A stretch of DNA of 64,000 nt from Halopseudomonas laoshanensis (GTDB taxonomy: Bacteria; Pseudomonadota; Gammaproteobacteria; Pseudomonadales; Pseudomonadaceae): positions 1 through 64,000 of the forward strand of contig NZ_QOVF01000003.1 of the NCBI RefSeq assembly GCF_008365385.1, in the 5' to 3' direction. The notes beneath the pieces are model-generated. The model was not told where the DNA came from and searched no databases. It was given only the letters and a program-made list of their open reading frames with translations. Each line of letters opens with the position of its first letter. Position 1 is the stretch's first letter. Below are positions 1 through 64,000 of the stretch, piece after piece. A program made the position numbers and the translations under genes.

Positions 1-15
1 GTGACCGGGAGGCGC

Positions 16-43
16 ATTCTACAGGAGCCAAAACCCCTGTCAA
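16..43 (-). promoter_or_regulatory. Tandem stable-RNA promoter P1 (most distal)
   Basis: Read on the minus strand, this is TTGACA, a 16-bp spacer, then TAGAAT followed by GCGCC. A perfect -35, a near-consensus -10 and a GC-rich discriminator are typical of stringently controlled rRNA/tRNA promoters. It is one of three similar promoters pointing off the left edge of the window. The transcribed gene is not in the window. Confidence 0.75.
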
Positions 44-119
44 CCGCTTCCGTGAAACTTCGCTGACTTAACTCAGCGCCTGGAAAAGCGATCCTGCCGA
101 CCTTCCCAGTGAGCGGCGC

Positions 120-147
120 ATTCTACGCTACTCGCCTGCCCTGTCAA
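120..147 (-). promoter_or_regulatory. Tandem stable-RNA promoter P2
   Basis: Minus strand: TTGACA, 16-bp spacer, TAGAAT, then GCGCC. It has the same layout as P1, about 104 bp upstream of it. Between P2 and P1 lies a small inverted repeat (CGCTGA/TCAGCG, about 61-77). Confidence 0.75.
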
Positions 148-217
148 CCCCTAAATTATCGCTAACTTATTGATTGTAAAGCGCTTTATTCAAAGCACCC
201 CGTTTGGGCAGACGCGC

Positions 218-245
218 ATTATAGGGGCTATGAAAAAACCGTCAA
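218..245 (-). promoter_or_regulatory. Tandem stable-RNA promoter P3 (most proximal to urtE)
   Basis: Minus strand: TTGACG, 16-bp spacer, TATAAT, then GCGCG. It lies just downstream of the urt operon terminator, so the two transcription units are insulated. The stretch from 1 to 265 holds only these promoters and no gene. Confidence 0.75.
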
Positions 246-265
246 GGGTTAATGACGGATTTAAG

Positions 266-305
266 ACAATAAAAAGCCCGCCGCCCGTTTTACCCGGCGG
301 CGGGC
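266..305 (-). terminator. Rho-independent terminator of the urt operon
   Basis: A perfect 10-bp GC stem (276-285 with 296-305, 10-nt loop) is followed on the minus strand by TTTTTATT. It sits 13 bp past the urtE stop codon and closes the leftward urtABCDE transcript before the stable-RNA promoters. Confidence 0.9.
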
Positions 306-318
306 CTGGCGCAACACT

Positions 319-1008
319 CTATACCGAAAGGTAACGACTGATATGTGCGCGGTCGATCTGATCGCCGCTGGCTTCGTGGACTATATGCCCCTTGTCGATT
401 ACCAGCATACGGTCGGACACGGCCAACGCGAAGCTGAGCACCTGTTCGGAAACCACAATGCTGATTTTGCGCAGCTGCTTGATCTCGTTCAGGGTGGTCG
501 CCAGCTGCTTGATGATCGAAGGTTGAATACCTTCGGTAGGCTCATCCAGCAACAGGATCTTCGGGTCTGCGGCCAGCGCCCGACCAATAGCCAGCTGTTG
601 CTGCTGACCGCCCGAGAGGTTACCCGCTTTGCGATGGCGCATTTCAAGCAGTACCGGGAACAACTCATAGATGTCATCCGGCACCTTCTTGCGCCCGGAG
701 GCCTCCAGACCAGCCATGATGTTTTCTTCCACCGTCAGCGTCGGAAACACCATACGCCCCTGCGGGACGTAGGCTATGCCACTTGCTACACGCTGGTAGG
801 ACTGCGCCTTGCTCAGCTCCTTGCCATTGAAGGTAATCTCCCCGCTGCTGCTGGGATGCATGCCAATCAATGATTTGAACAGGGTAGTCTTGCCCATCCC
901 GTTGCGACCCATGATCGCCACCGTTTCGTTCTCACCAACATCCAGCGAGATACCATGGATGACTTCGCTCATGCCGTAACTTACCCGCAGATCACGAACC
1001 GTCAGCAT
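319..1008 (-). CDS. urtE: Urea/short-chain amide ABC transporter, ATP-binding subunit UrtE
   Basis: A 229-residue LivF-type ATPase of the HAAT branched-amide transporter family. Visible motifs are Walker A GRNGMGKT (residues 34-41), signature LSGGQQQQ (near 130) and Walker B ILLLDEPTEG. It should energise uptake through UrtBC at the inner membrane. It is last in urtABCDE, 15 bp behind urtD, with a strong AAGGAGG ribosome site before the ATG. The urt family was defined on urea, but no urease gene is nearby and the divergent operon hydrolyses amides, so formamide or acetamide may be the true substrate (inference). Confidence 0.9.
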   Translation of the reverse strand: MLTVRDLRVSYGMSEVIHGISLDVGENETVAIMGRNGMGKTTLFKSLIGMHPSSSGEITFNGKELSKAQSYQRVASGIAYVPQGRMVFPTLTVEENIMAGLEASGRKKVPDDIYELFPVLLEMRHRKAGNLSGGQQQQLAIGRALAADPKILLLDEPTEGIQPSIIKQLATTLNEIKQLRKISIVVSEQVLSFALAVSDRMLVIDKGHIVHEASGDQIDRAHISRYLSV

Positions 1009-1023
1009 AGTTGCCTCCTTATA

Positions 1024-1764
1024 TTAGTGGCCAAGGTACACCTCGATGACCTTCTCGTTATTCTGCACGTCTTCCATCTTGCCTTCGGCCAGCAACTTGC
1101 CCTGATGCAGAACAGTAACCTTGTTGGCAATGTCCTTAACGAAGTCCATGTCATGCTCGATGACGATCACCGAGCGGTTGTTGCTGATACGCCGCAACAG
1201 GTCCGCCGTGGCTTCGCGTTCGGAAACGCTCATGCCGGCAACTGGCTCATCGAGCATCAATAGCTCCGGGTCCTGGATCAGCAGCATGCCGATTTCCAAC
1301 CACTGTTTCTGGCCGTGACTCAGCAGGCCCGCACTGGTTTCCAGCTTGTCGGACAGGAAGATTTCGCCGGCCACCTCGCGGACGCGCTCGGTGACTTTTT
1401 CAGTCACCTTGAAGAACAAACTTCCGAATACCGTGCGCCCGCCAGGGTAGGAAAGCTGTAAATTCTCCCGCACGGTCAGGTTTTCATAGATAGAAGGGGT
1501 CTGGAACTTGCGCCCGACCCCGGCCTTGACGATCTGATTCTCGGCCAGCTTGGTCAGCTCGGTATTCTTGAACATGATGGAACCAGACGACGCCCTGGTC
1601 TTGCCGCATATCAAGTCAAGCAGTGTGGTCTTACCGGCGCCATTTGGACCGATCACCACGCGCACCTCGTTACGCTCAACGTAGAGATTCAATCCATCGA
1701 CCGCCTTGAAGCCATCGAATGAAACGGTCAGATCTTCAATTGCCAAGAGTATCGGCGACGTCAT
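1024..1764 (-). CDS. urtD: Urea/short-chain amide ABC transporter, ATP-binding subunit UrtD
   Basis: A 246-residue LivG-type ATPase with Walker A GPNGAGKT (39-46), signature LSHGQKQWLEIG and Walker B LLMLDEPVAGMS. The LSHGQ form in place of LSGGQ is characteristic of UrtD proteins. The reading frame is open further upstream, but the ATG at 1764 is the likely start: it overlaps the urtC stop in an ATGA, and the extension is only urtC DNA in another frame. It pairs with UrtE as the ATPase dimer. Confidence 0.9.
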   Translation of the reverse strand: MTSPILLAIEDLTVSFDGFKAVDGLNLYVERNEVRVVIGPNGAGKTTLLDLICGKTRASSGSIMFKNTELTKLAENQIVKAGVGRKFQTPSIYENLTVRENLQLSYPGGRTVFGSLFFKVTEKVTERVREVAGEIFLSDKLETSAGLLSHGQKQWLEIGMLLIQDPELLMLDEPVAGMSVSEREATADLLRRISNNRSVIVIEHDMDFVKDIANKVTVLHQGKLLAEGKMEDVQNNEKVIEVYLGH

Positions 1765-2897
1765 GACTGCACCTCCTGGGCGATAGCGGTTTGGCTGGAC
1801 TTCTTGCGTTTCCGGCCAAACACCCCGTCCAGACGCGGCTGGACGAAATCGGTATAGATGCCGGCCAGACCTCGCGGGAACAATAGAACAACGCCAATAA
1901 ACAGCGCGCCCATAAATACGATCCACAGCTGCGGGAAGGTTTCCGAAAGCATGGTCTTGGCCAGGTTAACCAGCAGCGCACCGTAGACCGCACCTATCAA
2001 CGACAGCCGCCCACCGACCGCACAGAAAATCACCATTTCGATCGACGCCACGGTGCCGACAAAGGACGGCGACATGAAGCCGACCTGCAGCGCGAACATG
2101 GCGCCGCCGATGGCGGAAAACACCCCGGCCAACGCGAAGACGAAGATCTTGATATTGGCCACGTCATAGCCGGAGAAGCGCACGCGGTCTTCCTGGTCGC
2201 GCATCGCAATCAGCAGCTTGCCGAACCGACTGTTGAGCACAAATTGACCGATCAGCAAACAGATGATCAAGGCTACGCAGCAGACAAAGTAGAGGATGTA
2301 ACGGGCGCTATCGGAACGTATGTCCCAGCCCAACAGCGTACGCAGGTCGGTGATGCCATTGATCCCACCGGTGTAACCCTGCTGGCCGATGATCAAGATC
2401 GTTGCGATGGAGGCGATCGCCTGGGTAATGATGGCGAAATACACCCCACCCACCCGCCGCTTGAACATCGCGAAACCGATAATGAACGCCACAATCGCCG
2501 GCACGGTAAGGATCAATACAATCGTCAGAAACAGACTGTTGAACGGCATCCACATCATCGGCAACTCGGTGATTTGGTTCCAGTCCATGAAGTCCGGAAT
2601 GCCGGGTGTGCTCTGAATCGAGGTGAACTCGGGCGCTGACGACTCCAGCTTGAGAAACATCGCCATGCAGTAACCACCAAGACCAAAGAAGATCCCCTGA
2701 CCCAGGCTCAGAATGCCGCCATAACCCCAGCACAACACCAGACCCACGGCGACAAAGGCGTAGGTCAGATATTTGCCCAGCAGGTTGAGGCGGAAAATAT
2801 CCAGCGTCAAAGGCAGGATCACCATCAACAGCACGGCCAGCGCCAGCAACTGCAGCAGGCGTTGCCCTCCCCCGAATGCTGCTATCCATCTGTGCAT
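1761..2897 (-). CDS. urtC: Urea/short-chain amide ABC transporter, permease UrtC
   Basis: A 378-residue LivM-type permease with about ten hydrophobic segments, beginning near residue 12, and a basic C-terminal tail rich in RKRKK. I chose the ATG at 2897 because a GGAGGT ribosome site lies seven bases before it. A TTG nine codons upstream would abut the urtB stop and has no such site. It forms the membrane channel with UrtB and overlaps urtD by four bases, so the two are translationally coupled. Confidence 0.9.
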   Translation of the reverse strand: MHRWIAAFGGGQRLLQLLALAVLLMVILPLTLDIFRLNLLGKYLTYAFVAVGLVLCWGYGGILSLGQGIFFGLGGYCMAMFLKLESSAPEFTSIQSTPGIPDFMDWNQITELPMMWMPFNSLFLTIVLILTVPAIVAFIIGFAMFKRRVGGVYFAIITQAIASIATILIIGQQGYTGGINGITDLRTLLGWDIRSDSARYILYFVCCVALIICLLIGQFVLNSRFGKLLIAMRDQEDRVRFSGYDVANIKIFVFALAGVFSAIGGAMFALQVGFMSPSFVGTVASIEMVIFCAVGGRLSLIGAVYGALLVNLAKTMLSETFPQLWIVFMGALFIGVVLLFPRGLAGIYTDFVQPRLDGVFGRKRKKSSQTAIAQEVQS

Positions 2898-2924
2898 ATC
2901 AATAACCTCCAGCTGGCACGCCAA

Positions 2925-3848
2925 TCACCGGCGTACCTTGCTTGCAAAGAGTCCCTGGGGACGAACCATCAGAATGCCGACCACAACCGTGAGGGTGATG
3001 ACCTTGGCCATGGAACCGCTGAGGAAGAACTCGAGTATCGATTGCGACTGGGCGATACCGAATGCTGAAACCACTGTGCCAAGAATGCTGGCTGCACCGC
3101 CGAACACCACGACGAGGAAGGTATCGACGATATACAGCGATCCGGTGGTCGGTCCGGTGGAGGCGATAGTGGTGAAGGCCGCACCGGCAACACCGGCGAT
3201 TCCGCAACCCAAGGCAAAGGTAAAGCGGTCGACCCGCTGGGTATTGATACCCGCAGCATTGGCCATCGCACGATTCTGCGTGGTCGCGCGCACCTTGATA
3301 CCCCAGCGCGATTTGTACAGCAGGATGACGACGCCCAGGGTAATGAAGAAGGTGATGCCCATGACGAACATGCCGTTCATTGGAATATCGATAATGTCGG
3401 TAGGTGCCCAGGAGCCCATCAACCAGCCAGGCAAACTGACACTGACCTCGCGCGGGCCGAAACCGGAGCGGAAGGCCTGTTGCATGATAAGACCCAACCC
3501 CCAGGTCGCCAGCAAGGTATCCAACGGCCGGTTGTACAGCAGCCTGATCATGAAACGCTCGACCAGGTAGCCCAAAATAAAGGTTCCCGTAAAAGCCGCC
3601 AGTATGGCGATAGGGAAATAAATGTGCTCCATCCAGGGCCAGATACTGGTACCCAGCTCAGACACCAACCAGGTGATATAGGCGCCCAAGGTTAGAAATT
3701 CACCGTGGGCCATATTGATCACGCCCATTTGTCCAAAAATGATCGCCAGACCCAACGCCATCAACAGGAATACGCAAAACAAGCTAAGCCCGCTAAAGCC
3801 CTGCATAACAAAGATGGCCGTGAGCTCCTGCGAGGAATATCCGCCCAT
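2925..3848 (-). CDS. urtB: Urea/short-chain amide ABC transporter, permease UrtB
   Basis: A 307-residue LivH-type permease. The first membrane segment carries ALGLAIIFGQMGVINMAHGE, the GQ..vinmAHGE motif typical of this family. Several further membrane segments follow and the C-terminus is RPQGLFASKVRR. The ATG at 3848 has AAGGAG upstream. It lies 75 bp behind urtA, with a short hairpin in the gap that may give the binding protein a higher transcript level than the membrane subunits. Confidence 0.9.
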   Translation of the reverse strand: MGGYSSQELTAIFVMQGFSGLSLFCVFLLMALGLAIIFGQMGVINMAHGEFLTLGAYITWLVSELGTSIWPWMEHIYFPIAILAAFTGTFILGYLVERFMIRLLYNRPLDTLLATWGLGLIMQQAFRSGFGPREVSVSLPGWLMGSWAPTDIIDIPMNGMFVMGITFFITLGVVILLYKSRWGIKVRATTQNRAMANAAGINTQRVDRFTFALGCGIAGVAGAAFTTIASTGPTTGSLYIVDTFLVVVFGGAASILGTVVSAFGIAQSQSILEFFLSGSMAKVITLTVVVGILMVRPQGLFASKVRR

Positions 3849-3873
3849 GATCGCTCTCCTTAATTCGGTAAGA

Positions 3874-3893
3874 TGCGGTCAACAAAGACCGCA
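3874..3893 (-). other. Intercistronic hairpin between urtA and urtB
   Basis: A perfect 7-bp inverted repeat (TGCGGTC / GACCGCA, 6-nt loop) lies between the urtA stop and the urtB start. No run of T follows it, so it is not a full terminator. Such hairpins often protect the 3' end of the binding-protein message in ABC operons (inference). Confidence 0.45.
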
Positions 3894-3923
3894 CCAGTGT
3901 TGATTTACCCTGACGGGAGCGAC

Positions 3924-5168
3924 TTATTGGTAACCTTCTGGGAAGGGGTTCGGTTCGATCAGCTCAGACTCGTAAACGACCTTGGCTTGACCATCGGCCT
4001 GCCACTCGCCTACGCGCAACTTGCTCCACAGGTGATGGTTTTCGTGAACTTTCACGTATCCTTCAGGCGCAGTTGTCAGCTCGATATCTGGAGAGGCCGC
4101 TGCAACATCATCCACATCGAAGCTACCTGCTTTCTCAACTGCGGCTTTCCACAACCAGGGGCCAAGATAGGCGGCCTGAGTTACGTCACCAATCACGCTG
4201 TCTTCACCCCAACGCGCCTTGAACGCCTTGACGAACTCGGAGTTGTTGTCGTTTTCCAGCGACTGGAAGTACTTCATGGAGGAGTAGAAACCCACCATAT
4301 TCTCGCCACCGATGCCCAGTACTTCGTCTTCGGTTACAGAGATGGTCATGATGGTCTGGCGGTCAGCAGTGATGCCGGCAGCATTCAGCTGCTTCCACCA
4401 GGCGACGTTGGAGCCACCGACAATGCTGGAATACACCACGTCAGGCTTTTTAAGACGGATCTTGTTGATCAGCGAACCGAAGTTGGTGTTGCCCAGCGGG
4501 TAGTACTCTTCCCCTACAACGGTGCCGCCCAGGACGTTTTCGATATGCTTGCGGGCGATCTTGTTCGAGGTGCGTGGCCAGATATAGTCAGAGCCGACCA
4601 GGTAGAAGGTCTTGGCATCTTTCTCTTTGGCGATCCAGTCCAGACCGGCAAGAATCTGCTGAGTGGCTTCCTGGCCGGTGTAAATTACGTTCTTGGACTG
4701 CTCCAGCCCTTCATAGAAAGTCGGGTAGTAGAGCATGCCGTTTTCTTTTTCGAAGACCGGCAACACGGCCTTGCGTGACGCAGATGTCCAGCAACCGAAT
4801 ACCGCGGCAACCTTGTCCTGGGTCAGCAGCTTGCGCGATTTTTCCGCGAAGGTCGGCCAGTCACTGGCGCCATCTTCCTGCACGATTTCGATCTGCCGGC
4901 CAAGTACGCCACCCATCGCGTTGATCTGTTCAATCGCCAGCATTTCTGCCTCGACCGAACCAGTTTCGCTGATGGCCATGGTGCCGGTAATGGAGTGCAG
5001 AATGCCGACCTTGACGGTGTCATCGGTCACGGCCAGGCCGGTGGTATTGACCTGATCGGTAGGGAAATCTGCCGCGCCGGCGAGGCCGGTGAAGCCTAAA
5101 CCAGAGCCCAGCGCCAACGCCAACACATGGCGCTTCCAGGCGGGCATCTTGCGTATTGATTCGTGCAT
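3924..5168 (-). CDS. urtA: Urea/short-chain amide ABC transporter, periplasmic binding protein UrtA
   Basis: A 414-residue type-1 periplasmic binding protein. Residues 1-35 form a signal peptide (basic start, hydrophobic LALALGSGLGFTGLAGA, cleavage after AGA-A). The mature part begins with VKVGILHSITGTMAISE and contains YYPTFYEGLEQ and GEEYYPLG, characteristic of the UrtA/FmdD group. The ATG at 5168 is preferred over 35 extra upstream codons because GGAG precedes it and the signal peptide then starts correctly. It is the first gene of the operon, read from a sigma-54 promoter at 5248-5263. Ligand specificity (urea or amides) cannot be read from the sequence. Confidence 0.9.
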   Translation of the reverse strand: MHESIRKMPAWKRHVLALALGSGLGFTGLAGAADFPTDQVNTTGLAVTDDTVKVGILHSITGTMAISETGSVEAEMLAIEQINAMGGVLGRQIEIVQEDGASDWPTFAEKSRKLLTQDKVAAVFGCWTSASRKAVLPVFEKENGMLYYPTFYEGLEQSKNVIYTGQEATQQILAGLDWIAKEKDAKTFYLVGSDYIWPRTSNKIARKHIENVLGGTVVGEEYYPLGNTNFGSLINKIRLKKPDVVYSSIVGGSNVAWWKQLNAAGITADRQTIMTISVTEDEVLGIGGENMVGFYSSMKYFQSLENDNNSEFVKAFKARWGEDSVIGDVTQAAYLGPWLWKAAVEKAGSFDVDDVAAASPDIELTTAPEGYVKVHENHHLWSKLRVGEWQADGQAKVVYESELIEPNPFPEGYQ

Positions 5169-5247
5169 AGGGTGGTTCTCCTTGATGTGGGTAAAACTGA
5201 CCAGCAAACCCATCTCCCCAGTTCGCCAGCCTGTCACCACACCCCTG

Positions 5248-5263
5248 AGCAACCCTTGTGCCA
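5248..5263 (-). promoter_or_regulatory. Sigma-54 promoter of urtA
   Basis: The minus strand reads TGGCACA-AGGG-TTGCT, matching the -24/-12 consensus (TGGCACR N4 TTGCW) completely. The predicted start of transcription is near 5237, giving a leader of about 70 nt before urtA. A dedicated enhancer-binding protein is therefore required. Confidence 0.85.
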
Positions 5264-5314
5264 TCAACGCCAAATGGCCATAAAAGAATTACGTATTTTA
5301 TTTAAATGGCTATT

Positions 5315-5327
5315 TATCAATGACCTG
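5315..5327 (+). promoter_or_regulatory. Possible IHF site on the urtA side
   Basis: TATCAATGACCTG matches the IHF consensus WATCAA N4 TTR with one mismatch and follows an AT-rich tract (5281-5314). It lies between the palindromic activator sites and the urtA promoter, where DNA bending would help a sigma-54 activator. The consensus is loose, so confidence is low. Confidence 0.35.
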
Positions 5328-5395
5328 CACGCGCCCTCCGCACCGAGGCGCGCGCTTCCTCCTTCAGCGAGAATGTTAGCCCTCACAAGGCGATC

Positions 5396-5440
5396 TGACA
5401 TTGTCATGACATTGTCAGCCGCAAGCCCGTGACATTGTCA
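5396..5440. promoter_or_regulatory. Triple palindrome TGACATTGTCA, candidate activator (UAS) sites
   Basis: Three exact copies of the 11-bp palindrome TGACA-T-TGTCA start at 5396, 5407 and 5430; the first two touch head to tail. A degenerate copy (TGACAATAACTG) follows near 5462. They lie between the two divergent sigma-54 promoters, at about -120 to -154 from the predicted fmdA start and -164 to -198 from the urtA start, the usual range for enhancer-binding proteins. The candidate binder is the NifA-like regulator encoded at 7314-8954 (inference). Confidence 0.8.
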
Positions 5441-5485
5441 CATCGGCCTGGATCCCCAATATGACAATAACTGACCATCCAATCG

Positions 5486-5498
5486 CAACAGACTGATT
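5486..5498 (-). promoter_or_regulatory. Possible IHF site on the fmdA side
   Basis: The minus strand reads AATCAGTCTGTTG, one mismatch from WATCAA N4 TTR. It lies between the palindromes and the fmdA sigma-54 promoter, mirroring the site on the urtA side. It is weak on its own; the symmetry is what makes it worth recording. Confidence 0.3.
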
Positions 5499-5528
5499 AA
5501 CAACGATTTTTACCATGCATGACAAAGC

Positions 5529-5544
5529 TGGCACGGCATCTGCT
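5529..5544 (+). promoter_or_regulatory. Sigma-54 promoter of fmdA
   Basis: TGGCACG-GCAT-CTGCT matches the -24/-12 consensus with a single C-for-T change at the first base of the TTGCW element; the GG-to-GC spacing is the required 10 bp. The predicted transcription start is near 5555, 54 bp before the fmdA ATG. Confidence 0.8.
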
Positions 5545-5608
5545 CTGCTGATTGCACTGGCCCATATCCGGCCTTGAACGCCATCACCCACACAGAGGAT
5601 TCATCGTC

Positions 5609-6838
5609 ATGGCTGAGACATTGATCAAGATCGATCTGAACAAGAGCCCCAAGGAACACGACATCATCCATAACCGCTGGCACCCGGACGTTCCGATGGT
5701 CGCGACCGTGAAGCCAGGCGATGACTTCATCATCGAATGCATGGATTGGACCGGCGGGCAGATCGAAAACAATGACAGCGCTGATGACGTGCGCGACGTG
5801 GACCTGAGCAAGGTGCACTACCTGAGCGGCCCAGTGGCTGTAGAAGGTGCCGAACCAGGCGACTTGATGGTGGTCGATATTCTCGACCTCGGCGCCTTCG
5901 CCGACCAGATGTGGGGCTTTAACGGCGTATTCGCCAAGGAAAACGGTGGCGGCTTCCTGACCGAACATTTCCCTGAAGCACGCAAGACAATCTGGGATTT
6001 CAATGGCATCTATACCAAGTCTCGGCATATCCCCGGCGTCGAATTTATTGGCCTGATGCACCCCGGCCTGATCGGTTGCCTGCCGTCACAGGAACTGCTG
6101 GACGAATGGAACAAGCGTGAGCAGGCGCTGATCGATACCGATCCGGATCGCGTACCTGGCCTGGCCAACCCACCCTATGCACCCACTGCTCACGTTGGCC
6201 GCGCCACCGGTGACGTTGCGGCGAAAATCGCCAACGAAGGCGCGCGCACCGTGCCGCCGCGTGAACACGGCGGCAACTGTGACATCAAGGACCTGACCAA
6301 AGGCTCACGGGTATTCTTCCCGGTGTATGTGAAAGGCGGTGGGCTGTCGATGGGTGACCTGCACTTCTCTCAGGGCGACGGCGAAATCACCTTCTGCGGC
6401 GCGATTGAAATGGCTGGCTGGATCCATATTCGCGTCAACCTGATCAAGGACGGGGTAAAGAAATACGGTGTGAAGAACCCGATCTTCCAGCCCAGCGACA
6501 TGGCACCCAGCTACAAGAAACACCTGATCTTCGAAGGCATCTCGGTCGACGAAAGCGGCAAACAGCATTACCTGGATGCGCACGTTGCCTACCGCCAGGC
6601 GTGTCTGAACGCGATCGAGTATCTGAAGAAGTTCGGTTTCAGTGGCGCCCAGGCGTACTCCCTGCTCGGCACTGCGCCGGTACAAGGGCATATCAGCGGG
6701 ATTGTCGACGTACCCAACGTCTGCGCCACCCTGTGGATCCCCACCGAGATATTCGACTTCGACATCATGCCCAACGCCGACGGCCCGACCATCTCGGTCA
6801 ACAGCCCGGAAGTGCCCACATCGAAGTGGAACAAGTAG
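5609..6838 (+). CDS. fmdA: Formamidase
   Basis: A 409-residue member of the FmdA/AmdA acetamidase-formamidase family, which hydrolyses formamide to formate and ammonia in the cytoplasm. It contains the family stretch PPREHGGNCDIKDLTKGSRVFFPVYVKG (about 230-257), the GDLHFSQGDGE motif that follows, and AYSLLGTAPVQGHISGIVDVPN near the C-terminus. The length is normal for the family. The ATG at 5609 follows an AGAGGA ribosome site; 19 upstream in-frame codons overlap the promoter region and are excluded. First gene of the plus-strand amide operon, read from the sigma-54 promoter at 5529. Confidence 0.92.
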   Translation: MAETLIKIDLNKSPKEHDIIHNRWHPDVPMVATVKPGDDFIIECMDWTGGQIENNDSADDVRDVDLSKVHYLSGPVAVEGAEPGDLMVVDILDLGAFADQMWGFNGVFAKENGGGFLTEHFPEARKTIWDFNGIYTKSRHIPGVEFIGLMHPGLIGCLPSQELLDEWNKREQALIDTDPDRVPGLANPPYAPTAHVGRATGDVAAKIANEGARTVPPREHGGNCDIKDLTKGSRVFFPVYVKGGGLSMGDLHFSQGDGEITFCGAIEMAGWIHIRVNLIKDGVKKYGVKNPIFQPSDMAPSYKKHLIFEGISVDESGKQHYLDAHVAYRQACLNAIEYLKKFGFSGAQAYSLLGTAPVQGHISGIVDVPNVCATLWIPTEIFDFDIMPNADGPTISVNSPEVPTSKWNK

Positions 6839-6847
6839 GTCTGCAGC

Positions 6848-6875
6848 GTCGCCGCCACCATTGTGGTGCGGCGAC
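6848..6875. other. Inverted repeat between fmdA and fmdB
   Basis: GTCGCCGCCACCA pairs with TGGTGCGGCGAC around a 3-nt loop with one bulged base. It is a strong GC hairpin with no T run, more like an mRNA-stabilising or processing element than a terminator. Confidence 0.5.
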
Positions 6876-6907
6876 ACCCCCTCGTTCGCACGCCCAGGGA
6901 GCATTTT

Positions 6908-7231
6908 ATGCCCTTATACGATTTTGATTGCCCACAATGCGGCGGCTTCGAAGCGCTGCTACCCAGTGCCGAACGCAACCTGCCGCGCGATTGCCCGGCC
7001 TGTGGCCAGCCCATGCAGCGCCTGATCAGCGCTCCGCGCCTGCAGGTCCTCAGTTCACAGCAACGCACTGCGCATGAGACCAATGAACGTAGCGCTCACC
7101 AACCCAAGGTCAGCCACGGGCACAGTTGTTGCAGCTCTGGAAGCTGCACTCATAAACCCCGTGAGGACGGTCAACCGCCCGCCCTCAAGCAGCAGAGTGG
7201 CCCGCGTCGTCCATGGATGATCAGTCACTGA
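6908..7231 (+). CDS. fmdB: FmdB-type zinc-ribbon protein
   Basis: A 107-residue protein beginning MPLYDFDCPQCG, the FmdB/CxxC_CxxC_SSSS regulatory-domain signature. Two CxxC pairs (Cys8/Cys11 and Cys29/Cys32) should bind one zinc. The tail has another cysteine cluster (HGHSCCSSGSC), unusual but seen in longer members. FmdB was named as a putative regulator in amide operons; its molecular role is not settled. The ATG at 6908 is preceded by AGGGAG. It lies 69 bp behind fmdA, in the same operon. Confidence 0.85.
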   Translation: MPLYDFDCPQCGGFEALLPSAERNLPRDCPACGQPMQRLISAPRLQVLSSQQRTAHETNERSAHQPKVSHGHSCCSSGSCTHKPREDGQPPALKQQSGPRRPWMISH

Positions 7232-7251
7232 ACTCGAGACGCTGAGTTCAG
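7228..7251. other. Inverted repeat at the end of fmdB
   Basis: CTGAACTC and GAGTTCAG form a perfect 8-bp stem around an 8-nt loop, overlapping the fmdB stop codon. No T run follows. It may attenuate or protect the message between fmdB and the regulator gene. Confidence 0.45.
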
Positions 7252-7313
7252 CGGCATTAACCGACGCAGGCCCACGGGAATCAGTTGTACCCGCGCGAAG
7301 GAGCCTGCATACC

Positions 7314-8954
7314 GTGATAACCCTATCAGATCGGACATCCCAGCAGATGAAGCGTGAATTGGTCGTTATTCTGGAAATGGCCAAGCTGTTGGAGAAGCCG
7401 TTGGACGCCCCGCGCACCATCCAGGGGATTCTGCGGCTACTGGCGCAGCTGTACGGTCTGAACTGCGGCAGGGTCAGCCTGCCAATCACTGCCACCAACA
7501 GTCTGGAAGTACGCTACTCCTACGGCCTGGCACCGGAAGATCTGAAGGCCGGCCGCTTCAACTTGAACATCAATCAGGGTGTCACCGGCTATGTGATGCG
7601 CACCGGATCGATCGGCCTGGTGCCGGATGTCAGCAAGGAGCCGCTGTTTATTTACCGAGTGGCTGAGCTGTCCAATCATACCGGCGGGCGCATGACCTTT
7701 ATTGCCGTGCCCATTCTGGAGTCCGGCACACCCATCGGCGTGCTCTCGGTACAGCGCGAAGGCCTGCACGAGCGCCCGTTCGATGACGATATCAGCCTGC
7801 TGCGCATCGCCGCCTCAATGATTGGCCAGGTACTGCGCATTCATCAGTTCGTGGTGGATCAGACCGCGCATCTGGTCAAGGAAAACCAGCATCTCAGGCA
7901 CAGTATCGCGGTCGAGGCGATGCTCAAACAAAGCCTGGCGCATGGGATTCTGGGCACCAGTCCGGCGCTGATGGATGCGGTGCGCTCGACTATCCAGGTC
8001 GCTCGCAGCGATGCTCCGGTCATGCTCCTGGGCGAGTCCGGCACCGGCAAGGAGAAATTTGCGCGCATGACCCACCAGCAGAGCGACCGGCGCGAGAAGC
8101 CGTTTATCTGCATCAACTGCGCGGCGATTCCCGCAGAATTACTCGAATCCGAACTCTTCGGCCACGCCAAGGGCGCCTTTACCGGGGCCTCACAAGCCAA
8201 GCAGGGCAAGATTCTGCAGGCCGACGGCGGCACCCTGTTTCTCGACGAAATCGGCGACATGCCCCTGGCCTTGCAGGCCAAGCTGCTGCGCGTATTGCAG
8301 GAGAAGAAGGTCGACCCGGTCGGCAGTGATCACGCCATCTCGGTGGATTTTCGGGTGATCACCGCGACGCACGTCAACTTGCAGGAATCGGTCAATCAGG
8401 GCCGCTTCCGCCTGGATCTGTTCTACCGCCTGCACGTGGTCCCGGTGCACCTGCCACCACTGCGCGAGCGGCAGGACGACATACGCCAATTGGCTCTGCA
8501 CTTTCTCAATGAGCTCAACCACCACTACGAGCGCAACTGGAGCCTGGAAGCCGACGCCTTCGAAATTCTCGAACGCTTCGACTGGCCGGGCAATATCCGC
8601 CAGTTGCAGAACGTGCTGGAACGCACCGCGCTGACCAGCGACGCAGATTCGCTGAGCGGCGACAAGATCAAGCGCAGTCTCTCTTCGGAAAGCGCGATCA
8701 ATCTGCCGCAGCATATCCAGCACGAAAAAGCCCCTAACCCTGCACCGGCAGAGCTGGCCAGCCAGCCGCTGAGCGTTAACGGTCAACGGCCCTACGGGCG
8801 TTCATATAACTGGGTGAACCAGGATGAAGCAGCGCATATCCGCGCCATGCTGGTCGACACCAACAATAACCAGTCCGAGGCGGCCAGGCGCCTGAATATC
8901 AGCCTCAGACAATTGCGCTACCGGGTCAGCAAGCTGGGTATCGACCTGCACTGA
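7314..8954 (+). CDS. NifA-like sigma-54-dependent activator of the amide cluster
   Basis: A 546-residue enhancer-binding protein. Domains: N-terminal GAF sensor (about 25-175), AAA+ domain (about 205-435) with Walker A GESGTGKE (240-247), the sigma-54 contact loop GAFTGA (287-292) and Walker [12 protein letters not shown], then a linker and a Fis-type helix-turn-helix ([24 protein letters not shown], near the end). There is no receiver domain, so a small ligand sensed by GAF is more likely than phosphorylation. The start is a GTG with AAGGAG ten bases before it. Its position between fmdB and amiE, and two sigma-54 promoters at 5248 and 5529, make it the likely regulator of the island. The effector is unknown. 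Confidence 0.9.
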
Positions 8955-8987
8955 CCCCCATTCAATCAAGCAAGCGGAGGAATACTC

Positions 8988-10034
8988 ATGCGTCATGGAG
9001 ATATATCAAGCAGCCCCGATACCGTTGGTGTTGCCGTAGTCAATTACAAGATGCCGCGGCTGCACACCCGCGATGATGTATTGGCCAACGCCCGCAATAT
9101 CGCCGAGATGATCATCGGCATGAAACAGGGTTTGCCGGGTATGGACCTGGTGGTGTTTCCGGAATACAGCACCATGGGCATCATGTACGACCACGATGAA
9201 ATGATGGCCACGGCCGCGACCATTCCCGGTGATGAAACGCGCATTTTCAGCGAAGCCTGCAAGCAGGCAAAAACCTGGGGTATTTTTTCCCTGACCGGCG
9301 AGCAGCATGAAGAACATCCGCACAAGGCACCCTATAACACTCTGGTACTGATCAATGATCAGGGCGAGATAGTACAGAAATACCGCAAGTGCATACCCTG
9401 GTGCCCGATCGAAGGCTGGTACCCCGGTGACCGCACTTATGTATCCGACGGCCCCAAGGGCATGAAGATCAGCCTGATCATCTGTGATGATGGCAACTAT
9501 CCGGAAATCTGGCGGGACTGCGCGATGAAGGGCGCCGAGCTGATCGTGCGCTGCCAGGGCTATATGTACCCGGCCAAGGAACAGCAGGTGATGATGGCCA
9601 AGAGCATGGCCTGGGCCAACAATTGTTATGTCGCGGTGGCCAATGCCAGCGGCTTCGATGGCGTGTACTCCTACTTCGGCCACTCGGCAATTATCGGCTT
9701 CGACGGTCGCACGCTGGGTGAATGCGGTGAAGAGGATATGGGTATTCAGTACGCCCAGCTGTCGGTATCGCAGATCCGCGATGCGCGGGCCAATGATCAG
9801 TCACAGAACCACCTGTTCAAACTGCTGCACCGTGGCTACACCGGTGTGTACAACTCCGGTGATGGTGATCGCGGCGTTGCCGATTGCCCATTCGACTTTT
9901 ACCGCACCTGGGTACTGGATGCGGAAAAGGCCCGCGATGATGTGGAGAAAATGACCCGCAGCACCATCGGCGTGAAGGATTGCCCGGTCGGTGAACTGCC
10001 GCATCCGGGCAAGGACAAGGAAGCCGGCGCCTGA
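8988..10034 (+). CDS. amiE: Aliphatic amidase
   Basis: A 348-residue nitrilase-superfamily amidase, close in length to P. aeruginosa AmiE (346). The catalytic triad falls at the family positions: Glu59 (VVFPEYS), Lys134 (KYRKCIPW) and Cys166 (LIICDDG). It hydrolyses short amides such as acetamide to the acid and ammonia. The paralogue AmiF is a formamidase of the same fold, but the sequence reads as AmiE ([27 protein letters not shown]). GGAGG precedes the ATG. Unlike the classical ami operon, no amiC, amiR or amiS follows; control is likely by the sigma-54 regulator directly upstream. Confidence 0.95.
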
Positions 10035-10055
10035 CGCCGCTGACGGGAATCGGTC

Positions 10056-11114
10056 ATGCCGTTTATCAATGAAGTGCTGGAGCACAATCAGCGCATGGGC
10101 GGCAGCACGCCGCCCATGCGCCAGTCGCGCTTTCAGTTCGATCTGGACAAAGTCATGCAGTCGCTGCGCTCGCGCATCACCGGTCAGGGTGCGGCGCTGG
10201 ATGCTATCGCCGCGAGCCTGGCCCTGACCAAAGCTGAGCTGGGCGACCCGAGAAAGCCCCTGGCGGTAATGTTATTGATGGGGCCAACAGGGGTGGGCAA
10301 AACCGAAACCGTGCGCCTGCTCGCCGAGGCCATTCATGGCCGCGCCGATGCGCTGTGCCGCATCGACATGAATACTTTGGCCCAGGAACATTACGCTGCC
10401 TCACTCACCGGCGCGCCGCCAGGTTATGTTGGCAGCAAGGAGGGCAATACACTATTTGATCGCGAGGCCATCGAGGGCAGCTTCGGCAAACCCGGCATCG
10501 TGCTGTTTGACGAGCTGGAAAAGGCCAGTGAACCGGTGATCCGCGCACTGATGAACATCTTCGACAACGGCCAGCTAAGGCTCAGCTCAGGCACCAGCAC
10601 CCTCGACTTCCGCAACAGTCTGATTTTCATGACCAGTAACGTCGGCGCTCAATCACTCTGGGCCTGGCAACAGCGCCAGCAAAGTGGCTGGCGGCGTTGG
10701 TTACCCGAAGCCTGGCGCGCTCGACAAGAGCAGAAGCATCAACAACTGGCTCTTGAGAAGGCCTTTGCACCGGAATTTCTCAACCGTATTGACCAGCAAC
10801 TGATTTATCAGCGCCTGGGCGACGATCAGATAATGATTCTGGTGGAACTGGCTTTGCAGCGGCTGAATAATCGCCTGGCCCGGCATCAGGTCCAGTTGGT
10901 GGCGCAACCGCAGCTCAAGTCGTGGCTCGGCCAGCAGGGATTTGACCGACGCTATGGCGCGCGCGCCATGGCCCGCAGCTTCCGCCAACACCTCGAGCCG
11001 GAGGTGGCTCGCGCATTGTTGCAAACTCCCGATCGCCCGCCAGGCTGCCTGCTGTTGGCTGATATGGATGCGCAACACAGGGTGAGATTGACCCTGAAAG
11101 GCCCGGACGATTGA
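10056..11114 (+). CDS. amiB: AmiB, Clp/Hsp100-like AAA+ ATPase of the amidase operon
   Basis: A 352-residue single-ring AAA+ protein resembling the second ATPase domain of ClpA/ClpB. It has Walker A GPTGVGKT (76-83), Walker B IVLFDELEKA, the sensor-1 stretch FMTSNVG, and a C-terminal D2-small domain ending in YGARAMARSFRQ. There is no Clp N-domain and no obvious ClpP-binding loop. AmiB accompanies amiE in P. aeruginosa; its client is not established and chaperoning the amidase or transporter is only a suggestion. The gene starts 21 bp after amiE and is the last of the operon, before a bidirectional terminator. Confidence 0.88.
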   Translation: MPFINEVLEHNQRMGGSTPPMRQSRFQFDLDKVMQSLRSRITGQGAALDAIAASLALTKAELGDPRKPLAVMLLMGPTGVGKTETVRLLAEAIHGRADALCRIDMNTLAQEHYAASLTGAPPGYVGSKEGNTLFDREAIEGSFGKPGIVLFDELEKASEPVIRALMNIFDNGQLRLSSGTSTLDFRNSLIFMTSNVGAQSLWAWQQRQQSGWRRWLPEAWRARQEQKHQQLALEKAFAPEFLNRIDQQLIYQRLGDDQIMILVELALQRLNNRLARHQVQLVAQPQLKSWLGQQGFDRRYGARAMARSFRQHLEPEVARALLQTPDRPPGCLLLADMDAQHRVRLTLKGPDD

Positions 11115-11116
11115 CA

Positions 11117-11145
11117 CAAAAAACCCCGCCGAAGCGGGGTTTTCA
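11117..11145. terminator. Bidirectional terminator between amiB and maeB
   Basis: AAACCCCGC/GCGGGGTTT is a perfect stem with a four-base loop, flanked by A and T runs, so it works for rightward amiB and leftward maeB transcripts that converge here. Confidence 0.9.
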
Positions 11146-11157
11146 ATTACCGGCTGA

Positions 11158-12420
11158 TCAGATGCAGTCTTCGACTGACTTCAGCGGGTAATGGGCCGGG
11201 TATGGCAGGGTAGCCACACCGGAATCGATAGCCGCCTGGGCAACAGCTGCAGGCACTTCTTCGATCAGGCGCACGTCCATGGGCTTGGGAATGATGTAAT
11301 CACGACCAAATTCCAGAGAAATACCGCCGTAGGCAGCAGATACGTACTCCGGTACCGGCTCCTTGGCCAGCTTGCGGATCGCATGTACGGCAGCAATCTT
11401 CATCTCTTCGTTGATGCGCGTGGCGCGAACGTCCAGAGCACCACGGAAGATGAAGGGGAAGCCCAGTACGTTGTTGACCTGGTTCGGGTAATCGGAACGA
11501 CCGGTGGCCATGATCACGTCAGGACGTGAAGCGTGAGCCAGCTCGGGGTCGATTTCCGGATCCGGGTTGGAGCAGGCGAATACGATGGGGTTTTCAGCCA
11601 TCAGCTTCAGTTCGGCCGGCTGCAGCAGGTTAGGACCTGACAGGCCGACAAACACGTCAGCGCCTTTCATGGCATCAGCCAGGGTGCGCTTTTCAGTGTC
11701 GGTCGCGAAGATCGCCTTGTATTCGTTCAGGTCATCACGGCCAGAGTGGATCACGCCCTTGCGGTCGAGCATGTAGATGTTTTCGACCTTGCAGCCCATG
11801 CTGACCAGCAGCTTCATGCAGGCAATGGCAGCAGCGCCGGCGCCCAGGCAAACGATCTTGGCATCTTCCAGCGTCTTGTCAGCCAGTTCCAGCGCATTGA
11901 TCATCGCCGCGGCGGTAACAATAGCGGTGCCGTGCTGGTCATCGTGGAAAACCGGAATATCGCACTGCTCAATCAGAGCGCGCTCGATTTCAAAGCACTC
12001 AGGTGCCTTGATATCTTCCAGGTTGATACCACCGAAGGTGCAGGAGATACGCTTGACGGTGTCAATAAACGCCTGTGGGCTTTCGGATTCGACTTCGATA
12101 TCGAACACATCGATACCAGCAAAGCGCTTGAACAACACGCCTTTGCCTTCCATTACCGGCTTGCTCGCCAACGGACCCAGGTTACCCAGGCCGAGAATAG
12201 CAGTACCGTCGGAAATCACCGCGACCAGGTTACCCTTGCCGGTGTATTTGTAGGCATTGAGAGCATCCTTGGCGATTTCACGCACTGGCTCGGCAACGCC
12301 AGGACTGTAGGCCAGAGCCAGGTCACGTGCAGTGGCGGTAGGCTTGGTCAGTTCGACGCTCAGCTTGCCCGGACGGGGGTTGGCATGATAGTCGAGTGCA
12401 TCGGTTCTCAAATCAGACAT
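11158..12420 (-). CDS. maeB: NAD(P)-dependent malic enzyme, short form
   Basis: A 420-residue oxaloacetate-decarboxylating malic enzyme converting malate to pyruvate and CO2. It contains the N-terminal stretch [29 protein letters not shown], the GDGTAILG-like motif [27 protein letters not shown] with catalytic acidic residues, and a nucleotide fold [12 protein letters not shown]. The phosphotransacetylase-like C-terminal domain of the 760-residue enterobacterial MaeB is absent, as in Pseudomonas. I prefer the ATG at 12420; a TTG six codons upstream is possible. Confidence 0.92.
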
Positions 12421-12503
12421 GTTCAGTTTTCCGGTCAAGTTGCTTGTGCGGGCGGATGAGAATACAGAAAACCACCCATACGAACAAGATCATTCACGAG
12501 ATC

Positions 12504-12518
12504 AATGTCAAGGACATT
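12504..12518. promoter_or_regulatory. Palindrome upstream of maeB
   Basis: AATGTC-AAG-GACATT is a perfect 6-bp-arm palindrome overlapping the stop codon of the M48 protease gene and lying 84 bp upstream of maeB. It could be an operator for maeB or a chance repeat; no partner copy was seen. Confidence 0.3.
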
Positions 12519-13959
12519 ATCTTACAACTTTGAGCCACTGCCCGGCCTTGGGCTGGCCCTCCGGCCATTGCGCGTTCAGCAACCGCAGACGCGCTTCGGC
12601 CTCATCCCCCAAGGGGCTGCCCTTTGCCAATTTGGCGTAAGTATCGCCTTGCCGCGCCCGCACCAGGCGAATCCGCATGGGCTGCGCGTTCTTCTTGTCC
12701 GCGGCGGTCAGGGGCCTAAAACTGCGGATGGTCTGCACAAACTGCTCGTCGTAGAGCTCCAGCGGGCCACGACCACGGAATGCACCGATAAACAGGAAAG
12801 CCTGTTTGCCGCGCACTATCGCCGCGACACGCCGCGCATTATCCCCGGGAATGGTCGCGGTAAAGCCTTTGTAGCCAGTACCGCTGAATGCCAGGTCCTG
12901 GGTCAGTCGCTGCTTGCCGACACGGGCGCGTAACAACTCTTCGGCTGATACATTGGTGTTGCTGAGGTTTTCCATGGTCAGCGCGATAAACCCTTGCTCA
13001 TCCGGGGTGTGCGCCAGCAGCACATCCGGGCGGTTGAGAATCACCCAGCCCTTGGGATAATCCAGCACCATGTTCAACTCGGTATGCAGGAAGCGCTGAC
13101 CACGAACAATCCCCTGTTCCGGACTGTCGCCATAGATCATACCGTCGAGCATCTGCAAATAGTCGTCCCGGCCCACCCGCTGCGCGTCACCGGTTGTCAG
13201 CCCCTGAGCCTGGGCCACCACCTGCTGCAAGCGCTGGTCGTGGGTCGGATGCGTAGAGAACAGACCATGGTAACTCTCGACCTGTTTACCCTGGGCTGCG
13301 GCCTTCTGCGAGGAATAGGTATCCTGATTCTTCAGCGCGCCGATGACATCCAGCACCGCCTCCGGCCGGTACCCGGTACGGGCAAGATACTCCGCACCCA
13401 AACCATCGGCCTCCAGCTCCATATCACGGCCGTAACCACGGACCATGGCAGTGCCGAGCATATTGCTCAGATCACCGGCCGCCGGCATGCCCGTACCTAT
13501 GGTAATCAGTTGGCCGATCAGGCCCGTGCCCATCGCGATACTTTGCTGCCGCACGCCATGACGGGCGGTGACGTGACCGATCTCATGGCCCAATACCGCA
13601 GCCATCTGCGCCTCGGAATTGAGGTAGATCAGCAGACCGCGATTGATATAAATATGTCCGCCCGGGAGCGCGAAGGCATTGATGTCCGGGGAATCGACCA
13701 CATTGAACTGATAGGGAATACCGCTGCGATGGCTCTTGTTGGCCAACTGCGTACCGATGCGCTGCACATAGGCCTGCAACTTGGGATCCTTGAGCATGCT
13801 CATCTGTTGTGCGATCTGCTCGCTGGCCTGTTGCCCCAGAGCCATCTCCTGGGCCTCGGACATCATCACAAAGTTCTGCTTGCCGGTGACCGGGTTGGCC
13901 GCGCAGCCGCCGAGCACTAACCCGGCCAGAACGAAGACCAACAGAGGACGAAAAATCAT
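12517..13959 (-). CDS. M48-family metalloprotease lipoprotein
   Basis: A 480-residue exported zinc protease. The N-terminus is a lipoprotein signal with lipobox LGGC (Cys19) and AA after it, so outer-membrane targeting is likely. The active site HEIGH holds His125, Glu126 and His129; the third ligand is probably in GRDMELEADGLG. The catalytic domain resembles BepA/LoiP-type proteases in outer-membrane protein quality control. The extra C-terminal half ends in a LysM-like stretch (ARQGDTYAKLA). It overlaps the downstream end of the nuclease gene by four bases, so the two are one operon. Confidence 0.85.
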   Translation of the reverse strand: MIFRPLLVFVLAGLVLGGCAANPVTGKQNFVMMSEAQEMALGQQASEQIAQQMSMLKDPKLQAYVQRIGTQLANKSHRSGIPYQFNVVDSPDINAFALPGGHIYINRGLLIYLNSEAQMAAVLGHEIGHVTARHGVRQQSIAMGTGLIGQLITIGTGMPAAGDLSNMLGTAMVRGYGRDMELEADGLGAEYLARTGYRPEAVLDVIGALKNQDTYSSQKAAAQGKQVESYHGLFSTHPTHDQRLQQVVAQAQGLTTGDAQRVGRDDYLQMLDGMIYGDSPEQGIVRGQRFLHTELNMVLDYPKGWVILNRPDVLLAHTPDEQGFIALTMENLSNTNVSAEELLRARVGKQRLTQDLAFSGTGYKGFTATIPGDNARRVAAIVRGKQAFLFIGAFRGRGPLELYDEQFVQTIRSFRPLTAADKKNAQPMRIRLVRARQGDTYAKLAKGSPLGDEAEARLRLLNAQWPEGQPKAGQWLKVVR

Positions 13960-14750
13960 TGTAGCTCCAACATCGAGGGGTGACGCAGTGGCAACATGAA
14001 CGGCTTGTGGCCGGATTTAAGGTGACGCTGACCGCGCCGGTCGATTACCCACCCGCGCGCTTCCAGCTGCCGGCCCTTCCAGGATCCGGGCGCACCTGCA
14101 GGAAATAATCTGCGCTCATCCTGAGCAATACGCAACACCACAGGGCCGTCCAACTCCAGCCAGAGATAACCCCCGGCTTCATTGGCCGACACCACATGCC
14201 CGCCGACCAGTGCAAAGCCACCCGACTTTATCTGGCTCGCCTTCTGCACTGGGGAATCCTGCCACAGACCAAGTTTGGCTTGGCGCGCCAGCCCTTCCGC
14301 CGCCAGATGACAGTCAATCAACGCACTGTTGGGCGGCACCGCCAGCGCAAAACCCAAGCCTTCGCTGAGCAACTGCGCTTCAATATTCTGGCCGTCTGGC
14401 CCGTATAGATGCGCCAACGTGCGGCCGTAGTGGTCCTTGGGCTGCCGTCCGACATGCAATCGCAAACCGGGTTGCCGAACCAGTTGCTCCAGGCGCTTTC
14501 TGGCCGCCTGGGCGAAAGGTTGACTGGGCTCACCGCGCCGACCAATTTCTGGTGTATCGATGCCGATCAAACGAACCCGGCGCTGATCGCTCAGCTCCAG
14601 CGTATCGCCATCGATCACCACCCGACTGCTGACGCGTTCACCTTTATCCGCTAGCTGACAAACATCGGCGTGTACGGCGGGGGCCAACAGACAGGCAATA
14701 AAAAAGGCGCCCGTAAGGAGCGCCTTTTTCTTGCCTTGCACTGCGGCCAT
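13956..14750 (-). CDS. Exported thermonuclease-like (SNase fold) protein
   Basis: About 264 residues: signal peptide MAAVQGKKKALLTGAFFIACLL.. cleaved after VHA, then a staphylococcal-nuclease-like domain (VVIDGDTLEL..RRVRLIGIDTPE..KDHYGRTLAHLY) with the calcium/catalytic Asp and Arg positions recognisable, and a C-terminal OB-like half. It should degrade nucleic acids in the periplasm or outside. An ATG at 14771 would add seven residues. The DNA encoding the KKKALLTGAFF segment is also a terminator hairpin for rpmE, so most expression must come through read-through or a local promoter. Confidence 0.8.
   Translation of the reverse strand: MAAVQGKKKALLTGAFFIACLLAPAVHADVCQLADKGERVSSRVVIDGDTLELSDQRRVRLIGIDTPEIGRRGEPSQPFAQAARKRLEQLVRQPGLRLHVGRQPKDHYGRTLAHLYGPDGQNIEAQLLSEGLGFALAVPPNSALIDCHLAAEGLARQAKLGLWQDSPVQKASQIKSGGFALVGGHVVSANEAGGYLWLELDGPVVLRIAQDERRLFPAGAPGSWKGRQLEARGWVIDRRGQRHLKSGHKPFMLPLRHPSMLELQ
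14697..14729 (-). terminator. rpmE terminator embedded in the nuclease signal-peptide codons
   Basis: AAAAAGGCGC and GCGCCTTTTT pair over 10 bp around a 9-nt loop; on the minus strand the stem ends in TTTTTTATT. It begins 47 bp after the rpmE stop. The hairpin lies wholly inside the N-terminal coding region of the nuclease gene. Confidence 0.85.
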
Positions 14751-14776
14751 CACTTGCGCGAGGCCCGGCATGGGTC

Positions 14777-14989
14777 TTACTTGGAGCTGACAGCGCCAAA
14801 ACGCTGCTTGAAGCGCTCGATACGACCGCCAGTGTCCAGCATCTTCTGCTTGCCGGTGTAGAACGGGTGGCATTCGGAGCAGACGTCGAGGTGAATACCG
14901 CTTTTCAGTGTGGAACGGGTCTTGATCACGTTACCGCAGCTGCAGGTGGCTTCGATTTCCTGGTACGCAGGATGCAAATCAGCTTTCAT
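14777..14989 (-). CDS. rpmE: 50S ribosomal protein L31, zinc-binding form
   Basis: A 70-residue L31 beginning [12 protein letters not shown]. Cys16, Cys18, Cys37 and Cys40 are all present, so this is the zinc-containing (C+) type. The longer open frame upstream (to 15130) is discarded because L31 always starts at this Met. It is divergent from priA and followed by a terminator at 14697-14729. Confidence 0.96.
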
Positions 14990-15213
14990 GGTGAATCCTC
15001 TTTGTGTGTGCCGCCACCAGATCAACCTGATCAGGCACCGCACGCTATGGTGGTCTGCTTGGCGCCAGCACGGAATGCGCAGGGGCCATAAATAGGCCGG
15101 CGATAATACCAGAATCCGCGCCAGACGCAAGTCTCATGCACGAGGGATGGGAATGCTACCATGGCGCGACATCAACATGGCCTTACCAACAGCCTAGCAA
15201 CAGGAAGCCACGC

Positions 15214-17427
15214 GTGCCCGGACCCATACTGCAGGTCGCCCTGCCCTCGCCCCTGCGCCGCCTGTTCGACTACCGCAGTCCGGCTGGCGTGCGTGCCGAG
15301 GATCTGTGTATCGGCCAGCGCGTACGTGTGCCCTTCGGACAGCGGCAGATGGTCGGCGTCATTGCCGGTATCAGCGACACCACCGAAGTGCCTGCCGCCA
15401 AACTGAAACCGGCCCAGGAGCTCATCGATCTGCAGCCGCTGTTGCCCGAGAGTTTGTGGCAACTGATTCTATGGACCGCCAGCTACTATCAGCACGGCCT
15501 GGGCGACACCCTGGGTTGCGCGCTGCCGACGCTGCTGCGCCAGGGTGAGCCGGCTATCGCCCGGCAGGACCTGCTCTGGCAACTGCTGCCCGGCGCCTAC
15601 CCCGAACATCCTGCGGTCAGTCGCGCGACCAAGCAGAAACAGGCAGTGCAAGTGCTGGCCAAGCATCCGCATGGCTTGTCCCATGCGCTGATCAGCCAAT
15701 GGGGGCTAACCCGCGATGCACTCGAAGCGCTTGAGCGCAAAGGTCTGGCTCAGCGCATTCACCAGTCCCCGCATCACACTGCCGAACCGCTACCTTTATT
15801 AAGCGACATACCGCTGAAGGCCAATGCCGAACAGCAGGCGGCGCTGGAGGCGATCGCCGGCAAGAGCGGATTTACCGCCTGGTTGCTGGACGGCGTCACC
15901 GGCAGCGGCAAGACTGAAGTCTATCTGCAGGCGATCGAGCGCTGCCTGGTCGCCGGTCGGCAGGCACTGGTGTTGATCCCGGAAATTGGCCTGACCCCGC
16001 AAACCATGGAGCGCTTCCAGAAACGTTTCAGCATTCCGGTGGTGATCCTGCACTCCGGTCTGAATGACCGCGAGCGGCTGGATGCCTGGGTTGCCGCACG
16101 TGACGGGGAAGCAGGCATTATTATTGGCACCCGCTCGGCGATTTTTACCCCACTGGCGCGCCCGGGCCTGATTATTGTCGATGAAGAGCACGACCTGTCG
16201 TTCAAACAGCAGGAGGGTCTGCGCTACAACGCGCGCGATCTGGCCGTGTATCGCGCGCATCTGGAAGACACACCGATCATCCTAGGCTCGGCCACGCCGT
16301 CGCTGGAGAGCCTGCATAACGTGCGCCGCGGTCGCTACCAGCATCTGCGCCTGACCGAACGTGCCGGTAACGCCAAGCCGCCGGGCTTTCGCTGTATTGA
16401 TATTCGCAGCCGCAAACTCGAAGCCGGCCTGTGTCGACCGATGATCGAGGCCATTGGCGAGCACCTGAAACAGGGCAACCAGGTGCTGGTATTTATCAAT
16501 CGTCGCGGCTTTGCGCCGACGCTGATGTGCCACGATTGCGGCTGGATCGCCGAATGCACCCGCTGTGACGCGCGTATGACCGTACACCAGAACCCGCCAC
16601 GCCTGCACTGCCATCATTGCGATACCCAGCGCCCGCAGGAGCACGAATGCCCGAAGTGCCTGAGCAAGGATCTACGTCAGCTCGGCGCCGGCACCGAGCG
16701 TACCGAAGAGCATCTGGCGCAGCGCTTCCCGGATTTTCCAGTGTTGCGCATCGACCGTGAAAGCATGGCGCGCAAGGAGGCCATGCAAGGCATGCTCAAG
16801 CGCATTCAGAGCGGCGCTCCCTGTTTACTAGTGGGCACGCAGATGCTGGCAAAGGGGCACCACTTTCCCGATGTAACCCTGGTGGCGATTCTGGATGCCG
16901 ACGGCGGATTGTTCTCGGCCGACTTTCGCGGGCCGGAGCGGATGTCGCAACTGATCACACAAGTCGCCGGGCGTGCCGGCCGCGCCGACAAACCTGGGCA
17001 GGTGCTAATCCAGACCCATATGGCCGAGCACCCGCTGCTGATCAACCTGACTGAACAGGGTTATGGCGCGATTGCCGACATGGAGCTGGATGCCCGCGGT
17101 AGAGCTGGCCTGCCGCCGTTCAGCTTTATCGCGCTGCTGCGCGCAGAAGCCAACAACGCCAACGTCGCCAATGAATTTCTCGAATCCGCCTGTACCTTGG
17201 CAGAGAACCTGAGCGATCAACTCGGACTGGCAGTGGATATGCTCGGGCCAGTGCCTTCACCAATGGAACGTCGTGCAGGTCGCTACCGGGCGCAACTGCT
17301 GGTGCAGGCCAAGCAGCGTTCGACCTTGCACCAATTGCTGCATCACTGGCTGCCGCAGCTCGAGAGCCATCCATTGGGCCGCAAGGTCCGCTGGTCAATC
17401 GATGTAGACCCGCTGGACATGTTTTAG
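15214..17427 (+). CDS. priA: Primosomal replication restart helicase PriA
   Basis: A 737-residue superfamily-2 helicase that reloads the replisome at stalled forks. It starts ILQVALPSPLRRLFDYRSP (DNA-binding domain), has Walker A GVTGSGKT, the DEAH-type motif VDEEHD, and zinc-binding cysteine pairs in CHDCGWIAECTRCDARM and HCHHCDTQRPQEHECPKC. I chose the GTG at 15214 with AGGAAG in front; the frame is open 26 codons further upstream, but that start would be longer than known PriA proteins. Confidence 0.93.
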   Translation: MPGPILQVALPSPLRRLFDYRSPAGVRAEDLCIGQRVRVPFGQRQMVGVIAGISDTTEVPAAKLKPAQELIDLQPLLPESLWQLILWTASYYQHGLGDTLGCALPTLLRQGEPAIARQDLLWQLLPGAYPEHPAVSRATKQKQAVQVLAKHPHGLSHALISQWGLTRDALEALERKGLAQRIHQSPHHTAEPLPLLSDIPLKANAEQQAALEAIAGKSGFTAWLLDGVTGSGKTEVYLQAIERCLVAGRQALVLIPEIGLTPQTMERFQKRFSIPVVILHSGLNDRERLDAWVAARDGEAGIIIGTRSAIFTPLARPGLIIVDEEHDLSFKQQEGLRYNARDLAVYRAHLEDTPIILGSATPSLESLHNVRRGRYQHLRLTERAGNAKPPGFRCIDIRSRKLEAGLCRPMIEAIGEHLKQGNQVLVFINRRGFAPTLMCHDCGWIAECTRCDARMTVHQNPPRLHCHHCDTQRPQEHECPKCLSKDLRQLGAGTERTEEHLAQRFPDFPVLRIDRESMARKEAMQGMLKRIQSGAPCLLVGTQMLAKGHHFPDVTLVAILDADGGLFSADFRGPERMSQLITQVAGRAGRADKPGQVLIQTHMAEHPLLINLTEQGYGAIADMELDARGRAGLPPFSFIALLRAEANNANVANEFLESACTLAENLSDQLGLAVDMLGPVPSPMERRAGRYRAQLLVQAKQRSTLHQLLHHWLPQLESHPLGRKVRWSIDVDPLDMF

Positions 17428-17507
17428 CGCGCTGTATTTGGCAACCGCACACTTAATGCGGATAATGGCGGGTTTTCCACAGGCACTCGCCGGATGAATC
17501 CCCAATC

Positions 17508-19253
17508 ATGAAAAACCTTATCAGCCAACTGCTGGCCAGTGCGGTCAGCAGCCTTCAAAGCCAGGGCGTACTGCCTGACGACATTCAGCCGTCCATTCAG
17601 GTAGAAATTGCCCGTGATAAGGCCCATGGCGATTTTGCCAGCAACCTGGCGATGACCCTGGCCAAAGCCGCACGCATGAAGCCGCGCGACCTGGCCGAGC
17701 AACTGATCGCGGCATTGCCTGAGCATGAAGCCATCTCCGAGGTGTCCATCGCCGGACCAGGGTTTATCAATTTCTTTCAGAACCGTCAGTGGCTGGCGGC
17801 CAATCTGGACCGGGCACTGACCGACCCGCGCCTGGCCATCGCCCTGGCCGAGCCGCAGCAGAAAGTCGTAGTGGATTATTCCTCGCCCAATCTGGCCAAG
17901 GAAATGCACGTTGGCCATTTGCGCTCAACCATTATTGGCGACGCCGTAGTGCGCGTACTCGAGCACCTGGGGCACGAGGTGGTGCGGCAAAACCACGTAG
18001 GCGACTGGGGTACCCAGTTCGGCATGCTGCTGGCCTACCTGGAAGAGCAGAGCGTGGAGGCCGAGGCCGAGCTGGCCGACCTGGAAAACTTCTACCGCCA
18101 AGCCAAGCAGCGCTTTGACGAAAGCCCCGAGTTTTCTGACCGCGCGCGTGAGCGGGTGGTGCAGCTGCAGGCTGGCGACAAGGCTTGTCTGGCACTCTGG
18201 GAGCGCTTTAACCGTATTTCGCTGGGCCATTGCCAGGCCGTGTATGACCGCCTCGGCGTCAGCCTGACCCCAGCCGATGTGCGCGGTGAAAGTGCCTACA
18301 ACGACAAACTGGCGAGCATCGTCGAAGCCTTGCAAGCCAAAGGCCTGCTGACGGAAAGTCAGGGCGCCCGCTGTGTGTTTCTGGATGAGTTCAAGAATGC
18401 CGAGGGCAACCCACTGCCGGTGATCATTCAGAAGGCAGGCGGTGGCTATCTCTATGCCACCAGCGACCTGGCTGCGATGCGTTACCGCCACGAGCAGTTG
18501 CACGCCGACCGCGTGCTTTACTTCGTGGACCAGCGTCAGGCCCTGCACTTTCAGCAGGTATTTGCCGTGGCGCGGCTCGCCGGTTTCGTACCCGAGAGCA
18601 TGCAGCTCGAGCATATGGGCTTTGGCACCATGAACGGTGCCGACGGCAAGCCGTTCAAGACCCGCGATGGCGGCACGGTGAAACTGGTAGATCTGCTGGA
18701 TGAGGCTGAAGAACGCGCACATCAACTGGTTTCGCAGAAAAACCCGGATCTGGATGCTGCAGAGCTACGGCAGATCGCCCGTGCAGTCGGTATCGGCGCG
18801 GTCAAATATGCTGATCTGTCCAAGCACCGCAGCAGCGATTACAACTTCAACTTCGAGCTGATGCTCAGCTTTGAGGGCAACACCGCTCCCTATCTGATGT
18901 ACGCCTATACCCGCGTCGCCAGTGTGTTCCGCAAGCTGGACCGCAGCATGACCAGCGTCGAGGATCTGGGTCCGATGCAGCTGGAACAGCCGGCCGAAGC
19001 TGAGCTGGCGGCGCATTTGGCACAGTTCGCGCAGACACTGGAATACGTCGCGCGCGAGGGCACACCGCACGTCCTCTGCCACTATCTGTACGAGCTGGCA
19101 GGACGTTTTTCCAGCTTCTATGAACTCTGTCCGATTCTGGCCGCGGAACAGCCGGCCCAGAAAGATAGCCGCCTGCGTCTGGCGGCATTGACTGGACGCA
19201 CCCTGCGGCAGGGGCTTACCCTGCTCGGCATCGACACACTGGAGCGCATGTAA
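17508..19253 (+). CDS. argS: Arginyl-tRNA synthetase
   Basis: A 581-residue class I synthetase charging tRNA-Arg. The N-terminal Add1 domain is followed by the HIGH-type motif in [21 protein letters not shown] (about 127-147), and the DALR anticodon-binding domain ends in [12 protein letters not shown]. There is no canonical KMSKS, as is usual for ArgS. It lies 80 bp after priA and five bases before the SPOR gene, likely one transcript. Confidence 0.95.
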
Positions 19254-19258
19254 GCAGT

Positions 19259-19855
19259 ATGGCAAAAGCACGCAAGGCCGCCCCCCGGCGCGGCGCCAGC
19301 AGGCAGCAGTCCAACTCCAAACGCAGCATACCCGGCTGGCTCTGGCTGGTGGCCGGGCTGGCGATCGGCGTCTTTGTAACCTTTCTGTTTCAGTTGGAGC
19401 CTGGTCGCGGGTCCGTGCAGCGTGACAAGACGCCACCACCGCCAGCGGTCACGCCACCGCCGCCAAGCAAGGCTGATCAGCCGCGCTATGACTTTTATAC
19501 CTTGCTGCCCGAGTCAGAAGTCATAGTGCCGCAGAGCAGTGTGCCGGAAACCGCCGAGCCTGAAAAAAGCACCGACGAGAAAAAGCCAGAAGATGCCGCT
19601 TCCGCGTCCGGCACCCGCTTCTACCTGCAAGCCGGTTCTTTCCGACAGCGCGCCGAAGCTGATCGGGTCCGTGCGCAGATCCTGTTGCTCGGGCTGGATG
19701 TGAAGCTGGAAAACGCCCGCCTGGATGGCGGTGAAATCTGGTATCGGGTACAGGTTGGTCCATTCCAGGATCGAGCGACTCTGAGCAGTGCGCAAACTAC
19801 GCTAGCCGGGAACGGCTTCGACAATCTGCTGTTGCAGCAGCGCACTACACCTTGA
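19259..19855 (+). CDS. SPOR-domain membrane protein (FtsN-like)
   Basis: 198 residues: basic N-terminus (KARKAAPRRGASR), one membrane segment (about 25-45, GWLWLVAGLAIGVFVTFLF), a proline-rich periplasmic linker, and a C-terminal SPOR domain (FYLQAGSFRQRAEADRVRAQILLLG..YRVQVGPFQDR). SPOR domains bind denuded septal peptidoglycan, so a role in cell division is likely. The argS neighbourhood is the usual location in Pseudomonas. It is shorter than enteric FtsN. Confidence 0.88.
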   Translation: MAKARKAAPRRGASRQQSNSKRSIPGWLWLVAGLAIGVFVTFLFQLEPGRGSVQRDKTPPPPAVTPPPPSKADQPRYDFYTLLPESEVIVPQSSVPETAEPEKSTDEKKPEDAASASGTRFYLQAGSFRQRAEADRVRAQILLLGLDVKLENARLDGGEIWYRVQVGPFQDRATLSSAQTTLAGNGFDNLLLQQRTTP

Positions 19856-20050
19856 ATATAGACTGCAGCCCGCTACCGGGCTGCAGCTCTTCACTCCGGC
19901 CTGACCCTCTTCGTTAAACCTGCCTTGTCGATCACGTCTTGATTCCGCGCACGACCAAGCCTTGAAATCCCCCACTGCGCCCCCAGATAAATAAACATGG
20001 GTCGGCGCAGCATGTCGGCCACTCCCACAACAGCCAATCAGGAGCTGCGC

Positions 20051-20581
20051 GTGACCACTATTGTTTCCGTACGCCGTAATGGCAAGGTCGTGATCGGCGG
20101 CGATGGCCAGGTTTCCCTGGGCAACACCGTGATGAAAGGCAATGCCCGTAAAGTACGCCGCCTGTACAAAGATCAGGTCATTGCTGGCTTCGCCGGCGGC
20201 ACCGCCGATGCTTTTACTCTTTTCGAACGCTTTGAAGCCCAGTTGGAAAAACACCAGGGCCATCTGGTGCGAGCTGCTGTTGAGCTGGCCAAAGATTGGC
20301 GTACCGACCGCGCACTGCGCCGCCTGGAAGCGCTGCTGGCCGTCGCCAACAAGGACGCCTCGCTGATCATTACCGGCAACGGCGATGTGATCGAACCGGA
20401 AGAGGGTCTGATCGCCATTGGCTCCGGCGGTCCCTATGCCCAGTCTTCAGCGATGGCATTGTTGCGGCATACCGACCTGTCAGCGCGCGAGATCGTCGAG
20501 ACCAGTTTGAATATTGCCGGTGAAATCTGTATCTACACCAACCACAACCAGACAATTGAGGAGCTGGATGCCAATCCCTGA
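20051..20581 (+). CDS. hslV: ATP-dependent protease subunit HslV
   Basis: A 176-residue proteasome-like peptidase. The GTG at 20051 (AGGAGC before it) gives MTTIVSVRR, so after Met removal the catalytic N-terminal Thr is exposed, as HslV requires; the 18 upstream codons would bury it and are excluded. The [23 protein letters not shown] segment is diagnostic. It forms a double hexamer capped by HslU, whose gene follows 21 bp downstream. Confidence 0.95.
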
Positions 20582-20602
20582 GGCATCCGGAACATCGCCA
20601 GC

Positions 20603-21943
20603 ATGTCCATGACCCCCCGCGAAATTGTTCACGAACTGGACCGGTATATCATCGGCCAGCAGGACGCCAAGCGCGCCGTTGCCATTGCCTTGCGCAATCG
20701 CTGGCGTCGCCAGCAGTTGCCAGAAGCCCTGCGCGCCGAAGTCACGCCAAAGAATATCCTGATGATTGGTCCAACCGGTGTCGGCAAGACCGAAATAGCA
20801 CGGCGCCTGGCAAAACTGGCCCAGGCACCCTTTATCAAGATTGAAGCGACCAAGTTCACCGAGGTCGGTTATGTGGGCCGCGACGTAGAGTCGATCATTC
20901 GCGATTTGGTCGATGCTGCAATCAAGATGCTCCGTGAGCAGGAAATTGCCAAGATGGGTCACCGGGCTGAAGATGCCGCTGAAGAGCGCATTCTCGACGC
21001 CTTGCTGCCCCCGGCCCGACCGGCAACCGGCGATCAACCTGCGCGCGAAGATAACAGCACCCGTCAACTGTTCCGCAAACGCCTGCGCGAAGGTCAGTTG
21101 GACGACAAGGATATCGATATCGAAGTAGCCGAAGCTCCCGTCGGCGTGGATATCATGGCGCCGCCAGGCATGGAAGAAATGACCAGCCAGTTGCAAAACA
21201 TGTTCTCCAACTTCGGCAAGGACAAGCGCAAGACGCGCACGTTGAAGGTCAAGGAGGCGCTCAAGCTGGTCCGCGATGAAGAAGCCGCGCGCATGGTCAA
21301 CGAGGAAGAGCTCAAGGCTCGGGCGATTCATGCGGTAGAGCAGAACGGTATCGTGTTTCTTGACGAGATCGACAAGGTCAGCAAGCGCGCCAATAGCGGC
21401 GGCGGTGCCGACGTCTCCCGCGAAGGCGTGCAGCGCGATCTGCTACCGCTGATCGAAGGCTGCACGGTCAATACCAAGTTTGGCATGATCAAGACTGACC
21501 ATATCCTGTTTATTGCCTCCGGCGCCTTCCACCTGACCAAGCCTTCGGACCTGATTCCCGAGCTGCAGGGTCGTCTGCCTATCCGCGTGGAACTGCAGTC
21601 CCTCACGCCCGGCGACTTCGAGCGCATTCTCACCGAACCCGATGCGTCGCTGACCGAACAGTATCGCGCGCTGATGAACACCGAAGGCCTGACCATCGAT
21701 TTTGATGCTGGTGCTATCAAGCGTCTGGCCGAGATTGCCTGGCAGGTGAATGAGAAAACCGAAAACATCGGCGCTCGTCGTCTGCATACGGTGCTGGAGC
21801 GTCTGCTGGAAGAGGTCTCCTTCAGTGCTGGCGACCTGGCCAGCAGCCAGAACGGCGAAACGCTCAAGATCGATGCTGCCTATGTGGATGAGCATCTGGG
21901 CGAGCTGGCGGTGAACGAGGACCTGTCGCGGTATATTCTTTAA
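20603..21943 (+). CDS. hslU: ATP-dependent protease ATPase subunit HslU
   Basis: A 446-residue AAA+ unfoldase that feeds HslV. It begins [19 protein letters not shown]; Walker A is GPTGVGKT (56-63), Walker [10 protein letters not shown], with the inserted I-domain around 110-240. The C-terminal NEDLSRYIL tail is the activating peptide that docks in HslV. The pair is a heat-shock operon in relatives; no clear sigma-32 promoter was identified in the 141 bp upstream of hslV. Confidence 0.96.
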
Positions 21944-21965
21944 CGTAAGTTGCAGGCTGACAGTT

Positions 21966-21999
21966 GAATCCCGGTCTTCGCTACCGGGATTCTTTCTTC
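21966..21999 (+). terminator. Rho-independent terminator of hslVU
   Basis: GAATCCCGGT / ACCGGGATTC is a perfect 10-bp stem with a 7-nt loop, followed by TTTCTT. It starts 22 bp after the hslU stop. Confidence 0.85.
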
Positions 22000-22006
22000 C
22001 CCAACA

Positions 22007-22034
22007 TGGATTCCCGCCTTGGCGGGCATGACGG
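22007..22034. repeat. Short dispersed-repeat-like palindrome
   Basis: TGGATTCCCGCC-TT-GGCGGGCATGACGG resembles a family of small palindromic elements (ATTCCCGCC..GGCGGGAATGACGG) found in many proteobacterial genomes. Only one copy is in the window. It lies directly behind the hslU terminator. Confidence 0.5.
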
Positions 22035-22066
22035 ACTATGGCTTCAAACTCGAGAGGATGATCCTA

Positions 22067-22459
22067 ATGCCCGGCCCTATTTCCGCCCCTATTCCCACCA
22101 GCATCAAACTCCACAAAGCATCCCGCACGCTGGAGCTAGGCTATGCCGATGGTCAGGCGTTTACTCTCCCGGCGGAGTATTTGCGGGTAATGTCGCCGTC
22201 GGCCGAGGTTCGTGGGCACGGCAAACCGGTGCTGCAGACCGGCAAACAGCATGTCGCACTGCTCGGCGTGGAGCCGGCGGGACGTTATGCGCTGAAATTG
22301 ACCTTTGATGACGGACACGACAGCGGTCTGTACAGCTGGGACTATCTTTATCAATTGGCTACAGAGCAGGAACAGCTCTGGAAAGCCTATCTTGAGCAAA
22401 TCTCCGATGCCGGCGCCAGCCGTGATCCGCATACTTCGACGGTGCGCTTGCTGCACTAA
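22067..22459 (+). CDS. DUF971-family protein
   Basis: A 130-residue protein of the DUF971 (gamma-butyrobetaine hydroxylase-like N-terminal) family: IKLHKASRTLELGYADGQAFTLPAEYLRVMSPSAEV and LKLTFDDGHDSGLYSWDYLYQL. The domain binds zinc or iron-sulfur-related partners in some relatives, but the function of the stand-alone form is unknown. I prefer the ATG at 22067 with GAGAGGA upstream; earlier in-frame starts fall in the palindromic repeat. The same gene sits between hslU and phaC1 in other Pseudomonas. Confidence 0.8.
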   Translation: MPGPISAPIPTSIKLHKASRTLELGYADGQAFTLPAEYLRVMSPSAEVRGHGKPVLQTGKQHVALLGVEPAGRYALKLTFDDGHDSGLYSWDYLYQLATEQEQLWKAYLEQISDAGASRDPHTSTVRLLH

Positions 22460-22703
22460 ACCAGAGCGCTGGATATCCGCTACAGCGCACATCAGACTAA
22501 TCGTTGATCCTGCGGCAAATTCGGTTTAACAGCCAGCTCCGCGCGTGCTAACTTGTCTCATATCCAATCACTTTTCGAGGACAATGCAGATTGTAGTAAT
22601 AGGTCGATACCTTGGGTAAATCACTGCGCCAAATGTTTTGCCCAGATGCATCCCACCTGTTTTTCTGCCGACTCAGTTCAGTCACGCACCGGAGCTTCAC
22701 AAG

Positions 22704-24383
22704 ATGGCCCAAAAAAAAGACGAAGAGCTCGGCCTGCAGGCCAGTGACAATATCCTTGGCCCCAACCCGATCATCGGCGCACCAACCCGCGATATCGTCA
22801 GCACCGCACGGCAAGTCCTGCGACAAACAATCAAGCAACCAGTGCATAGTCTTAAACATGTCGGCCGCTTCGGCCTGGCGGTCAAGGATGTATTGATCGG
22901 GCGTTCCGAAATAGCACCTGACCCCGCAGATAAGCGCTTTCTTGATCCGACCTGGAATCAGAACCCGCTGTATCGGCGCTATATGCAAAGCTATCTGGCC
23001 TGGCGCAAAGAGCTCAATAGCTGGATTACCACCTCCAACCTGCCCCCTCAAGACGTAGCACGTGCCCAGTTTGTGATTTCGCTGATGACCGAGGCCATGT
23101 CGCCGACCAACACCGCGTTGAATCCGGCGGCGATCAAACGTTTCTTCGAGACCGGCGGCAAAAGCCTGTTCGACGGCATGACCCATCTGGCGCAGGATAT
23201 CGCCAACAATGGCGGCATGCCCAGCCAGGTCAATATGAACGCCTTTGAAGTGGGCAAGAACCTGGCCATCACCAAAGGCTCGGTAGTGTTCCGCAACGAA
23301 GTGCTTGAGCTGATTCAATACAAACCATTGACTGAAGAAGTTTACGAAAAGCCGGTATTGGTCGTGCCGCCGCAGATCAACAAATTCTATGTATTCGATT
23401 TGTCGCCGGAGAAGAGCCTGGCACGCTACCTGACCCTCAACCACATGCAGACCTTTGTCGTCAGCTGGCGCAACCCGACCAAGGCGCAACGCGAGTGGGG
23501 ATTGTCTTCCTATATCGAAGCGTTGAAAGAGGCCATCGATATTGTGCTGAAGATCACCGGCAGCAAGGACCTGAGCATGCTCGGCGCCTGCTCCGGGGGC
23601 ATCACTACCGCCTCGCTGCTCGGCCACTATGCTGCGCTGAAGGAGAAGAAGGTCAGCTCCTTCACCTTGCTGGTCAGCGTACTGGATACCGGCATCAAGA
23701 CTCAGGTCGCGCTATTTGCCGACGAAAAATCGATCGAGGCGGCGCGGCGCATGTCCTATCAAAGCGGCGTGTTGGAAGGCAAGGACATGGCCAAGATCTT
23801 CGCCTGGATGCGCCCCAACGATTTGATCTGGAACTATTGGGTGAACAACTACCTGCTCGGCAATGAGCCGCCGGTGTTTGATATCCTGTTCTGGAACAAC
23901 GACACCACGCGGCTGCCCGCAGCGCTGCATGGCGAATTTCTGGAAATGTTCAAGACCAACCCATTGACTCGCGCCAAGGCGCTGGAAGTCTGCGGCACGC
24001 CGATTGACCTGAAGCAGGTCAAAGCCGACTTCTTTTGTATCGCCGGTCTCAACGATCACATTACTCCGTGGGATGCCTGTTACAAATCCGCCAAATTGCT
24101 CGGCGGAAAATGTGAATTTGTCCTGTCTTCCAGTGGTCATATCCAGAGTATCCTTAATCCACCGGGCAATCCGAAATCGCGGTTCTTCACCAACACCGAG
24201 ATGCCCGACGATCCCAAGAAATGGCTGGAAACCGCTACCAAACAGTCAGACTCCTGGTGGCAGTACTGGCGTGACTGGCTACATGCCCGCGGTGGCAAAC
24301 TCAAAGCAGCGCCTGCAGTATTGGGTGACGAAGATTTCCCGCCGATGGAAGCGGCGCCAGGGACTTATGTCCACGAACGCTAG
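22704..24383 (+). CDS. phaC1: Class II poly(3-hydroxyalkanoate) synthase PhaC1
   Basis: A 559-residue PHA polymerase using medium-chain 3-hydroxyacyl-CoA at the granule surface. The catalytic triad is at the class II positions: Cys296 in GACSGG, Asp451 in NDHITPWD and His479 in SSGHIQS. The ATG at 22704 follows GGAG; the upstream extension is not conserved-looking. It opens the phaC1-phaZ-phaC2-phaD cluster. The 244 bp upstream contain no gene and no promoter I can assign with confidence. Confidence 0.96.
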   Translation: MAQKKDEELGLQASDNILGPNPIIGAPTRDIVSTARQVLRQTIKQPVHSLKHVGRFGLAVKDVLIGRSEIAPDPADKRFLDPTWNQNPLYRRYMQSYLAWRKELNSWITTSNLPPQDVARAQFVISLMTEAMSPTNTALNPAAIKRFFETGGKSLFDGMTHLAQDIANNGGMPSQVNMNAFEVGKNLAITKGSVVFRNEVLELIQYKPLTEEVYEKPVLVVPPQINKFYVFDLSPEKSLARYLTLNHMQTFVVSWRNPTKAQREWGLSSYIEALKEAIDIVLKITGSKDLSMLGACSGGITTASLLGHYAALKEKKVSSFTLLVSVLDTGIKTQVALFADEKSIEAARRMSYQSGVLEGKDMAKIFAWMRPNDLIWNYWVNNYLLGNEPPVFDILFWNNDTTRLPAALHGEFLEMFKTNPLTRAKALEVCGTPIDLKQVKADFFCIAGLNDHITPWDACYKSAKLLGGKCEFVLSSSGHIQSILNPPGNPKSRFFTNTEMPDDPKKWLETATKQSDSWWQYWRDWLHARGGKLKAAPAVLGDEDFPPMEAAPGTYVHER

Positions 24384-24406
24384 GAGCGTTCCCAAGAGAC
24401 CCATAC

Positions 24407-25264
24407 ATGTCCCAATCTTTTGTATTTCGTACCATTGAACTGGATGGCCAGGTGTTGCGAACGGCCGTCCGACCCGGCAAGGACCATATGCCGCCTTTGC
24501 TGGTATTCAACGGCATTGGCGCCAACCTGGAGCTGGTATTTCCGTTCGTCCAGGCGCTGGATCCGGAAATGGAAGTAATCGTATTCGATGCACCCGGCGT
24601 GGGCGGCTCTTCTACGCCTTCCACTCCTTTTCGGTTTCCTGGCTTGGCCAAGCTGGCAGCGCGCATGCTGGATTACCTCGACTATGCCCAGGTCAATGTG
24701 ATCGGCGTTTCCTGGGGCGGTGCACTGGCTCAGCAGTTTGCCCATGACTACCCGGAACGCTGCAAGAAGCTGATCCTGGCAGCCACTGCCGCAGGCATGG
24801 TAATGGTGCCTGGGCGGCCGCATGTGTTGTGGAAGATGGCTAGCCCGCGGCGTTACCTGCAACCTTCCCACGTGGTCAAAATCGCGCCGGACATCTACGG
24901 TGGCGCCTTTCGCCGCGACCCCAACCTGGCCCGCTCGCATGCCGCCAAAGTGCGCTCTTCCGGCAAGGTGGGATATTACTGGCAGCTATTCGCAGGATTT
25001 GGCTGGACCAGCTTTCATTGGCTGCACAAGATCAGGCAACCCACGTTGATTCTCGCTGGTGATGATGATCCGATCATTCCGCTGGTCAACATGCGCATGC
25101 TTGCTTGGCGCATCCCCAATTCGCAACTCCACGTGATTGATGATGGGCATCTGTTTTTGGTCACTCGTGCCGACTCGGTAGCGCCAATCATCATGGGCTT
25201 TCTCGCCGAGGAGAAACATCCGGCGGTGATCCGGCCCCCGGCCAGCGCCGTGATCAAACACTGA
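24407..25264 (+). CDS. phaZ: Intracellular medium-chain PHA depolymerase
   Basis: A 285-residue alpha/beta hydrolase that mobilises stored PHA. Motifs: oxyanion region FNGIGANLELVFPF, nucleophile Ser102 in GVSWGG, Asp in LAGDDDPIIP and His in VIDDGHLFLV. Ser102 is the known nucleophile position of the Pseudomonas enzyme. It lies 23 bp after phaC1 and 39 bp before phaC2. Confidence 0.95.
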   Translation: MSQSFVFRTIELDGQVLRTAVRPGKDHMPPLLVFNGIGANLELVFPFVQALDPEMEVIVFDAPGVGGSSTPSTPFRFPGLAKLAARMLDYLDYAQVNVIGVSWGGALAQQFAHDYPERCKKLILAATAAGMVMVPGRPHVLWKMASPRRYLQPSHVVKIAPDIYGGAFRRDPNLARSHAAKVRSSGKVGYYWQLFAGFGWTSFHWLHKIRQPTLILAGDDDPIIPLVNMRMLAWRIPNSQLHVIDDGHLFLVTRADSVAPIIMGFLAEEKHPAVIRPPASAVIKH

Positions 25265-25303
25265 TCACTCGCTACTAATCTGTATCTGGACAAGGACTGC
25301 TGG

Positions 25304-26935
25304 ATGCCCGCGACACAAGATCCCGCCTCACCTAGCGCGTCAAGCGGGGATCTGGCCGATAGCCTTCTGGCGCTTTTGCGCACCCTCCCCGCTCAACCCT
25401 GCCATCATGTTCGCCGCACGCTGAGGCTCGGCGGGCGCCTGCTGGAAGCGTTGGCAGGCAACTCCAGCCAGGCGGTAGACTACGCGGATCAGCGCTTCAG
25501 CGATCCCGGCTGGCAGCGGCCGATGCAGCAGCGGCTGCTGAAAGCCTGGCTCAGCTGGCAACAGGAAAATAGCCGTTGGCTGGAAGGTCTGAGGATCAAT
25601 GAGGTCGACCGCAGCCGTCTTGCCTGGCTAGGTATGCAGCTGGAGGCGTCCTTGGCGCCCAGTAACAGCCCGCTCAACCCGGTTTTTCTACGCCAGTTGC
25701 AGCGTAGCCGGGGCAGAAATCTGGCGGCAGGCGTGCAACATCTGGCCGCGGATCTGGCGCTGGAGCGGCCGCTGGCACCGCTGATTGAAGATAATGATTA
25801 TCTGGTTGGCCGCGACCTGGCGTGCTCGGCGGGGCAGGTCGTCCTGCGCGACCCGATGTTTGAACTTATCCAGTACCAACCGACTTCGCCACAGGTGCAT
25901 CAACATCCGCTGCTGGTGATTCCGCCGCCGCTCAACCGGTTCTACCTGCTGGATCTGAATCCACAGCAAAGCCTGGTTCGTCATGCGCTGGATCAGGGCT
26001 TGCAGGTGTTTCTGATCAGTTGGCGCAATCCCCTGGCGGAACATTGCGAATGGGGCTTCAGCCATTATGTAAGAGCTTGCGATCGAGCCTTGCAAACCAC
26101 CTGCTCTGTTGGCGGCAGCCCGCAGGCCAGCTTGCTCGGCGTTTGCGCCGGCGGACTCCTCGGCCTGCTATTTCAGGGGCTGCTGCAAGCCAGGGGCGAT
26201 AGCGCCAAACTCTGCTCGGTCAGCTACCTGGTAACGCCCATCGATCCCCACCTGGAAACACCTTTGCTGCGGCTGAGTGGGCCGGCCACGCAACAACGGC
26301 TCCGCTCACGACTATGGCAGCAGGGTTACCTGAGTGCCCGGCAACTGGCCGCCAGCTTCGCCTGGCTGCGGCCGGAACAGTTCGTCTGGCCGCAGGCACT
26401 GGCACGCTATGCCCTCGATCAGCCGCTGGCCAAGCGCGACATCCTCTACTGGAGCCAGGACAGCACCCGGCTGCCCGCCCGCCTGGTGGAAGATCTGCTC
26501 GACCTGTTTCAACGCGACCCGCTGAGCCGCCCGGGGCACCTTTGCTTGCTCGGTCACCCCATCGACCTGCAATCGTGTAGCCAGCCCAGTTGGCACCTCG
26601 GCGCTCGGCGTGATCATATCGTGCCCTGGAACAACTGTTTTCCGGGTGGACGTCTGGGCGGCGATGCGGTCTTCGTGCAGAGTCACAGCGGCCATATTCA
26701 GAGTCTGATCAATCCACCGGACTATCCGGGTGCGGTCATGCGCAGCGGTCCGGTCACCGGTGATGTGACTAGCTGGCTGGCTGACAGTGTTGAACAAGGA
26801 GGCAGTTGGTGGCCACACTGGAGCAGTTGGCTGCAAAGCCACAGCGGGGCCATGCAGCCAGCACCCGAACACCTTGGTAACCTCGATTACCCGCCGCTGG
26901 GGGCCGCACCCGGGCGTTATGTACATGATTGTTGA
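25304..26935 (+). CDS. phaC2: Class II PHA synthase PhaC2
   Basis: A 543-residue paralogue of PhaC1 with triad Cys281 (GVCAGG), Asp437 (RRDHIVPW) and His464 (HSGHIQS). It is about 16 residues shorter at the N-terminus than PhaC1, where class II synthases vary most. The WRNP and GAAPGRYVHD motifs are shared. It probably broadens substrate use. The order phaC1-phaZ-phaC2-phaD is standard. Confidence 0.95.
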   Translation: MPATQDPASPSASSGDLADSLLALLRTLPAQPCHHVRRTLRLGGRLLEALAGNSSQAVDYADQRFSDPGWQRPMQQRLLKAWLSWQQENSRWLEGLRINEVDRSRLAWLGMQLEASLAPSNSPLNPVFLRQLQRSRGRNLAAGVQHLAADLALERPLAPLIEDNDYLVGRDLACSAGQVVLRDPMFELIQYQPTSPQVHQHPLLVIPPPLNRFYLLDLNPQQSLVRHALDQGLQVFLISWRNPLAEHCEWGFSHYVRACDRALQTTCSVGGSPQASLLGVCAGGLLGLLFQGLLQARGDSAKLCSVSYLVTPIDPHLETPLLRLSGPATQQRLRSRLWQQGYLSARQLAASFAWLRPEQFVWPQALARYALDQPLAKRDILYWSQDSTRLPARLVEDLLDLFQRDPLSRPGHLCLLGHPIDLQSCSQPSWHLGARRDHIVPWNNCFPGGRLGGDAVFVQSHSGHIQSLINPPDYPGAVMRSGPVTGDVTSWLADSVEQGGSWWPHWSSWLQSHSGAMQPAPEHLGNLDYPPLGAAPGRYVHDC

Positions 26936-26944
26936 AGGAAGCGC

Positions 26945-27559
26945 ATGAAAACCCGTGAACGTATCCTGCTCTGCACGCTGGCGCTGTTCAACGAGCACGG
27001 CGAACCCAATGTGACCACGCTGGACATCGCCAACGAGCTGGATATCAGCCCGGGCAATCTGTATTACCATTTCCGCGGCAAAGAGGCGCTGTTGGAGGCC
27101 TTGCTCGACGCCTTTATCGACAATACCCAGAGCCTTCTGCATCTGGACATCGACCCCGATGAACTCAGCCCGGAAGACTACTGGCTGTTCCTGCATCTGC
27201 TGTTCGAATCGATCATCAGTTACCACTTCCTGTTTCAGGATCTATCCAACCTGAGCGGACGCTACGCCTTCATCAACCGCGCCATGCAACAGTGGATCGC
27301 CGCCCTGCGCAAGACCCTGCTGCGCGTGCTGCTGGCACTGCGCGAGCAAGGCCATATGGACTGTGATGACGACAGCCTGGAGCGCTTGCTGGATACGCTC
27401 TGCCAGACCTTTCTGTTCTGGCTGGATTACCAACGCATCACCCGCGGCGACCAGCAAGATGCTTCTCTGGGGGTGCGTCAGGTCCTGGGGCTGTTGCTGC
27501 CGTATCTGGATGCGGATACCCGCGAATGGATGCTGATGCTGATCAACCGCTACGCATAA
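26945..27559 (+). CDS. phaD: TetR-family regulator PhaD
   Basis: A 204-residue TetR-type protein. The helix-turn-helix is at about 20-45 (VTTLDIANELDISPGNLYYHFRGKEALLEALL). In P. putida PhaD activates the phaC1 and phaI promoters in response to a fatty-acid-derived ligand. It starts nine bases after phaC2 with a GGAAG ribosome site. Its stop codon touches the terminator of the convergent phasin operon. A candidate target motif lies upstream of both small phasin genes (28111 and 29547). Confidence 0.93.
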   Translation: MKTRERILLCTLALFNEHGEPNVTTLDIANELDISPGNLYYHFRGKEALLEALLDAFIDNTQSLLHLDIDPDELSPEDYWLFLHLLFESIISYHFLFQDLSNLSGRYAFINRAMQQWIAALRKTLLRVLLALREQGHMDCDDDSLERLLDTLCQTFLFWLDYQRITRGDQQDASLGVRQVLGLLLPYLDADTREWMLMLINRYA

Positions 27560-27581
27560 AAAACCCGGCCAGTGGCCGGGT
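27557..27581 (-). terminator. Terminator of the leftward phasin gene
   Basis: CCCGGCC-AGT-GGCCGGG forms a stem followed on the minus strand by TTTTTTAT. The T run lies over the phaD stop codon. On the plus strand there is no T run, so it serves the minus-strand transcript. Confidence 0.85.
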
Positions 27582-27603
27582 AAAGGGGACTACAACCTGG
27601 TAC

Positions 27604-28038
27604 TCAGCCGAGCTTGGCGCCCTTGAGCGATGCGCTCAGTTCATCCAGCTTGGCGGACAACTTTTGCAGCTCACTGCGGCTGGGGATACCCACCCGGCCA
27701 AGCAACTCCGCGCGGCCTTTCTCTACCGAACCGACGACCTTCTCCAAACGCCCGCCAGTGGCAGAATCGACGCGCGCCTTGAACCCGGCTTTGAACTGCT
27801 CAACCTTAGAGGTAGCGCTGTCGACCTGCTCAGAAAGCAGTTCCTTGCCCTGGGTCTCAAGCGCCTGGCCTTCGTTCACCAGCTCCTTGAAATACGCGGC
27901 ACCTTCTTTGCCTACTTTCGCGTAAGCCCCCAAGGTTGCCAGCCACAGCTGCCGCGCCTGGATCTTGAGGCTATCAGTTGCCTCAGTGGCGGCGTTGATG
28001 CTCGAATCAATAAGACGCTTTTTTTTAACCTGTGCCAT
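27604..28038 (-). CDS. Additional phasin (PhaI paralogue)
   Basis: A 144-residue phasin-domain protein: QLWLATLGAYAKVGKEGAAYFKELVNEGQALETQGKE, then an amphipathic region and RVGIPSRSELQKLSAKLDELSASLK. It resembles PhaI closely but with a basic start (MAQVKKKRLIDSS). Phasins coat PHA granules. Pseudomonas normally has phaF and phaI only, so this third gene looks like a duplication. It has its own terminator, and upstream a motif also found before phaI. The ATG at 28038 has AGGAG in front. Confidence 0.88.
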   Translation of the reverse strand: MAQVKKKRLIDSSINAATEATDSLKIQARQLWLATLGAYAKVGKEGAAYFKELVNEGQALETQGKELLSEQVDSATSKVEQFKAGFKARVDSATGGRLEKVVGSVEKGRAELLGRVGIPSRSELQKLSAKLDELSASLKGAKLG

Positions 28039-28110
28039 GGTAGTCACTCCTGCTGATAAGGGTTTGGCTGCCATTACTGCCAGCCACATCATCGAGACTA
28101 CCCAGTCATT

Positions 28111-28128
28111 TTAGAAAAAACATACTAA
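28111..28128. promoter_or_regulatory. Shared phasin-promoter motif, copy 1 (candidate PhaD operator)
   Basis: TTAGAAAAAACATACTAA, 73 bp upstream of the additional phasin. It is 17 of 18 bases identical to the copy upstream of phaI (29547-29564), with inverted TTAG/CTAA ends. Read on the minus strand it overlaps a plausible -10 (TCTAAA). Confidence 0.6.
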
Positions 28129-28140
28129 TAAAAGACCGCC

Positions 28141-28175
28141 AATAAAAAACCCGACCGGCTTGCGCGGGTCGGGTT
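28141..28175 (-). terminator. Terminator after phaF
   Basis: AACCCGACC / GGTCGGGTT is a perfect 9-bp stem; the minus strand continues TTTTATT. It separates the phaI-phaF transcript from the additional phasin gene. Confidence 0.85.
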
Positions 28176-28193
28176 TCGATAGTGCGAAAAGCC

Positions 28194-29024
28194 TCAGGAA
28201 TTCGAAGGCTTTTCCGCCGCAGGCGCTGCAGGAGCAACCGTTGGCGTGGGTGTCGGCGTTGCCGCTGGTGTCGCTGTCGTTGGCTTGCTAGCTGCTGGCG
28301 TAGCCTTGGGTGCGGCTTTCGCTGCAGGCTTGGCAGCCGGTTTCGCAGCGGCTTTCGGAGCCGCTTTTGGTGCTGCTTTGCTCGCGGCCGGTTTGGCTGC
28401 TGCCGGCGCTGCTTTCGGCTTGGCTGCCGCACGAGCTGTCACTGGCTTGCTGGCAGCCGTCTTTGGCTTGGCCGGTGCTTTCGCAGCGGCAGCCTTGGGC
28501 TTGCTTGCAGGCTTGGCTGCTGCCGACCGAGTGGCAGCGGGCTTGGCCGCAGCTTTTGCTGCGGCTTTCGGCGCAGCCTTGGCCGGTGCGTTCCCAGCGG
28601 TCATCTTGCTGATCATGCGAGTCAGCTCGTCAACCTTGCTGTTAAGCGCCTTGACCTCATCACGCGAGGGAACTCCCAGGCGGGACACGGCACTGTTCAA
28701 ACGCTTGTCAAAAGCTTCTTCCAGCTCGTTCCATCTGCCGGAGACGCGTCCACGGGCTTTGTCGACCTTGGACTGTGCCGCCGCAACGGAATCCTTCTTG
28801 CTCTTACTGGCTTTGCCTTTGATGGATCCAACCTGCTTGTCAATTTCGGACTTGGCGGCTTTCTCGGCCACCTCGCCGTCCTTGATCAGGTTTTCGAAGA
28901 GCTTGACGCCCTCCTTGCCAACCTTGGCATAAGCGCCCAAACCTGCCAGCCAGATCTGACGTGAGTAGTTTTCTATCTCACCGACCCAACCATTGTCTTT
29001 GTCCTGCTTTTTCTTGCCCGCCAT
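28194..29024 (-). CDS. phaF: PhaF, phasin with histone-like tail
   Basis: A 276-residue granule protein. The N-terminal half is a phasin domain (IWLAGLGAYAKVGKEGVKLFENLIKDG..RLGVPSRDEVKALNSKVDELT, up to about residue 140). The C-terminal half is a histone H1-like repeat of Ala, Lys and Pro (AAAKPA, KAAPKAA) that binds DNA and segregates granules with the nucleoid. The last residues lose lysine and become TPTPTVAPAAPA. The repeat DNA makes long spurious open frames on the other strand. Confidence 0.94.
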   Translation of the reverse strand: MAGKKKQDKDNGWVGEIENYSRQIWLAGLGAYAKVGKEGVKLFENLIKDGEVAEKAAKSEIDKQVGSIKGKASKSKKDSVAAAQSKVDKARGRVSGRWNELEEAFDKRLNSAVSRLGVPSRDEVKALNSKVDELTRMISKMTAGNAPAKAAPKAAAKAAAKPAATRSAAAKPASKPKAAAAKAPAKPKTAASKPVTARAAAKPKAAPAAAKPAASKAAPKAAPKAAAKPAAKPAAKAAPKATPAASKPTTATPAATPTPTPTVAPAAPAAEKPSNS

Positions 29025-29044
29025 GGAGTAACTCCTCTGTGACC

Positions 29045-29467
29045 TTACTTGCTGTCGATCGACTTGAGTGCAGCACTCAGATCATCCAGCTTAGCAGACA
29101 ACTGGTCAATGTCCTTCTTGCTCGGGATGCCCAGGCGGCTCAGGGCAGAAGCAACACGGTCATCGAATACTTCTTCAACCTTGTTCAGGCTACCACCAGT
29201 GCGCGCCTGGATACGGCCCTTGAAGCTTTCTACCTTGCTGTTGACCTTGCTGGTGGCAGACTCGACCTGGCTGGAGACCAGTTCCTTGCCTTGCTTCTCA
29301 ACAGCTTCGCCTTCGGAAACCAGCTTCTTGAAGTAATCAGCGCCTTCCTTACCAGCCTTGGCATAGGCACCCAGGCCTGCCAGCCAGATCTGGTGAGCAT
29401 AGTTCTTTACGTCGCCAGTAAAAGAGGCAGCTTCAATTTCGATTTTCTTTGCAGTGTTCTTAGCCAT
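29045..29467 (-). CDS. phaI: PhaI phasin
   Basis: A 140-residue phasin: HQIWLAGLGAYAKAGKEGADYFKKLVSEGEAVEKQGKELV and RLGIPSKKDIDQLSAKLDDLSAALK. The ATG at 29467 is chosen; eleven upstream codons precede the family start. It is followed 20 bp later by phaF with no terminator between, so phaIF is one operon. Its upstream region carries the TTAG-N10-CTAA motif at 29547. Confidence 0.93.
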   Translation of the reverse strand: MAKNTAKKIEIEAASFTGDVKNYAHQIWLAGLGAYAKAGKEGADYFKKLVSEGEAVEKQGKELVSSQVESATSKVNSKVESFKGRIQARTGGSLNKVEEVFDDRVASALSRLGIPSKKDIDQLSAKLDDLSAALKSIDSK

Positions 29468-29546
29468 GGTAATGATTCCTGTAATGAATAATGGATACAT
29501 TTATGGGCCGGTGTTCGACCCTTGTTGGCCAAGTTACGCAGCTAAA

Positions 29547-29564
29547 TTAGAAAACACATACTAA
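29547..29564. promoter_or_regulatory. Shared phasin-promoter motif, copy 2 (candidate PhaD operator)
   Basis: TTAGAAAACACATACTAA, 80 bp upstream of phaI, nearly identical to 28111-28128. PhaD is known to act at the phaI promoter in P. putida, which makes this the best candidate site, but binding is inferred. Confidence 0.6.
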
Positions 29565-29573
29565 AACGCCGAA

Positions 29574-29849
29574 TCAGCTCAGATACTTGTCCAGGGCCTT
29601 GTCGATCTCGCCTTTGACCATGCCCGCCATGGGCGTGAGCATCAGTCCGAGTTTGACCGTCACCCGTACCTGATCTTCCGACACGCTGATGCAGCCATCG
29701 GCGCCGCTGCGTTTGAACAGCAGATCATCACCTTCCCATGTGCATTTCGCGTCGAGTTTCTGCGCCAGCTTGTCTGCCAGCTTCTGGGCGCGCTCGCGCG
29801 CCACTTCCTTGCCCAGATTGTGTTCACGGGTGATATCGACAGTTGCCAT
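29574..29849 (-). CDS. Polyhydroxyalkanoic acid system family protein
   Basis: A 91-residue protein of the PHA_gran_rgn family: VDITREHNLGKEVARERAQKLADKLAQKLDAKCTWEGDDLLFKRSGADGCISV. The family is found beside pha genes and is also annotated as PHA synthesis-related; its action is not known. The ATG at 29849 has AAGAGA upstream. It lies upstream of phaI on the same strand with a 106-bp gap holding the phaI promoter. Confidence 0.85.
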   Translation of the reverse strand: MATVDITREHNLGKEVARERAQKLADKLAQKLDAKCTWEGDDLLFKRSGADGCISVSEDQVRVTVKLGLMLTPMAGMVKGEIDKALDKYLS

Positions 29850-30019
29850 TTTCGTTTCTCTTCTTTTAATGGGAGGTAGGACACTCAGCAAGCCTATAGC
29901 ATGCCGTAAAGGCCGCCACGCGTCACCCGCCAGTGCGTCACGACGGCCTGTTGAAAACCCCCGCTGGCACCGAAAAAGCGGTTAGAATGTGGGCTGATTT
30001 GCCCAGGCAGACGGATCCC

Positions 30020-30781
30020 ATGAGCGATAAAGACCAGCAAGATAAAAACACTCACTTCGGCTTTCAGACGGTCGCCGAATCCGAGAAGGCTAAACGCGTT
30101 GCCGATGTATTCCACTCGGTTGCGGCACGCTACGACCTGATGAACGACCTGATGTCCGGGGGTATTCATCGCCTGTGGAAGCGATTCACCATCGAACTGT
30201 CCGGCGTACGACCGGGTAACAAGGTGCTGGATATTGCCGGCGGTACCGGCGATCTGACGCGCAAGTTTTCCAAGCTGGTGGGGCCCGAAGGCGAAGTGGT
30301 CCTGGCCGACATCAATGATTCGATGCTCAAGGTCGGGCGCGACCGGCTGCTGGATCTGGGCGTCGCCGGCAACGTGCGCTTCGTGCAGGCGGACGCCGAA
30401 GCTCTGCCATTTCCGGACAATCATTTCGATTGCATCACCATCGCCTTCGGCTTGCGCAACGTGACCCACAAGGACCGCGCCATCGCCTCCATGTTGCGGG
30501 TGCTGAAACCCGGCGGGCGGTTGCTGGTACTGGAGTTCTCCAAGCCCGGCAACAAGATGCTGTCCAAGGCTTACGATCAGTATTCTTTCCGCCTGCTGCC
30601 GTTGATGGGCAAGCTGGTGACCAACGATTCGGAAAGCTACCGTTACCTGGCCGAATCCATCCGCATGCATCCCGACCAGGAAACCCTCAAGGCGATGATG
30701 GTGGAAGCCGGCTTTGCCCGCGTGACCTATCACAACATGACCGGCGGCGTAGTGGCACTGCATCGGGGCATCAAGCCCTGA
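30020..30781 (+). CDS. ubiE: Ubiquinone/menaquinone C-methyltransferase
   Basis: A 253-residue SAM methyltransferase ([18 protein letters not shown]..). The SAM motif is [10 protein letters not shown] and the family signatures are [17 protein letters not shown] and [13 protein letters not shown]. It methylates the benzoquinol ring carbon in ubiquinone synthesis. The in-frame codons upstream are non-coding. Its stop overlaps the ubiJ ATG by one base. Confidence 0.95.
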
Positions 30782-31404
30782 TGCTCACCCAGGCCCTGCT
30801 TTCCGGCGTGCAGCGCAGCCTGACAGCAGCGCTGGCGCGTGACCCGTTGACCGCTCAACGCCTGGCTGGATTGAGCGGAAAGGTGATATTGATTCAGGCA
30901 CGCGACCCCGAATGGCAGGTTTATTTACTGCCCGGCACCTCAGGTATCGAACTGCTCCGCTCGTCTGAGCTGCCTCCCGACTGCACTTTGAGTGCACCCA
31001 GCGTGTTGCTCGCGAGGCTGATGGTCAGTGACCAACGTCAGCGCCTGCTGCAGGAGCCGGCTCTACAACTGAGTGGCGATAGCCAGGTACTGGTCAGTCT
31101 GCAGAATGCGCTGGGCGACTTGCGCCTGGATGGCGAGGCGGAACTGGCGCGCTGGATTGGTCCGGTGGCCGGGCATGCGGTGGCCAATCTATTACGCACA
31201 GGCAGGGAATGGGGCGGACAGGCGCAGCACAGCCTGAGTCGCAGCCTGTCCGAGTATCTGACCGAAGAAGGCCGGCAACTGGTTGGCAACGCCGAAGCCA
31301 GCGTCAGCGCCGACCAGCTTCATCAGCTGCGTCTGGATCTGGACCGCCTCGAAGCCCGCCTGGCCCGGCTTAACGCCTCCGACCCGGAAACGCACGACCT
31401 ATGA
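30781..31404 (+). CDS. ubiJ: Ubiquinone biosynthesis accessory factor UbiJ
   Basis: A 207-residue SCP2-like lipid-binding protein that works with UbiK to assemble the Ubi complex in the soluble fraction. The N-terminal SCP2 half is followed by a C-terminal coiled coil ([25 protein letters not shown]). The true start is the ATG at 30781, coupled to ubiE; the much longer open frame beginning at 30430 is an out-of-frame shadow of ubiE. It overlaps ubiB in an ATGA. Confidence 0.92.
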
Positions 31405-33011
31405 ACCTGACTGCCCTGCTGCGCCTGATGCGCATTCTGCACATTTTTACTCGCTATCGGCTGGATCAACTACTGGGTGCCTTCCCCCTGCCATGGGCCG
31501 GGCGCTTCCTATTGAAAGTCGGCCCCTGGCGTTTGCGTCCGGCACCGAAAAATCTCTCGCGCGGCGCGCGCTTGCGTCTGGCCTGTGAAGACCTTGGCCC
31601 GGTATTCATCAAGTTCGGGCAGATTCTCTCGACCCGTCGCGACCTGCTGCCAGACGATATAGCGCTGGAACTGGCGCGCTTGCAGGACAAGGTTCCGCCC
31701 TTCCCTGCAGATCAGGCGCGCAAGCGCATTGAAGAGCAGCTCGGCCAGCCCATCGAGTCGATCTTTGCCAGCTTCAGCGCCGAGCCATTAGCCTCCGCGT
31801 CAGTTGCCCAGGTTCACGCAGCGCGGCTGATGGATGGCACCGAAGTGGTGGTCAAGGTGATTCGTCCCGGCATCGGCGAAGTGATCGGCCAGGACATTCA
31901 ATGGCTGTTTCTGGCCGCGCGTATGCTTGAGCGCCACTCCGTTGAAGGTCGCCGCCTGCGCCCGGTGGATGTGGTGCGTGATTACGAGAACACCATTTTC
32001 GACGAGCTGGATCTGCACCGCGAAGCGGCCAACGCCTCGCAGCTGCGGCGCAATTTCGAAGACTCGCCCTTGCTCTACGTGCCCAAGGTCTACTGGGATT
32101 GGTGCCGGCACAAGGTCATGGTCATGGAGCGCATCAGCGGCCTGGCGGTGACGGACATGCCGGCGCTGCTCGACCAGCGTACCGATATGAAAAAGCTCGC
32201 CGAACGCGGCGTCGAGATTTTTTTCACCCAGGTGTTTCGCGACAGTTTCTTCCATGCGGACATGCACCCGGGCAATATTTTTGTCTCCCGAAGCCATCCC
32301 TGGGAACCGCAATATATCGCTATCGATTTCGGCATCGTCGGCAGTCTGACTCCCGAGGATCAGAACTACCTGGCGCGCAATCTGATGGCGTTCTTCAAAC
32401 GTGATTATCGCCGCGTCGCGCAACTGCATATCGACTCCGGCTGGGTGCCCGCCGAGACCCGCATCAATGAATTTGAAGCGGCGATCCGCAGCGTCTGCGA
32501 GCCAATCTTCGAGCGGCCGTTGAAGGATATTTCCTTCGGCCAACTATTGCTGCGCCTGTTCCAGACCGCCCGGCGCTTCAATATGGAAGTCCAGCCGCAA
32601 CTGGTGTTGCTGCAAAAAACCCTGCTGAATATCGAAGGTCTGGGACGTCAGCTGTATCCCGACCTGGACCTATGGGCCACCGGGCAGCCGTATCTGGAGC
32701 GCTGGATGCGCGAACGTGCCATGCCGCAGCATCAATTGCGCAACTGGCAGCAACAGCTCGAGCAGGTACCACCGTTGCTCCACAGCACGCGCCAGGCGCT
32801 GGACCGGCTGGCAATGCAACCGGTGCAGCCGGTGGTGACCCGCAGCAGCAATACCGGGCTGCGACTTGCCGGCTTGTTGCTCGGCCTACTCGGAGCCAGC
32901 GGGTTGGGCGCCGAGCCGGCACTCTGGACCCAGGCCGAGCCCACCCAGTGGCTACTGATCGTCGTCGGTGGCTGGTTGGTGCTGCGGCGTGGCATGCCAC
33001 GCGGTGAATAG
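31401..33011 (+). CDS. ubiB: Ubiquinone biosynthesis atypical kinase UbiB
   Basis: A 536-residue ABC1/ADCK-family protein. The KxGQ motif is [14 protein letters not shown], the Ala-rich loop is in [16 protein letters not shown], and the catalytic loop is [13 protein letters not shown] with IDFGIVG. Two hydrophobic C-terminal segments anchor it in the inner membrane. It has ATPase activity needed for ubiquinone synthesis. Third gene of ubiE-ubiJ-ubiB. Confidence 0.95.
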
Positions 33012-33070
33012 ACGCTCTCCACGTAACAACCACTGGCGCGACCTGACCTATAACTGGCACACTTCTGACT

Positions 33071-33484
33071 ATGAATGATTCGACAGATAACAGCGCCTGG
33101 CTGGATATGATCAAGTGGGATGCCGATGGCCTGGTACCCGCTATTGCCCAGGATGTGCACAGCCAGCGGGTACTGATGGTCGCCTGGATGAATCGCGAAG
33201 CGCTCGCGCTGACCGCAAGCGAGGGCCGCGGCATATACTGGTCGCGCTCGCGGCAGAAGCTCTGGCGCAAGGGTGAAGAATCAGGCCATGTGCAGGTGCT
33301 GCACGAGCTACGGCTGGATTGTGATGCCGACGTCATTATTCTGATGGTCGAGCAGCTGGGCGGCATGGCCTGTCACACCGGACGCGAAAGCTGCTTCTAC
33401 CGGGTATTCAGAGAGGGCCAATGGCATAGCGTTGACCCCGTACTCAAGGACCCAAAACAGATTTATGAACATAAACATGACTGA
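33071..33484 (+). CDS. hisI: Phosphoribosyl-AMP cyclohydrolase
   Basis: A 137-residue stand-alone HisI, third step of histidine synthesis. Metal and active-site motifs: [40 protein letters not shown] and [11 protein letters not shown]. Unlike enterics, HisI and HisE are separate; here they overlap by eight bases. Confidence 0.95.
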
Positions 33485-33809
33485 CACACTGCGCCAGCTC
33501 GCCGAAGTCCTTGAGCAGCGTAAACAAGCCGATGCGGACAGCTCCTACGTAGCCAGCCTGCACGCCAAAGGTCTGAACAAGATCCTCGAGAAAGTGGGCG
33601 AGGAATGTACCGAGACGCTGTTGGCCGCCAAGGATTGCCAGCACAGCGAGGATAAATCGGACCTGATTTATGAAACCGCCGATCTCTGGTTTCACAGCCT
33701 GGTGATGCTCAGCCATTTGGGCCTCGGGCCAGAAGACATTCTGCAAGAACTGGAGCGACGCTTCGACCTTTCCGGCCTTGCCGAAAAGGCCGCGCGACCA
33801 CAAACATAG
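33477..33809 (+). CDS. hisE: Phosphoribosyl-ATP pyrophosphatase
   Basis: A 110-residue HisE, second step of histidine synthesis, with the MazG-like helical motif [18 protein letters not shown] and [17 protein letters not shown]. The ATG at 33477 lies within the end of hisI; an ATG four codons upstream (33465) has a slightly better AAGGA element and cannot be excluded. Confidence 0.93.
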
Positions 33810-33851
33810 GGCTTAGCCCGCTCATGGGGCATCCGCCCCTGGAGGTCTGAA

Positions 33852-34082
33852 ATGGGTTTTGGCGGCATTAGCATTTGGCAACTGGCGATCGTATTGGTGA
33901 TCGTCATACTGCTGTTCGGTACCAAGCGGCTCAAAGGCGTGGGTAGCGATTTGGGTGAGGCGATCAAAGGCTTTCGCAAATCCATCAACACCGATGAAGA
34001 CAAGCCGAATCACGAACACAAAAGCGCCGACACGCTCGACGTTGAGCCTCAACGCAAGCAGGAATCGCACACCAAGGACTGA
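33852..34082 (+). CDS. tatA: Twin-arginine translocase subunit TatA
   Basis: A 76-residue single-pass protein: short membrane helix ([24 protein letters not shown]), the FGTKRLKG hinge, an amphipathic helix and an acidic tail. It forms the Tat pore. GGAGG lies before the ATG. First gene of tatABC. Confidence 0.95.
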
Positions 34083-34087
34083 TCCTC

Positions 34088-34534
34088 ATGTTCGATGTCA
34101 GTTTCCTTGAGCTGCTGGTGATTGCGGTGATTGCCCTGGTGGTGCTCGGCCCCGAGCGCCTGCCCGGGTTTATCCGCACCGTTGGCCTGATGATAGGTCG
34201 CGCCAAGCGCGGCTTCGCCGACGTGCGTGCGCAGGTTGAGCGCGAGATTGGCGCGGATGAAATTCGTCAGCAGCTGCACAATGAAAAAATCATGTCCTCG
34301 CTTGAAAAGAAAGGCGGCAAAGATCAGGACAAGAACCTAGGCAAGCCTGTCTCGAATGTGAAACGCAACAGCAGCGAAAGTGTCACAGCAACTGATCAGA
34401 CTACAGCTGCCGTGTCGGATGAGCAGCCCGCGCTACAGCCCACCGACCCCGTGAGCACAGCGGATCACCCAGGCACGCTGGATAATCCGAACGTACCCGC
34501 AGCCGAGCCGCAGACACCACACCATGAGCGATAA
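34088..34534 (+). CDS. tatB: Twin-arginine translocase subunit TatB
   Basis: A 148-residue protein with the same start as TatA but the TatB signature ([33 protein letters not shown]) and a longer polar tail. It binds Tat signal peptides together with TatC. It overlaps tatC by 11 bases. Confidence 0.95.
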
Positions 34535-35309
34535 GCGTACCCCGGCGCAGTTGGCCGAAGACATGCCCCTGGTAGCCCACCTGACTGAACTGCGCTCACG
34601 TTTGCTGCGCATCATCGTAATCTGGATGCTGATTTTCGCCGGGCTGTTCTACTTCGCCAACGACCTCTACACCTTTATCTCCGAGCCGCTCCGCGCCTTC
34701 ATGCCCGAAGGCACGAGCATGATCGCTACCGACGTAGCCTCGCCCTTCCTCACGCCATTCAAACTGGCGTTGGTCAGTGCGCTGTTTATCGCCATGCCCT
34801 TTGTGCTGCACCAGTTGTGGAGCTTTATCGCACCCGGTTTGTACAAGCACGAGAAACGCCTGGCCGTGCCGCTGCTGGCCTCCAGCATAGTGCTCTTTTA
34901 CTCGGGGATGGCTTTCGCCTACTTCGTGGTTTTCCCGCTGGTCTTCGGCTTTTTCACCAGTACCGCGCCAGAGGGCGTGGCGGTGATGACCGATATCAAC
35001 AAGTATCTGGACTTCGTGCTGACGCTGTTCATGGCGTTCGGGCTGGCGTTTGAAATTCCGGTAGCGACCATTCTACTGGTGCTCGCCGGCGCTGTGGACG
35101 TAGCCAAGCTGCGCCAGATCAGGCCCTACGTAATTGTCGGTTGTTTTGTTATCGGCATGGTCCTCACCCCACCGGATGTAATCTCACAGGCGCTACTGGC
35201 GATCCCCATGTGGCTGCTCTATGAAGTCGGCATCCTCTTCAGCTCGATGCTCAAACCCATCCAGCGCGATGCTGCCGAGACCGATCCGGAAGAACAGCCA
35301 CCCGCATGA
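34524..35309 (+). CDS. tatC: Twin-arginine translocase subunit TatC
   Basis: A 261-residue polytopic membrane protein with six helices. It begins with the conserved [16 protein letters not shown] (signal-peptide binding face), then [15 protein letters not shown] and the [19 protein letters not shown] stretch. It is the receptor of the Tat system. Its stop overlaps the rsmE start in an ATGA. Confidence 0.96.
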
Positions 35310-36013
35310 ATCTGCTGCTGTTGCGCGACGAAGACTTTGTCGGTGCGGACCGCGTTCTGCTACGCGGCAGGCGCTTGCAGCATCTGCTGCAGGTGCATCA
35401 GGCAACTGTGGGTGACAGCCTCAAGGTGGGCCAACTGGGCGGGATGATGGGCCGAGGCGAGCTGCTCGCGCTGAGCGCTGAACACGCCGAGCTCAGCGTG
35501 CAACTGGACCAACCGCCACCCGCCAAACTGCCTTTGACGCTTCTATTGGCGATGCCCAGACCCAAGATGTTCCGCCGCATACTGCAGCACTGCGCCACCC
35601 TGGGCGTTGCCGAGATCATTCTGCTGAACAGCTTCCGGGTGGAAAAAAGCTTCTGGCAAACGCCTTTTCTGCAACCAGAGCAGATCGAAGAGAATCTGCT
35701 CCTTGGCCTGGAGCAAGCCCGCGATACCATCTTGCCGCAGGTACAGATCGAAAAACGCTTCAAGCCCTTCGTGGAAGACCGCCTGCCAGCTCTCATCGCT
35801 GACCGACTGGCCTTGGTGGCTCATCCTGGCGACTACCCGGCCTGCCCGCGCGCGGTCACTCAACCCACTGCCCTGGCGATTGGCCCTGAGGGCGGCTGGA
35901 TTCCCTATGAAGTGGACAAACTGGTAGAGGCCGGGTTCCAGTCAGTGCAGCTTGGCGCGCGCATACTGCGCGTGGAAACAGCGGTTACCGCGCTGATCGG
36001 ACGTTTGTTTTAA
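35306..36013 (+). CDS. rsmE: 16S rRNA (uracil1498-N3)-methyltransferase
   Basis: A 235-residue SPOUT-fold methyltransferase. The C-terminal knot carries [40 protein letters not shown], diagnostic of RsmE, and the N-terminal half is a PUA-like RNA-binding domain. It is translationally coupled to tatC. Confidence 0.93.
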
Positions 36014-36203
36014 AGCTTCCGGTACCTCATCCATTCCCTTCGATATCGCAATTTTCCGAGCTCGACCATCACCCGTTTGGGCGCATGGCACAGTGCGTCC
36101 ATCAAAGTTAGTCTTTGCCCTTATCGCAGACGCTTTACGTGTTTGTCTCACGCACAGCTCGCGTCTGTTATTTCGGAAGTAGTCACCGCAAAGGATAACA
36201 ACA

Positions 36204-37883
36204 ATGAAAAAGCCTATTAGCGCCAGCACGGCGCGCCCCACCTTCACCGCGCTCACCGCCGCGCTAATGTTAGCGACCTTGAGCGGCTGCTTTTCCGGCG
36301 GAGGGGGTGGCTCCAGCGCCAGCCCTGCCCCGGAACCCGTCCCGGATCCCTTGCGAATCACCACTACCGAAGGCGATATTCAGGGTATAGAGATTGAAAG
36401 CATGCGCGTATTTCGTGGCATCCCTTATGCACAGCCACCCGTCGGCGAGCTGCGTTTCGCCAGCACGGTAGCAGCCGAGCCCCGAGAGGCGGTACTGGAG
36501 CTCAGCGATGCATTCGGCAATATGTGCCCACAGACCAATATCACCACCCGACAAGTCCAGGGTGATGAGGACTGCCTGTTTCTGAACGTCTACGCCCCCG
36601 CCGAAGCAGATGACCTGCCGGTGATGGTGTGGATTCATGGTGGCGCCTTCGTATTTGGCAATGGCGGCGGCGAATATGATCCGACCCGACTGGTTGCCGA
36701 GGACATGGTGGTCGTGACCCTGAACTATCGGCTGGGGAACCTCGGATTCCTCGCCCATCCAGAGCTGGAAGACGACGCCGGCAATTTCGCCTTGATGGAT
36801 CAGCAGCAAGCGCTGCGCTGGGTAAAAGAAAATATCGCCGAATTTGGCGGCAACCCTGACAACGTGACACTGTTCGGCGAGTCAGCTGGCGGCCATAGCG
36901 TCATGAGCCACATTGTGTCGCCACGGGCCACTGCAGAAAATCTGTTCCAACGGGCGATTGTCCAGAGCGGCTCCTATGCGCCCTTCCAGCAGCCCAAGGC
37001 AGTGGCTCAGGCGCAAGGACAACAGATCGCAACGGCTCTGGGCTGTAGCGATCCGGCGAGTATCGCCAGTTGCCTGCGCTCCGCCAGCGTGACCGATCTG
37101 CTGGCATTGCAGGGCTCGCAGGGCATACCTGCGGTAGATTCCGAAGATGACCTGTTGCCGAAATCGATCATGCAGGCGTTGGCAGAACAGGATTTCAACA
37201 CCGATCTGGATGTGATGATCGGCAGCAACCAGGATGAGGGCACGCTTTTTGTGGCGCTGGATGAGCTCAGTGACGGGCCGCTCGAAGACCTTGGCGAAGC
37301 CGTTTATCGCCAGCGGGTAAACGAGTTCTTTGCGCCGTATCAGAGCCAGGTCCCCTACGATAGCGAGCAGATCGCCACTGACTATCTGGCGTTGTATCAG
37401 AACGCAGGCCGTCCACTTTCCCAGGCCCTGTCGGCGATCTGGACCGAGTTCACCTTTGCCTGCAACAGTAGCCTACACGCCGCCACCTTTGCCGCTGCGC
37501 AGATGAACACCTTCCAGTACTGGTTCCGCGATGAGGATGCGCCTTACACGCTGGTGCCGCCGCAGTTTATACAATTCGAGATGGGTGCCAGCCACGCCAG
37601 CGAAATTCCTTACGTGCTTTACCCCGAACAGTTGATGCGAGATCGGCATACCGGGGATGAGCAACAACTGGATTCGCTCGCAACAGAGATGGTCGACTAC
37701 TGGACCTCTTTTGCCCGCACCGGCAGCCCGGATACTGCGGACGGGGTCGCCGCAGCCTGGCCCCAGGCTGCCAGCGGTGAGCTGCTGCAACTGGATGTGC
37801 CGTCCGCCGAGGCGGTGGCCAGCAGTGATTTCACTGATTATCACCGTTGCAGCTACTGGGCAAACCCGCCACTGGATCTCTGA
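36204..37883 (+). CDS. Type-B carboxylesterase lipoprotein
   Basis: A 559-residue esterase. The signal has a lipobox LSGC (Cys29) followed by a glycine-serine-proline linker. The esterase domain shows RVFRGIPYAQPPVGELRF, EDCLFLNVY, the oxyanion HGGAF and nucleophile Ser227 in GESAGG; the catalytic His is probably in GASHASEIPYVL. It should be anchored in the outer membrane. The substrate cannot be told. It is monocistronic, 190 bp after rsmE, and that gap shows no other gene. Confidence 0.88.
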   Translation: MKKPISASTARPTFTALTAALMLATLSGCFSGGGGGSSASPAPEPVPDPLRITTTEGDIQGIEIESMRVFRGIPYAQPPVGELRFASTVAAEPREAVLELSDAFGNMCPQTNITTRQVQGDEDCLFLNVYAPAEADDLPVMVWIHGGAFVFGNGGGEYDPTRLVAEDMVVVTLNYRLGNLGFLAHPELEDDAGNFALMDQQQALRWVKENIAEFGGNPDNVTLFGESAGGHSVMSHIVSPRATAENLFQRAIVQSGSYAPFQQPKAVAQAQGQQIATALGCSDPASIASCLRSASVTDLLALQGSQGIPAVDSEDDLLPKSIMQALAEQDFNTDLDVMIGSNQDEGTLFVALDELSDGPLEDLGEAVYRQRVNEFFAPYQSQVPYDSEQIATDYLALYQNAGRPLSQALSAIWTEFTFACNSSLHAATFAAAQMNTFQYWFRDEDAPYTLVPPQFIQFEMGASHASEIPYVLYPEQLMRDRHTGDEQQLDSLATEMVDYWTSFARTGSPDTADGVAAAWPQAASGELLQLDVPSAEAVASSDFTDYHRCSYWANPPLDL

Positions 37884-37893
37884 TCCAGCCAAT

Positions 37894-37925
37894 AGCGCTT
37901 CGCCGGAGCGATCCGGCGCAGCGCT
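37894..37925. terminator. Converging hairpin between esterase and hxlR genes
   Basis: AGCGCT-t-CGCCGGA-gcga-TCCGGCG-c-AGCGCT is a long interrupted stem at the meeting point of two convergent genes. It lacks a T run on either side, so its terminator function is a guess. Confidence 0.45.
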
Positions 37926-38418
37926 AGTCTGTTCCACCTCTGACGGCTAGCGGTAACACCCCTGGCACTGTCCAGCCAGCACCTGCTTGCACCCGCACGT
38001 CCCTTGCCGTCACCGGCTCTGCACATTCGGAACACACCACCACCGGCTTCATGATCTGGCCGCACCCCTTGTGCAAATGCAGCACCGGTGCACCGCGCTC
38101 ATCCGCCATATACCGATCCCCCCAACTCACCAGCGTCAGAATGGTCGGGTGCAGGTCCAGACCCTTTGGCGTCAGCCGGTACTCTTCGCGCAGCGGGCGT
38201 TGCTGATAGGCCACCTTGGCCAATACGCCATGCTCGACCAGCTTCTTCAGCCGCCCGGCCAATAGATGCCGAGTGATGCCCAGGCGCTTCTCGAATTCAT
38301 CGAAGCGACGCACACCGAGAAAACAATCGCGCAGCACCAGCAACGTCCATTTGTCGCCAATCACCGCCAGTGTTCGCGCCAGCGAGCAGGGTTGCTGGTC
38401 CAGTTCTTCCCACCGCAT
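37924..38418 (-). CDS. HxlR-family transcriptional regulator
   Basis: A 164-residue winged-helix regulator of the HxlR type: CSLARTLAVIGDKWTLLVLRDCFLGVRRFDEFEKRLGITRHLLAGRLKKLVEHGVL, with a conserved N-terminal Cys11. The C-terminal extension has cysteines (Cys-GQ near 120 and CSEC) that could bind metal or sense redox; most HxlR proteins stop near 120. A motif 44 bp upstream (38462) recurs twice before the SDR gene at 43122, the likely target. Confidence 0.85.
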   Translation of the reverse strand: MRWEELDQQPCSLARTLAVIGDKWTLLVLRDCFLGVRRFDEFEKRLGITRHLLAGRLKKLVEHGVLAKVAYQQRPLREEYRLTPKGLDLHPTILTLVSWGDRYMADERGAPVLHLHKGCGQIMKPVVVCSECAEPVTARDVRVQAGAGWTVPGVLPLAVRGGTD

Positions 38419-38461
38419 GAACTATCCTCATAATCACTTCAATCTAGAGTAGCTCGCCGGG

Positions 38462-38479
38462 TTCTAAAAAGAAACTGAC
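38462..38479. promoter_or_regulatory. Candidate HxlR operator at its own promoter
   Basis: TTCTAAAAAGAAACTGAC with arms TTCT/AGAA. It matches 17 of 18 bases of the copy at 43019-43036, 4.5 kb away. Such sharing between a regulator gene and a distant operon suggests one regulator for both. Confidence 0.65.
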
Positions 38480-38528
38480 GCTTGCGCCGCAACGGAGATC
38501 AGGTTGGCGCTCAATCAGCGAAGGGGAG

Positions 38529-39629
38529 TTATTGCCAGAGTATCCGTTGATCGATATCCGCCAAGGTGCGGCAGCCGGATAATATCATCGCCATCTCCAG
38601 CTCCGTTCTGAGCATATGCAGAACATGGGCTACCCCAGCCGGCCCGGCACTCGCCAGCGCGTGCATGTACGGACGGCCGACCAGCACCGCCTGCGCCCCG
38701 AGCGCCAACGCCTTCAAAACATCAGTGCCGCGGCGTATGCCGCCGTCCAGTAAAATCGGCACAGCGCCATCGACGGCTCTGACCACACCGGGCAAGGCGT
38801 CGATGGAAGCAGGCACACCGTCCAGCACTCGCCCACCGTGGTTCGACACAATAATCCCGTCAACGCCACAGCCTAGCGCCTGCGCAGCATCGTCCGGGTT
38901 GAGGATCCCTTTGAGCAAGATGGGCAGGCGGGTCTGCGCGCGCAACCATTCCAGTTCTCGCCAACCTGGCGCTGCGGCAACCAGCGGACTGCCAAACAAC
39001 GGACTTTCACCCGGCCGAGCTATATGCGCGGGCGCACCCGCGTCCAGATTCACCGCCGTTGCGGTATCGGGCATGACGAAGCCGCTACGTTGCTCGCGGT
39101 TGCGCACGCCCGTCACGGGGGCATCTACCGTCAACACCAGCGCCTGGTAACCGGCCGCTTCGACGCGCGCGAGCAATGCTGAAGTCCGTGCGCGGTCCGC
39201 CAGCATATACAGCTGAAACCACAGGGGCGCGTGAGCCGCCTGCGCCAGATCCTCCAGTGCGACGCTCGCCTGAGTACTGACCACCATGCCTGCGCCCATG
39301 GCTGACGCACCAAGCAGGGTAGCCAGCTCACCATCGGGGTGCACCGCGCGCTGATGGGCCACCGGAGCCAACAATACCGGATAAGCGAAACGCTGGCCGA
39401 ACAGCGATAGTTCGGTGTGGCCGCCATGCATGCCTTGCAACACTCGAGGTTTGAGCTTGAGCCGAGCAAAGGCCGCGCGATTGTCCTTGAGCGTCAGTTC
39501 ATCCGCTGCGCCACCATCAAGCCAGGCCCGAGCGCCCTCGCTCATGTGCTCGCGGCTGAGATCGGCATAATCATCCAGCGCGACTACATGTGCGGGAATG
39601 CGCGGTAAAGGTGGTAATGCATGGGTCAT
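38529..39629 (-). CDS. FMN-dependent alpha-hydroxy-acid oxidase/dehydrogenase
   Basis: A 366-residue TIM-barrel flavoprotein related to lactate oxidase, glycolate oxidase and LldD. Recognisable are KPRVLQG, PVLLAPVAHQ, LTVDAPVTGVRNRE, the active-site IIVSNHGGR(Q/V)LDG region with catalytic His and Arg, and ILLDGGIRRGTDVLKALALGA for phosphate binding. The substrate (lactate, glycolate, mandelate) is not clear. It begins 13 bp behind the iron-regulated dioxygenase gene, so both may share the Fur-controlled promoter. Confidence 0.88.
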   Translation of the reverse strand: MTHALPPLPRIPAHVVALDDYADLSREHMSEGARAWLDGGAADELTLKDNRAAFARLKLKPRVLQGMHGGHTELSLFGQRFAYPVLLAPVAHQRAVHPDGELATLLGASAMGAGMVVSTQASVALEDLAQAAHAPLWFQLYMLADRARTSALLARVEAAGYQALVLTVDAPVTGVRNREQRSGFVMPDTATAVNLDAGAPAHIARPGESPLFGSPLVAAAPGWRELEWLRAQTRLPILLKGILNPDDAAQALGCGVDGIIVSNHGGRVLDGVPASIDALPGVVRAVDGAVPILLDGGIRRGTDVLKALALGAQAVLVGRPYMHALASAGPAGVAHVLHMLRTELEMAMILSGCRTLADIDQRILWQ

Positions 39630-39642
39630 TGGCGTGTACCGC

Positions 39643-40320
39643 TCAGGTGTTGGACCATTGCCGCAACAGGTTGTGATAAACGCCCGTCAACTGCGCAAGA
39701 GTGGCGTCATCCGGCAGCTTGGAGGTGAGGTCCTGAATGGCCTGATCCAGGTTAAGCAAAATGCCACGCTGCACGTCCTGGCGCACCATGCTCTGGATCC
39801 AGAAGAATGAAGCCAGTCGGGCTCCCCTTGTCACCGGTGCCACCTGGTGCAGGCTGCTGCCGGGGTAGAGCACCATATCGCCTGCGGCCAGCTTCACGCT
39901 GTGCTGTCCGTAGGTGTCGTCGATAATCAATTCACCGCCATCGTATTCTTCAGGCTCACATAGAAACAGCGTGGCGGATATATCCCCGCGCACTCGGTGC
40001 GGGGTTCCTGCCACGCTGAGTACCGCACTATCGATATGCGTCTGGTAATGGCCGCCACCCTGATAGCGATTGAATCGCGGCGGAAAAACCTTCAAGGGCA
40101 ACGCGGTCGCCATGAACAATGGATTGGCGCCCAACTGCTCAAGAATAAAATCGCCCAGTTGCTGCCCCAGCGGATCACTCTGATCCAGCTGCTGATTGTG
40201 CTTGGCCTTCACCGCCTGATGCCCAGCGCTAAGCTGCCCATCGGCCCATGCCGCATGGTCCAGCGCCTCGCGCGCCTGACGCACCTGTTCCTTATTCAAC
40301 AGGCTGGGAATGATATGCAT
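39643..40320 (-). CDS. piuC: PiuC/PKHD-type Fe(II)/2-oxoglutarate dioxygenase
   Basis: A 225-residue PKHD hydroxylase. Iron ligands are HIDSAV (HxD) and the later His in [24 protein letters not shown], whose Arg binds 2-oxoglutarate. PiuC-type enzymes are paired with TonB receptors of catechol siderophores; the exact reaction is not established. The ATG at 40320 is preferred over the GTG one codon earlier. It is divergent from the TonB receptor, with a Fur box between. Confidence 0.88.
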
Positions 40321-40469
40321 CACCTAAAACCGCTCCCTCTGATTCATCAATGGCAAATCCAACACGCCACCGGCACTTGAGCGCTGGGGCGACTGGGCGC
40401 CCGCTCATTCAACCCTCAGCAGCGAACCAATACAAGGAACATCACGTTCCACTTGATCCAACAGCAAAT

Positions 40470-40488
40470 GTTAATTATTATCATTTGC
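40470..40488. promoter_or_regulatory. Fur box between piuC and the TonB receptor gene
   Basis: The minus strand reads GCAAATGATAATAATTAAC, 14 of 19 bases of the Fur consensus GATAATGATAATCATTATC. It lies 60 bp before the receptor ATG and 150 bp before piuC, as expected for iron repression of both. Confidence 0.7.
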
Positions 40489-40548
40489 TTATAGATTACA
40501 ACAATGAGTTGCAAATAATACAACACTAAATCGTCAAGGAAATGATCA

Positions 40549-42876
40549 ATGACTGCAAAGACCCGAAGCGCGAAGTCCCCGCGCATACATCCGCTAGCGG
40601 CGGCGATTATCTGCGCTACCGGCACCTTCGCCATGTTGCCCGCCCACGCGCAACAGGCCTACACCAGCAATACACCGGCCGAAGACGTGCTGCAGCTTGA
40701 CGCTACGTCAGTGACAGGCAGCACCGCTCCGGCCTCCGGGGTTGTCAGTTCAGACAAGTTTACCGCGCCGGTGCTGGATACACCGCAAACGATTCAGGTT
40801 ATTCCGCGCCAGGTATTTGTTCAGCAGGGCGCTCAGAGCCTGACCGACGTACTCGGCAACACCCCCGGCATCAGTTTCAACGCCGGGGAGAACGGCTTTG
40901 CAACCAGCTCCAACAATTTCCAACTGCGCGGCTTCGATACCAGCGGCAGCATCTTTGTCGATGGTGTTCGCGATTCAGGCAGTCAGAACCGTGACATCTT
41001 CAATGTCGAACAGGTCGAAGTATTCAAGGGTCCAGCAGCGGACAATGGCCGCGGCGGCCCCGGTGGCTATATAAACCAGGTCACCAAGACGCCTCAGCTG
41101 CAGAATTTCAATCAGGCCTCGGTGGGCTTCGGTTTTGACAGTTACGATTCCGACAACCGTGTGCGTACCACCCTGGACAGCAATCGCGTCATCGCCGACG
41201 GCACCGCCGTCCGGGTCAACCTGTTGGCGCTGGATGGCGGGGTTGCGGGTCGCGAACATGCCGAGCTGGGCAGCTTCGGTATCGCCCCTTCGATTTCCTT
41301 TGGTCTGAACACGCCGACCCGCTTCACTCTCGCGTACCAGTATGTGAAACATGAGGATGTGCCGGACTGGGGTATACCGACCGCCTATATCAAAGGCATG
41401 GACAACTACGATGGCGTCACCCGTGAACGCGACCGGGATAATTTCTACGGATTGAAATCCGATTACGACGATGCCGAGTCCTACGCCCTGATGGCGCGTA
41501 TCGAGCATGATATTTCCGACCACACCACGTTCAGCAATCAGCTGCGCTGGTCGCAGAACAAACGTGATGCTCGCTACACCGTCCCGTTCGGCTTTACTCC
41601 CGGCACCAATATTGTCGACACCCAGACCCAGTTCTACGACCGCACCAACGTCACCCTGTCCAATCTGACCAGCCTGGTAACCCATTTCCAGACCGGCGGG
41701 TTGAAACACACCTTGTCGACCGGGCTAGAGCTAAGCCAGGAAACCTCCGACGGCGAGCGTTATGCTACCAACGATGCTGGCGAAACCGATCTGTTCAACC
41801 CGGATCCTTCACGCTCGGACGCCTTCAACCCGGAGCCGCAGCAAAGCAACGATGTCAGCATCGAAACTGTCGCCTTGTACGCTTATGACACCCTTGAGCT
41901 GAACGAGCAATGGCAAGTCACTGGCGGCCTGCGTGCCGAACACTACCGCGTTGAAATCGACAGCCTGAATGCCGATGGAACGCCCCAAGGCCCCGCTGAC
42001 GGCTATAGCCTCTCGGACACAACCTTGGGCGGTAAACTCGGCCTGGTATTCAAACCGGCGGAGAACGGTTCGATCTACGCCTCGGTTGGACTATCCACTT
42101 TGCCACCAGGCTCCTATCTTTCCAACCCGGATATTTCTCGTACCGGTAACAATGCTTTCCCCGGCTTGATCGGCCAGAACAACGACGCCGCCAAGACGCA
42201 AGAGGCGGTCAACTACGAAATTGGCACCAAGTGGGAACTGTTTGACGACCGCCTGTCTGCCACCGCCGCGCTGTTCCACACTGAGCGACGCAATGTAGCC
42301 ATCAGCGGCAAAACGCCAGGCGAGCCCGACAGCCCAACCGAACTGAAAGGGTATGGCAAGCAGATCGTACAAGGTCTTGAGCTGGGCCTGACCGGGCGGA
42401 TCACCCCAGAGTGGGACGTGTTTGGCGGTGTGGTGTTCCTGGAAAGCGAGCGTGAGCACAGTGCCTATCTGGACGCTGCCCGACGGGAAGCGAGTCCTGG
42501 GGATTACGGCACGTTCACCTCGACCCGCGGCGACGAGCTGGCATTTACCCCCGATACCAGCGCCAATCTGTGGACCACCTACCGACTGCCATTCGGCCTG
42601 ACAATTGGCGGTGGCGCACGTTACGTGAGTGAGTCCTGGCTGGGGCGTCCGGATGATGCCGACCGGATCATTCCCAATGGTCGCTACGGCAAACTGCCGG
42701 ATTACACCGTGTTCAATGCCATGGCATCCTATGAGGTAAGCCAGAATATTGATCTGCGGTTGAACGTCAACAACATCACGGATGAGCTATATGCGACCTC
42801 GTCAAACTGGTCCGGCGCACGCGCAGCAATCGGCGCACCCCGCTCCTACCTGCTGACCACGACCATCGACTTCTAA
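40549..42876 (+). CDS. TonB-dependent siderophore receptor (Fiu/PiuA type)
   Basis: A 775-residue outer-membrane receptor. The signal peptide is at 1-34 (HPLAAAIICATGTFAMLPAHA-QQA), then a plug domain (DTPQTIQVIPRQVFVQQGAQSLTDVLGNTPGISF..VDGVRDSG..VEVFKGPAA) and a 22-strand barrel ending in the typical aromatic TTIDF. No N-terminal signalling domain, so it does not control a sigma factor. The pairing with piuC suggests uptake of catecholate siderophores or their breakdown products (inference). Confidence 0.92.
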   Translation: MTAKTRSAKSPRIHPLAAAIICATGTFAMLPAHAQQAYTSNTPAEDVLQLDATSVTGSTAPASGVVSSDKFTAPVLDTPQTIQVIPRQVFVQQGAQSLTDVLGNTPGISFNAGENGFATSSNNFQLRGFDTSGSIFVDGVRDSGSQNRDIFNVEQVEVFKGPAADNGRGGPGGYINQVTKTPQLQNFNQASVGFGFDSYDSDNRVRTTLDSNRVIADGTAVRVNLLALDGGVAGREHAELGSFGIAPSISFGLNTPTRFTLAYQYVKHEDVPDWGIPTAYIKGMDNYDGVTRERDRDNFYGLKSDYDDAESYALMARIEHDISDHTTFSNQLRWSQNKRDARYTVPFGFTPGTNIVDTQTQFYDRTNVTLSNLTSLVTHFQTGGLKHTLSTGLELSQETSDGERYATNDAGETDLFNPDPSRSDAFNPEPQQSNDVSIETVALYAYDTLELNEQWQVTGGLRAEHYRVEIDSLNADGTPQGPADGYSLSDTTLGGKLGLVFKPAENGSIYASVGLSTLPPGSYLSNPDISRTGNNAFPGLIGQNNDAAKTQEAVNYEIGTKWELFDDRLSATAALFHTERRNVAISGKTPGEPDSPTELKGYGKQIVQGLELGLTGRITPEWDVFGGVVFLESEREHSAYLDAARREASPGDYGTFTSTRGDELAFTPDTSANLWTTYRLPFGLTIGGGARYVSESWLGRPDDADRIIPNGRYGKLPDYTVFNAMASYEVSQNIDLRLNVNNITDELYATSSNWSGARAAIGAPRSYLLTTTIDF

Positions 42877-42885
42877 CCCCCTCGC

Positions 42886-42924
42886 CGCCAGCCGCACCGG
42901 AGCAACCCTCTGGTGCGGCTGGCG
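42886..42924 (+). terminator. Strong hairpin after the TonB receptor gene
   Basis: CGCCAGCCGCACC / GGTGCGGCTGGCG is a perfect 13-bp stem with a 13-nt loop, 10 bp past the stop. No T run follows, so termination would be by stem strength or the structure stabilises the mRNA end. Confidence 0.55.
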
Positions 42925-43010
42925 CATCTACTGTGGCGTCTCAGCCGCACTCTTCGCGCATAACGTCCCCTGCTTTACCGCACCTCAATGCTTCGCCTCC
43001 ACGCCGCCGC

Positions 43011-43042
43011 TTGACAAGTTCCAAAAAGAAACTGACTATTAG
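43011..43042 (+). promoter_or_regulatory. SDR operon promoter with candidate HxlR operator inside
   Basis: TTGACA (43011-43016) is followed by TTCCAAAAAGAAACTGAC (43019-43036); a weak -10 (GACTAT, 43034-43039) lies at 17-bp spacing. The repeated motif therefore sits between the -35 and -10, where a repressor would block polymerase. It is nearly identical to 38462-38479. Confidence 0.6.
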
Positions 43043-43047
43043 CTAGG

Positions 43048-43065
43048 TTCAAAAAAAGAACTCAC
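43048..43065 (+). promoter_or_regulatory. Second candidate HxlR operator before the SDR gene
   Basis: TTCAAAAAAAGAACTCAC, a looser copy of the same motif with GTTC/GAAC arms, 29 bp downstream of the first. Two sites suggest cooperative binding. Confidence 0.5.
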
Positions 43066-43121
43066 TAAGACGCACACACAACGACCATCAGCGTCGTAAA
43101 AGTCTAGAAGAGGAACTGAGC

Positions 43122-43850
43122 ATGTCCACACCCCCTGTTGCAGTGGTGATCGGCGCTGGCGATGCCACCGGTGGTGCCATTGCCAAACGCTTCGCCCGTG
43201 AAGGCTATAGCCTGTGTGTCACCCGCCGGAATGTCGATCAACTGACCGTGCTGGCGGATGAGATCCGGGCCGCAGGTGGCACCGCACATCCCTTTGGCTG
43301 TGACGCCCGGGTGGAAGAACAGATGGTCGAGCTGTTCGAGCACATAGAACGGGATATCGGCCCGATTGAAGTGGTGGTATTCAATATTGGCGCTAACGTA
43401 CGTTTTTCGATTACCGAAACCACTGAGCGCGTCTACCGCAAGGTATGGGAAATGGCGGCGCTGTCCGGTTTTCTGACCGGCCGTGAAGCGGCCAAGGCTA
43501 TGTTGCCGCGGCAAAAGGGCACCATCATCTTCACCGGTGCGACGGCCTCCTTACGCGGTGGCGTGGGCTTCAGCGCGTTCGCCGGGGCCAAATTTGCCCT
43601 GCGCGCACTGGCGCAAAGCATGGCGCGCGAGCTCGGCCCCCAGGGCATTCACGTCGCGCATCCGATTATTGACGGTGCGATCGATACCGCCTTTATCCGC
43701 GATACCTTCCCCGAACGCTATGCGCTGAAGGACCAGGATGGCATTCTCAATCCTGAGCATATCGCCGAACAATATTGGCAGCTGCATTGCCAGCCACGCG
43801 ACAGCTGGACCCATGAGCTGGACCTGCGGCCCTGGATGGAAACCTTTTGA
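43122..43850 (+). CDS. SDR-family oxidoreductase
   Basis: A 242-residue short-chain dehydrogenase: cofactor loop VVIGAGDATGGAIAKRFAREG (variant of TGxxxGIG), an NIGAN-like motif and a conserved FAGAKFALRALAQSMARELGPQGIHVAH that replaces the usual YxxxK Tyr with Phe. Because Tyr is normally catalytic, the enzyme may be atypical or non-redox. It starts the pair with the isomerase gene, 33 bp apart. Confidence 0.82.
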   Translation: MSTPPVAVVIGAGDATGGAIAKRFAREGYSLCVTRRNVDQLTVLADEIRAAGGTAHPFGCDARVEEQMVELFEHIERDIGPIEVVVFNIGANVRFSITETTERVYRKVWEMAALSGFLTGREAAKAMLPRQKGTIIFTGATASLRGGVGFSAFAGAKFALRALAQSMARELGPQGIHVAHPIIDGAIDTAFIRDTFPERYALKDQDGILNPEHIAEQYWQLHCQPRDSWTHELDLRPWMETF

Positions 43851-43883
43851 ACACCCGAACAACCTGGCATTAAGGACGGCATA

Positions 43884-44471
43884 ATGAACAAAAAACTTGA
43901 ATTCTTCTTTGACGTAGGTAGCCCAGCAACCTATCTCGCCTGGACGCAACTGCCGGAATTGGCCAGCCGTACCGGCGCTGACATTATCTGGCGGCCTATG
44001 CTGCTGGGGGGCGTTTTCCAGGCCACCGGCAATAGCTCACCCGCCACGGTGGAAGCCAAGGGCAACTATACCCGCAAGGATTTCCAGCGCTATGCGCAGC
44101 GCTACGGCGTCACGCTCAACCACAACCCGTATTTTCCGATCAACACGCTACAGTTGATGCGAGGCGCAACAGCGTTTCTCGGCACCGACGACTTCGACCG
44201 GTATCTGAAAGCGATATTCACCGCGATCTGGGTGGATGAGCAGGATATGAACCAGCCGGAAGTGGTCGGCAAAGTGCTGGCCAAAGCTGGCTTCGACCCC
44301 ACTGCCGTACTGCAGCGCATCAGCGATCCGCAGGTCAAGGAGCAGCTCAAGGTCACTACAACCGAAGCAGTCGAGCGCGGCGTGTTTGGCGCGCCGACCT
44401 TCTTTGTCAACGACGAGATGTTCTTTGGTCAGGACCGGCTGGAGTTTGTCGAGGCGGCGTTGGCCCGCTAA
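43884..44471 (+). CDS. 2-Hydroxychromene-2-carboxylate isomerase family (DsbA fold, GST kappa-like)
   Basis: A 195-residue thioredoxin-fold protein: FFFDVGSPATYLAWTQLPELASRTGADIIWRPMLLGGVFQATGN and GVFGAPTFFVNDEMFFGQDRL. The SPATYLAW motif with catalytic Ser replaces the CxxC of DsbA, as in NahD. It uses glutathione in relatives acting on aromatic breakdown or on electrophile detoxification. The neighbouring SDR and HxlR-type sites fit a stress or detoxification role (inference). Confidence 0.85.
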   Translation: MNKKLEFFFDVGSPATYLAWTQLPELASRTGADIIWRPMLLGGVFQATGNSSPATVEAKGNYTRKDFQRYAQRYGVTLNHNPYFPINTLQLMRGATAFLGTDDFDRYLKAIFTAIWVDEQDMNQPEVVGKVLAKAGFDPTAVLQRISDPQVKEQLKVTTTEAVERGVFGAPTFFVNDEMFFGQDRLEFVEAALAR

Positions 44472-44486
44472 GGACATTCAACAGGG

Positions 44487-44924
44487 CTACACCTCAAGCA
44501 GAAAGGTCACTGGCCCATCGTTGATCAGATGCACCTGCATATCCGCGCCAAACCGTCCGCTGGCCACGGCGGCGTGGGCATGCCGTGCCTGTGCCAGCAG
44601 GTAGGAAAAGAGTTGTTCCGCAGCCGCCGGCGTAGCTGCCGTGGAAAAGCCAGGCCGCAAGCCTTTGCGTGTATCGGCCGCCAGAGTGAACTGCGATACC
44701 AGCAACAAACCGCCCTGAACATCCTGTACCGAGCAATTCATCCGCCCATCGGCATCATTGAATACCCGATACTTGAGCAGGCGCTGGAGTAGTTTGTCGG
44801 CGGTGGCTCGGTCATCCTGCGGTTCAATACCGACCAGCACCAGCAGGCCCTGATCGATACTCCCCACCACCTCGCCGCCGACTTCAACCCGCGCCTGGGT
44901 GACCCGCTGTAACAGCGCTTTCAT
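44487..44924 (-). CDS. dtd: D-aminoacyl-tRNA deacylase
   Basis: A 145-residue DTD that frees tRNA from D-amino acids. It begins MKALLQRVTQARVEVGGEVVGSIDQGLLVLVGI, has SVQDVQGGLLLVSQFTLAADTRKGLRPGFSTAA (SQFTL motif), and ends with the GP-containing HLINDGPVTFLLEV. Overlaps nothing; it follows pip by 15 bp in one operon, as in other Pseudomonas. Confidence 0.96.
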   Translation of the reverse strand: MKALLQRVTQARVEVGGEVVGSIDQGLLVLVGIEPQDDRATADKLLQRLLKYRVFNDADGRMNCSVQDVQGGLLLVSQFTLAADTRKGLRPGFSTAATPAAAEQLFSYLLAQARHAHAAVASGRFGADMQVHLINDGPVTFLLEV

Positions 44925-44939
44925 CGCTGCATTACTCGC

Positions 44940-45911
44940 CTATTCCACCAGCGGCGGCAGGTTGAGCAGCTGGCGCGACAAGGTTTCGGTGGCCCGTACC
45001 AGGGCGTCAGCGATACCGGTTTCCGAAGCCGCGTGACCGGCGTCGCGAATAATTTTCAGCTCACTGCCAGGCCATTTCTGATGCAGGCTGTGCGCGTTAT
45101 CCAGCGGGCAGACCATATCGTACCGGCCGTGCACAATGATGCCGGGAATATGCGCGATGGATTCCATGTTATCCAGCAGTTGATCAGCTTCAAGAAAGGC
45201 ATGATTAACGAAGTAATGGCATTCAATCCGTGCAATCGCATAAGCCCGCCGGGCATCGCTGAAGCGGTCCACTACCTGCGGGCTGGGCCGCAAGGTGGCA
45301 CAACGGCCTTCCCAGATCGACCAGGCCTTGGCCGCGTGCATGCGGCAGATCTCATCGTCGCCGGTCAGCCGCTTGTAATAGGCAGCGACCATATCGTGGC
45401 GCTCTTCTTCTGGGATCAGCGCCAGATAATCCTCCCAGTAATCGGGAAAAACATGGCTCGCGCCTTCCTGGTAGAACCAGCGGATATCCTGATCACGACA
45501 AAGGAAAATGCCGCGCAAAATCATCCCCAACACCCGCTCTGGATGCGTCTGCGCGTAGGCCAGCGCCAGCGTCGAACCCCAGGAGCCGCCGAACAGCACC
45601 CACTGTTCTATGCCCAGATGCTTGCGCAGCACCTCGAGATCCTCCACCAGATGTTGCGTGGTGTTGTTTTCCAGGCTGGCATGCGGTGTCGAGCGGCCGG
45701 AACCACGCTGGTCAAAGGTGATGATGCGGTAGACCGAAGGGTCGAAGAAGCGCCGGCTCAACCCGTCGCAGCCCGCACCCGGTCCCCCGTGAATAAACAC
45801 CACTGGCAAACCATCGGCTTGACCGCTTTCATCCACATACAATATGTGAGGCTTTTCCACGGCCAGTTCATGGCGGGCGAAGGGTTTGATCTCCGGGTAC
45901 AACAGCTGCAT
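44940..45911 (-). CDS. pip: Proline iminopeptidase
   Basis: A 323-residue alpha/beta hydrolase releasing N-terminal proline. Motifs: HGGPGAGC (oxyanion), FDQRGSGRS, nucleophile Ser in GGSWGSTLAL, VHGRYDMVCP with Asp and DAGHAASE with His. The ATG at 45911 follows AGGAG; 20 upstream codons are excluded as non-conserved. Confidence 0.93.
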   Translation of the reverse strand: MQLLYPEIKPFARHELAVEKPHILYVDESGQADGLPVVFIHGGPGAGCDGLSRRFFDPSVYRIITFDQRGSGRSTPHASLENNTTQHLVEDLEVLRKHLGIEQWVLFGGSWGSTLALAYAQTHPERVLGMILRGIFLCRDQDIRWFYQEGASHVFPDYWEDYLALIPEEERHDMVAAYYKRLTGDDEICRMHAAKAWSIWEGRCATLRPSPQVVDRFSDARRAYAIARIECHYFVNHAFLEADQLLDNMESIAHIPGIIVHGRYDMVCPLDNAHSLHQKWPGSELKIIRDAGHAASETGIADALVRATETLSRQLLNLPPLVE

Positions 45912-45995
45912 GATGACCGCTCCTGGCCTGATGGGCAGCCGGAACCGACTGCTATCTGATAGGCACAACATTACTGACCGAAGGGCACTCTGTCT

Positions 45996-46439
45996 ATGCT
46001 ACCCGTGCGTCGCATTCTCTTGTGTTGGCTGGCTGTTGGCACTATCGCACTGATGACTGCGGGCTGTGGGTCGCAAAGCGCCGACGAGCGCCTGAATCTC
46101 AAGCTTGACGAACTTCAGGACGGTCTGGAGGCGCGTTCCACCGACCGGGTAATGGACGTACTGCACAGCGACTTTCAGGCCAGAGGCGAGCTGGATCGCG
46201 ACTGGGCGCGGCGTACCATGACTCTGATGTTTCTGCAGAACCAGCGGGTCAACGTGCTGGTAATCAATCAGGAAACCGCAATTGACCCGGTCTACGACGG
46301 GCAAGCCGTCACGCAGGCGCAAGTCAGCTTGAGTGGTGCCGAGCGCTTTATTCCAGACAGCGCCCGGGTCTACTCGGTGACGCTGAACTGGCTGGAAGAA
46401 GACGGCGATTGGCAGTTGCACCGGTTGACCTGGAAATAG
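45996..46439 (+). CDS. Small lipoprotein of unknown function
   Basis: 147 residues with a lipoprotein signal (RRILLCWLAVGTIALMTAGC; Cys about 24). The mature part, starting GSQSADERLNLKLDELQDGLEARSTDRVMDVLHSDFQARGELD, resembles NTF2/SnoaL-like folds in layout (helix then beta-rich, ending WQLHRLTWK). No function recognised. It is divergent from pip with its own AAGGG ribosome site. Confidence 0.75.
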   Translation: MLPVRRILLCWLAVGTIALMTAGCGSQSADERLNLKLDELQDGLEARSTDRVMDVLHSDFQARGELDRDWARRTMTLMFLQNQRVNVLVINQETAIDPVYDGQAVTQAQVSLSGAERFIPDSARVYSVTLNWLEEDGDWQLHRLTWK

Positions 46440-46476
46440 GCCACCCGGTGATATCGCTATTACGCCAAGGAAAGAT

Positions 46477-47058
46477 TCAGCCGCCGAAGGGTTTTACGCC
46501 GATCAGCGCGCCATGCAGCCACATGGCGAAGATCACCCAAGCGACCAGACCCACGACTACTGCCGCTCCATCCATCGCCGCCCGGCCTTTGGGATAGGTC
46601 ACGCCCGCCATCCGGTCGCGGCGACGCGAGACCACGTACAGCGCCACAGCCCAGGCCAGGAAGCTGCCGAACAACAGCAGATCCGCCACAGTGCCGTTGG
46701 CCAGCAAGTGGGCAATGGCCCAGAACTTGATCCCGAGCAACATCGGATGGCCCACGCGAGCCTTGATGTGGGTGCCAGGAATATAGGTCGCAGCCAGCAG
46801 GATGAAGGCTGGCACCGTCAACAATGCCGCCAGGTGCCGCGTCCATACCGGGGATACCCATAGCCAGGTAGGATCCAGGCGCGCCTGACCGTAACCCCAG
46901 ATGATCAGCAGCAGGCCGGCGAGCGACGCAATGGCGTAGGCACCCTTGTACGGCAGCACGCCCCTTTTGCTGATTTGCCTGGCCCGCCACTGCGCGGCGA
47001 ACAGGCGGGTGGAATGCACCCCGAGAAACAGCAACAAACCAATCACCAAAGCCAGCAT
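46477..47058 (-). CDS. NnrU-family membrane protein
   Basis: A 193-residue integral membrane protein with about five helices and the NnrU pattern (LGVHSTRLFAAQWRARQISKRG..GHPMLLGIKFWAIAHLLANGTVADLLLFGSFLAWAV). NnrU is linked to nitric oxide and denitrification in some bacteria and related to isoprenylcysteine methyltransferase folds. No denitrification gene lies in this window. Confidence 0.8.
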   Translation of the reverse strand: MLALVIGLLLFLGVHSTRLFAAQWRARQISKRGVLPYKGAYAIASLAGLLLIIWGYGQARLDPTWLWVSPVWTRHLAALLTVPAFILLAATYIPGTHIKARVGHPMLLGIKFWAIAHLLANGTVADLLLFGSFLAWAVALYVVSRRRDRMAGVTYPKGRAAMDGAAVVVGLVAWVIFAMWLHGALIGVKPFGG

Positions 47059-47099
47059 GGATACATCCTTTTCATTATGGTTATACGCACAGGCGCTTA

Positions 47100-48476
47100 T
47101 CAGGGCGCACGGGCGGTCAGGCTTTGCCCGGCACCTGCGTAGAGTATCAGGGCGCCATCCTCAGTGAAATCAAAGCGCTGTAACGAAGCGAGAGCGGCCA
47201 ACACTCGTTGCTCCTGCTGCATCAATGCCGGCGCGCAGGCCTTGCGGGTGGTAGCCGCCGTGGAGAGGGTCAGTCCTTCGCCCGACAGCGCGTATTCGCC
47301 ACGGTAGTTGTTGCAGGACGCCTGGCCATAGAGCAGCCCATCGGGACCGAAATTCACCGTCACATGCGAGCGATCAATAATACCCGCCTCGTTAATGTCT
47401 TCGACTACCCATTCCACCCCCTGAATCAGCCGCAGAGGGTCGCCGCCACAGCCGGAGAAATTGTGATCGTCATAGCTGAGTTCAACTGTCTGCGGGTAGA
47501 GCATGCCGCTCATGCTGTCAGTGCACAGCGCTTCGTTCACTTGCATCTCGACCTGCGAATCGCCGGCTACGGCACTTACCAAGCGGCTAGTGGTGGACTC
47601 CACTGCCTGGGTATATTCGGCAGCCTCGATCAACTCCTCCTCAAGCCGCGTCAGGCGTAGCGCACCAGCCTCCAGGTCGACACGCCAGAAAGGCTCATTG
47701 CCTCTGGCAACGAAGGGCTCGATGATCTCCCCTGGCGGGACGCAGAGCGGATAGCGCACGGCATCGATAATCAGATCAGCTGTGTTTCCTTTACTCCAGA
47801 ACCGCGTATCGGGGTCGCCTTCTGCTTCATAACGCGCACCTGACGCCGCCTCTACCGGGAGCAATATGTGCTTTTCGCCGTTCGCATCCAGTACCAGCGT
47901 GTCGCCTTCGTAGCCGGCACTCACTTGCAGACGCCCGCATTGCAACACGCTGCTGAATGCCGCAGCACGATAAGGCATCAACGTGACCTGGCCCAGGTCG
48001 CGTATGCCCGCCTGCGCGGGGACACTGATCGGCTCGGAAATCCAGGTAGTACGTTCGGCTTCTGTTAACGCCGCCCTGAGCTGGTAATCGCCATCCTCAG
48101 ATAGATCGCTGGCGCTGAGTTCCAGGGCAAATTCAAGCGGTACCTGGCGGCCATTCAGACTGAACCGCTGCTCGGCAATCATCGCCTCATCCGGTGACGC
48201 CGAGTCGGATACGTCGCGCAATTCGATCAACGCCTGACTGTTAGGTGCCAATGCGACCCGGGAGCGATACACCAGCTGACCACGCAACACCATGCGATCG
48301 TCATCGGCATCCACCACTGAGGTTTGCGCTTCCGCCGGCGGCTGAGCATCAACCTCCGCGTTGACTTCCTGTGGCGCGTCGGAACAACCCACCAACAGGA
48401 GCAAAGCGCCCAGCACGGTAGCGGCGACTCCCCAGCGAATTGGGGCAGGCGCAGAGGGGACTGGGAATAGCGTCAT
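47100..48476 (-). CDS. Multidomain META/MliC-like lipoprotein
   Basis: 458 residues. Lipobox LLVGC gives a lipidated N-terminus, then a YbaY-like domain (RGQLVYRSRVALAPNSQALIELRDVSD), an MliC-like lysozyme-inhibitor domain (VLQCGRLQVSAGYEGDTLVLDANGEKHILLP.. to YPLCVPPG), a COG3650-like domain (ARGNEPFWRVDLEAGALRL..DSMSGMLYPQTVEL) and a C-terminal META domain (VTVNFGPDGLLYGQASCNNYRGEY). The ATG at 48476 has GTGGAG upstream; a TTG five codons earlier is less likely. Probable role in envelope or lysozyme resistance (inference). Confidence 0.8.
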   Translation of the reverse strand: MTLFPVPSAPAPIRWGVAATVLGALLLLVGCSDAPQEVNAEVDAQPPAEAQTSVVDADDDRMVLRGQLVYRSRVALAPNSQALIELRDVSDSASPDEAMIAEQRFSLNGRQVPLEFALELSASDLSEDGDYQLRAALTEAERTTWISEPISVPAQAGIRDLGQVTLMPYRAAAFSSVLQCGRLQVSAGYEGDTLVLDANGEKHILLPVEAASGARYEAEGDPDTRFWSKGNTADLIIDAVRYPLCVPPGEIIEPFVARGNEPFWRVDLEAGALRLTRLEEELIEAAEYTQAVESTTSRLVSAVAGDSQVEMQVNEALCTDSMSGMLYPQTVELSYDDHNFSGCGGDPLRLIQGVEWVVEDINEAGIIDRSHVTVNFGPDGLLYGQASCNNYRGEYALSGEGLTLSTAATTRKACAPALMQQEQRVLAALASLQRFDFTEDGALILYAGAGQSLTARAP

Positions 48477-48491
48477 GGCATTGCTCCACAA

Positions 48492-48777
48492 GCAAACGTA
48501 AATGGTTGAATAGTGTGAACTAGGACTTTTCCCGTGGGTCAGCGTTCCCCTGTCTTGCCCAATCGAAAGCGAGCAACAGCTAGCTTTTGATCAAGCATTC
48601 TTACAATGCATGCTCCAAAGCAGCAATAACTATTCACCGCTTACTGATGCACTACCCCGCGCGCGCATGACAGCGTAGCGCACCGAAGGTAAACTACTGC
48701 GCCTGCGGCCGCCCGAAACCTGCCCCGCTATTCTCTTGTATTCCACCTCTGCCGGAGTCACCGGCCAGGACACTCGC
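48492..48777. other. Gene-free interval between divergent genes
   Basis: These 286 bp separate the META lipoprotein and the flavoprotein genes. I see no conserved reading frame, RNA gene or clear operator. The region should hold both promoters, but none can be assigned with confidence. Confidence 0.5.
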
Positions 48778-50397
48778 ATGATTCGCATCAACGAACTGCA
48801 GTTACCCCTTGATCATCCCACCGAAGCCTTGCGTCCGGCCATAGTCGCGCGCCTGAAGATAACCGACGCCGAACTGCTGGACTTCACGGTGTTCAAGCGC
48901 AGTTATGACGCGCGCAAGAAGAACAGCGAGATTACCTTCGTCTACATTCTCGATGTCGAGCTGAGCAACGAAGCGCCGGTGCTCAAGCGCTTTGCCAAGG
49001 ATCACAATATCCGCCCGGCTCCGGATACCGCTTACTACCCGGTGGCCCAGGCGCCCACCGACCTGAACGAACGGCCGCTGGTGATCGGCTTTGGACCCTG
49101 CGGGCTGTTTGCCGCGTTGACGCTCGCGCAGATGGGTTTCAAGCCGATTGTGCTGGAGCGCGGCAGGGATGTGCGCAGCCGCACCAAGGACACCTGGGCG
49201 CTATGGCGCAACAAGGTGCTCTCGCCCGAGTCCAACGTGCAGTTCGGTGAAGGCGGGGCCGGATTGTTTTCCGATGGCAAGCTCTACAGTCAGATCAAGG
49301 ATCCGAAATTCTATGGCCGCAAGGTCATGCATGAGTTCGTCCGCGCTGGCGCGCCTGAGGAAATCATGTTCGTCAGCAAGCCGCATATCGGCACCTTCCG
49401 GCTCACCGGTGTAGTTTCGAGCATGCGCGAAGAGATCAAGGCGCTGGGCGGCGAAGTTCGGTTTGATAGCCGCGTGACCGATTTCCTCATCAACGATGGC
49501 CGCATTGAAGGTGTGCAACTGGCCGATGGCGAAGAACTGCGCAGTCGTTATGTGGTGCTGGCGTTGGGGCACAGTGCGCGCGACACCTTTCGCAAGCTGC
49601 ATGAGCGCGGCGTTTATGTCGAAGCGAAACCCTTTGCCATTGGCTTTCGTATCGAGCATCCGCAATCGTTGATCGACACCGCCCGGCTGGGTAAATACGC
49701 CGGCCACCCGCAACTCGGCGCCGCGGACTATAAGCTGGTGCACCACGCCAGAAACGGGCGTGCGGTCTACAGCTTCTGCATGTGCCCGGGCGGTATGGTC
49801 GTAGCGGCGACGTCGGAGCCCGGGCGCGTGGTCACCAACGGCATGAGCCAGTACTCGCGCAATGAGCGCAATGCCAATGCCGGCATCGTTGTTGGCATCC
49901 ACCCTGAGCAGGACTTCCCCGGCGGGCCGCTGGCCGGCGTGGAACTGCAGGAGCAGCTTGAGTCCCGCGCCTTTGAACTGGGCGGCAGCGACTATTGCGC
50001 GCCCGGCCAATTGGTCGGGGATTTTATTCGCGCCAAAGCTTCCAGCAGCCTCGGTGAGGTACAGCCTTCGTACCAGCCCGGCGTACTGCTCGGCGACCTG
50101 GCCGCCGCCCTGCCCGCCTACGCCATTGAGGCCATTCGTGAAGCGCTGCCGGCCTTTGGCAAACAGATTCGCGGCTTTGACCGCCAGGATGCGGTGCTCA
50201 CCGGTATCGAAACCCGTACCTCCTCCCCAGTGCGCATCAAGCGCGATAATATCTCGCTGCAGAGTCTCAATACCCGTGGCTTGTATCCTGCGGGCGAAGG
50301 TGCCGGCTACGCTGGCGGGATTCTTTCCGCGGGCGTAGACGGGATCAAGATCGCCGAAGCCGTGGCCACGGCAATGCTGGCGGACAGGCAGACCTGA
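48778..50397 (+). CDS. COG2509-type FAD-dependent protein
   Basis: A 539-residue flavoprotein. The N-terminal region (MIRINELQLPLDHPTEALRPAIVARLKI..FKRSYDARKKNSEITFVYILDVEL) is a conserved small domain before the FAD fold VIGFGPCGLFAALTLAQMGFKPIVLERG. Later motifs are NVQFGEGGAGLFSDGKLYSQI and a C-terminal RGLYPAGEGAGYAGGILSAGVDGIKIAEAV. The family is widespread, but its substrate is unknown. ATG 48778 preferred over a start 14 codons upstream. Confidence 0.85.
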   Translation: MIRINELQLPLDHPTEALRPAIVARLKITDAELLDFTVFKRSYDARKKNSEITFVYILDVELSNEAPVLKRFAKDHNIRPAPDTAYYPVAQAPTDLNERPLVIGFGPCGLFAALTLAQMGFKPIVLERGRDVRSRTKDTWALWRNKVLSPESNVQFGEGGAGLFSDGKLYSQIKDPKFYGRKVMHEFVRAGAPEEIMFVSKPHIGTFRLTGVVSSMREEIKALGGEVRFDSRVTDFLINDGRIEGVQLADGEELRSRYVVLALGHSARDTFRKLHERGVYVEAKPFAIGFRIEHPQSLIDTARLGKYAGHPQLGAADYKLVHHARNGRAVYSFCMCPGGMVVAATSEPGRVVTNGMSQYSRNERNANAGIVVGIHPEQDFPGGPLAGVELQEQLESRAFELGGSDYCAPGQLVGDFIRAKASSSLGEVQPSYQPGVLLGDLAAALPAYAIEAIREALPAFGKQIRGFDRQDAVLTGIETRTSSPVRIKRDNISLQSLNTRGLYPAGEGAGYAGGILSAGVDGIKIAEAVATAMLADRQT

Positions 50398-50400
50398 GAC

Positions 50401-50826
50401 TCAAGCGTCCTGTTCGCTGGTGAACCCGCGGCACACGGCGGCCAGCTTATTGCCGTCCGGGTCCCGCACATAAGCCGCGAAAAAGTCAGCGTTATACTGC
50501 GGCCGCAATCCCGGCTCACCTTCACTGGTGCCGCCTGCTGCCAGTGCTGCGGCGTGGAAGGCACGCACGGCCTCCCAACTATCGGCCTTGAGAGCGACCA
50601 TGGTGCCGTTGCCGAAGGTGGCAGGCTGGCCATTGAACGGCTTGCCTAGCCACAACGCCAATTCCCGGCGTCCGTCTTCCTCGTAGGTGCCCCAACCAGC
50701 AATCTCTTCCCAGCCATCCTCGTCCTGCGGGTCACAGCGCTGCAGCCCGAGTGGTGCCAGCGCTGCATCATAGAAACGCACCGCACGCTCCAGATCGTTG
50801 GTACCCAGACTGATATAGGTAAACAT
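50401..50826 (-). CDS. VOC (glyoxalase-like) family protein
   Basis: A 141-residue vicinal-oxygen-chelate protein: MFTYISLGTNDLERAVRFYDAALAPLGL, WLGKPFNG, FHAAALAAGGTSEGEPGLRPQYNADFFAAYVRDPDGNKLAAVCRG. One or two metal ligands (His/Glu) may be missing at the first position, where the sequence has TYISLG in place of HIxxx. Function unknown. It is next to, but convergent with, the COG2509 gene. Confidence 0.82.
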   Translation of the reverse strand: MFTYISLGTNDLERAVRFYDAALAPLGLQRCDPQDEDGWEEIAGWGTYEEDGRRELALWLGKPFNGQPATFGNGTMVALKADSWEAVRAFHAAALAAGGTSEGEPGLRPQYNADFFAAYVRDPDGNKLAAVCRGFTSEQDA

Positions 50827-50886
50827 GGTGAACTCCCAGCATCGGAACGCCTGTGGCTCAGCATAGCTCCCGGAAATAGACGTCGC

Positions 50887-51423
50887 TCAGAAACTCGAAC
50901 CCGGCTGTTTGAGAAAGGCCAATTCCGCCAGGCTTGAAGGCCTGCCCAAGACCGCGTTGCGGTGCGGATAACGCCCAAAACGCTCAACTATCTCCCTGTG
51001 CTTCCACTCAAACTTCAAATTGTCTTCCAGACCCTCGGCAGAAAAAAGCTGGACTGCCATCTCGTGAATCGGCAGCGACTCACTGTGCATGAACGGCATG
51101 TACACGAACCGCCGCCGCTCGACCGGCAGCTCCTGATCAGCACCCTGCCGCACCGCTTCCTGCGCCAGCACCAGCGCCATGCTATCGTTGGCGAAGGCAC
51201 GTGGCGTGTCGCGCCAGATATTCCGGGAGAACTGATCCAGCACCAGGATCTCAGCAAGACGCCCCTCGGGCGTTGCCCGCCAGCCTTCCAGCTCGCCGCG
51301 TTCGGCCTGCCGATGCACGGCACCGAAACGCTCGGCGATCTGCCGATCAAACGCCAGCTCCACCCTCCACCACTGGGCCGGTTTGATCTCTTCAAACCAG
51401 AATCGATTAATCTCATCAATCAT
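50887..51423 (-). CDS. DUF924-family protein
   Basis: A 178-residue protein of the DUF924 (YkkA-like, TPR-type helical) family: [79 protein letters not shown]. Biochemical role is unknown. Its ATG overlaps the end of the glycerophosphodiesterase gene by eight bases, so the two are cotranscribed and coupled. Confidence 0.82.
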
Positions 51424-52735
51424 CAGTCTGCAGCCTTTTGTCGGGTTGGTTCACATCCATGCAGTGCGCATAAAAGCTTGTTGTGGCAGGCCAGTCGGCG
51501 AAGATCGCCTTCACCCCCACCTGTTGCGCCAGCACATCAATCACGGTCAGCACATCACTGTCCCGGTTGATCGCCTCCTGGACGCTTTGGTAGTACCAGC
51601 CACCGCCCTGCGCCAGAGGACCGCTGCGCTCAACCGACCAGGCAATCAGATCGAGCCCGGCACGCCTGGCATTTCGCGCGTACTCAGAGGGGACGATTCG
51701 CTGCTGATCATCCAGAGTGAGCAGCTTCCACAAGGCCGGCGCCAGTATTGCAACGCCCTGAGCTTTCAAGTCCGCCATGTAATCCAGCGAGACGGTCTCA
51801 TCGGTAAGCGCGCGATCATCAAGATAGACGGCCTGACGGCCGAATGCCGGAAACTGATCAATCCAGAACAGCACATCCTCCAGTCGAAACGACTGCGGCA
51901 TCACATCGGCGGGCGCGACACCGGCATCGATATAATCCTGAATCATTTGCCGGGCATAGTCCTCCTGGGTGTACTCGCCCTCGAACGGCATATTCACCAC
52001 CGGCGTCTTCAGTTCCGGGACGAACTCAACGCCAAGCTGTTTGAACAGGGCGATGCTCTCGCGATGACTCAGCACAGTGCCGCGCGCGGCATACAGGTCG
52101 GTGCGCCAATCGGCGGTGCCGCCGAGGTAGGCCTGCGGCGTGGTGGCCGTTGGATCAAAGGCATCCATTTTGCCTTGCAGCGTTTTGAACTCGGCCAGCG
52201 TGACGTCGCTGGTGCGGCATTCGGCCTGGGCTGGACGCCCGCTGTCTGGATCGGCTGGGATAAAGGGCTGGGTACACTTCGCATTCAGCGCCGGCACGGC
52301 GACGATGTTGGTAGTGGTGTGCAGGTCATCCTGGGCATGCCGGCAAACCAGCTGGCGATCCCGGGTAAAGGCCACATCACACTCAATAACCCCTGCGCCC
52401 ATGCGCGCCGCGGCAACATAGGACTCCAGAGTATGCTCTGGAAACTGCAGTGGCGCGCCGCGGTGTCCAATGGAGAACGTCGACGGCTGGAGATTTGACG
52501 TATCACAGGCTTGCAGTGACCGCTTCAGTGGGCCTTCCTCCAGGCCATCTGCCAGCCAGAACGGGCGTGGTCCCAGCTCAATCCGCGGGGCGCTCCGCAG
52601 CTCAGTCCAGGGCGCAACCTGCTGATCGGCATGCGCGTGACGGTCTTGCTCAACTGCCTGCGCAGGGCTCGGCGTCGCTGCTGCCGCTACACTACCGGTC
52701 AGCAACAGCGCCATCGCCAGGGTCTGAATTTTCAT
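51416..52735 (-). CDS. Periplasmic glycerophosphodiester phosphodiesterase
   Basis: A 439-residue exported enzyme (signal peptide 1-27, [27 protein letters not shown]) of the GlpQ/GDPD family. The motif [57 protein letters not shown] contains the catalytic His pair and the Glu-Cys-Asp metal ligands. It hydrolyses glycerophosphodiesters to glycerol-3-phosphate. No glpT/ugp transporter is adjacent. Confidence 0.88.
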
Positions 52736-52846
52736 CCTGCCTCTTCTCGCTAAAGGGTGAAGAACGGGTAAGCACAAGAGCGTTCCTATCAGCTTTGGTG
52801 CTGTGTGCCAGAGCTCGAGGCATTGAGCCCAGTCTACCTCCCACGC

Positions 52847-52881
52847 AATAAAAAACCCGCCAGAGTCACCCCTGGCGGGTT
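52847..52881 (-). terminator. Terminator of typA
   Basis: AACCCGCCAG / CTGGCGGGTT is a 10-bp perfect stem around an 8-nt loop; the minus strand continues TTTTATTG. It lies 19 bp beyond the typA stop. Confidence 0.9.
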
Positions 52882-52899
52882 TGGTCAGCTAACTGAAGC

Positions 52900-54720
52900 T
52901 TAGCTCTTGCCAGCGCGCTTGCGCTCGTTTTCGGACAACAGCTTCTTGCGCAGACGGATCGACTTAGGCGTGATTTCGGCCAGTTCGTCGTCTTCGATAA
53001 ACTCCAGCGCCTGCTCCAGTGTGAAGCGTACTGGCGGTACCAGCGCGATGGTTTCATCTTTACCGGAAGCACGCATGTTATCCAGCTTCTTACCCTTGGT
53101 AGGGTTGACGCCCATGTCGTTGTCACGGCTGTTGATACCCACCAACATGCCTTCGTACACTTCATCGCCATGGCCCAGGAACAGCTTACCACGCGCCTGC
53201 AGGGTTTCCAGCGAGTAGGTCAGCGCCTTGCCGGTAGCAACAGAAACCAGTACGCCATTCTGGCGGCCGCTCATTTCGCCTGACTTCAACGGGCCATAGT
53301 GGCTGAAGATGCTGGTCATGATACCGGCACCGGAAGTCATGGTCAGGAACTGGTTACGGAAGCCGATCAGACCGCGAGCCGGAATGGTGTACTCCAGGCG
53401 TACGCGACCCTTGCCATCTGGAACCATGTTGGTCAGATCACCCTTACGCAGGCCCATCTGTTCCATCATTGCGCCCTGGTGCTGTTCTTCGAGGTCGATA
53501 GTAACGTTCTCGAAGGGCTCCTGCTTCTCGCCATCGATCACGCGGATGATGACTTCAGGACGGCCTACGGCCATTTCAAAACCTTCACGACGCATGGTTT
53601 CGATCAGGACCGACAGGTGCAGCTCACCACGACCGGATACCTTGAACTTGTCAGCGCTGTCGCCTTCTTCCACACGCAAAGCCACGTTGTACAGCAGCTC
53701 CTTGTCCAGACGCTCCTTGATATTACGGCTGGTGACGAACTTGCCTTCCTTGCCGCAGAACGGCGAGTCATTAACCTGGAAGGTCATGCTCACGGTAGGC
53801 TCGTCAACCGACAGGGGTGTCATCGCTTCAACATTCTGCGGATCACACAGCGTGTCGGAGATGAACAGCTCGTCAAAACCGCTGATGCAGACGATGTCGC
53901 CGGCGGCAGCTTCGTCAACGTCAATGCGGTGCAGGCCGTGGTGACCCATCAGCTTGAGGATACGGCCATTGCGACGCTTGCCATCAACATCGATAGCAAC
54001 CACCGGCGTATTCGGCTTGACGCGGCCACGGGCGATACGGCCCACGCCGATTACACCGAGGAAGCTGTTGTAGTCCAGAGCGGAGATCTGCATCTGGAAC
54101 GGGCCTTCGCGGTCAACCTGAGGTGCAGGGACGTTATCAACGATGGCCTGGAACAGCGGGGTCAGGTCGTCAGCCAGATTGTCATGCTCAAGACCGGCAA
54201 CGCCGTTGATGGCCGAGGCGAAAACGATCGGGAAATCCAGTTGCTCTTCAGTGGCGCCCAGGTTGTCGAACAAGTCGAACATCTGGTCCACAACCCAATC
54301 CGGGCGCGCGCCTGGGCGATCAACCTTGTTGACCACAACAATCGGACGCAAACCAGCCTGGAAGGCCTTCTGAGTCACGAAGCGAGTCTGCGGCATGGGG
54401 CCGTCCTGCGCATCTACCAGCAGCAGTACGGAGTCAACCATCGACATCACGCGCTCTACTTCGCCGCCGAAATCGGCGTGACCGGGGGTGTCCACGATGT
54501 TGATGTGGTGATCGTTCCAGTTGATCGCGGTGTTCTTGGCAAGGATGGTAATGCCGCGCTCTTTTTCCTGATCGTTGGAGTCCATCAGGCGTTCGGTGTC
54601 GAGCTCATTCCGCTCGAGGGTGCCAGATTGGCGCAGAAGCTTATCAACCAGAGTCGTTTTACCGTGGTCAACGTGGGCAATAATGGCAATGTTGCGGAGT
54701 TTCTCGATCACTATGGACAT
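52900..54720 (-). CDS. typA: Ribosome-binding GTPase TypA/BipA
   Basis: A 606-residue translational GTPase. G1 AHVDHGKT, G2 region [13 protein letters not shown]3 [13 protein letters not shown]4 NKVD and a BipA-type C-terminal [20 protein letters not shown]. It assists 50S assembly and growth under stress or cold. It is divergent from glnA, as in other Pseudomonas. Confidence 0.96.
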
Positions 54721-54925
54721 CCTGGATTGCCCGACCGCGGTCGAGCTAACTGAAAAAAGAGGTGGGCATTATACAGACCCGGAGGTGACAGTGTATGTTT
54801 TTTGTACGCATCAGCCGATAATCCGCTATTTGCGAGGGTAATTTGCCGAAAACAAACGCCTGAGTGATGTAAGGTACAGCATATAAGCGCATTATATGTC
54901 GGCCAGGAAATACACTGGCCAGAGA

Positions 54926-54940
54926 GCACCAAAATAAGGC
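54926..54940. promoter_or_regulatory. NtrC-type site 1 upstream of glnA (weak)
   Basis: GCACC-AAAAT-AAGGC has the first half of the NtrC consensus GCACC-N5-GGTGC and a degenerate second half. It is 31 bp (three helical turns) upstream of site 2, centred near -139 from the predicted glnA start. Confidence 0.55.
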
Positions 54941-54956
54941 GTCTAATTATATAAAG

Positions 54957-54971
54957 GCACCATTTTGGTGC
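54957..54971. promoter_or_regulatory. NtrC site 2 upstream of glnA
   Basis: GCACC-ATTTT-GGTGC is a perfect palindrome and a full match to the NtrC core. It is centred near -108, the position of the main NtrC enhancer in enteric glnA. Confidence 0.85.
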
Positions 54972-55045
54972 GCTTAAAGATTGCACCGATTCAGCTCACA
55001 CGCTGTAATCCCGTTATAGCGCGGTTTACAGCGAATGCTCCGAAA

Positions 55046-55061
55046 TGGCACATCTTTTGCT
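55046..55061 (+). promoter_or_regulatory. Sigma-54 promoter of glnA
   Basis: TGGCACA-TCTT-TTGCT matches the sigma-54 -24/-12 consensus completely. The start of transcription is predicted near 55072, leaving a leader of about 96 nt. With the NtrC sites upstream it gives nitrogen-limited induction. Confidence 0.88.
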
Positions 55062-55067
55062 CACTTG

Positions 55068-55091
55068 TAATGCAAGCGGTAATGCAAGCGG
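55068..55091 (+). repeat. Tandem 12-bp direct repeat in the glnA leader
   Basis: TAATGCAAGCGG occurs twice head to tail, starting at or just before the predicted transcription start. It may be a recent slippage duplication; a regulatory role is not evident. Confidence 0.7.
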
Positions 55092-55167
55092 TTGTGCGGG
55101 TATATACCGCTCGAATTTAGAAGCGCCGGGCCAGATGCCCGGCAAATGATTCCTTCTGGAGGAAACC

Positions 55168-56571
55168 ATGTCGAAAGCGATTCAATTGATCAAAGAATTT
55201 GACGTGAAGTGGGTTGACCTGCGCTTCACCGATACCAAAGGCAAGCAGCAGCACGTCACCATGCCGGCTCGTGATGTCAAAGATGACTTCTTTGAAGAAG
55301 GCAAAATGTTTGACGGCTCCTCGATTGCCGGCTGGAAAGGCATTGAAGCTTCCGACATGATCCTGATGCCCGATGACAGCACTGCTGTAATCGACCCCTT
55401 CACCGAAGAGCCTACGCTGATTCTGGTGTGCGACATCATCGAGCCTTCCACCATGCAGGGCTACGAGCGCGACCCGCGCGGTATCGCCAAGCGTGCCGAA
55501 GAGTATCTGAAGTCCACTGGCATTGGTGACACCGTGTTCGTCGGTCCCGAGCCCGAGTTCTTCGTCTTTGATGAAGTGAAGTTCAAGTCCGACATTTCGG
55601 GCTCCATGTTCAAGATCTTCTCCGAACAGGCCTCCTGGAACACTGATGGCGACATCGAAACCGGCAACAAGGGTCACCGTCCAGGCGTCAAGGGCGGCTA
55701 CTTCCCCGTGCCTCCGGTCGATCACGACCACGAAATCCGTACTGCCATGTGTAATGCCATGGAAGAAATGGGCCTGACCATCGAAGTGCATCACCACGAA
55801 GTGGCGACTGCTGGCCAGAACGAAATTGGCGTACTGTTCAATACCCTGGTTGCCAAGGCTGACGAAGTGCAGACGCTGAAGTACTGCGTACACAACGTTG
55901 CTGACGCATTCGGCAAAACAGCTACCTTTATGCCCAAGCCTCTGTATGGCGATAACGGCTCCGGCATGCACGTGCACATGTCCATCTCCAAAGATGGCAA
56001 GAACACCTTTGCTGGTGAAGGTTATTCCGGCCTGTCCGATACCGCTCTGTTCTTCATCGGCGGCATCATCAAGCACGGCAAATCACTGAACGCGTTCACC
56101 AACCCGTCTACCAACAGCTACAAGCGTCTGGTACCCGGCTTCGAAGCTCCGGTCATGCTCGCCTACTCGGCCCGTAACCGCTCCGCTTCTATCCGTATTC
56201 CTTACGTTTCCAGCCCGAAAGCCCGCCGTATCGAGGCTCGTTTCCCCGATCCGGCTGCCAACCCTTACCTGTGCTTCGCCGCACTGTTGATGGCTGGTTT
56301 GGACGGCGTCCAGAACAAGATTCACCCTGGCGATGCAGCTGACAAGAACCTGTACGATCTGCCGCCCGAAGAGGCCAGCCAGATTCCTCAGGTTTGCGGC
56401 AGCTTGAAAGAAGCGCTGGAGTCCCTTGACGCCGACCGCGAGTACCTGACCAAAGGTGGCGTGTTCACCGACGAGCTGATCGATGCCTACATCGAATTGA
56501 AAGCCGCTGAAGAACTCAAGGTTCGCACCTTCGTTCACCCACTGGAATATGACCTGTACTACAGCGTCTGA
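55168..56571 (+). CDS. glnA: Glutamine synthetase, type I
   Basis: A 467-residue GSI making glutamine from glutamate, ammonia and ATP. Motifs: FDGSSIAGW, GxEPEFF (GPEPEFFVF), the ATP-binding [10 protein letters not shown] and [33 protein letters not shown], and the adenylylation loop [10 protein letters not shown] carrying the modified Tyr near residue 396. A strong GGAGG site precedes the ATG. Control is by NtrC and sigma-54 upstream; product supplies nitrogen drawn from the amide island at the left end (inference). Confidence 0.97.
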
Positions 56572-56591
56572 TCCAGGCGGTGTAATACCAG

Positions 56592-56622
56592 AAAGGGCGC
56601 CCATTCGGGCGCCCTTTTTTTT
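56592..56622 (+). terminator. Terminator of glnA
   Basis: AAAGGGCGCCC-ATTC-GGGCGCCCTTT is a perfect 11-bp stem followed by TTTTT, 20 bp past the glnA stop. Confidence 0.93.
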
Positions 56623-56696
56623 ACTCGTGCGTCAGACCTTGCCAGATATCCAATTGAGTGCAAGTCTTAACGCAGACTATAAAGGAGTTACACGTC

Positions 56697-57341
56697 ATGC
56701 CGCGTAGTTACCTGTCCCTGGCGTTGGGCGCGCTGCTCTCCCTGGCGAGCGTCTCGGCCCTGGCCCAGATCTATACCTGGAAAGATGCCGATGGCAACAC
56801 TATCTATAGTGACCGGCCGCACCCCAATGCCAAGACCATCGAATTGCAGCCCACCAATACCGTGCAGCCGCCGCCCAACCCGCAAGCGTCGCAAGGCAGC
56901 AACACTTCCGGTAACGGCAATGACGATGAGCAGAGCTCGGGCCGCAGCTATCGCGATCTACAGATCGCCAGCCCGGCGAATGATGAGGCCATTCGCAGTA
57001 ACGAGGGCACGCTGAGCGTAACAGTCAATACTGATCCACCGCTGTCCAGCGGGCATCTCATGCGCGTAGTGATGGATGGCGAACTGCGCGAAGAAGCTGT
57101 CGCGGGCAATGGCCAGGCCACGCAAACTTTGAACCTGAACAACGTAGATCGGGGCAGCCATACCCTGGCCGCAGTGGTGTATGACGCGCGGGGCAACGTG
57201 GTACAGAGCACCGCAGCCATTACCGTGCATATCCAACGCACATCAGTGAATCAACCCGGTCGCACTGGCAGCAACCAGGCACCACGTCCGGGCAACCCCA
57301 ATCCGGGCGGCGGAAACAGCGGCGGCTCGGGCAGCAACTGA
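56697..57341 (+). CDS. DUF4124-domain exported protein
   Basis: A 214-residue protein: signal peptide ending SALA, then the DUF4124 domain (QIYTWKDADGNTIYSDRPHPNAKTIEL), a beta-rich middle region (IASPANDEAIRSNEGTLSVTVNTDPPLSSGHLMRVVMDGEL, fibronectin-like) and a disordered tail of Pro, Gly, Asn and Ser. The function is unknown. AAAGGAG precedes the ATG. DUF4124 proteins commonly sit between glnA and ntrB in Pseudomonas. Confidence 0.8.
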   Translation: MPRSYLSLALGALLSLASVSALAQIYTWKDADGNTIYSDRPHPNAKTIELQPTNTVQPPPNPQASQGSNTSGNGNDDEQSSGRSYRDLQIASPANDEAIRSNEGTLSVTVNTDPPLSSGHLMRVVMDGELREEAVAGNGQATQTLNLNNVDRGSHTLAAVVYDARGNVVQSTAAITVHIQRTSVNQPGRTGSNQAPRPGNPNPGGGNSGGSGSN

Positions 57342-57382
57342 CCTTCGCCAGGGCAGCCCACCGCACAGCCGCGTATCACGGC

Positions 57383-57397
57383 GCACCATTTTTGTGC
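57383..57397. promoter_or_regulatory. NtrC-type site upstream of ntrB
   Basis: GCACC-ATTTT-TGTGC differs from the perfect glnA site by one base. It lies 284 bp before ntrB and suggests that ntrBC is autoregulated, as enteric glnLG is. The rest of 57342-57680 contains no gene I can support. Confidence 0.6.
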
Positions 57398-57495
57398 ATA
57401 CTCGGAAAGCGAGCAGCTTTTTCCGTGCACTGCCTCTATACCTCGGCGCCGGAGTGCGCTTGTCATGCGCTAATCTGAGACTGGCGGACAGAGCA

Positions 57496-57520
57496 CCAAC
57501 CTGATGCAAAAGCAGGTTGG
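57496..57520. other. Hairpin in the ntrB upstream region
   Basis: CCAACCTG / CAGGTTGG pair over 8 bp with a 9-nt loop. No T run follows. It could be a leader structure of the ntrBC message. Confidence 0.4.
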
Positions 57521-57680
57521 AAACCCTGCTGCCAGGCCTTGTAGTCGCGCAGCAGCCCCTTCCATGCAACCAGCCGCATGCCATTGGTCGTCGAAAGCGT
57601 GACATGACGCACGTCAATCGAGACCACGCCCTGTATTGGTTCGCTTCTTGCATTTGTCTGCACAACCCAAGGGAGTAGTG

Positions 57681-58760
57681 ATGCTGACTGATCGATTTTT
57701 ACGCCAGATTCTCGATAACCTGACCACAGCCGTCATCATGCTGGATGCCGAGCTGCGCGTGAATTACATCAACCCGGCAGCCGAGATTTTGCTCGCGGTC
57801 AGCGGCCAACGCGTTGCGCTGCAACATTTTGGTGAGCTGTTCAATGATTCTGAAGCGGCAATCCAACCCCTGGAAGCAGCCATTCTCAGCGCCAACCCGT
57901 TTACCAAGCGTGAAGCCCAGCTCAATCTGACCAATGGCCAGACTTTGATGGTGGATTATTCCGTGACCCCTATCGGCAACCAGAACACCAGTTGGTTGCT
58001 GATGGAGCTGCACCCCCGCGATCGCCTACTGCGCATCACCAAAGAAGAAGCACAGCTGTCCAAACAGGAGGTCACCAAGGTCCTGGTCCGCGGCCTGGCC
58101 CACGAGATCAAGAACCCGCTTGGCGGCATTCGCGGCGCGGCGCAACTACTGGCCCGCGAGCTGCCGGAGCCGTCACTGCGTGACTACACCGACGTCATTA
58201 TTGAAGAGGCAGATCGCCTGCGGAATCTGGTCGACCGCATGCTTGGTCCCTATCGCCCGCCCAATTTGCAGCCACTGAATATTCATGAGATCACCGAACG
58301 CGTGTTCAGCCTTATCGAAGCCGAAACCCAGGGCGAACTGACCCTGCGCCGGGACTACGATCCGAGCATCCCGGACATCATGGCCGACCGCGAACAGCTC
58401 ATTCAGGCGCTACTGAATATAGTGCGTAACGCCATGCAGGCAATCGCCGAAAGCGGCGCACTGCGCCAGGGCCGCATCACCCTGCGCACCCGCACATTAC
58501 GCCAGTTCACTATCGGCCAGGTGCGTCATCGCCTGGTTTGCCGCTTGGAAGTGATCGACAACGGTCCCGGCATTCCCGCCGAGATCGTCGAAAGTATTTT
58601 TTATCCCATGGTCAGCGGCCGTGCCGAAGGCACCGGGCTTGGGCTCTCTATCACACAAAACATCATCAGCCAGCACCAGGGCCTGATTGAATGTGAGAGC
58701 ACCTCCGGCCGCACCGTGTTTACCCTGTTCCTGCCACTGGAACCCATACCGGGAGACTAA
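57681..58760 (+). CDS. ntrB: Nitrogen-regulation sensor kinase NtrB (GlnL)
   Basis: A 359-residue soluble histidine kinase/phosphatase with no membrane segment. An N-terminal PAS domain (ILDNLTTAVIMLDAELRVNYINPAAEILL) precedes the H-box GLAHEIKNPLGGIRGAAQLL, then the HATPase domain with N-box (LIQALLNIVRNAMQAI), VIDNGPGIPAEI and GTGLGLSITQNII. It phosphorylates NtrC when PII is uridylylated. The ATG at 57681 has AAGGGAG before it. Confidence 0.95.
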   Translation: MLTDRFLRQILDNLTTAVIMLDAELRVNYINPAAEILLAVSGQRVALQHFGELFNDSEAAIQPLEAAILSANPFTKREAQLNLTNGQTLMVDYSVTPIGNQNTSWLLMELHPRDRLLRITKEEAQLSKQEVTKVLVRGLAHEIKNPLGGIRGAAQLLARELPEPSLRDYTDVIIEEADRLRNLVDRMLGPYRPPNLQPLNIHEITERVFSLIEAETQGELTLRRDYDPSIPDIMADREQLIQALLNIVRNAMQAIAESGALRQGRITLRTRTLRQFTIGQVRHRLVCRLEVIDNGPGIPAEIVESIFYPMVSGRAEGTGLGLSITQNIISQHQGLIECESTSGRTVFTLFLPLEPIPGD

Positions 58761-58764
58761 CCCT

Positions 58765-60195
58765 ATGAGCCGAGCTGAAAATGTCTGGATTGTTGATGAT
58801 GACCGATCCATCCGCTGGGTGTTGGAAAAGGCATTGCAGCAGGAGGGCATGGAACCGGTCAGCTTCGACAACGCCGACAGCGCTCTGGCGCGGCTGCAGC
58901 GTCAGCACCCGGACGTCCTGATCAGCGACATCCGCATGCCCGGCACCAGCGGTCTGGAGTTGCTGGCGAGTATCCGCGAGCAGTTTCCCAAACTGCCGGT
59001 GATCATCATGACCGCGCACTCCGACCTGGACAGCGCGGTGGCGTCCTACCAGGGCGGCGCATTCGAATACCTGCCAAAGCCTTTCGATGTGGATGAAGCC
59101 GTTGCGCTGGTGCGTCGTGCGTTGGCCCATAGCCGCGAGCAGGATGGCCAGGAGCCGGATCCCGCACAGGCGCGCACGCCGGAAATCATCGGCGAAGCCC
59201 CGGCCATGCAGGAAGTCTTTCGCGCTATCGGTCGCCTCTCGCACTCCAACATCACGGTGCTGATCAACGGCGAGTCGGGTACCGGCAAGGAGCTGGTCGC
59301 CCATGCCCTGCATCGCCACAGCCCGCGTGCGCGCAACCCTTTTATTGCGCTGAACATGGCGGCGATCCCCAAGGATCTGATGGAATCCGAATTGTTCGGC
59401 CACGAAAAAGGCGCCTTCACCGGCGCCGCCGTGCAGCGCCGCGGACGCTTTGAACAGGCCGACGGCGGCACGCTGTTTCTGGATGAGATTGGCGACATGC
59501 CGGCCGAGACCCAGACCCGGCTGTTGCGCGTACTGGCCGACGGCGAGTTCTATCGGGTCGGCGGGCATACGCCGATCAAAGTCGACGTGCGCATCATCGC
59601 TGCCACCCACCAGAACCTGGAAGGTCTGGTACAGGCCGGCGGTTTCCGCGAGGATCTGTTCCACCGCCTCAATGTAATCCGCATTCACATTCCCAAGCTG
59701 GCCGAGCGCCGTGAAGATATTCCCGCGCTGGCGCAACACTTTCTTGCTCGTGCGGCGCAGGAGCTTGCGGTGGAACCCAAGGTCCTCAAACCGCAAACCC
59801 AGGATTACCTGCGCAACCTGCCCTGGCCGGGTAACGTGCGGCAGCTGGAGAATACCTGCCGCTGGATCACCGTCATGGCCTCAAGCCGTGAAGTGCTGAT
59901 CGAAGACCTGCCCCCGGAAATGCTCACTCAGCACCAGGACAGTGCGCCGGATGGGCATTGGGAGCACAGTTTGCGCACTTGGGCCGACCAGGAGCTGGCC
60001 CGTGGCGTGTCCAACCTGCTGGATATCGCGGTACCTGCATTCGAGCGCATCATGATCGAAACCGCCCTCAAGCACACCGCCGGTAGACGCCGGGATGCCG
60101 CGCAGTTACTGGGCTGGGGCCGTAATACCCTGACTCGCAAGATCAAGGAACTGGGGATGAATATTGACGGCAATGACGAGGACGAAAGCGAATAA
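58765..60195 (+). CDS. ntrC: Nitrogen-regulation response regulator NtrC (GlnG)
   Basis: A 476-residue sigma-54 activator. Receiver domain with phospho-acceptor Asp55 (VLISDIRMPG), AAA+ domain with Walker A GESGTGKE, sigma-54 loop GAFTGA and Walker [12 protein letters not shown], and a C-terminal Fis-type helix-turn-helix (RRRDAAQLLGWGRNTLTRKIKELG). It activates glnA through the GCACC/GGTGC sites. It starts four bases after ntrB. Confidence 0.96.
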   Translation: MSRAENVWIVDDDRSIRWVLEKALQQEGMEPVSFDNADSALARLQRQHPDVLISDIRMPGTSGLELLASIREQFPKLPVIIMTAHSDLDSAVASYQGGAFEYLPKPFDVDEAVALVRRALAHSREQDGQEPDPAQARTPEIIGEAPAMQEVFRAIGRLSHSNITVLINGESGTGKELVAHALHRHSPRARNPFIALNMAAIPKDLMESELFGHEKGAFTGAAVQRRGRFEQADGGTLFLDEIGDMPAETQTRLLRVLADGEFYRVGGHTPIKVDVRIIAATHQNLEGLVQAGGFREDLFHRLNVIRIHIPKLAERREDIPALAQHFLARAAQELAVEPKVLKPQTQDYLRNLPWPGNVRQLENTCRWITVMASSREVLIEDLPPEMLTQHQDSAPDGHWEHSLRTWADQELARGVSNLLDIAVPAFERIMIETALKHTAGRRRDAAQLLGWGRNTLTRKIKELGMNIDGNDEDESE

Positions 60196-60251
60196 GCGAC
60201 ACTCCATGCGAAACTGGCACGCTTGATGCTTTAGTAATAGTGGGTGTATTT

Positions 60252-60292
60252 GGGGTGACTCTGGTTCAGGCAGGCCAGAGTCGCCTTTTTTT
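60252..60292 (+). terminator. Terminator of ntrBC
   Basis: GACTCTGG / CCAGAGTC form an 8-bp stem with a 10-nt loop followed by GCC and seven T, 62 bp past ntrC. Confidence 0.9.
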
Positions 60293-60385
60293 ATGGGCGA
60301 AGGAAAAGCAGGCGCTAGCTTGCGGCTTGCCGCTAAGCTTGCCAGCGCCTAGACTGCGCTCCACATCGCATCCAATGGCGCACCC

Positions 60386-60853
60386 ATGTTCCATATCGCC
60401 CTGCTCGAACCCGAAATCCCGCCCAATACCGGCAACATCATCCGTCTTTGTGCCAACACCGGCTGCCAATTGCATCTGATCGAACCGCTGGGGTTTGAGC
60501 TGGATGACAAGCGATTGCGCCGTGCCGGGCTGGACTATCACGAATTTGCTGCAGTGAAGACCTACCCCAATCTCGAGGCCTGTCTGGCAGCGGTACAGCC
60601 GGCGCGGGTTTTTGCCCTGAGCACCAAAGGTAAACACGGATTCAGTGAGGTGGCGTTCAAGCCGGGGGATCTGTTTCTGTTCGGGCCGGAAAGCCGGGGG
60701 CTGCCTGCCGAGATACGCGATGCGTTGCCGCAGGACCAGGTGTTGCGCGTGCCAATGATGCCCGGCAGCCGCAGTCTCAACCTGTCCAACAGTGCTGCGG
60801 TGCTGATCTACGAAGCCTGGCGCCAGCAAGGTTTTACCGGCGCCGGGCTTTGA
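60386..60853 (+). CDS. trmL: tRNA (cytidine/uridine-34-2'-O)-methyltransferase
   Basis: A 155-residue SPOUT methyltransferase of the wobble base. Motifs: [58 protein letters not shown] and [27 protein letters not shown] (SPOUT knot). Its normal place in Pseudomonas is near ntrC. Confidence 0.95.
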
Positions 60854-60859
60854 TCAAGA

Positions 60860-61840
60860 TCAGTCGCGGACTTTAACCACGACCTTGCCCACAGCCTTGC
60901 GCGAGCTCAGCACTTCAAGGGCGTCTTCGTACTGATCCAGCTTGTAGGTCAGCGACACCAACGGCTTGAGCTTGCCTTCGCTGAACCAGGCGAACAGTTG
61001 CTGGAAGTTTTCCAGGTTGGCCTGCGGCTCACGCGCCGCGAACGAGCCCCAGAATACGCCAACAATGGACGAGCCTTTGAGCAGTGCCAGGTTGGCCGGA
61101 AACTCGGGGATGCGGCCGCTGGCAAAGCCTACTACCAGCAAACGACCCTTCCAGTTGATCGAGCGCACCGCCTGGTCAAACAGATCGCCACCGACCGGAT
61201 CATAGATCACATCCGCGCCCTGGCCCTTGGTCAGCTCCTTGACCGCATCCTTGAGGCTGACTTCGCTGTAGTTGATCAGCTCATCGGCGCCAGCGGCTTT
61301 AGCCACTTCCAGCTTCTCGGCGCTGGAGGCAGCGGCGATGACCCGGGCACCCATGGCCTTGCCGATCTCCACGGCGGCCAGACCCACACCACCGGAAGCA
61401 CCGAGTACCAGCAGGGTTTCGCCCGGCTGGATATTGGCGCGCTGCTTGAGCGCGTGCATGGAGGTGCCGTAGGTCATGCTGAAACCAGCGGCGGTGACGA
61501 AGTCCATATCCTTGGGCATCGGCAATACGCGCATCGCGTCGATGGCGATCTGCTCGGCAAAGCTGCCGAAGCCGGTCAGGCCCATGACCCGGTCACCCGG
61601 CTTCAGGTGTTTGACCTTCTCGCCCACGCTGGAAATCACACCCGCCGCTTCACCACCGGGTGAAAACGGGAATGGCGGCTTGAGCTGATATTTGCCTTCA
61701 ATGATCAGGGTGTCAGGGAAGTTGACCCCGGCAGCGTGAATGTCGAGAACCACTTCATTGGCTTTGGCGACCGGATCAGCGGCCTCTTCCAGTACCAGGT
61801 TGCTCGGCGGTCCAAAGGATTTGCACAATACGGCTTTCAT
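60860..61840 (-). CDS. NADPH:quinone oxidoreductase (QOR, MDR superfamily)
   Basis: A 326-residue medium-chain reductase without the zinc ligands. It begins MKAVLCKSFGPPSNLVLEEAADP, and has the cofactor loop LVLGASGGVGLAAVEIGKAMGARVIAAASSAEK and ELTKGQGADVIYDPVGGDLF. It may reduce quinones or other activated alkenes. It is convergent with trmL. Confidence 0.88.
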   Translation of the reverse strand: MKAVLCKSFGPPSNLVLEEAADPVAKANEVVLDIHAAGVNFPDTLIIEGKYQLKPPFPFSPGGEAAGVISSVGEKVKHLKPGDRVMGLTGFGSFAEQIAIDAMRVLPMPKDMDFVTAAGFSMTYGTSMHALKQRANIQPGETLLVLGASGGVGLAAVEIGKAMGARVIAAASSAEKLEVAKAAGADELINYSEVSLKDAVKELTKGQGADVIYDPVGGDLFDQAVRSINWKGRLLVVGFASGRIPEFPANLALLKGSSIVGVFWGSFAAREPQANLENFQQLFAWFSEGKLKPLVSLTYKLDQYEDALEVLSSRKAVGKVVVKVRD

Positions 61841-62036
61841 GACGACTCCATTGTTATCAGGGCGGTTATCAGGTTTTCACACAGTCTAGTCGCATGCAGG
61901 GCCGCCGGGTCAATGACCATGCCTTGAATTGATTGATACCCATAAGAAGGCGACAGGGAAGCTGGCGCCGCAGGAAAGTTTGGCGACGCGGGCCCGCTCG
62001 GCTATCCTGACGCCAACGTTAAGGGAGTCAAAGCTG

Positions 62037-62441
62037 ATGCGATTGAGAACCACCTTGTATGCGCTGCTGTTATCCGCTGTAGTCGCGTTGCCGGCCCAGG
62101 CCAATGAAGAGGCCGCACCAGCAGGGCCGCAGTATGTGGAAATGAACCCATCGTTCGTCGGCACCATCGGTCCCGGCCCGCGCATTCAATATATGAAAGT
62201 CGATGTGGCGCTGCGCGCCAATGATCCGACTGCGGTGGAGCGCATCCAATATCATGACCCGCTGATTCGCAATGCTCTGGTGTCGCTGTTCGGGCGCCAG
62301 ACCCCTGAAGAGCTGGCGACGCTGGAAGGCAAGGAGCAGCTCAAGCAGCAAGCCCTGGAGGCAGTGCGTGCGGTATTGGAGGAAGAGGAAGGCAAGCCGC
62401 TGGTAGATGATCTGCTGTTTACCAATCTGGTGACGCAGTAA
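62037..62441 (+). CDS. Exported FliL-like protein
   Basis: A 134-residue protein with a signal peptide or anchor (RLRTTLYALLLSAVVALPAQA) and a FliL-like body (YVEMNPSFVGTIGPGPRIQYMKVDVALRANDPTAVERIQYHDPLIRNALVSLFGRQTPEELATLEGKEQLKQQALEAV). The true FliL acts at the flagellar motor; no flagellar genes are near, so this is probably a paralogue of unknown role. The ATG at 62037 has AAGGGAG upstream. Confidence 0.78.
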   Translation: MRLRTTLYALLLSAVVALPAQANEEAAPAGPQYVEMNPSFVGTIGPGPRIQYMKVDVALRANDPTAVERIQYHDPLIRNALVSLFGRQTPEELATLEGKEQLKQQALEAVRAVLEEEEGKPLVDDLLFTNLVTQ

Positions 62442-62467
62442 CCGCACTGCCCGAACCAACGTGGCCC

Positions 62468-62502
62468 GAGCCAACGCGCCTGGATCTCAGGCGCGCTGGC
62501 TC
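62468..62502. terminator. Bidirectional hairpin between the FliL-like gene and gshA
   Basis: GAGCCA-a-CGCGCCTG / CAGGCGCG-c-TGGCTC forms a 14-bp stem with one mismatch and a five-base loop; it overlaps the gshA stop. No T run is present, so its terminator role is uncertain. Confidence 0.5.
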
Positions 62503-64000
62503 AGATAGGCCTCGACGAAACTGTCAAAATCCACTTCATCCGCTGCTTCAATGGCCGCCTGCTCTGCCAACGAGCTATCCGCCTGGGCTTTGCACGCACG
62601 CAACGTTTCCGCGTCCAATGGCCGGCTGATAAAGTCGCGAGCATGTGCCTGTGACTGTGCCAGAGCGAAGCGGAAGAAACTGTTGCCATGCTCGGCCAGA
62701 GCTTCCAGAACCCGCGCGGAAGGAGTAAGCGCGGCGTCTTCAAGCTTCGTCCGCTGCAGTGCCAGGCTGGCGCTGTAGTCGCTGGTTTGATGGCTGTTAT
62801 CCAGCAGGCTCGCGCACTTGGCGATGTCTTCCAGCAACGCCAGGCCCCACTCCTTCAGCTCCCGTGGCTGGCCGCCATCGGCCAACTGCAAACCGGGCTC
62901 ACGCCCGCGTTTGACCGCCAGCGCGAAGTTGTCGCCGGTCTCGGTGCAGGCCTCTTCGGTCAGCGCCGGGCTGTCCTGCAGCGCGCAATAGAGCAGGAAG
63001 CTGTCGAGGAAGCGCGCGCTGGTCGGCTCTATGCCCAGCGGCACAAAGGGGTCGATATCCATACACCGCACTTCGATGTACTCCACTCCGCGCGACGCCA
63101 ATGCGTACACCGGCTTCTCGCCGCTGCGAGTGACACGCTTGGGGCGGATAGGGCTGTAGAACTCGTTCTCGATCTGCAGCAGGTTGGTATTCAATTGCTG
63201 CCACTGACCCTGGGCATCATGCGTCCCCAACTGGTCGTAGCGCGCATAGGGCAGGCTGATGGCTTCCTGCATGCTGATGATGTAGCTGTCCAGGCTGTTG
63301 TAACAGACGTTGAGGCCGGACTGGGCGTTGTTGTTATAGCCCAGGTCGCTCATTCTCAGGCTGGTCGCATAGGGCAGGTACAGACTTTTCTCACCCAAAG
63401 GCAACAACTTGTGATCGCGGCCCTGCAGAAAGGTTGCGCAGACCGCCGGCGAGGCACCAAACAGGTACATCAGCAGCCAGGCATAGCGGCGGAAGTTACG
63501 GATCAGATCCATATAGCGCTCGGATTGATAGTCCTGCGCCGAGCGCGCATCACCGGCCTGCTCTTGCAATACGGCCCATAGCTGCGGCGGCAAAGAGAAG
63601 TTGTAGTGAATGCCGGCAATACACTGCATGGCCTTGCCGTAGCGGATAGCCAGGCCACGACGGTAGACATGCTTGAGCATGCCGATATTCGAGGTGCCGT
63701 ACCAGGCAATCGGAATGTCGGCATCCACCGCCGGTAATTTGCACGGCATGGACTCGGTCCAGAGCAACTCGTTGTCCAACTGGCTGTAGACGAAGCGGTG
63801 AGTGACGTCCAGATGCTCGAACAGGGTGTCCAGGCTGGTGCTCACTGGCGTAATCAGTTCAATCAGCGCTTCGGAGTAATCCGTGGTAATGGTCGGATGT
63901 GTCAGCGCCGAGCCCAGCGCCAGCGGGTGCGGCGTGCTTGCCAGGCCACCCGTTGGCGTGGTCCGCAGGCTTTCTTTCTCTATCCCGTGCTGGCAACCAT
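62487..64000 (-). CDS. gshA: Glutamate-cysteine ligase (5' end outside the window)
   Basis: The first and rate-limiting enzyme of glutathione synthesis. The frame stays open to the window edge and reads [45 protein letters not shown] near the N-terminus, so only the first residues are missing (family length about 525). Later motifs: [53 protein letters not shown] and [15 protein letters not shown] start at 63845 would remove conserved N-terminal sequence and is wrong. Confidence 0.93.

What the first reader, a model, noticed from the sequence alone, without database searches (positions are those of the whole stretch)
5169..5608. Symmetric divergent sigma-54 control region with a triple 11-bp palindrome driving an amide transporter and amide hydrolases
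The sequence shows consensus sigma-54 promoters facing both ways (5248-5263 minus, 5529-5544 plus), three exact TGACATTGTCA palindromes between them (5396, 5407, 5430) and a possible IHF site on each side (5315 and 5486). The layout is promoter-IHF-activator sites-IHF-promoter. A NifA-like activator gene lies in the right-hand operon. The palindrome is not the NtrC (GCACC/GGTGC) or NifA (TGT-N10-ACA) site, so it may be a new enhancer element for one activator turning on uptake and hydrolysis together.
Basis: partly seen in the sequence, partly recalled or inferred. Interest (0 to 1): 0.85.

Follow-up and report, generated by a model that had tools for sequence, protein, structure and literature searches.

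The report
Shared enhancer for amide-scavenging genes
Between two back-to-back sets of genes for taking up and breaking down small nitrogen compounds lie three copies of a short mirror-image DNA word that, judging by relatives, is the docking site of one activator protein that switches both sets on together; the general kind of switch is well known, but this activator and its docking word look undescribed.

Summary
In 15 of 15 readable same-genus loci with the regulator the three sites (0-2 mismatches), both boxes and the spacing (11 bp; 23 bp, once 22) are kept. Same-genus fmdA genes without it lack the core (0 of 8). In three other genomes with amide-clade regulators (48-49% identical) the urtA/fmdA gap, read only after the prediction, holds the palindrome between outward sigma-54 boxes (3 of 3). 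Distant members with other neighbours carry its core GACAWTGTC 71-115 bp upstream of 13 of 37 sigma-54-like sites, against 0 of 24 in control loci; 11 of 31 members show no core. Best reading: the GAF-AAA+-Fis regulator, below the NifA and NorR cut-offs, binds the sites and drives both operons. Binding and signal are untested; only one IHF-like site is moderately supported. One palindrome equals E. coli matS, but MatP is absent (0 of 37).

The parts
5396..5406 (.). Palindrome 1, TGACATTGTCA, proposed activator site
   Evidence: present at 0-2 mismatches in 15 of 15 readable same-genus loci
5407..5417 (.). Palindrome 2, TGACATTGTCA, abuts palindrome 1 (11 bp centre to centre)
   Evidence: present at 0-1 mismatches in 15 of 15
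5430..5440 (.). Palindrome 3, TGACATTGTCA (with flanks GTGACATTGTCAC, identical to the E. coli matS consensus), 23 bp from palindrome 2
   Evidence: present at 0-2 mismatches in 15 of 15; matS consensus from PMC8669397 passages
5248..5263 (-). Sigma-54 promoter (-24/-12) of the urtABCDE operon
   Evidence: 14 of 16 columns invariant in 15 loci
5529..5544 (+). Sigma-54 promoter (-24/-12) of the fmdA operon
   Evidence: 11 of 16 columns invariant in 15 loci
5486..5498 (-). IHF-like site between palindromes and fmdA promoter (1 mismatch)
   Evidence: best match at the same offset in 12 of 15 loci, 3 perfect; moderate support
5315..5327 (+). Possible IHF-like site between palindromes and urtA promoter (1 mismatch)
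   Evidence: best match at a similar offset in 7 of 15 loci; columns not better conserved than the rest; weak
3924..5168 (-). urtA, substrate-binding protein of a urea-type ABC transporter
   Evidence: TIGR03407 537.1 bits, cut-off 492.75
319..3848 (-). urtB, urtC, urtD, urtE (2925-3848, 1761-2894, 1024-1803, 319-1008)
   Evidence: TIGR03409, 03408, 03411, 03410 all over cut-off
5609..6838 (+). fmdA, formamidase
   Evidence: NF045496 768.7 bits, cut-off 500
6902..7231 (+). fmdB-like zinc-ribbon protein
   Evidence: PF09723, TIGR02605
7314..8954 (+). Regulator gene, third of the right-hand operon: GAF + sigma-54 AAA+ + Fis-type HTH, proposed to bind the palindromes and to be autoactivated
   Evidence: PF01590, PF00158, PF02954; below the NifA and NorR equivalog cut-offs; clade
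8988..10034 (+). Aliphatic amidase (AmiE-like)
   Evidence: NF009802/PRK13286 714.3 bits, cut-off 427
10056..11114 (+). Short ClpB-D2-like AAA+ protein (AmiB-like by recall), last gene of the cluster
   Evidence: PF07724, PF10431; next to the amidase in 14 of 14 other same-genus loci with the regulator that reach it (L040 ends before it) and in 3 of 3 loci without the regulator that were looked at

Best explanation
The 440-bp gap is a bidirectional sigma-54 control region. A one-component enhancer-binding protein encoded by the third gene of the right-hand operon (7314-8954; GAF sensor, AAA+ ATPase with a GAFTGA loop, Fis-type HTH) binds as dimers to the three palindromes, which sit on roughly one face of the helix (11 and 23 bp apart). 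Three dimers on three sites would seed the hexameric ATPase ring, as three enhancer sites do for NorR. DNA bending, probably by IHF on the right-hand side, brings the ring to sigma-54 RNA polymerase at either promoter, so uptake (urtABCDE) and hydrolysis (fmdA, amidase) rise together and the regulator gene is autoactivated. The core of the site, GACAWTGTC, is probably an old operator of a wider family of such activators with other target operons. Shown by sequence comparison: sites, promoters, their conservation, co-occurrence with the regulator, and the same operator near several distant relatives. Inferred: that this protein binds them, hexamer seeding, IHF bending, and the signal (amide, urea or nitrogen status read by the GAF domain).
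For: Three exact sites, 0 of 100 shuffles reach three. 15 of 15 readable same-genus orthologous loci keep all three positions (0-2 mismatches; the central five bases CAWTG are kept in 45 of 45 sites), spacings 11 bp in 15 of 15 and 23 bp in 14 of 15 (22 in one); majority identity 0.91-0.96 in palindromes and promoters against 0.63 in the rest. The tandem CAWTGTCATGNCAWTGTC without mismatch: 14 of 16 genomes with the orthologue (of the other two, one has it at 2 mismatches, one contig is broken there), always at this locus, and 0 of 21 same-genus genomes without it. 0 of 8 same-genus fmdA genes without the orthologue have the core or a divergent sigma-54 pair within 600 bp upstream. Test of a prediction: the urtA/fmdA gaps of G449 and G116 (regulator beside urt genes) and of G197 (chosen from the tree) were read only after the hypothesis was made; 3 of 3 hold an exact TGACAWTGTCA between outward sigma-54 boxes, two with a further copy at one mismatch (the fmdA box of G116 fits only a looser promoter pattern). 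G392 (57% identical regulator) has an exact palindrome 114 bp upstream of a sigma-54-like box before urtA (box TGGCCTGATCCTTGCT seen by eye, not by the pattern). Core GACAWTGTC: 24 in 369,626 bp of 25 distant family loci, against 16 in 1,069,342 bp of 80 loci of other activators; 13 of 37 sigma-54-like sites have it 71-115 bp upstream, against 0 of 24 (Fisher p 8e-4). Marinobacter shengliensis plasmid pMAD49a: three cores centred 93-117 bp upstream of a sigma-54 box. NorR precedent: PMC2941729 passages.
Against: No binding or expression data. Only 4 of 15 loci have all three palindromes exact. 11 of 31 family members outside the genus (39-49% identical) show no exact core in the DNA held: L190, L198, L201, L205, L207, L208, L049, L030, L222, L223, L225, so the operator is not universal. 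G178 has divergent urtA/fmdA with a sigma-54 box and no core in the 4.2-kb locus; its regulator (43%) lies in a sister clade and on another contig. In G392 the fmdA side has no exact core. The loci counted include close relatives (L192/L195/L197; L047/L048), so the p-value is too small. In at least three of the eight control fmdA loci fmdA is the last gene of a co-directional cluster, so its promoter may lie elsewhere; the urtA upstream region was held for only one of them, L243, and has no core. Another protein that travels with the cluster could bind the sites.
Confidence: 0.87

Rival explanations
1. The palindromes are matS-like sites that organise the chromosome terminus through MatP, with no role in transcription.
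For: Palindrome 3 with its flanks, GTGACATTGTCAC, is identical to the E. coli matS consensus given in PMC8669397 (passages).
Against: MatP (PF06303) is found in 0 of 37 genomes of the genus while the control search finds it in E. coli. Only 1 of the 3 palindromes here matches GTGACRNYGTCAC, and only 3 of 15 loci have such a match. Three of the genome's eight exact copies lie in one promoter gap.
Confidence: 0.01
2. A different regulator, not encoded in the cluster (for example a second activator or a repressor), binds the palindromes.
For: Binding was not tested. Five exact copies occur elsewhere in the genome; one begins 16 bp before a sigma-54 box of a second urea-type operon, and one belongs to a tandem pair before a thiolase operon where no sigma-54 box was seen.
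Against: The tandem tracks the presence of this regulator across the genus (14 of 16 with, 0 of 21 without, at no mismatch) and the palindrome follows the regulator's amide clade in other families. Exact NtrC-type dyads are absent in 15 of 15 loci. The site at the second urea operon is seen in 3 of 28 loci only.
Confidence: 0.08
3. The activator uses the palindromes for one promoter only (fmdA side), and urtA is driven by another activator through its own sigma-54 box.
For: The palindrome centres lie 94, 117 and 128 bp from the fmdA -24 box but 138, 149 and 172 bp from the urtA one, and only the fmdA side has a moderately conserved IHF-like site.
Against: A sigma-54 box is found on each side in 15 of 15 loci. 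On the urtA side the alignment shows no long conserved block besides the box, a CCTGT in the leader and the ribosome-binding stretch. G392 has the palindrome directly before urtA.
Confidence: 0.15

Closest known systems
NorR-norVW (E. coli), a GAF-AAA+-Fis activator with three enhancer sites in a divergent intergenic region
   Same: GAF and AAA+ domains, sigma-54 dependence, three sites upstream of the promoter that in NorR scaffold the higher-order oligomer (PMC2941729 passages).
   Different: Below the NorR equivalog cut-off (331.1 of 476 bits); different targets; site is TGACA-N-TGTCA, not the GT-N7-AC form recalled for NorR; nitric oxide sensing not implied.
NifA and its upstream activator sequences
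   Same: Best equivalog hit (TIGR01817, 438.6 bits), GAF-AAA+-Fis architecture; IHF-assisted sigma-54 activation (recalled).
   Different: Under the curated cut-off of 528.85 bits; TGT-N10-ACA (recalled; the NifA paper looked into prints no such string) absent in the window and in 14 of 15 loci; targets are amide and urea genes.
fmd cluster of Methylophilus methylotrophus (fmdCABDEF)
   Different: The putative positive regulator named in the passage is part of fmdCABDEF; a sigma-54 activator with tandem palindromes is not mentioned in the passages seen.
matS (MatP binding site)
   Same: Palindrome 3 plus flanks is the E. coli matS consensus letter for letter (PMC8669397, passages).
   Different: No MatP in the genus (0 of 37); three copies in one promoter region.

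Membership tests
Sigma-54 enhancer-binding proteins | Sigma54_activat AAA+ domain with GAFTGA loop and Fis-type HTH | tested here: met
   PF00158 E 3.2e-70, PF02954 E 1.9e-9; GAFTGA seen in the alignment
Sigma-54 promoters | GG-N10-GC boxes on both sides, conserved | tested here: met
   both sides in 15 of 15 loci
NifA | Score over the NCBIfam equivalog cut-off | tested here: not met
   TIGR01817 438.6 against 528.85 bits
NifA | TGT-N10-ACA upstream sites (recalled) | tested here: not met
   0 in the window, 1 of 15 loci
NorR | Score over the NCBIfam equivalog cut-off | tested here: not met
   NF003451 331.1 against 476 bits
NorR | Three enhancer sites needed for assembly of the oligomer | tested here: inconclusive
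   Three sites present in 15 of 15 loci; need for all three not testable here
NtrC regulon | GCAC...GTGC dyads (recalled) | tested here: not met
   0 of 15 intergenic regions, exact form only
MatP/matS | MatP encoded in the genome | tested here: not met
   0 of 37 genomes, E. coli control positive
Regulator family described here (GACAWTGTC) | Regulator inside the 47-row clade and core upstream of a sigma-54 box | tested here: met
   tree 100/99; but 11 of 31 members outside the genus show no core in the DNA held
Regulator family described here (GACAWTGTC) | Regulator binds the core | not testable with these tools
   needs footprint or EMSA

The most novel reading that the evidence does not exclude
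GACAWTGTC is the common operator of an unrecognised family of GAF-type sigma-54 activators in Pseudomonadota that control scavenging of small carbon-nitrogen compounds: amides and urea here; elsewhere ABC transporter plus OsmC, acyl-CoA-dehydrogenase-like and rubredoxin reductase operons (with a cyanase on a Marinobacter plasmid). Arrays of two or three such sites can serve two sigma-54 promoters at once.
Probability: 0.45. Interest if true: 0.65.

Novelty: new member of a known kind. Interest (0 to 1): 0.55.

Why it matters
It gives a testable operator and regulator to formamide, amide and urea uptake clusters; the review passages seen describe such control only in Aspergillus nidulans, Methylophilus methylotrophus and Helicobacter pylori (PMC10781810). 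It also offers an operator motif by which uncharacterised NifA-like regulators, annotated on the plasmids merely as 'sigma 54-interacting', might be linked to their targets. The compact three-site array between two sigma-54 promoters is a natural case for asking whether three dimer sites are needed to build one activator ring and whether one array can serve two promoters. A practical warning: palindrome 3 is a perfect E. coli matS, so tests in E. coli should use a matP deletion.

Tried and rejected
Chance repeat: rejected (and conservation).

NtrC or NifA sites: no exact match found, except one TGT-N10-ACA in 1 of 15 loci. matS: rejected although palindrome 3 matches it.

Second regulon member at the allophanate hydrolase-GntR-urt operon (L051): a TGACAATGTCA begins 16 bp before its sigma-54 box, but in only 3 of 28 same-genus loci, all from close relatives; two of the 28 (L136, L156) are cut short and not reliably read. 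A sigma-54 box of this pattern is found in 11 of the 28, 6 of them in genomes without the orthologous regulator. Not accepted as a conserved member. A genus-wide search for the core followed by a 62-92 base gap and a sigma-54 box gave 10 of 37 genomes, all at the fmdA locus; wider gaps were not searched. An earlier version of that pattern had one N too many in the promoter and its 0 of 37 is void.

Thiolase operon with a tandem pair (L001, L052): the pair is in 2 of 8 loci, one 1-mismatch site in a third, none in five; no sigma-54 box seen; left open.

The one genome-contig scan used patterns common to sigma-54 activators and brought 80 loci of other activators; they served only as the control set, and 12 of the 80 as the outgroup.

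Full report
What is there. The gap 5169-5608 separates urtA (minus) from fmdA (plus). It contains three exact TGACATTGTCA palindromes at 5396, 5407 and 5430 and sigma-54 boxes at 5248-5263 (minus) and 5529-5544 (plus). TGACAWTGTCA has no other occurrence in the 64 kb; shuffled windows average 0.03. In the 4.1-Mb genome the exact word TGACATTGTCA occurs eight times, three of them here. To the left lie urtABCDE, all five over the urea-transporter model cut-offs; to the right fmdA (formamidase), an FmdB-like zinc ribbon, a GAF-AAA+-Fis regulator, an aliphatic amidase and a short ClpB-D2-like AAA+ protein. rpoN is in the genome. No call names the organism.

Conservation within the genus. A search of 144 genomes (own included) found 22 with a match to the regulator at E 1e-90 or better; 16 of these, the window's own included, are same-genus orthologues at 81-100% identity. 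Fifteen of the 16 loci include the whole gap (in G017 the contig starts in it and it was left out). The window and the 14 others were aligned. All three palindromes are present in all 15 at 0-2 mismatches (27 of 45 sites exact, 16 with one mismatch, 2 with two); all three are exact in 4 of 15 loci. CAWTG in the centre never varies, and the central base is T in 34 and A in 11 of 45 sites, as fits a symmetric site. Spacing is 11 bp in 15 of 15 and 23 bp in 14 of 15, 22 in one. Majority identity is 0.96, 0.91 and 0.95 in the palindromes, 0.95 and 0.92 in the promoters and 0.63 in the remaining 349 positions. The right-hand IHF-like site is the best match at one offset in 12 of 15 (3 perfect, 7 with one mismatch, 2 with two); the left-hand one at a similar offset in 7 of 15, with columns no better conserved than the rest.

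Link to the regulator. The tandem CAWTGTCATGNCAWTGTC without mismatch is found in 14 of the 16 genomes with the orthologue, always here, and in 0 of the 21 genus genomes without it; at up to two mismatches it is common background (32 of 37 genomes). Of these 21, eight carry another fmdA (76-77% identical); in the 600 bp upstream none has the core or a divergent sigma-54 pair (0 of 8; two have loose sigma-54-like boxes on the fmdA strand). In the three of these eight that I looked at more widely, urtABCDE, amidase, AAA+ protein and fmdA lie in one direction, without regulator, core or strict sigma-54 box; the region upstream of urtA is held only in L243. So the genus holds two versions of the cluster, and the palindromes belong to the version with the regulator.

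Outside the genus. Homologues at 42-57% identity and E 1e-110 or better were found in 20 of 368 other genomes drawn from the class, and 2 further ones in the phylum draw of 398. A tree of 59 sequences (47 of this family and 12 of the 80 other activators) puts the 47 together (100/99), and within them an amide clade of 20 (100/99): the 16 of the genus plus those of G392, G449, G116 and G197. The urtA/fmdA gaps of G449 and G116 (picked because the regulator lies beside urt genes) and of G197 (picked from the tree) were read only after the prediction. All three held outward-facing sigma-54 boxes with an exact TGACAWTGTCA between them, two with a further copy at one mismatch (23 or 30 bp away); the fmdA box of G116 fits only a looser pattern. 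About 0.003 exact matches would be expected by chance in the two larger stretches (own arithmetic). G392 has the palindrome between regulator and urtA, 114 bp before a sigma-54-like box seen by eye, but no exact core on its fmdA side.

The family operator. Several other members have other neighbours: ABC transporters with an NMT1_2-type binding protein, OsmC, acyl-CoA-dehydrogenase-like and rubredoxin/FAD reductase proteins, or a YgaP-TM protein. GACAWTGTC occurs 24 times in 369,626 bp of 25 such loci; seven control 9-mers of the same form give 0 to 8. In 80 loci of other sigma-54 activators it occurs 16 times in 1,069,342 bp. Thirteen of 37 sigma-54-like sites in the family loci, in 10 of 25 loci, have a core centred 71-115 bp upstream; in the control loci 0 of 24 (Fisher p 8e-4). 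Some family rows are near-copies, so the p-value is generous. The named case is plasmid pMAD49a of Marinobacter shengliensis: regulator 45% identical, three cores centred 93-117 bp upstream of the box before OsmC, one more 76 bp before the transporter's box, a fifth away from any box, and a cyanase gene next to the cluster. Against this, 11 of 31 members outside the genus show no exact core in the DNA held, including the Caballeronia and Klebsiella plasmids (39-40% identical) but also some at 44-49%. G178 is a counter-example by gene content, a divergent urtA/fmdA pair with a sigma-54 box and no core; its regulator sits in a sister clade.

How it probably works. A dimer of the Fis-type HTH on each palindrome, three dimers on roughly one face of the helix, a hexameric AAA+ ring, and looping to sigma-54 polymerase at either promoter. 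NorR is the precedent for three enhancer sites as a scaffold (PMC2941729, passages). The regulator gene lies inside the activated operon, so positive feedback would follow. The inducer is unknown; [quoted passage not shown]

Alternatives. MatP is ruled out by its absence although palindrome 3 with flanks is the E. coli matS (PMC8669397, passages). Exact NtrC dyads are absent, and TGT-N10-ACA occurs in 1 of 15 loci only. Control of one side only remains possible, since the urtA box is farther from the array.

Literature. Ten searches of the open-licence PMC library gave no paper, by title and abstract start in the rows listed, that describes this regulator family or operator. One search found 295 papers with one of four letter strings and listed 40; the rest were not seen; other searches were also capped, and most subscription journals are not held. 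Passages only were seen of PMC4641369, PMC8669397, PMC2941729, PMC10781810 and PMC6925177. Novelty is therefore likely but not proven.

Verdict. A real, conserved, functional-looking control region; a new regulator-operator pair of a well-known kind.

Noticed in passing
L051:9756-9787 (G000 contig C9): A single TGACAATGTCA beginning 16 bp before a sigma-54 box, ahead of an allophanate hydrolase-GntR-second urt operon; seen in 3 of 28 same-genus loci only. So close to the -24 box that it might repress rather than activate.
   Followed up: partly
L052:7973-8028 (G000 contig C1): Tandem TGACGTTGTCATGACAATGTCA, again 11 bp apart, before a thiolase and 3-hydroxyacyl-CoA dehydrogenase operon, no sigma-54 box seen; same in G026, one 1-mismatch site in G011, none in five other loci.
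   Followed up: partly
window 5230-5234: CCTGT, invariant in 15 of 15 aligned gaps, in the leader of urtA just downstream of its sigma-54 box; unexplained.
   Followed up: no
window 10056-11114: Short ClpB-D2-like AAA+ protein travels with the amidase both in clusters with the regulator (14 of 14 other loci that reach it) and in three co-directional clusters without it; recalls AmiB of the Pseudomonas ami operon (recalled).
   Followed up: partly
L242, L243, L244: Three same-genus genomes without the orthologous regulator carry urtABCDE-amidase-AAA+-fmdA in one direction with no core: the same enzymes under another control.
   Followed up: partly
L047, L048, L200, L192, L195, L197, L221: Recurrent neighbours of this regulator family: OsmC and acyl-CoA-dehydrogenase-like proteins, in some also an ABC transporter with an NMT1_2-type binding protein and a rubredoxin/FAD reductase; on a Marinobacter plasmid a cyanase follows. 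Substrate unknown.
   Followed up: partly
L223: A Klebsiella pneumoniae wastewater plasmid carries a 39% identical regulator next to nitrile hydratase, a carbon-nitrogen hydrolase and two ABC transporters; no exact core found.
   Followed up: no
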